This document shows, piece by piece, positions 1 through 64,000 of a DNA stretch of 64,000 nucleotides. Each line of letters starts with the position of its first letter. Position 1 is the first letter of the stretch. A program made the translations under genes and the position numbers. The notes beneath the pieces were generated by a model. It saw only the letters and a program-made list of their open reading frames with translations, was not told where the DNA came from and did not search any database. Origin of the DNA: Amphiura filiformis. Its lineage: Eukaryota; Echinodermata; Ophiuroidea; Amphilepidida; Amphiuridae. The stretch spans positions 434,001-498,000 of the forward strand of contig NW_027305509.1 of NCBI RefSeq assembly GCF_039555335.1, written 5' to 3'.

Positions 1-269
1 AGGCCCAATTGAAGTCATTTGGTGTACTGTTTGACACAAAATGAAGGAAGGCCCAAATGAAGTCATTTGGTGTACAGTTTGACACAAAAGAAAGGAAGGC
101 CCAATTGAAGTCATTTGGTGTACTGTTTAACACAAAATAAAGGAAGGCCCAAATGAAGTCATTTGGTGTACAGTTTGATACAAAATGAAGGAAGGCCCAA
201 ATGAAGTCATTTGGTGTACGGTTTGACACAAAATGAAGGAAGGCCCAATTGAAGTCATTTGGTGTACGG

Positions 270-2340
270 TTTGACACAAAATGAAGGAAGGCCCAATTGA
301 AGTCATTTGGTGTACTATTTGACACAAAATAAAGGAAGGCCCAATTGAAGTCATTTGGTGTACAGTTTGACACAAAATGAAGGAAGGCCCAATTGAAGTC
401 ATTTGGTGTACTATTTGACACAAAATAAAGGAAGGCCCAAATGAAGTCATTTGGTGTACGGTTTGACACAAAATGAAGGAAGGCCCAATTGAAGTCATTT
501 GGTGTACGGTTTGACACAAAATGAAGGAAGGCCCAATTGAAGTCATTTGGTGTACGGTTTGACACAAAATGAAGGAAGGCCCAATTGAAGTCATTTGGTG
601 TACTATTTGACACAAAATGAAGAAGGCCCAATTGAAGTCATTTGGTGTACTATTTGACACAAAATGAAGGAAGGCCCAAATGAAGTCATTTGGTGTACGG
701 TTTGACACAAAATGAAGGAAGGCCCAAATGAAGTCATTTGGTGTACAGTTTGACACAAAATAAAGGAAGGCCCAATTGAAGTCATTTGGTGTACTATTTG
801 ACACAAAATGAAGGAAGGCCCAAATGAAGTCATTTGGTGTACGGTTTGACACAAAATGAAGGAAGGCCCAATTGAAGTCATTTGGTGTAAGGTTTGATAC
901 AAATTGAAGGAGGGCCCAAATGAAGTCATTTGGTGTACTAGTTGACACAAAATAAAGGAAGGCCCAATTGAAGTCATTTGGTGTACGGTTTGACACAAAA
1001 TGAAGGAAGGCCCAATTGAAGTCATTTGGTGTACGGTTTGACACAAAATGAAGGAAGGCCCAATTGAAGTCATTTGGTGTACGGTTTGACACAAAATGAA
1101 GGAAGGCCCAATTGAAGTCATTTGGTGTACGGTTTGACACAAAATGAAGGAAGGCCCAATTGAAGTCATTTGTTGTATGGTTTGATACAAAATGAAGGAA
1201 GGCCCAAATGAAGTCATTTGGTGTACTATTTGACACAAAATGAAGGAAGGCCCAAATGAAGTCATTTGGTGTACTATTTGACACAAAATAAAGGAAGGCC
1301 CAATTGAAGTCATTTGGTGTACGGTTTGACACAAAATGAAGGAAGGCCCAATTGAAGTCATTTGGTGTACAGTTTGACACAAAATGAAGGAAGGCCCAAT
1401 TGAAGTCATTTGGTGTACGGTTTGACACAAAATGAAGGAAGGCCCAATTGAAGTCATTTGGTGTACGGTTTGACACAAAATGAAGGAAGGCCCAATTAAA
1501 GTCATTTGGTGTACTATTTGACACAAAATGAAGGAAGGCCCAATTGAAGTCATTTGGTGTACTATTTGACACAAAATGAAGGAAGGCCCAATTGAAGTCA
1601 TTTGGTGTACTATTTGACACAAAATGAAGAAGGAAGGCCCAATTGAAATCATTTGGTGTACGGTTTGACACAAAATGAAGGAAGGCCCAATTGAAGTCAT
1701 TTGGTGTACTGTTTGACACAAAATCAAGGAAGGCCCAATTGAAATCATTTGGTGTACGGTTTGACACAAAATGAAGGAAGGCCCAATTGAAATCACTTGG
1801 TGTACGGGTTGACACAAAATAAAGGAAGGCCCAATTGAAGTCATTTGGTGTACTGTTTGACACAAAATCAAGGAAGGCCCAATTGAAATCATTTGGTGTA
1901 CGGTTTGACACAAAATGAAGGAAGGCCCAATTGAAATCACTTGGTGTACGGGTTGACACAAAATAAAGGAAGGCCCAATTGAAGTCATTTGGTGTACTAT
2001 TTGACACAAAATGAAGGAAGGCCCAATTAAAATCATTTGGTGTACGGTTTGACACAAAATGAAGAAAGGCCCAATTAAAATCATTTGGTGTACGGTTTGA
2101 CAGAAAGGAAGGCCCAATTGAAATCACTTGGTGTACGGTTTGACACTAATGAAGGAAGGCCCAATTGAAGTCATTTGGTGTACTATTTGACACAAAATGA
2201 ATGAAGACCCAATTGAAGTCACTTGGTGTAGGGCCTACTGTTTGACACTAATGAAGGAAGGCCCAATTGAAGTCATTTGGTGTACTATTTGACACAAAAT
2301 GAATGAAGACCCAATTGAAGTCATTTGGTGTACTGTTTGA
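270..2340. repeat. Higher-order repeat block, copy 1
   Basis: Satellite units carrying diagnostic variants that recur as a block: gtaaggtttgatacaaattg near 888, a truncated unit gacagaaaggaaggccc near 2,100, and tgacactaat at 2,141 followed by a gtagggcctactg unit near 2,228. The spacing from the gtaagg unit to the tgacactaat unit is about 1,253 bp here, against 1,251 bp in the copies near 17.3-18.8 kb and 19.2-20.7 kb. The left edge is approximate. Confidence 0.7.
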
Positions 2341-5300
2341 CACAAAAGGAAGGAAGGCCCAATTGAAATCATTTGGTGTATGGTTTGACACAAAATGAAG
2401 GAAGGCCCAATTGAAGTCATTTGGTGTACAGTTTGACACAAAATGAAGGAAGGCCCAATTGAAGTCATTTGGTGTACTGTTTGACACAAAATAAAGGAAG
2501 GCCCAATTGAAGTCATTTGGTGTACGGTTTGACACAAAATGAAGGAAGGCCCAATGAAGTCATTTGGTGTACAGTTTGACACAAAATAAAGGAAGGCCCA
2601 ATTGAAATCATTTGGTGTACGTTGACACAAAATAAAGGAAGGCCCTATTGAAATCACTTGGTGTACGGGTTGACACAAAATAAAGGAAGGCCCAATTGAA
2701 GTCATTTGGTGTACTATTTGACACAAAATGAAGGAAGGCCCAATTGAAATCATTTGGTGTACGGTTTGACACAAAATGAAGGAAGGCCCAATTGAAATCA
2801 CTTGGTGTACGGGTTGACACAAAATAAAGGAAGGCCCAATTGAAGTCATTTGGTGTACAGTTTGATACAAAATGAAGGAAGGCCCAAATGAAGTCATTTG
2901 GTGTACAGTTTGATACAAAATGAAGGAAGGCCCAATTGAAGTCATTTGGTGTACTATTTGATACAAAATGAAGGAAGGCCCAATTGAAATCATTTGGTGT
3001 ACAGTTTGATACAAAATGAAGGAAGGCCCAATGAAGTCATTTGGTGTACGGTTTGACACAAAATAAAGGAAGGCCCAATTGAAATCATTTGGTGTACGGT
3101 TTGATACAAAATGAAGGAAGGCCCAAATGAAGTCATTTGGTGTACAGTTTGATACAAAATGAAGGAAGGCCCAATTGAAATCATTTGGTGTACGGTTTGA
3201 TACAAAATGAAGGAAGGCCCAATTGAAGTCATTTGGTGTACAGTTTGATACAAAATGAAGGAAGGCCCAATTGAAGTCATTTGGTGTACAGTTTGATACA
3301 AAATAAAGGAAGGCCCAAATGAAGTCATTTGGTGTACAGTTTGATACAAAATGAAGGAAGGCCCAATTGAAATCATTTGGTGTACGGTTTGATACAAAAT
3401 GAAGGAAGGCCCAATTGAAGTCATTTGGTGTACAGTTTGATACAAAAAATGAAGGAAGGCCCAATTGAAGTCATTTGGTGTACAGTTTGATACAAAATAA
3501 AGGAAGGCCCAAATGAAGTCATTTGGTGTACAGTTTGATACAAAATGAAGGAAGGCCCAAATGAAGTCATTTGGTGTACAGTTTGATACAAAATAAAGGA
3601 AGGCCCAATTGAAGTCATTTGGTGTACGGTTTGACACAAAATAAAGGAAGGCCCAATTGAAGTCATTTGGTGTACTGTTTGACACAAAATGAAGGAAGGC
3701 CCAATTGAAGTCATTTGGTGTACAGTTTGATACAAAATGAAGGAAGGCCCAATTGAAGTCATTTGGTGTACAGTTTGATACAAAATAAAGGAAGGCCCAA
3801 ATGAAGTCATTTGGTGTACAGTTTGATACAAAATGAAGGAAGGCCCAATTGAAGTCATTTGGTGTACAGTTTGATACAAAATGAAGGAAGGCCCAAATGA
3901 AGTCATTTGGTGTACAGTTTGATACAAAATGAAGGAAGGCCCAATTGAAGTCATTTGGTGTACGGTTTGATACAAAATAAAGGAAGGCCCAAATGAAGTC
4001 ATTTGGTGTACGGTTTGACACAAAATGAAGGAGGGCCCAATTGAAGTCATTTGGTGTACGGTTTGACACAAAATAAAGGAAGGCCCAATTGAAGTCATTT
4101 GGTGTACTATTTGACACAAAATGAAGGAAGGCCCAATTGAAGTCATTTGGTGTACTATTTGACACAAAATGAAGGAAGGCCCAATTGAAATCATTTGGTG
4201 TACGGTTTGACACAAAATAAAGGAAGGCCCAATTGAAGTCATTTGGTGTACTGTTTGACACAAAATGAAGGAAGGCCCAAATGAAGTCATTTGGTGTACA
4301 GTTTGACACAAAATGAAGGAAGGCCCAATTGAAGTCATTTGGTGTACGGTTTGACACAAAATAAAGGAAGGCCCAAATGAAGTCATTTGGTGTACAGTTT
4401 GATACAAAATGAAGGAAGGCCCAATTGAAGTCATTTGGTGTACGGTTTGACACAAAATGAAGGAAGGCCCAATTGAAGTCATTTGGTGTACGGTTTGACA
4501 CAAAATGAAGGAAGGCCCAATTGAAGTCATTTGGTGTACTATTTGACACAAAATAAAGGAAGGCCCAAATGAAGTCATTTGGTGTACAGTTTGATACAAA
4601 ATGAAGGAAGGCCCAAATGAAGTCATTTGGTGTACTATTTGACACAAAATAAAGGAAGGCCCAAAAATGAAGTCATTTGGTGTACGGTTTGACACAAAAT
4701 GAAGGAAGGCCCAATTGAAGTCATTTGGTGTACGGTTTGACACAAAATGAAGGAAGGCCCAATTGAAGTCATTTGGTGTACTGTTTGACACAAAATGAAG
4801 GAAGGCCCAATTGAAGTCATTTGGTGTACTATTTGACACAAAATGAAGGAAGGCCCAATTGAAGTCATTTGGTGTACTATTTGATACAAAATGAAGGAAG
4901 GCCCAAATGAAGTCATTTGGTGTACAGTTTGACACAAAATGAAGGAAGGCCCAATTGAAGTCATTTGGTGTACGGTTTGACACAAAATGAAGGAAGGCCC
5001 AATTGAAGTCATTTGGTGTACGGTTTGACACAAAATGAAGGAAGGCCCAATTGAAGTCATTTGGTGTACTATTTGACACAAAATGAAGGAAGGCCCAATT
5101 GAAGTCATTTGGTGTATGGTTTGACAAAAATGAAGGAAGGCCCAATTGAAGTCATTTGGTGTACGGTTTGACACAAAATGAAGGAAGGCCCAATTGAAGT
5201 CATTTGGTGTACGGTTTGACACAAAATGAAGGAAGGCCCAATTGAAGTCATTTGGTGTACTATTTGACACAAAATGAAGGAAGGCCCAATTGAAGTCATT

Positions 5301-8300
5301 TGGTGTACTATTTGACACAAAATGAAGGAAGGCCCAATTGAAGTCATTTGGTGTACGGTTTGACACAAAATGAAGGAAGGCCCAATTGAAGTCATTTGGT
5401 GTACGGTTTGACACAAAATAAAGGAAGGCCCAATTGAAGTCATTTGGTGTACTATTTGACACAAAATGAAGGAAGGCCCAAATGAAGTCATTTGGTGTAC
5501 GGTTTGACACAAAATGAAGGAAGGCCCAATTGAAGTCATTTGGTGTAAGGTTTGATACAAATTGAAGGAAGGCCCAAATGAAGTCATTTGGTGTACGGTT
5601 TGACACAAAATAAAGGAAGGCCCAAATGAAGTCATTTGGTGTACTATTTGATACAAAATGAAGGAAGGCCCAATTGAAGTCATTTGGTGTACGGTTTGAC
5701 ACAAAATAAAGGAAGGCCCAATTGAAGTCATTTGGTGTACTATTTGACACAAAATAAGGAAGGCCCAAATGAAGTCATTTGGTGTACGGTTTGACACAAA
5801 ATGAAGGAAAGCCCAAATGAAGTCATTTGGTGTACGGTTTGACACAAAATGAAGGAAGGCCCAATTGAAGTCATTTGGTGTACAGTTTGATACAAAATGA
5901 AGGAAGGCCCAATTGAAATCATTTGGTGTACGGTTTGATACAAAATGAAGGAAGGCCCAAGTGAAGTCATTTGGTGTACGGTTTGACACAAAATGAAGGA
6001 AGGCCCAATTGAAGTCATTTGGTGTATGGTTTGATACAAAATGAAGGAAGGCCCAATTGAAGTCATTTGGTGTACTATTTGACACAAAATAAAGGAAGGC
6101 CCAATTGAAGTCATTTGGTGTACGGTTTGACACAAAATAAAGGAAGGCCCAATTGAAGTCATTTGGTGTATGGTTTGATACAAAATGAAGGAAGGCCCAA
6201 TTGAAGTCATTTGGTGTACTATTTGACACAAAATAAAGGAAGGCCCAAATGAAGTCATTTGGTGTACAGTTTGATACAAAATGAAGGAAGGCCCAAATGA
6301 AGTCATTTGGTGTACAGTTTGATACAAAATGAAGGAAGGCCCAATTGAAGTCATTTGGTGTACTTTTTGATACAAAATGAAGGAAGGCCCAATTGAAATC
6401 ATTTGGTGTACAGTTTGATACAAAATGAAGGAAGGCCCAAATGAAGTCATTTGGTGTACAGTTTGACACAAAATAAAGGAAGGCCCAATTGAAATCATTT
6501 GGTGTACGGTTTGATACAAAATGAAGGAAGGCCCAAATGAAGTCATTTGGTGTACAGTTTGATACAAAATGAAGGAAGGCCCAATTGAAATCATTTGGTG
6601 TACGGTTTGATACAAAATGAAGGAAGGAAGGCCCAATTGAAGTCATTTGGTGTACAGTTTGATACAAAATGAAGGAAGGCCCAATTGAAGTCATTTGGTG
6701 TACAGTTTGATACAAAATAAAGGAAGGCCCAAATGAAGTCATTTGGTGTACAGTTTGATACAAAATGAAGGAAGGCCCAATTGAAATCATTTGGTGTACG
6801 GTTTGATACAAAATGAAGGAAGGCCCAATTGAAGTCATTTGGTGTACAGTTTGATACAAAATGAAGGAAGGCCCAATTGAAGTCATTTGGTGTACAGTTT
6901 GATACAAAATAAAGGAAGGCCCAAATGAAGTCATTTGGTGTACAGTTTGATACAAAATGAAGGAAGGCCCAATTGAAGTCATTTGGTGTACAGTTTGATA
7001 CAAAATAAAGGAAGGCCCAATTGAAGTCATTTGGTGTACGGTTTGACACAAAATAAAGGAAGGCCCAAATGAAGTCATTTGGTGTACAGTTTGATACAAA
7101 ATGAAGGAAGGCCCAAATGAAGTCATTTGGTGTACAGTTTGATACAAAATAAAGGAAGGCCCAAATGAAGTCATTTGGTGTACAGTTTGATACAAAATGA
7201 AGGAAGGCCCAATTGAAGTCATTTGGTGTACGGTTTGATACAAAATGAAGGAAGGCCCAAATGAAGTCATTTGGTGTACAGTTTGATACAAAATGAAGGA
7301 AGGCCCAATTGAAGTCATTTGGTGTATAGTTTGATACAAAATAAAGGAAGGCCCAAATGAAGTCATTTGGTGTACGGTTTGATACAAAATGAAGGAGGGC
7401 CCAAATGAAGTCATTTGGTGTACAGTTTGACACAAAATAAAGGAAGGCCCAATTGAAGTCATTTGGTGTACTATTTGACACAAAATGAAGGAAGGCCCAA
7501 TTGAAGTCATTTGGTGTACTATTTGACACAAAATGAAGGAAGGCCCAATTGAAATCATTTGGTGTACAGTTTGACACAAAATAAAGGAAGGCCCAATTGA
7601 AGTCATTTGGTGTACTGTTTGACACAAAATGAAGGAGGGCCCAAATGAAGTCATTTGGTGTACAGTTTGACACAAAATAAAGGAAGGCCCAATTGAAGTC
7701 ATTTGGTGTACGGTTTGACACAAAATAAAGGAAGGCCCAAATGAAGTCATTTGGTGTACAGTTTGATACAAAATGAAGGAAGGCCCAAATGAAGTCATTT
7801 GGTGTACGGTTTGACACAAAATGAAGGAAGGCCCAATTGAAGTCATTTGGTGTACGGTTTGACACAAAATGAAGGAAGGCCCAATTGAAGTCATTTGGTG
7901 TACTATTTGACACAAAATAAAGGAAGGCCCAATTGAAGTCATTTGGTGTACAGTTTGACACAAAATGAAGGAAGGCCCAAATGAAGTCATTTGGTGTACT
8001 ATTTGACACAAAATAAAGGAAGGCCCAAATGAAGTCATTTGGTGTACGGTTTGACACAAAATGAAGGAAGGCCAATTGAAGTCATTTGGTGTACGGTTTG
8101 ACACAAAATGAAGGAAGGCCCAATTGAAGTCATTTGGTGTACGGTTTGACACAAAATGAAGGAAGGCCCAATTGAAGTCATTTGGTGTACTATTTGACAC
8201 AAAATGAAGGAAGGCCCAATTGAAGTCATTTGGTGTACTATTTGACACAAAATGAAGGAAGGCCCAAATGAAGTCATTTGGTGTACGGTTTGACACAAAA

Positions 8301-11300
8301 TGAAGGAAGGCCCAAATGAAGTCATTTGGTGTACGGTTTGACACAAAATAAAGGAAGGCCCAATTGAAGTCATTTGGTGTACTATTTGACACAAAATGAA
8401 GGAAGGCCCAATTGAAGTCATTTGGTGTACAGTTTGACACAAAATGAAGGAAGGCCCAATTGAAGTCATTTGGTGTAAGGTTTGATACAAATTGAAGGAA
8501 GGCCCAAATGAAGTCATTTGGTGTACAGTTTGACACAAAATAAAGGAAGGCCCAATTGAAGTCATTTGGTGTACGGTTTGACACAAAATGAAGGAAGGCC
8601 CAATTGAAGTCATTTGGTGTACGGTTTGACACAAAATGAAGGAAGGCCCAATTGAAGTCATTTGGTGTACAGTTTGACACAAAATGAAGGAAGGCCCAAT
8701 TGAAGTCATTTGGTGTACGGTTTGACACAAAATGAAGGAAGGCCCAATTGAAGTCATTTGTTGTATGGTTTGATACAAAATGAAGGAAGGCCCAATTGAA
8801 GTCATTTGGTGTACTATTTGACACAAAATGAAGGAAGGCCCAATTGAAGTCATTTGGTGTACTATTTGACACAAAATAAAGGAAGGCCCAATTGAAGTCA
8901 TTTGGTGTACGGTTTGACACAAAATGAAGGAAGGCCCAATTGAAGTCATTTGGTGTACGGTTTGACACAAAATGAAGGAAGGCCCAATTGAAGTCATTTG
9001 GTGTACGGTTTGACACAAAATGAAGGAAGGCCCAATTGAAGTCATTTGGTGTACAGTTTGACACAAAATAAAGGAAGGCCCAAATAAAGTCATTTGGTGT
9101 ACTATTTGACACAAAATGAAGGAAGGCCCAATTGAAGTCATTTGGTGTACTATTTGACACAAAATGAAGGAAGGCCCAATTGAAGTCATTTGGTGTACTA
9201 TTTGACACAAAATGAAGGAAGGCCCAATTGAAATCATTTGGTGTACGGTTTGACAGAAAATGAAGGAAGGCCCAATTGAAATCACTTGGTGTACGGTTTG
9301 ACACAAAATGAAGGAAGGCCCAATTGAAGTCATTTGGTGTACTATTTGACACAAAATGAATGAAGACCCAATTGAAGCCCAATGAAGGAAGGCCCAATTG
9401 AAGTCATTTGGTGTACTATTTGACACAAAATGAATGAAGACCCAATTGAAGTCATTTGGTGTACTGTTTGACACAAAATGAAGGAAGGCCCAATTGAAAT
9501 CATTTGGTGTATGGTTGACACAAAATGAAGGAAGGCCCAATTGAAGTCATTTGGTGTACGGTTTGACACAAAATGAAGGAAGGCCCAATTGAAGTCATTT
9601 GGTGTACTGTTTGACACAAAATAAAGGAAGGCCCAATTGAAGTCATTTGGTGTACGGTTTGACACAAAATGAAGGAAGGCCCAATGGAAGTCATTTGGTG
9701 TACGGTTTGACACAAAATAAAGGAAGGCCCAATTGAAATCATTTGGTGTACGGGATGACACAAAATAAAGGAAGGCCCATATGAAGTCACTTGGTGTACG
9801 GTTGACACAAAATAAAGGAAGGCCCAATTGAAGTCATTTGGTGTACTATTTGACACAAAATGAAGGAAGGCCCAATTGAAATCATTTGGTGTACGGTTTG
9901 ACACAAAATAAAGGAAGGCCCTATTGAAATCATTTGGTGTACGGTTTGACACAAAATAAAGGAAGGCCCAATTGAAGTCATTTGGTGTACAGTTTGACAC
10001 AAAATGAAGGAAGGGCCAATTGAAGTCATTTGGTGTACGGTTTGACACAAAATGAAGGAAGGCCCAATTGAAGTCATTTGGTGTACTATTTGATACAAAA
10101 TGAAGGAAGGCCCAATTGAAATCATTTGGTGTACAGTTTGATACAAAATGAAGGAAGGCCCAAATGAAGTCATTTGGTGTACGGTTTGACACAAAATAAA
10201 GGAAGGCCCAATTGAAATCATTTGGTGTACGGTTTGATACAAAATGAAGGAAGGCCCAATTGAAGTCATTTGGTGTACAGTTTGACACAAAATGAAGGAA
10301 GGCCCAATTGAAGTCATTTGGTGTACGGTTTGACACAAAATGAAGGAAGGCCCAATTGAAGTCATTTGGTGTACAGTTTGATACAAAATGAAGGAAGGCC
10401 CAATTGAAGTCATTTGGTGTACAGTTTGATAGAAATAGAGGAAGGCCCAAATGAAGTCATTTGGTGTACAGTTTGATACAAAAATGAAGGAAGGCCCAAT
10501 TGAAATCATTTGGTGTACGGTTTGATACAAAATGAAGGAAGGCCCAATTGAAGTACAAAAATGAAGGAAGGCCCAATTGAAGTCATTTGGTGTACAGTTT
10601 GATACAAAATAAAGGAAGGCCCAAATGAAGTCATTTGGTGTACAGTTTGATACAAAATGAAGGAAGGCCCAATTGAAGTCATTTGGTGTACAGTTTGACA
10701 CAAAATAAAGGAAGGCCCAATTGAAGTCATTTGGTGTACAGTTTGACACAAAATAAAGGAAGGCCCAAATGAAGTCATTTGGTGTACAGTTTGATACAAA
10801 ATGAAGGAAGGCCCAAATGAAGTCATTTGGTGTACAGTTTGATACAAAATGAAGGAAGGCCCAAATGAAGTCATTTGGTGTACAGTTTGATACAAAATAA
10901 AGGAAGGCCCAAATGAAGTCATTTGGTGTACAGTTTGATACAAAATGAAGGAAGGCCCAATTGAAGTCATTTGGTGTACGGTTTGATACAAAATGAAGGA
11001 AGGCCCAAATGAAGTCATTTGGTGTACAGTTTGATACAAAATGAAGGAAGGCCCAATTGAAGTCATTTGGTGTATAGTTTGATACAAAATAAAGGAAGGC
11101 CCAAATGAAGTCATTTGGTGTACAGTTTGATACAAATTGAAGGAAGGCCCAAATGAAGTCATTTGGTGTACGGTTTGACACAAAATAAAGGAAGGCCCAA
11201 TTGAAGTCATTTGGTGTACTATTTGACACAAAATGAAGGAAGGCCCAATTGAAGTCATTTGGTGTACTATTTGACACAAAATGAAGGAAGGCCCAATTGA

Positions 11301-13719
11301 AGTCATTTGGTGTACAGTTTGACACAAAATAAAGGAAGGCCCAATTGAAGTCATTTGGTGTACTATTTGACACAAAATGAAGGAAGGCCCAATTGAAGTC
11401 ATTTGGTGTACAGTTTGACACAAAATAAAGGAAGGCCCAATTGAAGTCATTTGGTGTACGGTTTGACACAAAATAAAGGAAGGCCCAATTGAAGTCATTT
11501 GGTGTACAGTTTGATACAAAATGAAGGAAGGCCCAATTGAAGTCATTTGGTGTACGGTTTGACACAAAATGAAGGAAGGCCCAATTGAAGTCATTTGGTG
11601 TACAGTTTGACACAAAATGAAGGAAGGCCCAATTGAAGTCATTTGGTGTACTATTTGACACAAAATAAAGGAAGGCCCAAATGAAGTCATTTGGTGTACA
11701 GTTTGATACAAAATGAAGGAAGGCCCAATTGAAGTCATTTGGTGTACTATTTGACACAAAATGAAGGAAGGCCCAAATGAAGTCATTTGGTGTACAGTTT
11801 GACACAAAATGAAGGAAGGCCCAATTGAAGTCATTTGGTGTACGGTTTGACACAAAATGAAGGAAGGCCCAATTGAAGTCATTTGGTGTACGGTTTGACA
11901 CAAAATGAAGGAAGGCCCAATTGAAGTCATTTGGTGTACTATTTGACACAAAATGAAGGAAGGCCCAATTGAAGTCATTTGGTGTACTATTTGATACAAA
12001 ATGAAGGAAGGCCCAAATGAAGTCATTTGGTGTACGGTTTGACACAAAATGAAGGAAGGCCCAATTGAAGTCATTTGGTGTACGGTTTGACACAAAATGA
12101 AGGAAGGCCCAATTGAAGTCATTTGGTGTACGGTTTGACACAAAATGAAGGAAGGCCCAATTGAAGTCATTTGGTGTACTATTTGACACAAAATGAAGGA
12201 AGGCCCAATTGAAGTCATTTGGTGTACTATTTGACACAAAATGAAGGAAGGCCCAATTGAAGTCATTTGGTGTACGGTTTGACACAAAATGAAGGAAGGC
12301 CCAATTGAAGTCATTTGGTGTACGGTTTGACACAAAATGAAGGAAGGCCCAATTGAAGTCATTTGGTGTACTATTTGACACAAAATGAAGGAAGGCCCAA
12401 TTGAAGTCATTTGGTGTACAGTTTGATACAAAATGAAGGAAGGCCCAAATGAAGTCATTTGGTGTACAGTTTGATACAAAATGAAGGAAGGCCCAATTGA
12501 AGTCATTTGGTGTACGGTTTGACACAAAATAAAGGAAGGCCCAATTGAAGTCATTTGGTGTACTATTTGACACAAAATGAAGGAAGGCCCAAATGAAGTC
12601 ATTTGGTGTACGGTTTGACACAAAATGAAGGAAGGCCCAATTGAAGTCATTTGGTGTACGGTTTGATACAAAATGAAGGAAGGCCCAAATGAAGTCATTT
12701 GGTGTACAGTTTGACACAAAATAAAGGAAGGCCCAATTGAAGTCATTTGGTGTACGGTTTGACACAAAATGAAGGAAGGCCCAATTGAAGTCATTTGGTG
12801 TACTGTTTGACACAAAATGAAGGAAGGCCCAATTGAAGTCATTTGGTGTACGGTTTGACACAAAATGAAGGAAGGCCCAATTGAAGTCATTTGGTGTACT
12901 GGTTTGACACAAAATGAAGGAAGGCCCAATTGAAGTCATTTGTTGTATGGTTTGATACAAAATGAAGGAAGGCCCAAATGAAGTCATTTGGTGTACTATT
13001 TGACACAAAATGAAGGAAGGCCCAATTGAAGTCATTTGGTGTACTATTTGACACAAAATAAAGGAAGGCCCAATTGAAGTCATTTGGTGTACGGTTTGAC
13101 ACAAAATGAAGGAAGGCCCAATTGAAGTCATTTGGTGTACGGTTTGACACAAAATGAAGGAAGGCCCAATTGAAGTCATTTGGTGTACGGTTTGACACAA
13201 AATGAAGGAAGGCCCAATTGAAGTCATTTGGTGTACGGTTTGACACAAAATGAAGGAAGGCCCAATTGAAGTCATTTGGTGTACTATTTGACACAAAAAT
13301 GAAGGAAGGCCCAATTGAAGTCATTTGGTGTACTATTTGACACAAAATGAAGGAAGGCCCAATTGAAGTCATTTGGTGTACTATTTGACACAAAATGAAG
13401 GAAGGCCCAATTGAAATCATTTGGTGTACAGTTTGACACAAAATGAAGGAAGGCCCAATTGAAGTCATTTGGTGTACTGTTTGACACAAAATCAAGGAAG
13501 GCCCAATTGAAATCATTTGGTGTACGGTTTGACACAAAATGAAGGAAGGCCCAATTGAAGTCATTTGGTGTACGGTTGACACAAAATAAAGGAAGGCCCA
13601 ATTGAAGTCATTTGGTGTACTATTTGACACAAAATGAAGGAAGGCCCAATTAAAATCATTTGGTGTACGGTTTGACACAAAATGAAGAAAGGTCCAATTA
13701 AAATCATTTGGTGTACGGT

Positions 13720-13975
13720 TTGACAGAAAGGAAGGCCCAATTGAAATCACTTGGTGTACGGTTTGACACTAATGAAGGAAGGCCCAATTGAAGTCATTTG
13801 GTGTACTATTTGACACAAAATGAATGAAGACCCAATTGAAGTCACTTGGTGTAGGGCCTACTGTTTGACACTAATGAAGGAAGGCCCAATTGAAGTCATT
13901 TGGTGTACTATTTGACACAAAATGAATGAAGACCCAATTGAAGTCATTTGGTGTACTGTTTGACACAAAAGGAAG
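13720..13975. repeat. Dispersed copy of the tgacactaat marker block
   Basis: A run of marker units (gacagaaagg, tgacactaat at 13,764, gaatgaagaccc, gtagggcctactg, aaaaggaaggaagg) identical in order to those near 2,141, 18,601 and 20,472. It sits 11,623 bp after the first and 4,837 bp before the third, which shows that array blocks have been copied over several kilobases and not only between neighbours. Confidence 0.7.
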
Positions 13976-14240
13976 GAAGGCCCAATTGAAATCATTTGGT
14001 GTATGGTTGACACAAAATGAAGGAAGGCCCAATTGAAGTCATTTGATGTACGGTTTGACACAAAATGAAGGAAGGCCCAATTGAAGTCATTTGGTGTACT
14101 GTTTGACACAAAATAAAGGAAGGCCCAATTGAAGTCATTTGGTGTACGGTTTGACACAAAATGAAGGAAGGCCCAATGGAAGTCATTTGGTGTACGGTTT
14201 GACACAAAATAAAGGAAGGCCCTATTGAAATCATTTGGTG

Positions 14241-14296
14241 CTACGGTTGTCACCAACTCAACGCAGGCCCTATCGCTCTCGCGTTGTGGACGGGGT
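14241..14296. other. Non-satellite scar in the array
   Basis: The unit starting near 14,221 is interrupted by GC-rich sequence unlike the monomer (caccaactcaacgcaggccc, then tatcgctctcgcgttgtgg) before the repeat resumes at ggggtgacacaaaa. It holds a short inverted match (caacgc and gcgttg). It could be a small insertion, a filler at a repaired break or a gene-conversion patch. No other copy was seen in the window. Confidence 0.7.
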
Positions 14297-16729
14297 GACA
14301 CAAAATAAAGGAAGGCCCAATTGAAGTCATTTGGTGTACTATTTGACACAAAATGAAGGAAGGCCCAATTGAAATCATTTGGTGTACGGTTTGACACAAA
14401 ATAAAGGAAGGCCCTATTGAAATCACTTGGTGTACGGGTTGACACAAAATAAAGGAAGGCCCAATTGAAGTCATTTGGTGTACTATTTGACACAAAATGA
14501 AGGAAGGCCCAATTGAAGTCATTTGGTGTACTATTTGACACAAAATGAAGGAAGGCCCAAATAAAGTCATTTGGTGTACTATTTGACACAAAATGAAGGA
14601 AGGCCCAAAAGAAATCATTTGGTGTACGGTTTGACACAAAATGAAGGAAGGCCCAATTGAAGTCATTTGGTGTACGGTTTGACACAAAATGAAGGAAGGC
14701 CCAAATGAAGTCATTTGGTGTACAGTTTGACACAAAATAAAGGAAGGCCCAAATGAAGTCATTTGGTGTACTATTTGATACAAAATGAAGGAAGGCCCAA
14801 TTGAAGTCATTTGGTGTACAGTTTGACACAAAATAAAGGAAGGCCCAATTGAAGTCATTTGGTGTACTATTTGACACAAAATAAAGGAAGGCCCAAATGA
14901 AGTCATTTGGTGTACAGTTTGATACAAAATGAAGGAAGGCCCAAATGAAGTCATTTGGTGTACAGTTTGACACAAAATGAAGGAAGGCCCAATTGAAGTC
15001 ATTTGCTGTACAGTTTGATACAAAATGAAGGAAGGCCCAATTGAAATCATTTGGTGTACGGTTTGATACAAAATAAGGAAGGCAAAATCATTTGGTGTAC
15101 GGTTTGACACAAAATAAAGGAAGGCCCAATTGAAGTCATTTGGTGTATGGTTTGATACAAAATGAAGGAAGGCCCAATTGAAGTCATTTGGTGTACTATT
15201 TGACACAAAATAAAGGAAGGCCCAAATGAAGTCATTTGGTGTACAGTTTGATACAAAATGAAGGAAGGCCCAAATGAAGTCATTTGGTGTACAGTTTGAT
15301 ACAAAATGAAGGAAGGCCCAATTGAAGTCATTTGGTGTACTATTTGATACAAAATGAAGGAAGGCCCAATTGAAATCATTTGGTGTACAGTTTGATACAA
15401 AATGAAGGAAGGCCCAAATGAAGTCATTTGGTGTACGGTTTGACACAAAATAAAGGAAGGCCCAATTGAAATCATTTGGTGTACGGTTTGATACAAAATG
15501 AAGGAAGGCCCAAATGAAGTCATTTGGTGTACAGTTTGATACAAAATGAAGGAAGGCCCAATTGAAATCATTTGGTGTACGGTTTGATACAAAATGAAGG
15601 AAGGCCCAATTGAAGTCATTTGGTGTACAGTTTGATACAAAATGAAGGAAGGCCCAATTGAAGTCATTTGGTGTACAGTTTGATACAAAATAAAGGAAGG
15701 CCCAAATGAAGTCATTTGGTGTACAGTTTGATTCAAAATGAAGGAAGGCCCAATTGAAATCATTTGGTGTACGGTTTGATACAAAATAAAGGAAGGCCCA
15801 AATGAAGTCATTTGGTGTACAGTTTGATACAAAATGAAGGAAGGCCCAATTGAAGTCATTTGGTGTACAGTTTGACACAAAATAAAGGAAGGCCCAATTG
15901 AAGTCATTTGGTGTACAGTTTGACACAAAATAAAGGAAGGCCCAAATGAAGTCATTTGGTGTACAGTTTGACACAAAATGAAGGAAGGCCCAAATGAAGT
16001 CATTTGGTGTACAGTTTGATACAAAATAAAGGAAGGCCCAAATGAAGTCATTTGGTGTACAGTTTGATACAAAATGAAGGAAGGCCCAATTGAAGTCATT
16101 TGGTGTACGGTTTGATACAAAATGAAGGAAGGCCCAAATGAAGTCATTTGGTGTACAGTTTGATACAAAATGAAGGAAGGCCCAATTGAAGTCATTTGGT
16201 GTATAGTTTGATACAAAATAAAGGAAGGCCCAAATGAAGTCATTTGGTGTACGGTTTGATACAAATTGAAGGAGGGCCCAAATGAAGTCATTTGGTGTAC
16301 GGTTTGACACAAAATAAAGGAAGGCCCAATAGAAGTCATTTGGTGTACTATTTGACACAAAATGAAGGAAGGCCCAATTGAAGTCATTTGGTGTACTATT
16401 TGACACAAAATGAAGGAAGGCCCAATTGAAATCATTTGGTGTACGGTTTGACACAAAATAAAGGAAGGCCCAATTGAAGTCATTTGGTGTACTGTTTGAC
16501 ACAAAATGAAGGAGGGCCCAAATGAAGTCATTTGGTGTACAGTTTGACACAAAATAAAGGAAGGCCCAATTGAAGTCATTTGGTGTACGGTTTAACACAA
16601 AAAAAGGAAGGCCCAAATGAAGTCATTTGGTGTACAGTTTGATACAAAATGAAGGAAGGCCCAATGAAGTCATTTGGTGTACTTTCGACACAAAATGAAG
16701 GAAGGCCCAATTGAAGTCATTTGGTGTAC

Positions 16730-18600
16730 GGTTTGACACAAAATGAAGGAAGGCCCAATTGAAGTCATTTGGTGTACTATTTGACACAAAATAAAGGAAG
16801 GCCCAAATGAAGTCATTTGGTGTACAGTTTGATACAAAATGAAGGAAGGCCCAAATGAAGTCATTTGGTGTACTATTTGACACAAAATAAAGGAAGGCCC
16901 AAATGAAGTCATTTGGTGTACGGTTTGACACAAAATGAAGGAAGGCCCAATTGAAGTCATTTGGTGTACGGTTTGACACAAAATGAAGGAAGGCCCAATT
17001 GAAGTCATTTGGTGTACGGTTTGACACAAAATGAAGGAAGGCCCAATTGAAGTCATTTGGTGTACTATTTGACACAAAATGAAGGAAGGCCCAATTGAAG
17101 TCATTTGGTGTACTATTTGATACAAAATGAAGGAAGGCCCAAATGAAGTCATTTGGTGTACGGTTTGATACAAAATGAAGGAAGGCCCAAATGAAGTCAT
17201 TTGGTGTACGGTTTGACACAAAATAAAGGAAGGCCCAATTGAAGTCATTTGGTGTACTATTTGACACAAAATGAAGGAAGGCCCAAATGAAGTCATTTGG
17301 TGTACGGTTTGACACAAAATGAAGGAAGGCCCAATTGAAGTCATTTGGTGTAAGGTTTGATACAAAATGAAGGAGGGCCCAAATGAAGTCATTTGGTGTA
17401 CGGTTTGACACAAAATAAAGGAAGGCCCAATTGAAGTCATTTGGTGTACGGTTTGATACAAAATGAAGGAAGGCCCAATTGAAGTCATTTGGTGTACGGT
17501 TTGACACAAAATGAAGGAAGGCCCAATTGAAGTCATTTGGTGTACGGTTTGACACAAAATGAAGGAAGGCCCAATTGAAGTCATTTGGTGTACGGTTTGA
17601 CACAAAATGAAGGAAGGCCCAATTGAAGTCATTTGTTGTATGGTTTGATACAAAATGAAGGAAGGCCCAAATGAAGTCATTTGGTGTACTATTTGACACA
17701 AAATGAAGGAAGGCCCAAATGAAGTCATTTGGTGTACTATTTGACACAAAATAAAGGAAGGCCCAATTGAAGTCATTTGGTGTACGGTTTGACACAAAAT
17801 GAAGGAAGGCCCAATTGAAGTCATTTGGTGTACGGTTTGACACAAAATGAAGGAAGGCCCAATTGAAGTCATTTGGTGTACGGTTTGACACAAAATGAAG
17901 GAAGGCCCAATTGAAGTCATTTGGTGTACGGTTTGACACAAAATAAAGGAAGGCCCAAATAAAGTCATTTGGTGTACTATTTGACACAAAATGAAGGAAG
18001 GCCCAATTGAAGTCATTTGGTGTACTATTTGACACAAAATGAAGGAAGGCCCAATTGAAGTCATTTGGTGTACTATTTGACACAAAATGAAGGAAGGCCC
18101 AATTGAAATCATTTGGTGTACGGTTTGACACAAAATGAAGGAAGGCCCAATTGAAGTCATTTGGTGTACTGTTTGACACAAAATCAAGGAAGGCCCAATT
18201 GAAATCATTTGGTGTACGGTTTGACACAAAATGAAGGAAGGCCCAATTGAAATCACTTGGTGTATGGGTTGACACAAAATAAAGGAAGGCCCAATTGAAG
18301 TCATTTGGTGTACTATTTGACACAAAATGAAGGAAGGCCCAATTGAAATCATTTGGTGTACGGTTTGACACAAAATGAAGGAAGGCCCAATTGAAATCAC
18401 TTGGTGTACGGTTTGACACAAAATAAAGGAAGGCCCAATTGAAGTCATTTGGTGTACTATTTGACACAAAATGAAGGAAGGCCCAATTAAAATCATTTGG
18501 TGTACGGTTTGACACAAAATGAAGAAAGGTCCAATTAAAATCATTTGGTGTACGGTTTGACAGAAAGGAAGGCCCAATTGAAATCACTTGGTGTACGGTT
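16730..18600. repeat. 1,871-bp higher-order repeat, first of a tandem pair
   Basis: Marker variants at 17,350 (gtaagg) and 18,601 (tgacactaat) recur at 19,221 and 20,472, each exactly 1,871 bp later. That is 39 monomers minus one base. The blocks match unit by unit apart from a few substitutions, for example aaaatgaaggaggg against aaattgaaggaggg after the gtaagg marker. This is a recent block duplication inside the satellite, as expected from unequal exchange. Block edges are approximate. Confidence 0.75.
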
Positions 18601-20471
18601 TGACACTAATGAAGGAAGGCCCAATTGAAGTCATTTGGTGTACTATTTGACACAAAATGAATGAAGACCCAATTGAAGTCACTTGGTGTAGGGCCTACTG
18701 TTTGACACTAATGAAGGAAGGCCCAATTGAAGTCATTTGGTGTACTATTTGACACAAAATGAATGAAGACCCAATTGAAGTCATTTGGTGTACTGTTTGA
18801 CACAAAAGGAAGGAAGGCCCAATTGAAATCATTTGGTGTATGGTTGACACAAAATGAAGGAAGGCCCAATTGAAGTCATTTGGTGTACGGTTTGACACAA
18901 AATGAAGGAAGGCCCAATTGAAGTCATTTGGTGTACTATTTGACACAAAATGAAGGAAGGCCCAATTGAAGTCATTTGGTGTACTATTTGATACAAAATG
19001 AAGGAAGGCCCAAATGAAGTCATTTGGTGTACGGTTTGATACAAAATGAAGGAAGGCCCAAATGAAGTCATTTGGTGTACGGTTTGACACAAAATAAAGG
19101 AAGGCCCAATTGAAGTCATTTGGTGTACTATTTGACACAAAATGAAGGAAGGCCCAAATGAAGTCATTTGGTGTACGGTTTGACACAAAATGAAGGAAGG
19201 CCCAATTGAAGTCATTTGGTGTAAGGTTTGATACAAATTGAAGGAGGGCCCAAATGAAGTCATTTGGTGTACGGTTTGACACAAAATAAAGGAAGGCCCA
19301 ATTGAAGTCATTTGGTGTACGGTTTGACACAAAATGAAGGAAGGCCCAATTGAAGTCATTTGGTGTACGGTTTGACACAAAATGAAGGAAGGCCCAATTG
19401 AAGTCATTTGGTGTACGGTTTGACACAAAATGAAGGAAGGCCCAATTGAAGTCATTTGGTGTACGGTTTGACACAAAATGAAGGAAGGCCCAATTGAAGT
19501 CATTTGTTGTATGGTTTGATACAAAATGAAGGAAGGCCCAAATGAAGTCATTTGGTGTACTATTTGACACAAAATGAAGGAAGGCCCAAATGAAGTCATT
19601 TGGTGTACTATTTGACACAAAATAAAGGAAGGCCCAATTGAAGTCATTTGGTGTACGGTTTGACACAAAATGAAGGAAGGCCCAATTGAAGTCATTTGGT
19701 GTACGGTTTGACACAAAATGAAGGAAGGCCCAATTGAAGTCATTTGGTGTACGGTTTGACACAAAATGAAGGAAGGCCCAATTGAAGTCATTTGGTGTAC
19801 GGTTTGACACAAAATAAAGGAAGGCCCAAATAAAGTCATTTGGTGTACTATTTGACACAAAATGAAGGAAGGCCCAATTGAAGTCATTTGGTGTACTATT
19901 TGACACAAAATGAAGGAAGGCCCAATTGAAGTCATTTGGTGTACTATTTGACACAAAATGAAGGAAGGCCCAATTGAAATCATTTGGTGTACGGTTTGAC
20001 ACAAAATGAAGGAAGGCCCAATTGAAGTCATTTGGTGTACTGTTTGACACAAAATCAAGGAAGGCCCAATTGAAATCATTTGGTGTACGGTTTGACACAA
20101 AATGAAGGAAGGCCCAATTGAAATCACTTGGTGTACGGGTTGACACAAAATAAAGGAAGGCCCAATTGAAGTCATTTGGTGTACTGTTTGACACAAAATC
20201 AAGGAAGGCCCAATTGAAATCATTTGGTGTACGGTTTGACACAAAATGAAGGAAGGCCCAATTGAAATCACTTGGTGTACGGGTTGACACAAAATAAAGG
20301 AAGGCCCAATTGAAGTCATTTGGTGTACTATTTGACACAAAATGAAGGAAGGCCCAATTAAAATCATTTGGTGTACGGTTTGACACAAAATGAAGAAAGG
20401 TCCAATTAAAATCATTTGGTGTACGGTTTGACAGAAAGGAAGGCCCAATTGAAATCACTTGGTGTACGGTT
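18601..20471. repeat. 1,871-bp higher-order repeat, second of a tandem pair
   Basis: Second member of the tandem pair. It holds the same order of marker units (tgacactaat, gaatgaagaccc, gtagggcctactg, gtaagg, caaaatcaagg, gacagaaagg) as the block to its left, at a constant 1,871-bp offset. Confidence 0.75.
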
Positions 20472-21289
20472 TGACACTAATGAAGGAAGGCCCAATTGAA
20501 GTCATTTGGTGTACTATTTGACACAAAATGAATGAAGACCCAATTGAAGTCACTTGGTGTAGGGCCTACTGTTTGACACTAATGAAGGAAGGCCCAATTG
20601 AAGTCATTTGGTGTACTATTTGACACAAAATGAATGAAGACCCAATTGAAGTCATTTGGTGTACTGTTTGACACAAAAGGAAGGAAGGCCCAATTGAAAT
20701 CATTTGGTGTATGGTTGACACAAAATGAAGGAAGGCCCAATTGAAGTCATTTGGTGTACGGTTTGACACAAAATGAAGGAAGGCCCAATTGAAGTCATTT
20801 GGTGTACTGTTTGACACAAAATAAAGGAAGGCCCAATTGAAGTCATTTGGTGTACGGTTTGACACAAAATGAAGGAAGGCCCAATGGAAGTCATTTGGTG
20901 TACGGTTTGACACAAAATAAAGGAAGGCCCTATTGAAATCATTTGGTGTACGGGTTGACACAAAATAAAGGAAGGCCCTATTGAAATCACTTGGTGTACG
21001 GTTGACACAAAATAAAGGAAGGCCCAATTGAAGTCATTTGGTGTACTATTTGACACAAAATGAAGGAAGGCCCAATTGAAATCATTTGGTGTACGGTTTG
21101 ACACAAAATAAAGGAAGGCCCTATTGAAATCACTTGGTGTACGGGTTGACACAAAATAAAGGAAGGCCCAATTGAAGTCATTTGGTGTACTATGTGACAC
21201 AAAATGAAGGAAGGCCCAATTAAAATCATTTGGTGTACGGTTTGACACAAAATGAAGAAAGGCCCAATTAAAATCATTTGGTGTACGGT

Positions 21290-24200
21290 TTGACAGAAAG
21301 GAAGGCCCAATTGAAATCACTTGAAACAAAATGAAGGAAGGCCCAATTGAAGTCATTTGGTGTATGGTTTGACACAAAATGAAGGAAGGCCCAATTGAAG
21401 TCATTTGGTGTATGGTTTGATACAAAATGAAGGAAGGCCCAATTAAAATCATTTGGTGTACGGTTTGACAGAAAGGAAGGCCCAATTGAAATCACTTGAA
21501 ACAAAATGAAGGAAGGCCCAATTGAAGTCATTTGGTGTATGGTTTGACACAAAATGAAGGAAGGCCCAATTGAAGTCATTTGGTGTATGGTTTGATACAA
21601 AATGAAGGAAGGCCCAACTGAAGTCATTTGGTGTATGGTTTGACACAAAATAAAGGAAGGCCCAATTGAAGTCATTTGGTGTACTGTTTGACACAAAATG
21701 AAGGAAGGCCCAACTGAAGTCATTTGGTGTATGGTTTGACACAAAATGAAGAAAGGCCCAATTAAAATCATTTGGTGTACGGTTTGACAGAAAGGAAGGC
21801 CCAATTGAAATCACTTGAAACAAAATGAAGGAAGGCCCAATTGAAGTCATTTGGTGTATGGTTTGACACAAAATGAAGGAAGGCCCAATTGAAGTCATTT
21901 GGTGTATGGTTTGATACAAAATGAAGGAAGGCCCAACTGAAGTCATTTGGTGTATGGTTTGACACAAAATAAAGGAAGGCCCAATTGAAGTCATTTGGTG
22001 TACTGTTTGACACAAAATGAAGGAAGGCCCAACTGAAGTCATTTGGTGTATGGTTTGACACAAAATGTTGAAGTCATTTAGTGTACAGTTGACACAAAAT
22101 AAAGGAAGGCCCAACTGAAGTCATTTGGTGTACTGTTTAACACAAAATAAAGGATGGCCCAATTGAAATCATTTGGTGTACGGTTTGACACAAAATAAAG
22201 GAAAGCCCAATTGAAGTCATTTGCTGTACAGTTTGACACAAAATAAAGGAAGGCCCAATTGAAGTCATTTGGTGTACTATTTGACACAAAATGAAGGAAG
22301 GCCCAATTGAAGTCATTTGGTGTACGGTTTGACACAAAATAAAGGAAGGCCCAAATGAAGTCATTTGGTGTACAGTTTGATACAAAATGAAGGAAGGCCC
22401 AATTGAAGTCATTTGGTGTACTATTTGACACAAAATGAAGGAAGGCCCAATTGAAGTCATTTGGTGTACGGTTTGACACAAAATGAAGGAAGGCCCAAAT
22501 GAAGTCATTTGGTGTATAGTTTGATACAAAATGAAGGAAGGCCCAATTGAAGTCATTTGGTGTACTATTTGACACAAAATGAAGGAAGGCCCAAATGAAG
22601 TCATTTGGTGTATAGTTTGACACAAAATAAAGGAAGGCCCAATTGAAGTCATTTGGTGTACTATTTGACACAAAATGAAGGAAGGCCCAATTGAAGTCAT
22701 TTGGTGTACGGTTTGACACAAAATAAAGGAAGGCCCAAATGAAGTCATTTGGTGTACAGTTTGATACAAAATGAAGGAAGGCCCAATTGAAGTCATTTGG
22801 TGTACTATTTGACACAAAATGAAGGAAGGCCCAATTGAAGTCATTTGGTGTACGGTTTGACACAAAATGAAGGAAGGCCCAATGGAAGTCATTTGGTGTA
22901 CGGTTTGACACAAAATAAAGGAAGGCCCTATTGAAATCATTTGGTGTACCGGTTGACACAAAATAGAAGAAGGCCCTTTGAAGTCATTTGGTGTACAGTT
23001 TGACACAAAATAAAGGAAGGCCCAATTGAAGTCATTTGGTGTACTATTTGACACAAAATGAAGGAAGGCCCAATTGAAATCATTTGGTGTACGGTTTGAC
23101 ACAAAATAAAGGAAGGCCCATTGAAATGGGGAACGGTTGACACAAAATAAAGGAAGGCCCAATTGAAGTCATTTGGTGTACTATGTGACACAAAATGAAG
23201 GAAGGCCCAATTAAAATCATTTGGTGTACGGTTTGACACAAAATGAAGAAAGGCCCAATTAAAATCATTTGGTGTACGGTTTGACAGAAAGGAAGGCCCA
23301 ATTGAAATCACTTGATACAAAATGAAGGAAGGCCCAATTGAAGTCATTTGGTGTATGGTTTGACACAAAATGAAGGAAGGCCCAATTGAAGTCATTTGGT
23401 GTATGGTTTGATACAAAATGAAGGAAGGCCCAACTGAAGTCATTTGGTGTATGGTTTGACACAAAATAAAGGAAGGCCCAATTGAAGTCATTTGGTGTAC
23501 TGTTTGACACAAAATGAAGGAAGGCCCAACTGAAGTCATTTGGTGTATGGTTTGACACAAAATGAAGGAAGGCCCAATTGAAGTCATTTAGTGTACAGTT
23601 GACACAAAATAAAGGAAGGCCCAACTGAAGTCATTTGGTGTACTGTTTAACACAAAATAAAGGATGGCCCAATTGAAATCATTTGGTGTACGGTTTGACA
23701 CAAAATAAAGGAAAGCCCAATTGAAGTCATTTGCTGTACAGTTTGACACAAAATAAAGGAAGGCCCAATTGAAGTCATTTGGTGTACTATTTGACACAAA
23801 ATGAAGGAAGGCCCAATTGAAGTCATTTGGTGTACGGTTTGACACAAAATAAAGGAAGGCCCAAATGAAGTCATTTGGTGTACAGTTTGATACAAAATGA
23901 AGGAAGGCCCAATTGAAGTCATTTGGTGTACTATTTGATACAAAATGAAGGAAGGCCCAATTGAAGTCATTTGGTGTACGGTTTGACACAAAATGAAGGA
24001 AGGCCCAAATGAAGTCATTTGGTGTATAGTTTGATACAAAATGAAGGAAGGCCCAATTGAAGTCATTTGGTGTACTATTTGACACAAAATGAAGGAAGGC
24101 CCAAATGAAGTCATTTGGTGTATAGTTTGACACAAAATAAAGGAAGGCCCAATTGAAGTCATTTGGTGTACTATTTGACACAAAATGAAGGAAGGCCCAA

Positions 24201-25735
24201 TTGAAGTCATTTGGTGTACAGTTTGACACAAAATAAAGGAAGGCCCAAATGAAGTCATTTGGTGTACAGTTTGATACAAAATGAAGGAAGGCCCAATTGA
24301 AGTCATTTGGTGTACTATTTGACACAAAATGAAGGAAGGCCCAATTGAAGTCATTTGGTGTACGGTTTGACACAAAATAAAGGAAGGCCCAAATGAAGTC
24401 ATTTGGTGTACAGTTTGATACAAAATGAAGGAAGGCCCAATTGAAGTCATTTGGTGTACTATTTGACACAAAATGAAGGAAGGCCCAATTGAAGTCATTT
24501 GGTGTACGGTTTGATACAAAATGAAGGAAGGCCCAAATGAAGTCATTTGGTGTACGGTTTGACACAAAATGAAGGAAGGCCCAATTGAAATCATTTGGTG
24601 TACGGTTTGACACAAAATGAAGGAAGGCCCAATTGAAGTCATTTGGTGTACTGTTTGACACAAAATCAAGGAAGGCCCAAATGAAGTCATTTGGTGTACG
24701 GTTTGACACAAAATGAAGGAAGGCCCAATTGAAATCATTTGGTGTACGGTTTGACACAAAATGAAGGAAGGCCCAATTGAAGTCATTTGGTGTACTGTTT
24801 GACACAAAATCAAGGAAGGCCCAAATGAAGTCATTTGGTGTACGGTTTGACACAAAATGAAGGAAGGCCCAATTGAAGTCATTTGGTGTACGGTTTGACA
24901 CAAAATGAAGGAAGGCCCAATTGAAGTCATTTGGTGTACTGTTTGACACAAAATCAAGGAAGGCCCAAATGAAGTCATTTGGTGTACGGTTTGACACAAA
25001 ATGAAGGAAGGCCCAATTGAAATCATTTGGTGTACGGTTTGACACAAAATGAAGGAAGGCCCAATTGAAGTCATTTGGTGTACTGTTTGACACAAAATCA
25101 AGGAAGGCCCAATTGAAATCATTTGGTGTACGGTTTGACACAAAATGAAGGAAGGCCCAATTGAAATCACTTGGTGTACAGGTTGACACAAAATAAAGGA
25201 AGGCCCAATTGAAGTCATTTGGTGTACTATTTGACACAAAATGAAGGAAGGCCCAATTGAAATCATTTGGTGTACGGTTTGACACAAAATAAAGGAAGGC
25301 CCTATTGAAATCACTTGGTGTACTGGTTGACACAAAATAAAGGAAGGCCCAATTGAAGTCATTTGGTGTACTATTTGACACAAAATGAAGGAAGGCCCAA
25401 TTAAAATCATTTGGTGTACGGTTTGACACAAAATGAAGAAAGGCCCAATTAAAATCATTTGGTGTACGGTTTGACAGAAAGGAAGGCCCAATTGAAATCA
25501 GTTGATACAAAATGAAGGAAGGCACAATTGAAGTCATTTGGTGTATGGTTTGACACAAAATGAAGGAAGGTCCAATTGAAGTCATTTGTTGTATGGTTTG
25601 ATACAAAATGAAGGAAGGCCCAACTGAAGTCATTCGGTGTATAGTTTGACACAAAATGAAGGAAGGCCCAATTGAAGTCATTTAGTGTACAGTTGACACA
25701 AAATAAAGGAAGGCCCAACTGAAGTCATTTGGTGT
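21290..25735. repeat. Second higher-order family in the satellite
   Basis: Blocks that begin with a truncated gacagaaaggaaggccc unit and then ttgaaac or ttgatac, followed by tatggt units, ccaactgaag units, a short tttagtgtacagttgac unit, gtttaacac, ggatggccc and finally tttgctgtacag. The start marker recurs near 21,293, 21,472, 21,788, 23,283, 25,474, 27,855, 29,757 and 31,226. This family is confined to the right-hand third of the array and is distinct from the left-hand marker set. Edges are approximate. Confidence 0.65.
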
Positions 25736-25816
25736 ACTGTTTAACACAAAATAAAGGATGGCCCAATTGAAATCATTTGGTGCACGGTTTGACACAAAAT
25801 AAAGGAAAGCCCAATT

Positions 25817-26442
25817 CGTCGTCCGTATTCCATATTATAAGCGCCGCGAATAAACAACTTTTCGAGAAAATCGGGTTTGAAGAAATGCCAATTTAAAATC
25901 GAGTTGTGTAAATCAGACATTCATTATATTTTGTAAATGATGTGAAATTTCTGTAGTAAACTAAATAGATTTTATTGTTATATATTTTTCAAAAGAAATA
26001 AATACATACTATTGCTGGCAAACTGACAATAAAACTATACGTCACTATGGAAAACGAACAAAACGCAATACAACCTTTTTTCGTATTCCATAGTGGCGTA
26101 TCGACCATACAATACACATTTTATAATTATGAAATATCGGCAAAATGAAAAACATCATTTAGTGGCGTATAGGTCCGATACGCGTACGCCAATGACATAA
26201 TGTTTTTCATTTTGCCGAATTTCATAATTATAAAATGTAGTAAAAAAGTGGCGTATGGTTACGCCACTATGGAATACGAAAAATGTCACTTTGTAACTAT
26301 ACGCCACATTTAATTAATTAATTACTAATTAATTAGCTAATTATGACTGATGAGACTTAAAAAAAAATGAAAGAGAACATCATTAAAAACATCATTTTGC
26401 AAAAAAATGACCAAAAATCACTATACGTTTGAATACAGCCGA
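25817..26442. mobile_element. 626-bp element inserted in the satellite
   Basis: AT-rich non-satellite DNA interrupts a monomer between gcccaatt and aattgaagtc, so a 4-bp AATT is present on both sides and may be a target-site duplication. The ends are only weakly inverted (cgtcgtccgtattc against gaatacagccga). Inside is a long palindrome. A paralogous satellite block near 31.5 kb, matching on both flanks, lacks the element. No coding potential is visible. It is a non-autonomous DNA element of unknown family. Confidence 0.8.
26075..26284. repeat. 210-bp fold-back palindrome
   Basis: The outer arm ttcgtattccatagtggcgt at about 26,080 pairs with acgccactatggaatacgaa ending at 26,280. The inner arms cattttataattatgaaat (from 26,117) and atttcataattataaaatg (ending 26,238) also pair, as do cggcaaaatgaaaaacat and atgtttttcattttgccg. 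Almost the whole segment can fold into one hairpin with a loop around 26,160-26,198. The motif gtggcgta occurs repeatedly. It may be a MITE nested within the larger insert, or its functional core. Confidence 0.85.
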
Positions 26443-29400
26443 AATTGAAGTCATTTGCTGTACAGTTTGACACAAAATAAAGGAAGGCCCAATTGAAGTC
26501 ATTTGGTGTACTATTTGACACAAAATGAAGGAAGGCCCAATTGAAGTCATTTGGTGTACGGTTTGACACAAAATAAAGGAAGGCCCAAATGAAGTCATTT
26601 GGTGTATGGTTTGACACAAAATGAAGAAAGGCCCAATTGAAGTCATTTGGTGTAGGGTTTGACACAAAATGAAGGAAGGCCCAATTGAAGTCATTTGGTG
26701 TACAGTTTGACACAAAATAAAGGAAGGCCCAATTGAAGTCATTTGGTGTACAGTTTGACACAAAATAAAGGAAGGCCCAATTGAAGTCATTTGGTGTACT
26801 ATTTGACACAAAATGAAGGAAGGCCCAATTGAAGTCATTTGGTGTACGGTTTGACACAAAATAAAGGAAGGCCCAAATGAAGTCATTTGGTGTACAGTTT
26901 GATACAAAATGAAGGAAGGCCCAATTGAAGTCATTTGGTGTACTATTTGACACAAAATGAAGGAAGGCCCAATTGAAGTCATTTGGTGTACGGTTTGACA
27001 CAAAATGAAGGAAGGCCCAAATGAAGTCATTTGGTGTATAGTTTGATACAAAATGAAGGAAGGCCCAATTGAAGTCATTTGGTGTACTATTTGACACAAA
27101 ATGAAGGAAGGCCCAAATGAAGTCATTTGGTGTACAGTTTGATACAAAATGAAGGAAGGCCCAATTGAAGTCATTTGGTGTACTGTTTGACACAAAATCA
27201 AGGAAGGCCCAATTGAAGTCATTTGGTGTACGGTTTGACACAAAATGAAGGAAGGCCCAAATGAAGTCATTTGGTGTACAGTTTGACACAAAATAAAGGA
27301 AGGCCCAAATGAAGTCATTTGGTGTACAGTTTGATACAAAATGAAGGAAGGCCCAATTGAAGTCATTTGGTGTACTATTTGACACAAAATGAAGGAAGGC
27401 CCAATTGAAGTCATTTGGTGTACGGTTTGACACAAAATGAAGGAAGGCCCAATGGAAGTCATTTGGTGTACGGTTTGACACAAAATAAAGGAAGGCCCTA
27501 TTGAAATCATTTGGTGTACGGGTTGACACAAAATAAAGGAAGGCCCTATTGAAATCACTTGGTGTACGGGTTGACACAAAATAAAGGAAGGCCCAATTGA
27601 AGTCATTTGGTGTACTATTTGACACAAAATGAAGGAAGGCCCAATTGAAATCATTTGGTGTACGGTTTGACACAAAATAAAGGTAGGCCCTATTGAAATC
27701 ACTTGGTGTACCACAAAATAAAGGAAGGCCCAATTGAAGTCATTTGGTGTACTATGTGACACAAAATGAAGGAAGGCCCAATTAAAATCATTTGGTGTAC
27801 GGTTTGACACAAAATGAAGAAAGGCCCAATTAAAATCATTTGGTGTACGGTTTGACAGAAAGGAAGGCCCAATTGAAATCACTTGATACAAAATGAAGGA
27901 AGGCCCAATTGAAGTCATTTGGTGTATGGTTTGACACAAAATGAAGGAAGGCCCAATTGAAGTCATTTGGTGTATGGTTTGATACAAAATGAAGGAAGGC
28001 CCAACTGAAGTCATTTGGTGTACTATTTGACACAAAATGAAGGAAGGCCCAATTGAAGTCATTTGGTGTACTGTTTGACACAAAATGAAGGAAGGCCCAA
28101 CTGAAGTCATTTGGTGTATGGTTTGACACAAAATGAAGGAAGGCCCAATTGAAGTCATTTAGTGTACAGTTGACACAAAATGAAGGAAGGCCCAAATGAA
28201 GTCATTTGGTGTATAGTTTGACACAAAATAAAGGAAGGCCCAATTGAAGTCATTTGGTGTACTATTTGACACAAAATGAAGGAAGGCCCAATTGAAGTCA
28301 TTTGGTGTACGGTTTGACACAAAATGAAGGAAGGCCCAAATGAAGTCATTTGGTGTACGGTTTGACACAAAATGAAGGAAGGCCCAATTGAAGTCATTTG
28401 GTGTACGGTTTGACACAAAATAAAGGAAGGCCCAAATGAAGTCATTTGGTGTACAGTTTGATACAAAATGAAGGAAGGCCCAAATGAAGTCATTTGGTGT
28501 ACAGTTTGATACAAAATAAAGGAAGGCCCAAATGAAGTCATTTGGTGTACGGTTTGACACAAAATGAAGGAAGGCCCAAATGAAGTCATTTGGTGTACGG
28601 TTTGACACAAAATGAAGGAAGGCCCAAATGAAGTCATTTGGTGTACAGTTTGATACAAAATAAAGGAAGGCCCAAATGAAGTCATTTGGTGTACGGTTTG
28701 ACACAAAATAAAGGAAGGCCCAATTGAAGTCATTTGGTGTACGGTTTGACACAAAATAAAGGAAGGCCCAAATGAAGTCATTTGGTGTACAGTTTGATAC
28801 AAAATAAAGGAAGGCCCAAATGAAGTCATTTGGTGTACAGTTTGATACAAAATGAAGGAAGGCCCAAATGAAGTCATTTGGTGTACGGTTTGACACAAAA
28901 TGAAGGAAGGCCCAAATGAAGTCATTTGGTGTACAGTTTGATACAAAATGAAGGAAGGCCCAAATGAAGTCATTTGGTGTACGGTTTGATACAAATTGAA
29001 GGAGGGCCCAAATGAAGTCATTTGGTGTACAGTTTGATACAAAATGAAGGAAGGCCCAATTGAAGTCATTTGGTGTACTGTTTGACACAAAATCATGGAA
29101 GGCCCAATTGAAGTCATTTGGTGTACGGTTTGACACAAAATGAAGGAAGGCCCAAATGAAGTCATTTGGTGTACAGTTTGACACAAAATAAAGGAAGGCC
29201 CAAATGAAGTCATTTGGTGTACAGTTTGATACAAAATGAAGGAAGGCCCAATTGAAGTCATTTGGTGTACTATTTGACACAAAATGAAGGAAGGCCCAAT
29301 TGAAGTCATTTGGTGTACGGTTTGACACAAAATGAAGGAAGGCCCAATGGAAGTCATTTGGTGTACGGTTTGACACAAAATAAAGGAAGGCCCTATTGAA

Positions 29401-32084
29401 ATCATTTGGTGTACGGTTTGACACAAAATAAAGGAAGGCCCTATTGAAATCACTTGGTGTACGGGTTGACACAAAATAAAGGAAGGCCCAATTGAAGTCA
29501 TTTGGTGTACTATTTGACACAAAATGAAGGAAGGCCCAATTGAAATCATTTGGTGTACGGTTTGACACAAAATAAAGGTAGGCCCTATTGAAATCACTTG
29601 GTGTACGGGTTGACACAAAATAAAGGAAGGCCCAATTGAAGTCATTTGGTGTACTATGTGACACAAAATGAAGGAAGGCCCAATTAAAATCATTTGGTGT
29701 ACGGTTTGACACAAAATGAAGAAAGGCCCAATTAAAATCATTTGGTGTACGGTTTGACAGAAAGGAAGGCCCAATTGAAATCACTTGATACAAAATGAAG
29801 GAAGGCCCAATTGAAGTCATTTGGTGTATGGTTTGACACAAAATGAAGGAAGGCCCAATTGAAGTCATTTGGTGTATGGTTTGATACAAAATGAAGGAAG
29901 GCCCAACTGAAGTCATTTGGTGTATGGTTTGACACAAAATGAAGGAAGGCCCAATTGAAATCATTTGGTGTACGGTTTGACACAAAATGAAGGAAGGCCC
30001 AATTGAAGTCATTTGGTGTACTGTTTGACACAAAATCAAGGAAGGCCCAAATGAAGTCATTTGGTGTACAGTTTGATACAAAATGAAGGAAGGCCCAATT
30101 GAAGTCATTTGGTGTACGGTTTGATACAAAATGAAGGAAGGCCCAAATGAAGTCATTTGGTGTACGGTTTGACACAAAATGAAGGAAGGCCCAATTGAAA
30201 TCATTTGGTGTACGGTTTGACACAAAATGAAGGAAGGCCCAATTGAAGTCATTTGGTGTACTGTTTGACACAAAATCAAGGAAGGCCCAAATGAAGTCAT
30301 TTGGTGTACGGTTTGACACAAAATGAAGGAAGGCCCAATTGAAATCATTTGGTGTACGGTTTGACACAAAATGAAGGAAGGCCCAATTGAAGTCATTTGG
30401 TGTACTGTTTGACACAAAATCAAGGAAGGCCCAAATGAAGTCATTTGGTGTACGGTTTGATACAAAATGAAGGAAGGCCCAATTGAAGTCATTTGGTGTA
30501 CAGTTTGACACAAAATCAAGGAAGGCCCAAATGAAGTCATTTGGTGTACTATTTGACACAAAATGAAGGAAGGCCCAATTGAAGTCATTTGGTGTACAGT
30601 TTGACACAAAATGAAGGAAGGCCCAATTGAAGTCATTTGGTGTACGGTTTGACACAAAATGAAGGAAGGCCCAATTGAAGTCATTTGGTGTACTGTTTGA
30701 CACAAAATGAAGGAAGGCCCAATTGAAATCATTTGGTGTACGGTTTGACACAAAATGAAGGAAGGCCCAATTGAAATCATTTGGTGTACGGTTTGACACA
30801 AAATGAAGGAAGGCCCAATTGAAGTCATTTGGTGTACTGTTTGACACAAAATCAAGGAAGGCCCAATTGAAATCATTTGGTGTACGGTTTGACACAAAAT
30901 GAAGGAAGGCCCAATTGAAATCACTTGGTGTACGGGTTGACACAAAATAAAGGAAGGCCCAATTGAAGTCATTTGGTGTACTATTTGACACAAAATGAAG
31001 GAAGGCCCAATTGAAATCATTTGGTGTACGGTTTGACACAAAATAAAGGAAGGCCCTATTGAAATCACTTGGTGTACGGTTGACACAAAATAAAGGAAGG
31101 CCCAATTGAAGTCATTTGGTGTACTATTTGACACAAAATGAAGGAAGGCCCAATTAAAATCATTTGGTGTACGGTTTGACACAAAATGAAGAAAGGCCCA
31201 ATTAAAATCATTTGGTGTACGGTTTGACAGAAAGGAAGGCCCAATTGAAATCAGTTGATACAAAATGAAGGAAGGCCCAATTGAAGTCATTTGGTGTATG
31301 GTTTGACACAAAATGAAGGAAGGTCCAATTGAAGTCATTTGTTGTATGGTTTGATACAAAATGAAGGAAGGCCCAACTGAAGTCATTTGGTGTATAGTTT
31401 GACACAAAATGAAGGAAGGCCCAATTGAAGTCATTTAGTGTACAGTTGACACAAAATAAAGGAAGGCCCAACTGAAGTCATTTGGTGTACTGTTTAACAC
31501 AAAATAAAGGATGGCCCAATTGAAATCATTTGGTGCACGGTTTGACACAAAATAAAGGAAAGCCCAATATTGAAGTCATTTGCTGTACAGTTTGACACAA
31601 AATAAAGGAAGGCCCAATTGAAGTCATTTGGTGTACTATTTGACACAAAATGAAGGAAGGCCCAATTGAAGTCATTTGGTGTACGGTTTGACACAAAATA
31701 AAGGAAGGCCCAAATGAAGTCATTTGGGCTACGGTTTAACACAAAATAAAGGAATGCCCAATTGAAGTCATTTGGTGTATGGTTTGACACAAAATGAAGA
31801 AAGGCCCAATTGAAGTCATTTGGTGTAAGGTTTGACACAAAATGAAGGAAGGCCCAATTGAAGTCATTTGGTGTACAGTTTGACACAAAATAAAGGAAGG
31901 CCCAATTGAAGTCATTTGGTGTACAGTTTGACACAAAATGAAGGAAGGCCCAATTGAAGTCATTTGGTGTACAGTTTGACACAAAATAAAGGAAGGCCCA
32001 ATTGAAGTCATTTGGTGTACGGTAGTTGACACAAAATGAAGGAAGGCCCATGCAATTAAAATCATTTGGTGTACGGGTTTGACA
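26443..32084. repeat. 48-bp satellite array, right part
   Basis: Continuation of the same 48-bp array after the inserted element, about 117 units in the same orientation. Units from about 21,290 onward form mixed blocks with variants not seen farther left (tatggt, ccaactgaag, tttagtgtacagttgac, tttgctgtacag). The last units before 32,084 are degenerate (gcccatgcaattaaaatc), as usual at array edges. The array then stops abruptly at a TIR element. Confidence 0.96.
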
Positions 32085-32468
32085 TTAAAGCCTTAATGTA
32101 CGATTTCCGTCAAATTTGAATTTTGTTATTCTTTATTCAAAACGTGTTGAAATACTATGATATTAGTAATAACTGTTGGGAAGGGTTGCTGTCCATTTCA
32201 AGTTGAAATAACAAGGTAAAGTGAAAGAACCCCACTGGATATTTTGGCCATTTAACATGCAGTTCTATGGGAGGACATATTATCATACTTTTTAAATTAT
32301 GATAATATATTGAACTTTGCTCTGTTGACCTACAAAGGCAACAAATTTGGCCGATTCCATTTAAGTGCAAGTTGGGACATGTGTAGACATTACAAATATG
32401 CAAAAAAAAACAGGTTTGAAAAAAATTAACCAATTTCATAATATAAGATCGTACATTATGGCTTTAAT
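32084..32468. mobile_element. TIR element at the satellite boundary
   Basis: The left end ttaaagccttaatgtacgat (from 32,085) is inverted at the right end as atcgtacattatggctttaa (ending 32,467), about 20 bp with one mismatch, giving a roughly 385-bp MITE-like element. It begins at the last base of the satellite array. The interior is AT-rich, and its only open frame (32,155-32,439, minus strand, 94 codons) has no recognisable domain. Confidence 0.75.
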
Positions 32469-32603
32469 GAATGAACACCGTCAAAAAGAATAAACTGCGG
32501 CTCCCATCTGTTCACAAGTACTCATCATTTTCCCTTTTAAAAGAAGCTTTTGTTAACGTAGTCTTTGATTGCAGTCGTTTGCATGTTTTCATCAGGCATC
32601 TGC

Positions 32604-32611
32604 ACTTCCGG
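32604..32611 (+). promoter_or_regulatory. Possible ETS-family site upstream of VPS26C
   Basis: The octamer acttccgg, reverse complement of the ETS/GABP core ccggaagt, lies 62 bp before the VPS26C start codon. Such sites are common in TATA-less promoters of widely expressed animal genes, and no TATA box is seen close by. This is a motif match only, and it could be chance. Confidence 0.3.
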
Positions 32612-32672
32612 GGTCAACAAACAACAAACATCCAAGTGCAGTGAAAGCCAGTGATCACAAGACAGCAACACA

Positions 32673-32732
32673 ATGTCTCAGCCAGTGCTTGATATCAGAT
32701 TGAAAAAAGTCAACAAAATATACAATGAAGGG
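32673..32732 (+). CDS. VPS26C: VPS26C exon 1
   Basis: Twenty codons, starting MSQPVLDIRLKKVNKIYNEG and ending at ggg|gtaagt. The start is chosen because this ATG begins homology to the family's N-terminal beta strand (LDIKIKRANKVY in the human protein). The upstream context acaacacaATG is a reasonable animal start context. Confidence 0.93.
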
Positions 32733-35700
32733 GTAAGTATTTAGTGATTGATGGGAACCATGACATCGATTCCATGATAGTTTTGTTAAATGTGAATGTG
32801 CAAAACTGAATCAAGGAATGGTCATGATTGATGGTTGCATAATTTTGCACCAATTTTTAAGCTTATCAACATAATCAAGTTTGATCGATGAATACGATGA
32901 TGCATGCATTATCCTATGATTATATCAATATAGATTACAGACTGCATTCTGCGAAACACAGCTCAATCTTCATCTACTGTCAATGATATTCAGCCATACA
33001 TGCATAGGTAGAAAACCCAGGCCAGGTTTTTAAGAACACTCGGATCAGCAGAGAGAAAAAAATATGGGGGGCACAAAATACATGAGATTTCTAGAGGGCG
33101 ACGAACCATATGGCCATGAAGATGTCATCCCTTCGCGCTTGCGCGACGCAGGGGGTGTCTGAGTAGTGCCGTACTATTACGCTATCTTTCCTATTCTTGT
33201 TTACAAACAGAGAGGTAGACCGTTCCGCTTGTCCAAACACTCAAGTATCAGAACTAGAAGGATGGTCCACAATAGCATGATTCATGTAACATGAATAGGG
33301 ATTAAAAAGCTGTCAAGTAGAACCATGTGCTTCTTTTGTCCAATTTGCCATCAAGATTTCATGTGGAAACAGTTCAGACCCAGAACACGATTATGTCAGA
33401 AATTAATATTTTGTTCTGGGACTGATTATTAGGACTAGTGTCTGAGGGGGATGTGCCCCCCTCAGAAGTGAGAAACTTTTGCAAAATGAAGACCTACAAA
33501 TGTAATTGAAGCCATTTGCTGGACCATTTTGCCCATTTCCTATTCGTGGACAAGTTTTCAATGTTATTGTATAAATTCAATTGCTTTAAACGTAACGTTC
33601 CGGGTATCTAAAGCATAAAGAAAAGGGCAACTTCTTTATACATACGCATGTGGGTGTCTGAGGGGGGATGTTCCCCTCTCAGAAGTTGGACAATTTTGCA
33701 AATGAAGGTCCAATTGAAGCCATTTGGTGGGCGATATTGACACTATTATTGTGTAAAATTTTAGTTAGATAAAGTTCGGAAATGTGTGAAAATGAAGGCC
33801 CAATCAAAGCCTTTCTTGGACCATTATTCACTATTACTATAGGCCTAATTTAGGGGTTCATTCATATATTTTCATGACTAAATGGTTGAAATGCCCTCGG
33901 GGCCGTGTGCATACATACCCGTTCATACATACATGTACCAGAACATTTTGTGATTCTTATTTCATCAAAATAATAACCAAAAATTACCAGTAACATTATT
34001 AAAAAACATGATTTTCCTTGCATTTTCCCTACCCGGCGATCTCACATCCGGGACACGGCATAAACGCTTGTTTATGCCCGGCTCTCACCAATCACGCGTT
34101 GTTATATAGCGTGTATGTATGAACATAAAGTTATTTCTTAAAACAATATAAAGTGTACGGGTGTCCAAAACAAAAGTGAAAACGGCCAGTTGTTTACGCA
34201 TAGGCCTACGTAGATGGTGTCTGAGGGGGAAATTTTACAAAATGAAGGTCCACTTGAAGCCATTTGGTGCATCATTTTTACACCATTTATATCATTGCTT
34301 TAAACAAAATAAAAAACCCTTTAAAAGGGTTAAGGGCTGGGGTATGAACGTTTGTACGGTATTGTATTTATTGTGGGACATTAGAGCACATCAGACATAT
34401 CGAATTGCATTCTGGAAATGAAGAATGTCCTTCTGATCTCAAATAATTTTTATTTTTTGAAATTAGCAATGTGATACACATTTTATGGCAAATGATTACA
34501 ATTTGACATTTTTGATATTTAACAGTACTAGCATTAAACTTTATAAATCTGATGATTTATACTTGAAGTGTATGTAGGTGGGATGAAAAGCCGACGATCA
34601 ATTGAAAATTTTGACCTTTCGTATTGGGCCGTGTGTCCTGAACTCGCCACCCTTAGCATTACATCACAAATATTATGAATTTGTATACCAATCGAGTTTC
34701 TAATTAGATTATCTCCACAATTATCAACCCTAAACTAGCAAAAGTATACATTTTTGGAAAGCTGAAGGCATAAGCAATTCACATATACCTTTCAACTCAT
34801 TATACAGGGTGACCTTCAAGTTATACAGGGTGGAATAAAAAAGATTCAGATAAAAAATGGGATACTTAATGCATTGCTTATTATCAACTTGCAGTAATAA
34901 ACTGGAAGTAAACAACATTCATTTGGTTAGAGGATAGGGGAGCCTACTGACTTTGGAAGAAACCAAAATCACAGCTGTTAAGTAATCTCGGAATACAGGG
35001 TGTCCCAAAGTATGTTGGAATTTTTTACAATTTGACATATTTTGAACTAAAACATTTTGCTAACCCATACAGAAAAATTAAGTCCATATTTAGATTCCTC
35101 ATTAAATTTCCCTTCAGAAAATCTATACTTCGACTTTGATACGATAGGTAATTAAAATTTTACAGTAACATCCGCATTACCTACTACAGTGTTTAATATG
35201 AAAACGGGTAGTTTTGTATATGAAAAGTTTGTATTTTCTAGACTAAACCAATCATAAATGATTAAAAACTATTAGTAGAAGTGTTTAGCTGTAAGGTCAT
35301 GAGTATTTTAGATGCTAAATAGAGTCCAAATCCAATTTACAGCCTTTACAGAAGCAGATTATGCACTAAAATATCAATCCCATAGAGTTTTTGTGTACCA
35401 CATCCCCCACCTCCGCCACCCTGCCCATTCTGAATTCTATGAAGCACAGTGTCAGTATTACAAAGGCTGAAGAATTTCTTTTTAGAGGGTTGAAAGTGCA
35501 TTTTATTTAGCAATAAAATGAGACCACAAGCATGATAATAACTTATTGCTTGGCAGAGATATCATAATTTAATTGGAGTTGACTTTGGAAAAACGTAACG
35601 TCGCCACCTTTTTTGGATGGCGAATTCAAGATGCACGACCATTGAAGATATAAATTTTTTTCCCAAAACACCAAAAAAAATTAGGTCTTTTTGGGAAAAA

Positions 35701-38700
35701 AATCCATATCTTCAATATGAAAGGTCAAAATTTTCAATTGATCGTTGGCTTTTCCTCCCAGCTACATACACTTTAAGAATATATCATTAGATTTATAAAA
35801 TTTACTTCGAGGACTGTTATATCAAAAATGTGAAAAATATCAAATTTTAATAATGTGTCATAAAATTTGTATTATATCGATCGTGAATTTCAAAAAATGA
35901 AAATTATTTGATATCAGAAAGACATTCTTCGTATTCAGAATGCAATTCGATATGTCTGATGTGCTCTCATGTCCGACAAAAAATACTGTCGAAACGCTCA
36001 AAACACTCATTCTATATCCCTTAAGCAACGTCAAGGGACTATCTTTGAAATGTTGGAAACTCTGACGATTCATTTGGGGGGTATTGACTTATTAAATGAG
36101 GTATACAAACCAAAGCAATAACGTGTTGACATGAATGTCAAGTTTGTTAGGATCGGTTTAATTACTTTACACTGTAAATTATACAAGTGTTTAGGATTTC
36201 TGTAAAACTTTTTAAACACTGCAAGGTGTAAAGGTCTTTATAATGTACAAAATGAAGTTTTACTAAAATGTGTCTTTTTGTTTAATATTCAGGACACGCT
36301 AGCAGGTGTAGTGGTCGTTGCAAGCAAATCAGATGTACAACATCAAGGCATTACGCTGACAGTAGATGGCTCTGTTAACTTACAACTCAGCTCTAAGAGT
36401 GTTGGTCTCTTTGAAGCTTTCTATAACTCACTCAAAGTAAGTAACATGACAGATGTACAATGTAGTAAGCTTTCAATGTAAGGTCTTGTTTATGTAGTGG
36501 ATGTACAGCCCACATTCCTATAGAGGTTGTGCATATGACGCGTCATACCATATATGGCGCCTGGCGGACTACTCAAATGCATTCAACAAAAGCATGATTG
36601 CAATCTACCACGACAGTTCCTCTAACATACATAACAAAATGCACTACGCCATGATTACAGTGAAGGACACCGGTTCAAATCCTTTGTTTGGAGCCAATCA
36701 ATAATTTCACGCACAACCTCTATTGAGCGAGGATGACAATTTTGTCATACTTGTCTGTTTACAAACAGAGAGGTAGACAAAAGACCTGTCTAAATGGTTC
36801 CGGTTAAATCCAAACACTAAAGTATCAGAAGGATGTTCCACAATAGAGTGATTCACACAGCATATGAATAGGGGATTAAAAAGCTGTGAAGAGTTTTCAT
36901 GTGCGTCTTTTGTCCCGTTTGCCATCAAGATTTCGAAGGGAAACAGTTCAGATCCAGATGTCAGTTTAAGAATATTTTGATCTGGGACTGGATATTCGGA
37001 CTATTGTTCATGCAGTTTCAATTGCTCTACCACATTATTTGACTTTATATACTTCATTAATATATTCTTGTTCATTGATTGGTTAAAAGTGGATCACATG
37101 ACCAAAAATAGTTCTACCATCAGTACTCCTATCCGTAAATAGTACCTCTAAGCCGTAAATAGTATTTTCAATGTCCCGGATGAGCCGTAAATAGTACCTC
37201 CAAGCCGTAAATAGTACTTTTGACCATGCCTTCAAGGCGTGCGCGCGCATTCGATCGACGGAACAGTTCACGCACGCTTGAAACTGCCATAGCATCATTT
37301 CGCTGCTGTAATTGGTTAGCCCGATTTTAGGCTATTCGATTTTTTGAAGGGTAGGTTGTGCTTAAATTAGCCGTGTTGTTCACTCAGGATAGAAGCGGGA
37401 GAGTCAAAACGTCAAATAATTTTCTTTTAACCAATCAATGAACAAAGAACATATTAATTAAGTATATAAAACAAATATATACTGCCTTTATTCGAAGTTC
37501 TGGTTAAAACTATGGTCCCTCGTTGAGATCAATTAATACTATTTTCCTTCGGGCTGCGCCCTCAGGAAAATAGTACTATTGATCTCACCTCGGGCCCATA
37601 GTTTTAACCAGAACCTCTCATGGCAGTATATATTTGTATAATGAAACTTGGTCAGAGAGACTAGTTCCATTTTCATAATTTTGTGACTAGCATTCTCAAT
37701 TTTAAAATCACATGAAAACTTGATGAGCTGTTATGTGTACAATTGGATTATGACATAGAATGATCCCTGAGTGAAACTGAGATGGGCTGGTGATTTATTA
37801 CAAAAATATGTACATTTCCTAAGTTTCACTTACATTACTGTTTTGAAATCAATTTTGTTGAGACAAATTGCCCGTTTCCATTGAGTATTGCTCATTTTGC
37901 AGCCGCTACCTGAGAGAATCGCCCCATTACCTCATGGCCCCTGTATTCTTTGAGCCCTGATAAACAACCCCTCTGTCAAAACTCAAAAGCCAAACAATTA
38001 TCTTTTTATCTGGGAACATATTAAGTGAACCTAATTATTTTTCACATTGTTTTTACAGCCAATACAGCTTCTCAACTATATTGTACCCGTCTCCAAACCA
38101 GGCAAGATTCCAGCAGGAAAGACAGAGATTCCATTTGAATTGCCATTGAAACCCAAAGTGAACAAATCACTTTATGAAACATATCATGGAGTGTTTGTTA
38201 ATGTCCAGGTATGATATAATATTGGATGGTTTCAGAGCAATACCAGATTATATTGGATGAACTATCAGGCATGAGAATTTTCAGGCTTTTGCCTGAATTC
38301 AGGCAGTTTTGTTGTCCAAATTTACACATTTTTACGTTCCCTCCTGGCATAAACATTGACCACTCCCTTATCTTTATATTACAGTATACCAGCAAAGTAG
38401 AAATGAAAGAGCCATTGCTAGCTAAGGACCTTGGTAAAACAGTAGAGTTTATTTTGCGTCCCCCTCCTGGCATAAACACTGACCGCTCCCTTATCTTTCT
38501 ATTACAGTACATGTATGCCATCAAAGTAGAAATGAAGATGTCATTGCTAGCTAAGAACCTTGGTAAAACAGTAGAGTTTATTTTGCGTTCCCCTCCCACC
38601 ATAAACAATGACTGCTCCCTTATCTTTCTATTACAGTATACCATCAAAATAGAAATGAAGAGATTCTTTCTGGTTAAGGACATTAGTAAAACAGGAGAGT

Positions 38701-41700
38701 TTATTTTGCGTCCCCCTCCCACCATAAACAATGACCGCCCCCTTATCTTTCTATTACAGTATACCATCAAAGTAGAAATGAAGAGGCCGCTGCTAGCTAA
38801 GGACCTTGGTAAAACAGTAGAGTTTATTTTGGAATATAAAGATCAGAAGGAGAAAGCACAGCCTAAAGCAGTTCCATTCACAATAACACCAGAGTCATTA
38901 CAGAATGTTAAAGATGTAAGTATCCTTTTCACATCGGTGTCGACTGCAGACAACAAGTTCCAAATTTTCTTTAAAATTTCAAAAATGTCAGAATTGTGCA
39001 TTTCCATGACCATATTTGGAATCAGCTTGAAAAATGCATTAAAATGAGTACAAACAAGTCTAGTATTGGTTTAAATGCCCATCACTTTTTAAAACTGACA
39101 GTGATTGTATTGGTCTGATTCTCTGATAACATCCCCTCTGAAAATGGTGTATTCTCATGGTCCAGGCAACCAATTATAAATTAAATACAAGGAGAGTGGA
39201 ATTAAATCTGAATGAATCTTAAGATGTTACCAATTCAATTCATTATTATGTTTTGATGAAACCAATTGTGTGAAAATATTGGATCCAACACAATAATGAT
39301 AAAATTGGATGCTTTGGAGTTTTAAAATATTGGACTCAACTACGTCTCGTCCAATATTTTAAAACTCATAGCTCGATCAATAAATATGGACTCAATCAAT
39401 CCAATTTTATATCAAACTTGGTTTGAAGTCATACCCCAGTAAGTCAGGTGGTATAGGACATGTGACGTACAAGGCTGATGAAACTAGAAGCCTGACATCC
39501 TGTTCAAAATAGACTGTTAGCAGTTACAAATTGAAAAACAATATTCTTACAGTTCGGTGCTTTGACACAACATTACACATTTAGAATTGTTTGTGAAGAT
39601 TTCATGATTATGTGTTAATCCAATGGCGACGTCAAAAATGGCGATATCACATCTGACACCCCCTGCCAGTAAGTTACCACCGCCGGGAATTGAACCTTAG
39701 ACATCATGCACCAAAGGCAAGTACCCTAACCATTAGCCTATGGAGTCCCTTCATTTCAGATTGTTAATGGTCACTGAATCTTTTCCTTTTTACAGAAGGG
39801 TGGTCTTCCAAAGTTTTGTGTGAAAGGTAGATTAGACTCCGCCATATGCTGCATCAAGAATCCCTTGACAGGCCATGTAGTAATAGAGCAGTGTGATGCA
39901 CCAATTAAATCTGTGGAAATACAACTTGTTAGAGTGGAAACATGTGGCTGTGCAGAAGGCTATGCTAGAGATGGTAAGTGACAAATAACTTCAGATGATG
40001 TCAAAGGTCAGACTTAAATACTTTTATGATAGCTCATTCAGTGATGTTGATAGGCATTGGATGGAAGGTTTTGTCCATTTATATTTATATGTGTATATAC
40101 ATGTATTCACTGCTGTGTTTAAGCTCCACATGCATGATAATTAATTGACAAGAATCAAATATCAAGAAGCAATCATACAGAATTTGTCACTCATTGAACA
40201 ACAGCTTTTTTCCCTCTTTTGGGCAAAAAACTTTGACTGTCCAAAGATGAGTGCAATACACAGATTTATTGGTTGAGCTATCAGTATTTCAAATATTGGG
40301 TGAAACAAAGCCAAGCACAATATTAATTGTTACAACCAGAAGGCGAGATCAATAAATTGGTGTATAAAACCCAAGGCCTAGGCCCTGTAAATTTTGTGTT
40401 CACTTTGAAATTAGAAAAAACATACAAGACTTTGAAACATACATGTACATGTATTACAAAGAAATAGTATTTATTGAAGGTGAGTGTATCTGGAGGTCAT
40501 AATGCATTTCAAGTTTAACATCATATTCATGCTATTTGATTTTCAGCTACAGAAATCCAGAACATCCAGATAGGTGAAGGCGATGTGTGTAGAGGGCTGA
40601 CTATTCCTATCTATATGGTGTTCCCTAGACTCTTCACATGTCCTACGTTAGCAACTAGTAATTTCAAAGTTGGTAAGTTTGTGTAGAGGGCTGACTATCC
40701 CCATCTATATGGTGTTCCCTAGGCTCTTCACGTGTCCTACGTTAGCAACTAGTAATTTCAAAGTTGGTATTAAAGTGTGTGTAGAGGGCTGACTATCCCC
40801 ATCTATATGGTGTTCCCTAGGCTCTTCATGTGTCTTACGTTAGCAACTAGTAATTTCAAAGTTGGTATTAAAGTGTGTGTAGAGGGCTGACTATCCCCAT
40901 GTATATGGTGTTCCCTAGGCTCTTCACGTGTCCTACTTTAGCAACTAGTAATTTCAAAGTTGGTAAGTGTGTGTAGAGGGCTGACTCTCCCCATGTATAT
41001 GGTGTTCCCTAGGCTCTTCACGTGTCCTACTTTAGCAACTAGTAATTTCAAAGTTAGTAAGTGTGTGTAGAGGGCTGACTATCCCTATCTATATGGTGTT
41101 CCCTAGGCTCTTCACGTGTCCTACGTTAGCAACTAGTAATTTCAAAGTCGGTAAGTGTGTGTAGAGGGCTGACTATCCCCATCTATATGGTGTTCCCTAG
41201 GCTCTTCACGTGTCCTACGTTAGCAACTAGTAATTTCAAAGTCGGTAAGTGTGTGTAGAGGGCTGACTATCCCCATCTATATGGTGTTCCCTAGGCTCTT
41301 CACGTGTCCTATGTTAGCAACTAGTAATTTCAAAGTCGGTAAGTGTGTGTAGAGGACTGACTCTCCCCATGTATATGGTGTTCCCTAGGCTCTTCACATG
41401 TCCTACTTTAGCAACTAGTAATTTCAAAGTTAGTAAGTGTGTGTAGAGGGCTGACTATCCCTATCTATATGGTGTTCCCTAGGCTCTTCACGTGTCCTAC
41501 GTTAGCAACTAGTAATTTCAAAGTCGGTAAGTGTGTGTAGAGGGCTGACTATCCCCATCTATATGGTGTTCCCTAGGCTCTTCACGTGTCCTACGTTAGC
41601 AACTAGTAATTTCAAAGTTGGTAAGTTTGTGTAGAGGGCTGACTATCCCCATCTATATGGTGTTCCCTAGGCTCTTCACGTGTCCTACGTTAGCAACTAG

Positions 41701-44700
41701 TAATTTCAAAGTCGGTAAGTGTGTGTAGAGGGCTGACTATCCCCATCTATATGGTGTTCCCTAGGCTCTTCACGTGTCCTACGTTAGCAACTAGTAATTT
41801 CAAAGTTGGTAAGTGTGTGTAGAGGGCTGACTATCCCCATCTATATGGTGTTCCCTAGGCTCTTCACGTGTCCTACTTTAGCAACTAGTAATTTCAAAGT
41901 TGGTAAGTGTGTGTAGAGGGCTGACTATCCCCATCTATATGGTGTTCCCTAGGCTCTTCACGTGTCCTACTTTAGCAACTAGTAATTTCAAAGTCGGTAA
42001 GTGTGTGTAGAGGGCTGACTATCCCCATCTATATGGTGTTCCCTAGGCTCTTCATATGTCCTACGTTAGCAACTAGTAATTTCAAAGTCGGTAAGTGTGT
42101 GTAGAGGGCTGACTATCCCCATGTATATGGTGTTCCCTAGGCTCTTCACGTGTCCTACGTTAGCAACTAGTAATTTCAAAGTCGGTAAGTGTGTGTAGAG
42201 GGCTGACTATCCCCATGTATATGGTGTTCCCTAGGCTCTTCATGTGTCCTACGTTAGCAACTAGTAATTTCAAAGTTGGTAAGTTTGTGTAGAGGGCTGA
42301 CTATCCCTATCTATATGGTGTTCCCTAGGCTCTTCACGTGTCCTACGTTAGCAACTAGTAATTTCAAAGTTGGTAAGTGTGTGTAGAGGGCTGACTATCC
42401 CTATCTATATGGTGTTCCCTAGGCTCTTCACGTGTCCTACGTTAGCAACTAGTAATTTCAAAGTTGGTAAGTGTGTGTAGAGGGCTGACTATCCCTATCT
42501 ATATGGTGTTCCCTAGGCTCTTCACGTGTCCTACGTTAGCAACTAGTAATTTCAAAGTTGGTAAGTGTGTGTAGAGGGCTGACTATCCCTATCTATATGG
42601 TGTTCCCTAGACTCTTTACTTGTCCTACGTTAGCAACTAGTAATTTCAAAGTTGGTAAGTGTGTGTAGAGGGCTGACTATCCCCATGTATATGGTGTTCC
42701 CTAGACTCTTTACTTGTCCTACGTTAGCAACTAGTAATTTCAAAGTTGGTAAGTGTGTGTAGAGGGCTGACAATCCCCATCTATATGGTGTTCCCTAGAC
42801 TCTTTACTTGTCCTACATTAGCAACTAGTAATTTTAAAGTTGGTAAGTGTGTGTAGAGGGCTGACTATCCCCATGTATATGGTGTTCCCTAGACTCTTTA
42901 CTTGTCCTACGTTAGCAACTAGTAATTTCAAAGTTGGTAAGTGTGTGTAGAGGGCTGACAATCCCCATCTATATGGTGTTCCCTAGACTCTTTACTTGTC
43001 CTACATTAGCAACTAGTAATTTTAAAGTTGGTAAGTGTGTGTAGAGGGCTGACTATTCCTATCTATATGGTGTTCCCTAGACTCTTTACTTGTCCTACAT
43101 TAGCAACTAGTAATTTTAAAGTTGGTAAGTGTGTGTGAGGGCTGACTATCCCCATGTATATGGTGTTCCCTAGACTCTTTACTTGTCCTACATTAGCAAC
43201 TAGTAATTTCAAAGTTGGTAAGTGTGTGTAGAGGGCTGACAATCCCCATCTATATGGTGTTCCCTAGACTCTTTACTTGTCCTACATTAGCAACTAGTAA
43301 TTTTAAAGTTGGTAAGTGTGTGTAGAGGGCTGACTATTCCCATCTATATGGTGTTCCCTAGACTCTTTACTTGTCCTACATTAGCAACTAGTAATTTTAA
43401 AGTTGGTAAGATGAGAAGACATTATGTTTCCAGTTGTACATTGGACTATTCCAGTTAAAATCCATACACCCCATATGAAATACATGAACTTAATCTCCCA
43501 CACAGGGAGTGCAGATTTCAAATTGAGTCACATATTCAGGCAACCTCGTTTGAAATCTACACCATCTGTGTGGGAGATTAAGGTGATGTTTTCCGTAGGG
43601 GTGTATGAATTTCAACTGGAATAACGTACCCATATTTAGCTGATTATAATTTGGTTCGCATCAAGTTCGATAGTGACGTACATGCGTATTTCGCTCGCCG
43701 CAGTATCGAATCGCTCGCGTAAAGTTAAACGCCCTGAGTGTACACACACACGTAGAGGGGCGGTTTGTCAGCACGCTTGCGGCGCAACCGCGAAAAAGCA
43801 TTTACGTCACTACCGAATTTTGAGTGAACCAAATTATAGGAATAAATTTCTTTTAAGCTTTTTTAGTGTGGTGGGGCCCTGGTTAGTGGCATCATGCATG
43901 ACCATACAGGGTGTCCCAGAAAAAATTACCGAGTGAATGAAATTGAACGTAAGTCGAGAAATAGACATCAGAGTCAAAAAATTTAAAATGTAGCGCATAG
44001 CCTATTTTATTGTGCATCACATGTGAAGTTTTTATTTGATTCGGTTGACTGGTTGCGAAGATATTATCAATTACATAATGCGTGCATTAATGCAGTTCAT
44101 TCCAAGTTTGATCAACAGTCGCTTTTTCATACTCGCTCACCGCTTCCTAAAGATTGCGTGTCTCAATAAATTGAGTTCACATTATATATTTTGTAATCCG
44201 ACGGTGTTATATGTTATTCATGCTTTCACTGAAGATGAATAACAGTTTGTCCGAGAAAACTTTGATTTCTGCAATTGGAAGCTTTCCAACTTTAATTCTT
44301 CAGGTTGCGCAACTATGTTATATTTTAACTTTTCAAAGAACATTTGAGTCAAGAATGACAATGATCAAGTGCTCACAGTTTTACTTGTGGTTTTTGATAC
44401 CATGCAACATTAATATTGAAATTTAAACTTTGCATTACAATCTTTTGGAAATATTCCAAAACCGTTAATGTTTGCGAGAATTTGTTTAAGCCACCTGGAA
44501 TACTTTATGCAATAATTCTTTATGCAACATTGATATCAACATTAACGAAAAAAGATATTTACAAGTACCGAGCATCATCTTACATGCAAGCTTTCATTTT
44601 CAATATCGTGCAGGTTTTCAAATTTGAGCGAAACGTAATTAAATGTTTTGCAAGAAATAGAATGTTTAAAAAGAACAAAAAGGATTTCACAGAACAAATT

Positions 44701-46274
44701 ATGAAGCCGGCCCATTGACAGTTAACCAATAGTGTGCATTGTGTTGAATGATCTTTCTTTCAAACTTGGAATGAAGTGAATTGACGCATGCGTTATGTAA
44801 TCGCTCATTTCTTCGCAATCAGTCAACCAATTCCAGTAAAATTGACATATAATGCAGAATAAGATGGGCTACACGCTGATTTTTAGATTATTAGATTTTG
44901 ATGTCTATTTCTCGAATTACGCCCAAATTCATTCGCCCGGTAATTTTTTCTGGGACACCCTGTATGTCTCAAAAAAATCCTAAACAAGTATTTGCGAGTA
45001 CTGAAAATGCACTCCTTAAAGTATAATAAGTGTCATTTCCCACCTGAAACAAGTATTGGCATTGATACATTCAAACGAAATCTAGTCCAATTTTATTTTG
45101 ATTTCTGTGCCTGTGTGTGTACGAATCAGAACTGGGGACGTCAGTGTACAGCCAAAATAACCTAGGAATACCTTCTTTTCAACTGTACGGACCCTAAATA
45201 TATCTTTTTCAGCTTTTTTTGTTTTTGATACCCTATTCATGATTACATATAGTACCTGATCATGAATAATATACCCTTTTTAAGTGCATCTTTGGTCACG
45301 TATGATACCCCCTAATCAAAGATTGGGCTTCAGCGGACTAATCCATTTAAAGTCCACTCCCATAGTGGAAGATTTTGGAAATATCTTCCACAGGGGAAGA
45401 ATGAATATGAAATGGAAGTAGCACATTAAACTCATTCTCTCTCTCTGGAAGATTCAGGTTGAATCTTTGTCAGATGGTGCATGGAATTTAAAGTTGCCTA
45501 ATGTGCTCATTCCATTTGAAATTCATAGTCGATCCCCATGCAGAATATTTTCCAAAATCTTCCACAGGGGGAGTGTAGATTTTAAATGGATTAACGGATG
45601 GGGTATGAATGTTTGGACAGTATTCATTGTGGGACATTAGAGCACATCAGCCCGGCACATCAGACATCGAATTGCATTCTGAATACGAAGAATGTCCTTC
45701 TGATATCAAATAATTTTGATTTTTGAAATTTGCAATGTAATACACATTTTATGGCAAATCATTAAAAATTGATATTTAACAGTACTGGAAGTAAACTTTA
45801 TAAATCTGATGATTTATACTAGTCTTGAAGTGTATGTAGGTGGGATGAAAAGCCGACGATCAATTGAAAATTTTGACCTTTTCTTATTGAAGATATGGAT
45901 TTTTTCCCCCAAACACCAAAAAAATTAGGTCTTTTTGTGCAAAAAAAATCCATATCTTCAATATGAAAGGTCAAAATTTTCAACTGATCGTCAGCTTTTC
46001 CTCCCAACTACATACAACTTAAGAATATATCATTAGATTTATAAAATTTACTTCAAGAACTGTTATATATCAAAAATGTGAAAAATATCAAATTTTAATA
46101 ATTTGTCATAATATTTGGATTGGTTACACAGATGAATAAATCATGTAATTAACAATGATTTTAACCAATCACATTTGTTGTTTTATTTCAGAATTTGAAA
46201 TCAACTTAGTGGTGGTACTACATGATGATCATCTCATTACAGAGAACTTTCCCATCAAGCTGACAAGATTTTGA
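32673..46274 (+). CDS. VPS26C: VPS26C (DSCR3), Retriever complex subunit, 7 coding exons
   Basis: Spliced CDS join(32673..32732, 36293..36436, 38059..38208, 38760..38915, 39796..39973, 40547..40672, 46192..46274): 897 nt, 298 residues plus stop, close to the roughly 297 residues of vertebrate VPS26C. Every junction is GT-AG and the frame closes exactly (intron phases 0,0,0,0,1,1). The product is an arrestin-fold VPS26 paralogue. Recognisable family stretches are GVVVVASKSDVQHQGITLT (exon 2), GKTEIPFELPL and YETYHGVFVNVQ (exon 3), LLAKDLGKTVEF (exon 4), VRVETCGCAEGYARD (exon 5), PIYMVFPRLFTCPTL (exon 6) and DHLITENFP (exon 7). In animals VPS26C joins VPS35L and VPS29 in Retriever, which with SNX17, the CCC complex and WASH recycles integrins and other cargo from endosomes. 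Two exons have amplified splice boundaries (listed separately). The 5' end is 589 bp from the satellite. Confidence 0.95.
33198..33437 (+). repeat. Dispersed repeat, copy in intron 1
   Basis: Shares tgtttacaaacagagaggta, then cacaatag, ggattaaaaagctgt, ttgccatcaagatttc and ctgggactg in the same order as 36,752-37,003. Roughly 240 bp of moderately diverged interspersed repeat of unknown family. Confidence 0.75.
33439..33532 (+). repeat. Satellite-monomer relative behind a G/C hairpin (1)
   Basis: A hairpin-forming segment ctgagggggatgtgcccccc is followed by gcaaaatgaagacc and then attgaagccatttgctggac, which resembles one diverged 48-bp satellite monomer (aaaatgaagg, attgaagtcatttggtg). Confidence 0.65.
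33653..33742 (+). repeat. Satellite-monomer relative behind a G/C hairpin (2)
   Basis: The best preserved relative: gtctgaggggggatgttccc with cctctcag, then gcaaatgaagg and ccaattgaagccatttggtg, then a gatattgacac tail. Against the satellite unit the main difference is loss of the gaaggc stretch. Confidence 0.75.
33787..33832 (+). repeat. Satellite-monomer relative (3)
   Basis: gaaaatgaaggcccaatc followed by aaagcctttcttggaccatt. It is more diverged than the neighbouring copies and has no hairpin in front. Confidence 0.5.
34216..34284 (+). repeat. Satellite-monomer relative (4)
   Basis: ggtgtctgagggggaaattt, then acaaaatgaaggtccac and ttgaagccatttggtgcatc. A single unit in the same orientation as the array. 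Confidence 0.65.
34330..36024. mobile_element. TTAAGGG-ended fold-back element, split by a nested insertion
   Basis: The left end ttaagggctggggtatgaac leads into acatcagacatatcgaattg, and the right half is its inverse (caattcgatatgtctgatgt near 35,945) ending tatatcccttaa at 36,024. The arms are about 300 bp, so most of the element is inverted repeat. The same family recurs at 45,591, 47,368 and 48,834. A separate 1.0-kb element sits in its centre. It lies within VPS26C intron 1. No transposase is visible. Confidence 0.8.
34627..35640. mobile_element. Nested 1.0-kb TIR element with ATTG duplication
   Basis: The ends ggccgtgtgtcctgaactcg and cgaattcaagatgcacgacc are imperfect inverted repeats, and ATTG flanks both sides (34,623-34,626 and 35,641-35,644). 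Removing the element restores the host element's usual attgaagat sequence. The interior holds short pieces of other repeats such as tacagggtgtcccaaagta near 34,994. No coding sequence was seen. Confidence 0.65.
36293..36436 (+). CDS. VPS26C: VPS26C exon 2
   Basis: Acceptor tttaatattcag|gac, donor ctcaaa|gtaagt. It codes residues 21-68 (DTLAGVV to FYNSLK), including the family stretch VQHQGITLTVDGSVNLQLS. Phase 0 at both ends. Confidence 0.95.
36520..36723. mobile_element. 204-bp TIR MITE in intron 2
   Basis: The left end tagaggttgtgcatatgacg and right end ttcacgcacaacctcta form inverted repeats of about 14 bp, flanked by TA. Non-coding. Confidence 0.6.
36752..37003 (+). repeat. Dispersed repeat, copy in intron 2
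   Basis: Second copy of the intron 1 repeat, in the same orientation, with small insertions such as aaaagacctgtctaaatgg. Confidence 0.75.
37044..37471. mobile_element. 428-bp TIR element in intron 2
   Basis: The left arm, from tttatatacttcattaatat through ttcattgattggttaaaag, is inverted on the right as cttttaaccaatcaatgaac through ttaattaagtatataaaa, about 46 bp. The interior contains a short tandem of agccgtaaatagtacctc units near 37,130-37,220. Confidence 0.7.
37471..37637. mobile_element. 167-bp palindromic element in intron 2
   Basis: The arms caaatatatactgcc plus ttctggttaaaactatgg on the left pair with ccatagttttaaccagaac plus ggcagtatatatttg on the right. A central hairpin ctattttcc/ggaaaatag surrounds gggctgcgccct. 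It abuts the preceding TIR element directly. Confidence 0.75.
38059..38208 (+). CDS. VPS26C: VPS26C exon 3
   Basis: Acceptor gtttttacag|cca, donor gtccag|gtatga. It codes residues 69-118, including KPGKIPAGKTEIPFELPL and LYETYHGVFVNVQ, which are strongly conserved in the family. Confidence 0.95.
38268..38305. repeat. Fragment of the caggcatgagaat family
   Basis: caggcatgagaattttcagg followed by the palindromic stretch cttttgcctgaattcaggca, in intron 3 just before the exon 4 acceptor block. Related ends occur at 53,471, 53,622 and 57,955. Confidence 0.5.
38366..38759 (+). repeat. Three extra copies of intron 3 end plus exon 4 start
   Basis: Three tandem duplicates of 123, 129 and 123 bp precede the full exon 4. 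Each contains a pyrimidine-rich tract (cccttatctttctattacag or close) and the first part of the exon (KVEMK..LLAK.LGKTVEFIL), but not the exon's 3' part or a donor. All unit lengths are multiples of three and no stop interrupts the frame through the whole block, so every acceptor joins exon 3 in frame. The copy at 38,508 has 6 extra bases after the acceptor. The copy at 38,637 is the most diverged (RFFLVKDISKTGEF). The segment may be spliced out, or included as extra modules. Confidence 0.9.
38760..38915 (+). CDS. VPS26C: VPS26C exon 4 (canonical acceptor)
   Basis: Acceptor ctattacag|tat, donor aaagat|gtaagt. It codes residues 119-170 (YTIKVEMKRPLLAKDL to ITPESLQNVKD), which aligns over its whole length with the vertebrate protein. 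Three upstream acceptors at 38,385, 38,508 and 38,637 open onto the same frame and would lengthen the exon by 375, 252 or 123 nt. The shortest form is chosen because it matches the family length. Confidence 0.85.
39243..39414. repeat. Dispersed repeat with internal palindrome (copy 1)
   Basis: Begins ttattatgttttgatgaaac and ends atccaattttatatca. The central arms gttttaaaatattggactc and ccaatattttaaaactc are inverted. A close copy lies at 56,702-56,902. It is in VPS26C intron 4. Confidence 0.75.
39650..39752 (-). mobile_element. tRNA-derived SINE fragment
   Basis: On the minus strand, a tRNA-like segment with an A-box-like taggctaatggttagg (complement of 39,725-39,740) and a perfect B-box match ggttcaattcc (complement of 39,686-39,696), about 33 bp apart. 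No intact acceptor stem or cloverleaf is evident, so it reads as a SINE head or tRNA pseudogene and not a functional tRNA. Confidence 0.5.
39796..39973 (+). CDS. VPS26C: VPS26C exon 5
   Basis: Acceptor cctttttacag|aag, donor gagatg|gtaagt. It codes residues 171-229 plus one base, including VEIQLVRVETCGCAEGYARD, a near-identical family signature. Confidence 0.95.
40547..40672 (+). CDS. VPS26C: VPS26C exon 6
   Basis: Acceptor ttgattttcag|cta, donor aagttg|gtaagt. It completes residue 230 and codes to the first base of residue 272 (TEIQNIQIGEGDVCRGL, then PIYMVFPRLFTCPTLATSN). Reading past this donor reaches a stop within a few codons (gtaag ttt gtg tag in frame), so the first donor is the only one giving full-length protein. 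The last 90 or so bases plus the donor are the founder of the adjoining 94-bp minisatellite. Confidence 0.93.
40580..43410 (+). repeat. 94-bp minisatellite made from exon 6 end and its splice donor
   Basis: About 30 tandem copies (counting the exon itself) of a 94-bp unit. Each runs from gtgtgtagagggctgact through ctatatggtgttccctag and ttagcaactagtaatttc to aaagttggtaag. The period is 94 bp at most steps, for example donors at 41,151, 41,245 and 41,339. About 28 units keep a gtaag donor-like site, and units two and three have gtatta instead. Later units (from about 42,600) share ctagactctttacttgtcc, a separate sublineage. The unit is not a multiple of three and carries stops, so it is intronic decoy material and not extra protein. 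Confidence 0.95.
43446..43623. mobile_element. 178-bp palindromic MITE, family B
   Basis: attccagttaaaatccatac at the left is inverted at the right as gtatgaatttcaactggaat. Inner arms aatctcccacacagg and tgtgtgggagatt also pair. Related copies or pieces lie near 54,650, 55,483, 57,165 and 60,938. It begins 36 bp after the last exon-6-derived minisatellite unit. Confidence 0.8.
43907..44962. mobile_element. 1,056-bp long-TIR element with TA duplication
   Basis: The ends cagggtgtcccagaaaaaat and attttttctgggacaccctg are inverted and flanked by TA on both sides. Inverted homology continues for about 200 bp on each side, including cggttgactggttgcgaaga against its inverse at 44,811-44,828. The CAGGGTGTCCC ends and TA target suggest a Tc1/mariner-type non-autonomous element (inference). 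The open frames inside (the longest is 100 codons at 44,416) match no transposase motif I recognise. Confidence 0.8.
45341..45593. mobile_element. 253-bp fold-back element
   Basis: taatccatttaaagtccact with tggaagattttggaaatat on the left pairs with atattttccaaaatcttcca and gtagattttaaatggatta on the right. It lies directly against a TTAAGGG-family element. VPS26C intron 6. Confidence 0.75.
45591..46118. mobile_element. TTAAGGG-family fold-back element, right end lost
   Basis: Left part ttaacggatggggtatgaat, gacattagagcacatcag and gaagtgtatgtaggtgggat. Centre gatatggattttttccccca against aaatccatatcttcaatatg. The right arm stops near ttgtcataatatttgg without the terminal ccctta. It ends about 75 bp before VPS26C exon 7. 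Confidence 0.75.
46192..46274 (+). CDS. VPS26C: VPS26C exon 7 (terminal)
   Basis: Acceptor ttttatttcag|aat. It completes residue 272 and codes EFEINLVVVLHDDHLITENF then PIKLTRF and a TGA stop at 46,272-46,274. The end matches the vertebrate C-terminus (DHLITENFPLKLCRI in human). Confidence 0.94.
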
Positions 46275-46337
46275 TATGTTTGCATGGATACAATCACTTC
46301 AAATGAACATTCCATATACCATAACAGATGGACATAA

Positions 46338-46542
46338 TAGAGGTCTTCAGCCTTTCGCCATCTTGTGGGTAAAAATGATCTGCGTGTTCATGCGTCGGAC
46401 ACTACACGCATGGCGCAGCTTGCCACGCAGTTGTTATCACACATCAACGCGGTGATTTTGCTGTTCACGCATGGAGATCGAACGAACATCACAGCATGTA
46501 CCCACAAGATGGCGGCATATGACGTCACGCTGACGGCCTCTA
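46338..46542. mobile_element. 205-bp MITE in the VPS26C 3' region
   Basis: The ends tagaggtcttcagc and gctgacggcctcta are inverted, and inner arms cgccatcttgtgggta and tacccacaagatggcg pair perfectly over 16 bp. It begins 64 bp after the VPS26C stop codon, so it is probably inside the 3' UTR. Unusually GC-rich for the area. Confidence 0.75.
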
Positions 46543-46608
46543 TACTCTCTAATCTGAGCTTGACACTTGAAAATATATAACTTGAACAAGGAAATTATTT
46601 AATTAAAT

Positions 46609-46845
46609 GTGACGCAGCACATCAAGAGGGGGGACTTTGCAGGTTAAGTCAATTTTGAGTATTTTTGCTTTGAAAGCATTTTGCAAGCTTTAAAATGGCA
46701 CCTCATTTGCTCAAATTAATCAAGGCATTCATAGTCAATTGTATCCCAAATTCTTATTATTTTCCTTATTTTTTTCTGTCTATTTTAATCTATATCTTGA
46801 AAAGCACTCTGCCACAAAGTCCCCCCTTTTGATGTGCTGCATCAC
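46609..46845. mobile_element. 237-bp MITE, second downstream of VPS26C
   Basis: The left end gtgacgcagcacatcaagag plus gggggactttg is inverted as caaagtccccccttttgatg plus tgctgcatcac at the right, about 30 bp with few mismatches. Confidence 0.8.
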
Positions 46846-46938
46846 AACCATACATGGACTAACTAAATCCCAATCACACCACCAATTAATGAATTTGAGT
46901 TATAATGCACTCACTATTGTTACCACCATGGTGTGAAA

Positions 46939-47181
46939 CGACTATAGCTAAAATAATAGTTTCTCGATCATGAGAGCTCAATAGGCACGCAATGACAATT
47001 GCGTCGGCGTACAACGCCACGTACAACGCCTACCACACACGCCATGAGTTGCGCTGCATTTTCCTGTATGTGCACAATCGATCATGCTATCGTGTCATTC
47101 CACTAAACTTGCGACATTACGCAGTGCACGCAGTACATTCATACTCTCATGATCGAGAAACTATTACTTTAGCTATAGTGT
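46939..47181. mobile_element. 243-bp MITE, third downstream of VPS26C
   Basis: actatagctaaaataatagt and ttctcgatcatgagag at the left; ctctcatgatcgagaaacta and ttactttagctatagtg at the right. The TIR is about 36 bp with one or two mismatches. Confidence 0.85.
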
Positions 47182-47367
47182 GTTCATCTACAAGCCACAC
47201 CTTTTATTGGAAACACTGAAGTGCATAGGCCTATGCATAAAACAAGTTGGACCGGTCATGGTTACATTTAGACCTGGTTTAACTATGGAGATGGAGAAGA
47301 AACCTTTTGGTATTTACATGCCTTATTCTATATCAGTCAGTGTGCAGCGATATTATTGAAGATCTTG

Positions 47368-48660
47368 TTAAGGGCTCAGATAGCGATGTTTTCATTTTTT
47401 TGTGGGACCTGAGAGCACATCAGACCATGGAAGTAAGAGACATGGAAGCTGGTCGATCCAACACCTATTGAATTATTTACGTAACATTCTATAGAGGGTA
47501 CGTATCAAGCTATTGTGATAACAATGTAGTCAGCGTGTCTTTGATGTGGATCAGACTTGCCGCCTGTATTGCCAGTTCGTTTATTTACAGGTTTATTATT
47601 TTGAGCAAAAATCATGTTTTTCTTGATTATGTTTCAAGTATGTTGTTTTTATTCGGAAAAAAGTGACAGGGATGTTAGATTTGTAATCCATAATTACAGA
47701 AATCCATTCAAAATATCGATTTCTACCCTATACTTACAGATTTTCGTAAACTTCAAAGTATTGGAAATCATGCATTGACGTCTAAACCGCTAATTAGCGG
47801 TAATAATTGATATGCGCACTTGGCACATGCTTTACATTATAAAATGAATCCCGCATCTATTTGTGTGCCCGGGCTGCCCGAAATTGCTGTTGACCAGAAT
47901 GTTCCAGAGTCGGGTATTATCTTTACATTTTATGTAAAATAAATTGTATTTCATTTCATTTTCTGTTTTAAAACTGCTATCTGAAAGTCTAGCATATATA
48001 CATTTAATCGGTAGGTTTTCACATAATTACATACTTTTAATAAAATTGTATAAATTAAACAGATAGCATTCTGACCATTACGTAGGGATTTTATAAAATC
48101 TGTTTGTGTTCATAAAACTAGTCATGCACTGCGGTAATCTAACACAGCCCATTGTCCGGACTTAGTACACGACCTCGTACTGCTATTGATTTTTAAGCGG
48201 GAACTTTGATTTTAGACATGGTACACGTTGACCATGCGATGACTCAATTGTTCCACTTTCAAATGTACTGCTTTTGTTCAGTATCGCGGCAAGTATGATA
48301 CTCACTTTGATGTAGTATTTGACCAGCTTCCATGTGTATTACTTCCATGATCAGACATATCGAATTGCATTTTGAAAATGAGGAATGTCCTTCTGATATC
48401 AAATAATTTTGATTTTTTGAAATTCGCGATATAATACACATTTCATGGCAAAAATGATTAAAAATTGGAATGTTGGAAATTTAACAGTCCTCGAAGTAAA
48501 TTGTATAAATCTAGTGATATGTACTTAAAGTGTATGTAGTTGGGATAAAAAGCCGTCCATCATATGAAAATTATGACCTTTTGTATTGAAGATACAGATT
48601 TTTTCCCCCAAACCGACCAAAAAAATGTCTTAGGCGACGAAAAAAAACCCTGTTCTACGG
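47368..48660. mobile_element. TTAAGGG-family element split by a 924-bp insertion
   Basis: The left end ttaagggctcagatagcgat and gggacctgagagcacatcag stops at 47,425 and resumes at 48,350 with atcagacatatcgaattgca. The right half is further disturbed after about 48,620 and does not reach a terminal ccctta before the next family copy at 48,834. Confidence 0.7.
47426..48349. mobile_element. 924-bp nested TIR element with 7-bp target duplication
   Basis: The ends catggaagtaagagacatgg then aagctggtc, and gaccagcttccatgtgtatt then acttccatg, form TIRs of about 29 bp with two mismatches. ATCAGAC flanks both sides exactly (47,419-47,425 and 48,350-48,356). The duplication is close to the 8 bp typical of hAT elements, but superfamily assignment is uncertain. 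No transposase frame is visible, so it is non-autonomous. Confidence 0.85.
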
Positions 48661-48833
48661 GCGGACGACCTTTAAAATAGGTTCGGTCGGTCGGCCTTTT
48701 TGTTGTTGTTGAAATGACCCAAAAAATCAACAAAATATGTAAATATTTTGCAATTTGCAAAAATACAAAAATTTGGTATTCATTTGTACAGGAAAATTTT
48801 TTCTAGCAATCTTTTTGGGAAAAAATCTACATC

Positions 48834-49499
48834 TTAAGGGATCTAAAATGAGCGTTTATTGCGTTTCGACAGTATTTTTTGTGGGACATGAGACCACCTC
48901 AGACCTATCGATTGCATTCTGAATACGAAGCATGTCTTTCTGATATCAAATAATTTTCATTTTTGAAAATCACAATATAATACAAATTTTATGACAAATT
49001 ATAAAAATTTGATATTTTTCAAATTTTTGATATATAACAGTCCTCGAAGTAAATTATATAAATCTAATGATATATTCTTAAAGTGTATGTAGCAGGGAGG
49101 AAAAGCCGACGGTCAATTGAAAATTTTGATCTTTCATATTGAAGATATGGATTTTTTTCCCAAAAAGACCTAATTTTTTTGGTGTTTTAGGAAAAAAAAT
49201 CCATATCTTCAATACGAAAGGTCAAAATTTTCAATTGATCGTCGGCTTTTCATCCTACCTACATACACTTTAAGTATAAATCATCAGATTTATAAAGTTT
49301 ACTTCAAGTACTGTTAAATATCAAAAATATCAATTTTAATGATTTGCCATAAAATGTGTATTAAATTGCGAATTTCAAAAATCAAAATTATTTGATATCA
49401 GAATGACATTCTTCGTATTCAGAATGCAATTCGATATGTCTGATGTGCTCTAATGTCCCAAAATAAATACTGTCCAAACGCTCATACCCCAGCCCTTAA
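48834..49499. mobile_element. Complete 666-bp TTAAGGG-family fold-back element
   Basis: Best copy of the family. It starts ttaagggatctaaaatgagc and ends gctcataccccagcccttaa, and is an inverted repeat almost throughout (gatatggatttttttcccaa and aaaaatccatatcttcaata near the centre). TTAA is present at both ends. No coding sequence. Confidence 0.85.
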
Positions 49500-49667
49500 T
49501 ATGAAAGTCCAAATTTTCAATTGATGGTTGGCTTTTCATCCCAGCTACATTCACTCTTATTAAGTACATATCATTAGATATATAAATTTTGCTTTGAGGA
49601 CTGTTAAATATAAAAATTATCAAAAATATCAAATTTTAGTAATTTGCCATATAATTTGTATTATTCT
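49497..49667. mobile_element. Half copy of the TTAAGGG family
   Basis: Right after the complete copy, a right-arm fragment continues: ttttcaattgatggttggct, atcattagatatataaattt and tttgccatataatttgtatt. Confidence 0.65.
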
Positions 49668-49985
49668 GTCGGTCCGACATCCGGGTTATTTCTACATAGC
49701 AATATTGTTCACTCCAAATTAAATTAAATTAAATTTTGGAAAAACCAACACTCTGAAATGGAATTTAATTTTTAGTTTGTCAGCATAATTTAACGGTAAA
49801 TTAACTTCCACTCTGCAGACTTAGAAACTTGTTTGATGCCAGTGACTATTTGTGAAAGCAATCAGACAAACATGGTGCCGTGACGTATCCTGATATTTTC
49901 ACCAAACATGCTATTTTCATTTTTAAGTACATGTTTCTGCCTCTTTATATTATTACTCCAGTTAAAATTTTGTTTTCCTCTGCCC

Positions 49986-50398
49986 AATACGCGGATTCAG
50001 GGTTTCTCTACCGGAAGTCAATTTGTGCCGAAATTCCTTCCCACAATGCAATACTGTAAAAGTCAATATTTTCGCTAGAAGATATTTTCGCGATTTTGAA
50101 GGTTTTGTCAATTGCGCAAGAATTAAATTTCACAGTTTTGATATTGATACAATAGAAACCTAATGCAAAAGGTTATTTTCGTGAGTTTTTATTTTCGCGA
50201 TTTTATGTCCACTCGCGAAATTCGCGAAAATAAAAACCTCGCGAAAATTTCTACTTTTACAGTAAGCGTTTTGCATAACAATAGATACAGTTTGGAGGTT
50301 AATCACTATTCTTTGTTATGCAATACGCATATTGCATTGTGGGAAGGAATTTCGGCACAAATTGACTTCCGGTAGAGAAACCCTAAAATCCGTGTATT
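49986..50398. mobile_element. 413-bp TIR element
   Basis: aatacgcggattcagggttt then ctctaccggaagtcaatttg and tgccgaaattccttcccaca at the left are inverted at the right as tgtgggaaggaatttcggca through caaattgacttccggtagag to aatccgtgtatt. The TIR is about 65 bp. The interior is rich in tcgcgaaaat motifs, with its own inverted pair tactgtaaaagt and acttttacagta. Confidence 0.85.
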
Positions 50399-50399
50399 A

Positions 50400-51720
50400 T
50401 AAACCATGACCCCAAGAAAAGATGTATATAGAACAAAGATAGAGCTATTGATTTTTTTAGTGGAAAAAGAAGTACTAAACAAAATATCCTTCACATATTG
50501 ATAATAATTATGTTTATCAAATATTTGATTTTCAGATTTTTTATAAAGCAAGATATTTGAAAATACAGAAATTGTTCTCATGTATGATTTATTGCGTACA
50601 TATCATGATCTTGGTCAAGTTCTTTTGAATTAGATAACTAATCAGATGACGAAGCACTTCACCGTTAACTAACCCCAACTCCCAGGACAGTACGTACCAC
50701 AACCCACGGGATCCTCTGCTTACGGTGCCCACTGTGTTTTTCAGAGGCTCTGAGGTGGTTAGGGTATAGAAGAGGACCCGGGAAGAGGACTCATTCTCGG
50801 GCTCCGGGAAAGATAACTCTGTATGCTGCCCACTGTAGCTAACAAAATATCATGCCGAATCACGGTTAAATAATTGATATGCTGCCCTCTGATCACAGAT
50901 TTTTAAGAGAATTAATGCGTAACATGATTTTAACAAATGGTTGAATCACTATTTGGCATTCTACCAAAATCACAACAATCTCGTGTTCTTATTGAATCCC
51001 AGATCAATATGAATGATGACCAGGGTGTAGTTATCATTTTTGTCATTCAGCAAAAGAGCCAAAGCAGTTCGGAGTCCAAAGAGCGGCAGAAACTTTGGTT
51101 CACATGTCAAGCTTTGTGTATTTTGTCTGTGGAAAGTGCTAAGGTTAAAATACCACACACGCGTTCGTTTTTCTTAGCGCGTCCATGTCAGCTGAAATGG
51201 CAAATTCATTTGTTATTTCCTCTTTTTTCTTAGTTTTTGCCATAAAATCATGAAATTCTGAGACAAATTTGGAAGAAAAGTTAACTTGAATCGATACTCG
51301 TATTGTTTAGGTATAAAACAATTGATATTTGTACTTCAATTGTGTAAATCAACCACAATTTTATCATGTGTACTTTTTTTAAACACTCGAAAATTACATC
51401 TTAATTCAAAATTTAGTTTTAAAAAAATCTTTAAAAAAATAAAAATCTGAAAAAAAAATCTCATTCCGCATTCATTTTTGATACTGCCATGGGCTTTGAG
51501 ACAAACTTGAGATCCATTTTGTTAACGACATCAATGATTGGATATATACGCACAAAATCTAAATCACCACACAACAAGACGTCAGATTTACATGATAATA
51601 TTATACATGACATTTTATTGTCGCAAGAATAAATGTCTAAGAATAATTAACCTTTAAATTTACATTTATTTAAGCAGTTTATGCCCAATGTGGAGTTTAT
51701 ATCAGATTCATTGACATCAC
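50400..51720. other. Intergenic, nothing recognised
   Basis: AT-rich sequence between VPS26C and CBS. Open frames are short (98 codons at 50,937 is the longest) and match nothing I recognise. There is a moderately GC-rich patch near 50,690-50,800. Confidence 0.5.
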
Positions 51721-51724
51721 TGAG

Positions 51725-52395
51725 TTAACCAATGAGGTGGCCTGTTTATTGCTTCATTGTATAAAAGGACAACCCACTTCATTCATTTCATTGGTTAATC
51801 AAATGTGTGTTTGACATTTAACCAATGAGGTGGCTTGTTTCTTGCTTCATTGTAAAGGAGAACCCACTTCATTCATTTCATTGGTTAATCAAATATGTGA
51901 TGCAATCAAGCAAAATCAGTCGGAACTCGGCAATCATAAATTTTCAGTTTCTTAAAGGAATAAAAAGCATTAACAAAGCTGGATTTTGCCGAAAACCCCA
52001 TTGAAATTGAACAACCAGTTCCTAAGATATGAGCAATTAAAGAGTTTCCAAAATAACAGGAAACAAAAGGAAATATTTCCTTTGTTTGGCTATATCTCAA
52101 AATCAGTATTTCCGAGTTCCGATTGATTTTGCTTGATCGCATCACATATATGTTTGACATTTGACCAATGAGGTGGCTTGTTTCTTGCTTCATTGTAAAG
52201 GACAATCCACCTCATTCATTTCATTGGTTAATCAAATAATGTGTTTGACATTTGACCAATGATATGGTTTGGTTCGTGCTTTGGAAAAACAATCCAGTTC
52301 ATTAACTTCAATGTGTGATTCACATTTCATTAATGTGTGGTTCACATTTCATTGACCAATGAGTTGGCTTGTTTCTTGCTGGTTTGGATGGAACC
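51725..52395. repeat. Imperfect tandem repeat with ccaatgaggtggc units
   Basis: About five diverged units of roughly 85-90 bp share accaatgaggtggcttgttt, cttgcttcattgtaaagga and ttcatttcattggttaatca. The series is split by an inserted fold-back element at 51,893-52,150. Confidence 0.75.
51893..52150. mobile_element. 258-bp MITE inside the tandem repeat
   Basis: tatgtgatgcaatcaagcaa then aatcagtcggaactcggc at the left is inverted at the right as tccgagttccgattgatttt then gcttgatcgcatcacata. TA is present at both edges, consistent with a TA-targeting element. Confidence 0.8.
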
Positions 52396-52399
52396 AATC

Positions 52400-53460
52400 T
52401 ACGTCATCTGAAAAAAATCAATTGCTCAGATTTAATGATTTCAATATTCAGTGTACTTTGAGCATTTAGTTATATTCCTGCCGAGTTTTAATCAAGAACA
52501 TTTTCAGAATAAGGCCAAAAAAAAAAAGGTTTCTCTCAAAACTCGCGCGCGCATTTGTAAAATCGTGAGATTTGGAAAAAAGAAATCGGATTTTTTTTTT
52601 TTTTTCAAAAATTTTTAATTTTAAGTTTTTCGGAAAAATTCGCTAAAATCAGATTTTTTTCTCTCCAAATACCATGAAAAAAGTCGGGAATAAAAAATCG
52701 CATTTCGCATTTGTTTTCAAACCACTTGTGAGCTTTCAGACAAAGTTTTTTTTTTTTTTGCCTAACATTAATAAATTTGAACTCAAGAGTCAGTCAAACT
52801 GCATTGATGATGAATCTAATAAGCTGCTCATGGTTTCACTAAATAACAAAAACACCATCCCCCTAAAATCAACCTTTGCATCATTAGTGTTTTTCTAATT
52901 TAAACCATTCTGTGAATAATTTGTGCACTGATTTGTTAATGTGAATTCATTATGTAAGCATTAGCCTAATATTTTCAATAAGTTTAAATAAATATGTCGA
53001 CTTACATTACTGTTTTAAGCGTACATCCCTTAAAGGGCCGCTCAGAGATCCATAAATCCCAAACTACACAATTCGCAGCGAAGTGGTTACGTAACTCCCT
53101 GGTAACTGGATCATGCACCTTTTGGAATTGATAGTACATGCCATAGACTTGTTGGGATCATTTCGATCGTGGTGCAGAACTCATAAGGGCGATCCAGTTG
53201 ACATAGTGATAATCGGATTACACATAACACTTCGCTGGCGAATTCCCCACATGTCATATTTTTTTTACGTGGGGAATATTTATTACTAATACAGTACCAA
53301 ACCACTGCAACGAACAAGCTAGACACTGCGTTTTCACATCAAGACAGTCAGATCCTAATTGTTTATGTCTGAGCTGAGTAATCTGTGCAAATTACCCAAT
53401 AGGCGATGAACAAGCTTGAAAGAATATCGCAAGCGGCGATCTGACAGGGCTGTGACCAAA
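52400..53460. other. Intergenic, low-complexity T and A tracts
   Basis: Contains homopolymer tracts near 52,589-52,605 and 52,748-52,759. There is a more GC-balanced unique segment at 53,030-53,340, with cgctggcgaattccccacat and acgtggggaatatt forming a small inverted pair. No gene recognised. Confidence 0.5.
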
Positions 53461-53470
53461 GTAAATACAG

Positions 53471-53633
53471 GCATGAGAATGATCATCCATGAAAAATGTT
53501 TGAAAAAGCCTGAAAAAGTGTGTGAAATGAGGCTAAAAAGACCAAAAACAGGCTAAAATTAAAAGATAGTGTGGAAATTTTGACCACAAAAAAGCAGGAA
53601 ATCCTGCAAAAGCAGGAAAATTCTCATGCCTGT
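53471..53633. mobile_element. 163-bp caggcatgagaat fold-back element
   Basis: Starts caggcatgagaatgatcatc and ends gcaggaaaattctcatgcct, with short inverted ends. The interior is A-rich, with repeated aggctgaaaaa-like words. Confidence 0.6.
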
Positions 53634-53718
53634 AAATGTGTTTATGCCTGTTTTTGTTTTCTTTCTTTGTTTATTTAGCTTTGTTTTCTCTCCTTTTCTT
53701 TCTTTCTCGCATGCACAG

Positions 53719-54046
53719 ACCTGCCAACTGTCCCTCATTTTGAGGACTGTCCCTCATTTGGGGGTTTCAAAGTGAAAAAGAGGTACAGTCCTGCTTCTGA
53801 AAATTTCAGTGATGGCAAATTTAAATGTAAGAACAGCAGAAAATTATGCAAATTCCACTTTAAAATTTTGCTATAGCATTCTCTTTAGTCTATTGTGATA
53901 AATTTAGACCTGCAGAAGTTTCCCTGAATTCGCTGAAAGTATTGCACACCCCAAGTCATCGAATTTGGTGGTACCTGGTTTGTGTACATTTACAAGGTTT
54001 TGGCCTCAATGTCCCTCTTTGTGACTTCGGTAGGTTGGCAGGTAGT
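53719..54046. mobile_element. 328-bp TIR element, acctgccaac ends
   Basis: acctgccaactgtccctcat at the left and atgtccctctttgtgacttc then ggtaggttggcaggt at the right. The ends are inverted over about 25 bp, with an indel. Confidence 0.6.
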
Positions 54047-54049
54047 CCC

Positions 54050-54645
54050 AGTTTACAGTTTACCAGCTTTAACGTTTGAAGTTTTGTTATGAACAAACTG
54101 AAGGACAGAGATTGAGCTGGCCTCGCCACTAAAAACTGATAAATTCACCATTAATCAACCGTTTTTAACTAACTTTGTAAAATTTTCAAATTTTAATATT
54201 GGACAAATCTCTGACAGTCCACTTAAAAAACTATGTGTTCAGTTGTTTTTGCCAAGTCGTATTACATAAATAGATATATAAACTATACTTTAAGCATAAC
54301 AATAAAAAAAACCAGCATAAATAAGTCACTATATTGATTTATATGTTAAACATATTGGAAAATATTTTTACAATACTGTAAAAGTGGAAATTTTCGCGGT
54401 ACATTAATTTTCGCGCACAACACAGCTACCGCAAAAATCAAAACACACAAATAATTGTTCTTTTTATGTATAGGTCTATGTAAGAAAACTCAAAATCGCA
54501 AAATATAATAAACTGCTTTGTGACAGGCATGCAAATATCAAATAAAGCTGCTTTGTGATGCCGGTATAGCCGGGCTGGCAACTTTTTAAAACATACCATC
54601 CAAAATGCATGGTCACTGCCACTGGGTACACAAATTTGCTTGTAA
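54050..54645. other. Intergenic, nothing recognised
   Basis: AT-rich. A short stretch at 54,374-54,430 (tactgtaaaagtggaaattt, tcgcggtac) resembles the interior of the element at 49,986-50,398. No gene signal. Confidence 0.5.
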
Positions 54646-54649
54646 TGGC

Positions 54650-54742
54650 TATGCCAGTTGAAATCCATACACCCCCTGTGAAAGACATGACCTTTATCTC
54701 CTACACAGGGGGTATGGATTTTAAATGGAGCCTCTCATTTAC
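54650..54742. mobile_element. Partial family B MITE
   Basis: tgccagttgaaatccataca then ccccctgtgaaagacatga and cacagggggtatggatttta. Only one side of the usual 178-bp palindrome remains. Confidence 0.6.
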
Positions 54743-55002
54743 ACCAGACCACAACAATAACACATGTGACCATTATATCAAAACCAACCACTTGTCAGCT
54801 GCAGATTTTGTTTGCAGATATAATGAAAGATTATGACAAAAAATAAATAACAATAAAGAAAAAATTGAGCTTTTTCTTCCTCATAAAATATGTTTTTTGC
54901 CTCTGATTTCAAAAAATCATTTGAAAGCTAAAAAACTGTTCCTGATTTTTAAATCTCAATTTTCATTTGTGAAGACAACTGGTATGTTTTGATGATATGG
55001 GC

Positions 55003-55300
55003 ACAGAATTAGAGAAGGTGAACCAGGACTCGACCGTCATCTCGATACAGGCATGGAGCAAAAATTTGGGGTATTTGGTTTCCCTCGGAATGCGCATGAG
55101 GCATTCGTTGTCATGCAAATGCGACGCGACCTGCACACGAATACTAAGACGCTTCAGGTGAGACACAGAATTGTTTTTGTTCATCTCCGCGCACCGTCGG
55201 CAAGGACCTGAATACCCCCAATTTTCTCCGCATAGCTGACAGTGTGATAGTACGTGGCGGTATTGGGAGTCCCGGTTCTCCTTCTCTCATTCTGTAGATA
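55003..55300. mobile_element. 298-bp TIR element
   Basis: cacagaattagagaaggtga then accaggactcg at the left and cgagt-like gggagtcccggttctccttc then tctcattctgta at the right are inverted. A further inner pair is tttggggtatttgg and gaatacccccaattt. Confidence 0.65.
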
Positions 55301-55482
55301 CATGTATGGGTCACATATTTGCATGAACATTACAAAACATTAATGAAAAACTGCAAGCAAAGTACTAAAATTGAACTTTTGAATAAATACATGAATGCCA
55401 AATTACAACTGTACAAAAGATATCAAGTTATGGTAGAATAAACTGTCAATATAATACTGCTGCACACTAGGAGCTCAGACAT

Positions 55483-55625
55483 TCCAGCTGTTAACCATAC
55501 TCCCTCTAGTAGACACAACCTTAATCTCCCACACAGGATGCATTTGAAATTCACACTCCCCATGTCGTAGATTAAGGTCCCGTCTTCCATAGGGGGTATA
55601 TGATTTCAACTGGAATGTCACACTT
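55483..55625. mobile_element. Family B palindromic MITE
   Basis: cattccagctgttaaccata at the left and atatgatttcaactggaatg at the right, with inner arms ttaatctcccacacagg and gtcgtagattaagg. It has the same architecture as 43,446-43,623. Confidence 0.7.
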
Positions 55626-56032
55626 CACCAGACACACCTATGTCCAATAAATGTCCATTTTAAGAAAAAACGTTTGCTCAAAAATTGTGTTTGAAACCAT
55701 AATGGTCTTACATGTAAATGTTCCAGGTGTCTGGGGATATTATGTGTGTTAGCCTACATTTAGCTACATATAGGTAAAGCCACGATTTCTCCGTGATACG
55801 GAAAAACTCACGGAATTCTGGGTTTGCTCACAGAAATTTGAAAATGCCACAAAATAGTGAAAAACTGTGTAAACTGTCTAACTTTTGTGTTGATTTGCAA
55901 ATTCTAGGCCTACGATGCAAGATTCTGGCCGATACAGCTATGATTTGAATGAGGATGTTGAGGGGAGACTACAGTAAAAAGGTGCATATAATTATATAAT
56001 ACAAATTACACTTTTAAAAACATGCTTGTGTT

Positions 56033-56101
56033 CAGTGGCGAAGCCAGGATTTATAACCAAATTGACGAGCGGGGGTAACCGGCCCACTGGCTACGCCACT
56101 G
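56033..56101. mobile_element. 69-bp hAT-type MITE with perfect 8-bp TSD
   Basis: Starts cagtggcgaagccagg and ends cactggctacgccactg. CTTGTGTT flanks it exactly on both sides (56,025-56,032 and 56,102-56,109). CAGTGGCG ends and an 8-bp duplication are typical of hAT superfamily elements. Confidence 0.9.
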
Positions 56102-56701
56102 CTTGTGTTCACTTTTCAGTGCTTTATAATGTAAAACGGAAAATCACAGAATCGTCCAATTTGTAACACAGAATTTAAATTTTGTAACACAGAAAACTTG
56201 TGGCTTTACATATAGATGTACACTATATTGGCTTCAAAAACTAATTATCGACATAGGCACTATCAACTTTTCCGTGGGTGCTCCCGATTTTCAATATAAG
56301 GAATACACACTTAAGCAGACTAAACTTATTTTAGCTGAAAATATACATAGGCAGGCCTGGTTGTAAGCCATCCATGTGAACTCTCAACTTACTTGAAGGA
56401 AAAAAAACAAACAAAAAACATCTCAAACACCTTGAATGAAGGCTATAGCAACATAAATGTATAGCCCTTTGATTTGATATCAAATTTAATGTACTATGAT
56501 GAACTTCATGAAAGGTCCAACGATATACCTATTCCACATACATACAGGCTGTATCAAAATGATTGGTACCCATCAGTTTCCAGTTATTATGGACAAGACT
56601 ACCACAACAAAATGCAACGTATGAGCTACCTTATTTATAAATGTTATGAAAGGTCATAAAAATATAAACCCTGGGCATTTCAAGAGGATCCAATGTTACA
56701 T

Positions 56702-56902
56702 ATTATTATGTTTTGATGAATCCAAGTGTGTGCAAATATTGGATCCAACACATAATAATGATAAAATTGTATGCTTTACGACCAATATTTATTGGTCTCG
56801 CTATAAGTTTTAAAATATTGGACTCGACTACGTCTCATCCAATATTTTAAAACTCATAGCTCGACCAATAAATATGGGCTCAATCGATCCAATTTTATAT
56901 CA
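56702..56902. repeat. Dispersed repeat with internal palindrome (copy 2)
   Basis: attattatgttttgatgaat to gatccaattttatatcat, very close to 39,243-39,414, with an extra ttacgaccaatatttattgg segment. Confidence 0.75.
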
Positions 56903-57164
56903 TTGAAGAAGCAGGCTTGTCAATATACACCAAAAACAATGGGTACCAAACATTTTGATACAGCCTGTAGTACTGTTGCAAACGAAAGTGCAGGTGCAAT
57001 CAAACACATAACATTTGATTTGGTCAAAATACATCATTTTGTTTTTGTTGTTTTACATTTAGTTACATATCTTGTTTTTATTTTTACATTTATTGACAAT
57101 GAGTTATTTATTTTGCCAAATTTAATTTTAATCACAACTACTGGTACAGCAGACGTCAATACGC

Positions 57165-57950
57165 TATTCCAGTTAAAATCCATACACCCCCTATTGAAGA
57201 TATCCCCTTAATGTTCCACACAAGGAGTGTGAATTTCAAATGGGGTTATCTGATGCATGGTACATTCCACTTGGAATCTGTGCCCCGATGTGGGAGGGGT
57301 AGCGCTAGACTGCTGCCCTCAGTCGTCAACCGTCTGGATTGACGACTGAGAAAACTACGTGGAAAAAAAGTGACGGATTTTGCAACAGGATTCCTGTGGC
57401 ATAGAGCGTCTTGCCAGTTGTGTCCAAATTGACCTTTTGACCGAGTTTGTTGTTTTTAGAAGTTCAGAGCGCGATCTTGTCACAGCGGCGCTGCCGGTAC
57501 AGCGACAGCGGTACACGGGCGCCATGCTAGTCAGTCGCGCTTCAGCGCATAACCAAAGTCGCATTGAATAGTTTTCAGAAGTCCGTCATGATTTCGGCTG
57601 TAAGATAATCAGTCGTCACTACGAAGCATGATGGACGGTACATGCGAAGTGTAGACGGCTGATTGGAATTAGTCTAGTCTGCAGGGACCCCCGAACTTGC
57701 TGAAAATCTGAAAGTAGGGGGTCCGTAGTAGAGTTTGGTGAGTCAGAGATGCACAAATGCAGCATAAACAGTATGTCTGCGGTAACACTAGATTGAAAAG
57801 CTGGGGGTCTGCAGGGACCCCTGAACTCGCAGAAAATGTTAAAATAGGGTGTCCGAACTGTATTTTGGTGAGTCCGGGACCCCAAAAAGCAGCCTAGCGC
57901 TACCCCTGGATTAAGGTCATGTCTTCCATAGAGGGTGTATGATTTCAGGC
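57165..57950. mobile_element. Family B MITE split by a nested insertion
   Basis: Left half attccagttaaaatccatac and right half attaaggtcatgtcttccat then gagggtgtatgatttca are separated by 611 bp of unrelated sequence. Joined, the junction gives the family's usual gtgggag-attaagg. Confidence 0.7.
57296..57906. mobile_element. Nested TIR element, ggggtagcgctag ends
   Basis: The left end ggggtagcgctagactgctg is inverted at the right as cagcctagcgctacccc. The interior includes two diverged copies of a segment with gcagggacccc, gaactcgc and ttttggtgagtc (57,680-57,745 and 57,810-57,885). The GC-rich centre around 57,480-57,560 has no recognised gene. Confidence 0.7.
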
Positions 57951-57954
57951 ATGA

Positions 57955-58545
57955 AAACTGGTCTTGGGAAAAAACACTGAAAACCACGTTTTGTCCCCAT
58001 TTTCTGTGAATTTAATTCAAAATAGGCTGAAAAACACTGAAAACAATAACAAAAAACGCTGAACATTTTCACGACTGTGATTTTCAACAGAAATAGCCCA
58101 ATAGCTGATATATACAGTCTTCTTGTGATAACTTCTCACCATTATCTGAGCAGAATAAGACCTGGTTCAAACTTTTGTTGATATACAAATTGCAAACTGT
58201 CTATAGGTAAATTATGCCATTCTTGGCCAAGCTCAAAACACTTGCATGCTTGCAACTCAGCGATAAACACCAGAAGATAGCATGCACACGCCTTACACTA
58301 CATGGACGCAACAATTACCCTTGGCCAATAATTATCTCATTTACCTATACCAAAGATAATCACACTTTTTGGTTTTGTAATCCTTAACTATAATGGAATC
58401 AACTTGTGTATACAAACATATGCCTATTATATACATTATAATACTATAATATGTCAACGCAACTCTACATTGTAATATCATATACATGTGAAAAGTTATG
58501 ATGCAAAAGCCAATATATTTTTCAAAAACACATTCAAACATTTTA
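57955..58545. other. Intergenic, nothing recognised
   Basis: Starts with a caggcatgaaaactgg fragment of the family seen at 53,471, followed by A-rich words (aaaacactgaaaac). No gene signal. Confidence 0.45.
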
Positions 58546-58549
58546 AGTT

Positions 58550-58705
58550 AAAGTGAAAGCCCCACTTTGGTTCCAAGTTCCTTAGGGAATTAGTCAAGTA
58601 AAAGTTCAAATATATCCATGTAAATTCTGTTGTGTCTGTCATCAAAGTAACAGGTGAGAGTCAGTTCTTCTGTGGCAAACTGGCCAAGCGGGGCTTCCTG
58701 TTACC
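58550..58705 (+). repeat. Dispersed repeat, inverted partner at 63.8 kb
   Basis: gaaagccccactttggttcc then aagttccttagggaattagt, tccatgtaaattctgtt and ggggcttcctgtta. The reverse complement of 63,826-63,960 matches through its whole length with scattered differences. Confidence 0.75.
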
Positions 58706-59535
58706 AACATCAACCTACTTAAATTTGTTAAACTGTGATCAAAAGTAGCACACACTTTTTCATTATTTCTTTGTCTTTGACCAGTCTTCTTTACATCAGC
58801 TATAGTTTGTACAGAATAAGATGGAGCATAACCCCATCCATTAACCTAAGTTATCTCATGCACTGTGCCCAAAGTCATAATCCCTCAAGTCTCTAAATCA
58901 TCTCTAATCACTATGTTCCACCATAAGTTGGCAATAATGACCTTTGCCCCATTTGTGTAAGATCCATGCATATTGGTATAGGTCATGTTCCATCTTAGAC
59001 TGGACAGACTGTAGTACCATGCATATCCCCCTCTGGCATCAGGGGGAAGTTCTAGTTTGCCTATACATCTTATTATATATATCGGTTTTTGCATCAGAAC
59101 TCTGGATGTATGAAACAAGTAACTACCATGTTAAATTCATATTATAAGGTGCAAGGTGCATTTCACACATACCATATAATACAGAATATTATCACTACCA
59201 ATTTGTAATTAAGTACATTTTCATGCAAAAATAGTTCTTTAAATGAAAATACTACTTTAACTTGGCAATGAACTGGATAAAAGTTACAGCTTACAATAGG
59301 CTTGTCACATCCAGCAATGCCAGTTTAAACTTACTCGCATAATATTGCATGGAAATTTGTGCATTTCAGTCATTTTTTCATGGAAAAAATATAGGGTATT
59401 TAATAAAGCAAAGTAATTCTGAATGCAAGTCTGAGCACTGATTTCTCCTTAATAAGCACTTCATTGTACAAGTATTTTCCTGATAACAAGCACTTCAGAC
59501 ACATGGTATTCTTCAGTATTCCATTTTCTTTGACG
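58706..59535. other. Intergenic, nothing recognised
   Basis: AT-rich, possibly part of the CBS 3' flank. Short open frames only, and no repeats identified by eye. Confidence 0.45.
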
Positions 59536-59539
59536 GGGC

Positions 59540-60030
59540 CCATACGTACCTAAATACATGGTAGCAGCTTAGCTGGAGAATCTCTCAGCTTCCACTTTTT
59601 CCCCAGCCTCAGCTTTTTCCAGCCTTAGTGGTATTTCTGTATTTATGTGGTTATGGAAGATATATGCCGGTTTGTTTTCATGAATTATGCATGAAATTTA
59701 GTAACTTCATGGCAGGCCAGTGATTTGGCAGTGCAAGCGCACATCTTGCATATTTATGCGAGCAAAAGCGTACAAAGCTACAAATAGCTGGACATATAGA
59801 CGAGTTGACTTCTGACGTCATTGCGCACATCATATGTTGTTCAGGGTGTGTTGTTTTAAAACTCCTGTCACTCACAATAAGGCAATTGAATAGTGTAATT
59901 GTTGTACGCAGTTCGCTGAAGCATATCGATATACCAGTCCCTTGTCTTTGTTGATAAACATTGAGGTCAACTCATCTATACCTAGCCCAGCTCTCACCAG
60001 CAGAACGCCACCAAGTATTTAGGTACAGGC
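59540..60030. mobile_element. Probable nested fold-back elements
   Basis: The outer pair gggcccatacgtacctaaat and atttaggtacaggccct is inverted. An inner pair, atagacgagttgacttc near 59,796 and gaggtcaactcatctat near 59,963, is also inverted. This is consistent with one element inside another. The ends are imperfect. Confidence 0.55.
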
Positions 60031-60714
60031 CCTTCACAAAAATGTAGGGGGGTCTTCTGGTAATCCTAAATTTAAAATAGTGTAATTTTAATTAATTTCA
60101 AATTTTTTGGATGTAGCAGAATACATGTAAGTAGTTTGGGTTAGAATTTCAGAAATGGTATACAATTACATACTGTTAGGTTCTTTTTTTGGCTGAAAAT
60201 TGCGAAATACGGCTTGCTTGCATGTGTGAGTATATTTTTTATGGAAAAATGTAATTGACTTAGTTCTTAAAACTGAAGATTTTGCTATAATTTGGCAATG
60301 ACCCAAATATAGGTTTTGTCCATGTAATTTGCGATATTGGATGCCAATTTTCAGATTGCTCACAACACTTATGGCATGGAAATTCAAGTATTTCAGTAAA
60401 AAATGTTACTTTTTCATTGAAAAAATTATGGGGAGGGGTATTAGTGGGGTGTATTAATTAGGAACATACTACTTTGTGTTTGAAATAAATATTGTCAACT
60501 TCTTTATATATAGAGCTAGGTACTAAGAACCTTGCCCATGTTAGGCAAGTAAAGATATTTTTCACACCATACATTTTTGGCGCTCTGCCAATTTGGACCC
60601 AATTCTTTTGCGATTCTTACATTCCTTACATTGACCTATCTATCACACAGTGTCATTTCTGACTGTCATAATAAATATACACATATCACCTACATGTACA
60701 CCCAGCTAGTATAT

Positions 60715-60912
60715 CACAAACGGTCACCTAATGGCACACCTGGGCTCCTTTGTCTTGGGATCAATTTCATGTACAAATAGAGAGATCCCTCCTCTAAAAA
60801 TCCCAACAAGAATTAAGGGTGGGTGCCCTTATTTGCTGTTGGGATTTTCATGGGAGGGTACTTTTAGTTTGTGTCAAGGGAGCCCATAGCGCCATTAGGC
60901 GAACGTTTACGG
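60715..60912. mobile_element. 198-bp fold-back element
   Basis: aacggtcacctaatggcaca then cctgggctcctttg at the left is inverted as aagggagcccatagcgccat then taggcgaacgtt at the right. The inner arms aaaaatcccaac and gttgggatttt surround a loop with aagggtgggtgccctt. Confidence 0.7.
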
Positions 60913-60937
60913 TATGTGCCTTGATTTAGGCTGTTCC

Positions 60938-61040
60938 AGTTGAAATACATACACCCTGTATGGAAGATATGACCTTAGCCTCACACAGGGAGTGTGTATT
61001 TCAAATGGGGTTACCTGGAATGGGTGAATCCACTTGAAAA
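60938..61040. mobile_element. Partial family B MITE near CBS
   Basis: gttccagttgaaatacatac then cacacagggagtgtgtattt and ggttacctggaatg, half of the usual palindrome. Confidence 0.6.
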
Positions 61041-61210
61041 CTTTGTTTAGCTAATGACCCAAGTCAACAAAACTGGTTTAAGACATTAAAAGTAGCTGGG
61101 AGGGGCAAGTTGGCACATGTCCCGGGCACTGTGTTGAAGGGGTGCACTAAATAGACTGGTACATGTATGTCCATAGATGAATCAATTCTAGAAATGGTGA
61201 AAGTTAAATT

Positions 61211-61428
61211 AACCCCATGGGCACTACCAGCTGATTTATCTGCCTCAAAGAACTATAATTTTGATTGGTTATAAAGAGGACTATATCATGTATTGAGCCA
61301 AGCAGAGATATTTGCTAGGAGTTCTATAAGCTTTATTTTGATTGGATACTCAGATGATTATAATCATGTAATGAACCAATCAGATGCATTGTAAGAAAGA
61401 GAGTAGTGCCCATGGAGTTTAGCTAAAA
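61211..61428. mobile_element. MITE family D, copy 1
   Basis: taaccccatgggcactacca at the left and agtgcccatggagtttag at the right are inverted, with inner gattggtt and aaccaatc words. The same architecture recurs at 62,598-62,816. It lies about 120 bp past the CBS stop codon, probably within the 3' UTR or flank. Confidence 0.65.
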
Positions 61429-61547
61429 GAGTCACTATGAGAGACTTGTACCACAAAATTCAGCTACACCTCTGGAATTAAGAATCTATGGAATTTGTGG
61501 TGAACCGGGAACGTCATTTATGGAATTTGTGGTGAACTGGGAACATG

Positions 61548-61553
61548 ATTTAT
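61548..61553 (-). promoter_or_regulatory. AATAAA overlapping the CBS stop codon
   Basis: On the minus strand the coding end reads ggccaataaatc, so the polyadenylation hexamer contains the TAA stop. If used it would leave almost no 3' UTR. Another AATAAA lies at about 61,333-61,338 and is a more ordinary candidate. Confidence 0.3.
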
Positions 61554-61659
61554 TGGCCATTGTTTTCTGGTTGGTTATGTGTCACATAGTTGAGAAGATC
61601 AATGCGTGTAGCGATGCCGAATATCATCTGCTTCTTGTCCATTTCTTCCTTGCCAGAAT
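61550..61659 (-). CDS. CBS: CBS terminal coding exon
   Basis: On the minus strand the acceptor is tatgaattcag|att. Two bases complete a Y codon, then 35 residues and TAA (61,550-61,552). The stop is embedded in an AATAAA hexamer. The tail after LLNYV is short and divergent, as in other animals. Confidence 0.9.
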
Positions 61660-63464
61660 CTGAATTCATAATGACAAAAGTAGTATAATTATATAATAAT
61701 AATAATGAGGTGCTTGTATAGTGCAGTAATACCTTAAAAAGGCCTCTAAACGCTTTACATCAGATTAATATTCAAGCAATAGCAAACACAAAAAAGTTTT
61801 TTTTTAAAAATGAGCCATAAACCTGAGATGCAACTTAAACAGAAACTGCATGGTGAGAAAACTCTAAAAAATCATGTATGCGGGCCAAAAAGCCCCCAAA
61901 ATGGCTGAAGAAAAATAAAAACACAAGAATTTGGAAAGTATGAAACCAGCATAAAACTTTGGCCTAAAAATTGTTTGTATTGCTATAAAGCTCCAAAGTC
62001 AGGGTCAGTTTTAGTATTTTTTAAATTTTATTGCCACATACTGAAACTCACTAATCCTATTAAAATCATCAAATTTTCAGGTGTTTCAATAATCATTTCA
62101 GTGATTATTTTTACAGTGATACTATTTCAGTGTAACTTTTTAGATTGCAGTGATTTTATGTCATAGTGAACCTGCACAGGGATTACTCATTGTGTACAGA
62201 AAACTAAAGCTTTATGAGATGCCGTAACCACTGAGCCATCGTGAGGACACGGTGGCTCAGTGGTTACGGCCTTGGACTCATCATCTGAGTGCTTGCTTGA
62301 CGTGTGTGTGTTTGAGTCCCCGTCCCACCACCGTGTTGCCTCGCCCCACCCAGGTGCAATGGAAAGCTGTTAGGGGTAGTCAGTCGTTGTACTGATGAAC
62401 CCTGCGCCATTTATAGGCTGCAAACATGGTTCCGACATATTCTAATGACGGCGGAAAAATGTAAAGCGATTCGAGGCTGTTTACGGCATAAAGCGCTATA
62501 TAAATATCTACATTTATTTATTTATTTATAAACACACAGCTTGTCCTGCACATGCTATAAGCAGATAGAGTGTAGCATGATCCAAGATACGGGATATGTT
62601 TAACCCCATGAGAACTACCTGCTGATTGGCCAAAAAGGTGTTTTCATTATCAATTGGACCAATCAGCAACATTGTTAGAATAATTTCACCACACAAAAAA
62701 AATGGGGTGAATTATTTGCAAAGCACCATTCTGATTGGTGATTAAAGTGAAGATATTATTCAATTGACCAATCAGAGGCAATATTAGATCGGCAGGTAGT
62801 GCTCAGGGGGTTAAACCCAGGACTGAACGAAGTTAATATACACATAAAAACACAAGAATTTGGAAAGTATGAAACCAGCATAAAACTTTGGCCTAAAAAT
62901 TGTTTGTATTGCTATAAAGCTCCAAAGTCAGGGTCAGTTTTAGTATTTTTTAAATTTTATTGCCACATACTGAAACTCACTAATCCTATTAAAATCATCA
63001 AATTTTCAGGTGTTTCAATAATCATTTCAGTGATTATTTTTACAGTGATACTATTTCAGTGTAACTTTTTAGATTGCAGTGATTTTATGTCATAGTGAAC
63101 CTGCACAGGGATTACTCATTGTGTACAGAAAACTAAAGCTTTATGAGATGCCAGAACCACTGAGCCATCGTGAGGACACGGTGGCTCAGTGGTTACGGCC
63201 TTGGACTCATCATACAAAAAAATGGGGGTGAATTATTTGCAAAGCACCATTCTGATTGGTGATTAAAGTGAAGATATTATTCAATTGACCAATCAGAGGC
63301 AATATTAGATCGGCAGGTAGTGCTCAGGGGGTTAAACCCAGGACTGAACGAAGTTAATATGGATGATAGTTTTACTTACATAGTTTCTGGTTGTGTACAA
63401 CGAGCACAAAATGGTCATGATCCAAGATACGGGATAGGTTACCTAATGTTGTGTCCAGTTGTAC
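61550..63464 (-). CDS. CBS: Cystathionine beta-synthase, last two coding exons (partial)
   Basis: Minus-strand CDS with exons complement(63380..63464) and complement(61550..61659), joined in phase 1, giving the final 64 residues and a TAA stop. The product reads VQLDTTLGNLSRILDHDHFV, LVVHNQKLY, SGKEEMDKKQMIFGIATRID and LLNYVTHNQPENNGQ, matching the C-terminus of animal CBS (human [20 protein letters not shown] and QMVFGVVTAIDLLNFV). This is the second CBS motif of the Bateman module that binds S-adenosylmethionine and controls the enzyme. The T and D of GIATRID correspond to ligand-contacting residues of the human site (established knowledge, not verified here). CBS is the PLP- and heme-dependent enzyme that condenses serine and homocysteine to cystathionine. 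The catalytic part lies beyond the right edge of the window. Confidence 0.9.
61914..62284. repeat. Local duplication, copy 1 (929-bp offset)
   Basis: From aaaaacacaagaatttggaa to cggccttggactcatcat, this matches 62,843-63,213 at a constant 929-bp offset with almost no differences (one visible is gccgtaacc against gccagaacc). It includes the start of the SINE. Confidence 0.9.
62248..62530 (+). mobile_element. tRNA-derived SINE
   Basis: The head contains A-box-like tggctcagtggttacgg and B-box-like gtttgagtccc about 50 bp apart. A unique body follows (gtgcaatggaaagctg, ccctgcgccatttataggct) with a 3' part aagcgctatataaatatc and an atttatttatttattta tail. This organisation (tRNA-like promoter, body, short-repeat tail) is that of a SINE. 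A truncated head recurs at 63,178-63,213 through the local duplication. It lies in CBS intronic DNA. Confidence 0.85.
62576..62596 (-). pseudogene. Fragment of the CBS penultimate exon in the last intron
   Basis: catgatccaagatacgggat followed by one more matching base repeats the middle of the exon at 63,416-63,436 exactly (complement of the ILDHD-coding stretch). It lacks splice sites and the rest of the exon, so it is a duplication relic. Confidence 0.7.
62598..62816. mobile_element. MITE family D, copy 2
   Basis: ttaaccccatgagaactacc at the left and ggtagtgctcagggggtta at the right are inverted. The inner words gattggcc/ggaccaatcag recur. Its right half is duplicated at 63,214-63,340, next to the CBS exon. 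Confidence 0.75.
62843..63213. repeat. Local duplication, copy 2 (929-bp offset)
   Basis: Second copy of the same segment. It stops inside the SINE head at ggactcatcat and then joins a second copy of the MITE D right half. Confidence 0.9.
63214..63345. repeat. Duplicated right half of MITE D beside a CBS exon
   Basis: aatgggggtgaattatttgc through gatcggcaggtagtgctcag matches 62,700-62,816 at about a 521-bp offset, with shared flank aacccaggactgaacgaagt. It ends roughly 35 bp before the CBS donor. Confidence 0.8.
63380..63464 (-). CDS. CBS: CBS penultimate coding exon
   Basis: On the minus strand the acceptor is ccccttttgcag|gta and the donor aaactat|gtaagt. 85 nt, starting in phase 0 and ending one base into a codon. 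It codes VQLDTTLGNLSRILDHDHFV and LVVHNQKL. Confidence 0.9.
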
Positions 63465-63825
63465 CTGCAAAAGGGGCAAAACAAAGTTTCAATATATTGC
63501 ACAGGGTCACTTAAATATTATGCATGTCAAGTTAATGAAAATGGCATAAAAGGGGGCAATTTTAACAAATTGTGGCATTGAAGTTTTTGCCAATTAGGGG
63601 TCCCTTTTGAGCTACATCCAACACTTAGCTATGTCTGTTTTTTAAACCTTAACACTTCCTTTGCTAAAATAAATACACCAACAGCAAATCCCACTCATGG
63701 CACAAGCCTATGGTACATCCAAGAATGACCAAGATGGCTACTCATGCCATGAGGCTATCTTGGGTTGTACGCAGGAATGTTAAGTACCCAAACTAAACCT
63801 TAACCATTTATGTCTGTGCAATTAA
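63465..63825. other. CBS intron sequence, no exon seen
   Basis: Minus-strand intron upstream of the penultimate exon. No further CBS exon is recognisable up to 64,000. The final bases (cattaaaatcatcaaatttt, caggtgttt) start a third copy of the segment duplicated at 62,045 and 62,985. Confidence 0.6.
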
Positions 63826-63960
63826 ACAGGAAGCCCCAACTGACGTACACCTGTTACTTTGTTGACAGACAGAACAGAATTTACATGGACACATTTTAAC
63901 CTTGACTAATTTCCCAAGGAACTTGAACCAAAAGAGGGGCTTTCCCTTTTCATATTGAAA
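63826..63960 (-). repeat. Dispersed repeat, inverted partner at 58.6 kb
   Basis: aacaggaagccccaactgac through aacagaatttacatgga to aagaggggctttccc, the inverse of the 58,550 copy. The two lie in opposite orientation about 5.2 kb apart, flanking the visible CBS exons. Confidence 0.75.
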
Positions 63961-64000
63961 TTCACTTATCCCATTAAAATCATCAAATTTTCAGGTGTTT

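Follow-up and report, generated by a model that had tools for sequence, protein, structure and literature searches.

How might a conserved gene keep its splicing in order when the end of one of its exons, together with the splice donor, stands 30 times over in the genome, and where did those copies come from? A locus of Amphiura filiformis raises this question. It lies in the window, i.e. the whole stretch of 64,000 nucleotides that was analysed, in which we found a complete VPS26C gene of seven coding exons, with GT/AG introns and an open reading frame across the joined exons:

32673..32732, forward strand: VPS26C exon 1, coding part, with the start codon at 32673
36293..36436, forward strand: VPS26C exon 2
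38059..38208, forward strand: VPS26C exon 3
38760..38915, forward strand: VPS26C exon 4, counted from the last acceptor of the exon-4 array
39796..39973, forward strand: VPS26C exon 5
40547..40672, forward strand: VPS26C exon 6, 126 nt, bounded by its own acceptor and donor 1
46192..46274, forward strand: VPS26C exon 7, coding part with the stop codon

The predicted product of exons 2–7 matched human VPS26C (8p0x_P) at 439 bits (E 5.9e-131) over residues 2–277 of 278, as against at most 38 bits for the next-best chains, and the full seven-exon product matched Pfam Vps26 at 180 bits (cut-off 27). Judged by this predicted protein, the gene is VPS26C rather than VPS26A or VPS26B over nearly its whole length. 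The seven-exon model and the human match bear out an earlier, sequence-only reading of the locus, which had named VPS26C exon 6 as the source of the array. No second VPS26C copy was found within the 64-kb window. A satellite with a 48-bp unit, present in about 672 copies, occupies the left half of the window (1–32084) and stops 588 bp short of the VPS26C start codon.

Tandem Repeats Finder placed the exon-6 array at 40584–43410, with a period of 94, 30.0 copies, 96% matches and a score of 4945. This agrees with the roughly 30 copies of a 94-bp unit, each with an exon end and its donor, that had been described before; the start, given there as 40580, needs correction to 40584, and the length, given as 2.7 kb, measures 2.83 kb. 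We cut the array into 30 units at the fixed motif GGGCTGAC/GGACTGAC. Among the 29 unit spacings, 26 were of 94, two of 98 (after units 2 and 3) and one of 93 (after unit 27). The array divides as follows:

40584..40677, forward strand: unit 1, made up of the final 89 nt of exon 6 (to 40672) and the donor GTAAG
40678..43410, forward strand: units 2–30 of the 94-bp array, presumably within intron 6

Unit 1 is the founding copy and presumably the working one. Behind the exon-like part, the donor reads GTAAG in 28 of the 30 units, the number of sites counted earlier, and GTATT in the remaining two. These, units 2 and 3 (40766–40885), adjoin the presumed working donor, and a 4-bp longer junction turns their donors into GTATT. 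Directly behind the array lies a MITE-like inverted repeat (43447–43623, arms 77% alike) with relatives near 54.6, 55.5, 57.2 and 61 kb, and a 90-bp unit is repeated 1.9 times at 51725–51899.

The array would go back to a tandem duplication in which the final 89 nt of exon 6 were copied together with the first 5 nt of its donor, and local unequal exchange or slippage may then have expanded it to 30 units. A microhomology had been proposed for the first duplication. That argument proved circular, for it is unit 2, and not the original intron, that begins with the quoted ‘flanking donor’ gtaagtttgtgtagaggg; the original intron appears to start after unit 30 (gtaagATGAGAAGAC). Read by eye, the outer ends of the array are GGCGA followed by TGTGTGTAG on the exon side and GTAAG followed by ATGAGAAG on the intron side. 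These true ends have at most a nearby GATG in common, which, again by eye, would fit only with one further base lost.

A second array sits on the acceptor of exon 4:

38348..38831, forward strand: acceptor-type array of intron-3 end plus exon-4 start, 123 bp repeated 3.9 times

Its four TTACAG acceptors end at 38384, 38507, 38636 and 38759 (steps of 123, 129 and 123), and all four run in frame and stop-free to the exon-4 donor. Between 32 and 64 kb, the exon-4 and exon-6 arrays are the only ones with a period of at least 30 and at least three copies; both lie on VPS26C exon boundaries, one of acceptor type and one of donor type. The sequence-only reading had left out this acceptor array, as well as the coding signature of the exon-6 copies described below.

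Tandem duplications of this kind are known. In lancelets, minisatellite-like duplications across intron/exon boundaries, of both acceptor and donor types, have been described as mirages (PMC3087553, PMC3902484), with further examples in PGBD5, Adh and TnC (PMC3902484). RT-PCR is reported to suggest that their splicing is undisturbed, length and somatic instability are described, and they have been proposed to give rise to new introns (PMC3087553). In both VPS26C arrays the units span the exon–intron boundary and include the splice signal, and the exon-6 array is a new, long member of this already known kind. It shares with the mirages described in Adh3, BflGb6, BflGb9, PGBD5 and TnC the boundary minisatellite, the repeated splice signals and the concerted turnover. 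It differs from what is described for them in having 30 units, as against 6 and 3 in two BflGb6 haplotypes, in that VPS26C carries both array types, and in the coding signature of its copies.

The minisatellite unit of human IFI6 is much shorter than that of VPS26C. This gene (G1P3, 6-16) likewise has a minisatellite that repeats a splice donor, but its downstream repeats are described as serving as donors, yielding three mRNAs (PMC4526556, citing Turri 1995). A survey of human segmental duplications reports 162 boundary alignments, of which 27 intron modifications were kept after inspection; there, too, minisatellite expansion shifts exon/intron borders, but the variable repeats average four 30-bp units and lie in recently duplicated genes (PMC2812944), in contrast to the 30 units of 94 bp found here in a gene without a second copy in the window. 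A literature search for VPS26C/DSCR3 together with minisatellite or tandem repeat brought no mention of the gene among the matches listed.

Which donor does VPS26C use? A script spliced exon 6 onto exon 7 at every donor in turn; the outcomes given here are those of donor 1 and, among the later ones, of donors 2–6, 29 and 30. Donor 1 yielded the full protein, and all seven of these later donors ran into the same stop codon:

40684..40686, forward strand: stop codon met if donor 1 is unused, the same for donors 2–6, 29 and 30

For these later donors, the stop sits 80 nt or more ahead of the exon end. The earlier claim that the first donor keeps the protein and later ones stop early is thus confirmed for these seven. 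Exitron-like retention, also suggested, must keep the frame open; read-through past donor 1 adds four residues and then meets this stop, so we rejected it. As a crude measure of donor strength we used a simple energy of pairing with the U1 sequence. Donor 1 scored -9.1. Of the 29 later donors, 22 pair more strongly, two tie with it and five are weaker; the GTATT donors of units 2 and 3 were the weakest in this model (-4.2), and the other five donors of VPS26C ranged from -7.2 to -12.2. Because most later donors pair better with U1, donor 1 is not singled out by strength. Its proximity to the exon-6 acceptor might single it out. Most likely, splicing still takes exon 6 between its own acceptor and donor 1 and removes units 2–30 along with intron 6; we infer no function for these units.

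The copies hold other splice options, all of them possibilities in the DNA only. In each of the 29 units from 2 to 30, an AG stands ahead of an in-frame 78-nt stretch and an in-frame 21-nt stretch that end at the donor position. A 44-nt pseudo-exon behind CCTAG was discarded, as it carries a stop (units 1, 7, 13 and 26). Acceptor quality, taken as pyrimidine content alone and scored for CCTAG and TTAG, averaged 0.63 and 0.73, respectively, compared to 0.71–0.82 in the six real acceptors.

Turnover by local homogenisation, which characterises mirages, is seen in the exon-6 array. Adjacent units (2–30) differ on average at 2.64 of 78 positions; shuffled orders gave 4.34 (sd 0.35), and none of 10000 was as low. 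There are 21 distinct unit types, and units 2–21 and 22–30 form two ordered subfamilies that have no bases in common at columns 45, 51 and 54. The exon itself, unit 1, is a mixture without a private base, and its nearest relatives are units 19–22 (three differences) rather than its neighbour, unit 2 (four).

The differences among units are mostly synonymous. We considered the 78 exon-derived columns and placed each change type at random for the expectation; this test was post hoc and covers few sites. Of the 17 distinct variants, 12 were synonymous, against 5.9 expected (exact P 0.002; 0.001 in 5000 draws), and the count was still 12 of 17 when the exon unit was left out. With CpG transitions removed, 10 of 13 were synonymous (P 0.0006), a persistence that excludes CpG hypermutability as the source of the excess. 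The two wrong frames gave 2/16 and 3/16. Variable columns were concentrated at third positions (11/26, compared to 4/52 at first and second positions; Fisher P 0.0005). Taken alone, units 22–30 showed the excess (5/6, P 0.006), and units 2–21 gave 5/10 (P 0.21, not significant). Mean pN/pS was 0.08 over all pairs, 0.05 between subfamilies and 0.23 within units 2–21, with a pS between subfamilies of 0.30 on 18.7 sites. Over the tested codons, 19 of the 30 units encode exactly the exon protein; one common nonsynonymous variant, Ile to Met, occurs in eight. The common variants that are synonymous lie at columns 18, 21, 24, 45, 51, 54, 63, 81 and 87, numbered from the GTG codon.

Such a coding signature is unexpected, as units 2–30 are presumably intronic; in copies that diverge silently, nonsynonymous changes would be expected to outnumber synonymous ones two- to threefold. 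The share of synonymous changes was 11 of 13 among variants present in at least three units and one of four among rarer ones. The shared variants are mostly synonymous and therefore probably arose while the sequence was coding; the rarer, later mutations look unconstrained. The exon-4 array behaves otherwise under the same test. Measured against the real exon, 7 of its 20 distinct differences were synonymous, with 6.4 expected (P 0.47), and pairwise comparison of the three copies gave 3, 2 and 5 changes that were synonymous, against 3, 4 and 7 that were not. Its differences from the real exon look neutral, with no coding signature. Literature searches aimed at other questions turned up no published coding constraint in boundary arrays.

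We also simulated array evolution, starting 480 runs (three models, four ratios, 40 runs each). The observed synonymous share appeared in none of the 400 runs that attained the observed diversity, in which the exon stood outside the exchanges (160), took part in them (160) or was copied into the array (80); a further 80 polar runs never attained that diversity. The simulation adds little to the exact test, because the mean number of variants exceeded 17 in all ten finished settings.

Given these results, we consider it probable that the array is a long donor-type mirage whose units were fed by diverged coding exon-6 alleles and are spliced out with intron 6. Exon-6 alleles that protein constraint had kept in check as they diverged would have supplied the units, probably through unequal exchange between homologues, and recent amplification would have followed. 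The simplest remaining source of the shared variants would be such diverged coding alleles, or paralogues. Several observations count against this explanation: a pS of 0.30 between subfamilies is high for the alleles of one species, donor 1 is weaker than most later donors, the exon is not closest to unit 2, the excess within units 2–21 is not significant, and simulated copying from the exon, as a single lineage, did not produce the excess. Lancelet heterozygosity is given as 3.2 to 4.2% (PMC12862219); a comparable level here would help an allelic source but may be too little for a pS of 0.30.

That depth of coding-type divergence would be accounted for if paralogous VPS26C genes, not alleles, had supplied the units by ectopic exchange. 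We regard this as quite unlikely, with no second VPS26C within the 64-kb window. The synonymous excess might also be chance and the array an ordinary neutral mirage. The test was post hoc on 17 variants at few sites, and units 2–21 show an even split; against this, the excess is improbable under the exact test, specific to the coding frame, stronger without CpG transitions and matched by the concentration at third positions, and the exon-4 array looks neutral by the same test, all of which makes chance an unlikely explanation. Artefactual assembly of the array or of its length would be harder still to credit and strikes us as highly improbable. Tandem arrays do assemble badly, and an aberrantly assembled mirage is noted in the lancelet globin paper (PMC3087553), but 21 unit types, two subfamilies in ordered succession and a pattern tied to the reading frame are not what stacked reads would be expected to yield, although the copy number may still be inexact.

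The remaining alternatives give the copies a role. Under the usual rule of nonsense-mediated decay, a stop as far before the exon end as that met from the seven later donors above would permit decay. If later donors or retained units were partly used, the early stop would send transcripts to decay and copy number could tune VPS26C output; the better U1 pairing of most later donors favours this, and the two nearest, in units 2 and 3, are weak. We think such competition unlikely, since published mirages are reported without disturbed splicing and the energy model is crude. That the units are translated as in-frame cassettes or replacement exon ends, and selected for that, is suggested by the 78-nt stretch behind an AG in every unit from 2 to 30, which coincides column for column with the part bearing the coding signature, and by the 21-nt stretch. 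However, the AG of the 78-nt stretch comes about 16 nt after the previous unit’s junction with no evident pyrimidine tract, and the arrestin-like fold would probably be disturbed if a 26-residue segment were repeated, so that this reading is very hard to believe. Selection at the protein level, present or until recently, could also keep the units as a reserve of in-frame 78-nt exon copies, with contraction of the array repeatedly replacing the working exon end or copies being spliced in at times. Were this true, an exon would have its own coding reserve in an intronic minisatellite; we hold it to be very unlikely. Feeding by coding alleles remains the explanation we favour, and one property of the exon-6 array, its coding signature, is not fully explained.

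For the question of how one donor is chosen among 28 that are nearly identical, VPS26C in A. filiformis provides a natural test, and this conserved gene bears an acceptor-type array as well. Should other boundary arrays show the coding signature too, coding alleles would be what feeds such arrays, and the arrays could preserve a record of earlier exon variation. This would bear on the way they arise, and likewise on their proposed role as a source of new introns (PMC3087553).
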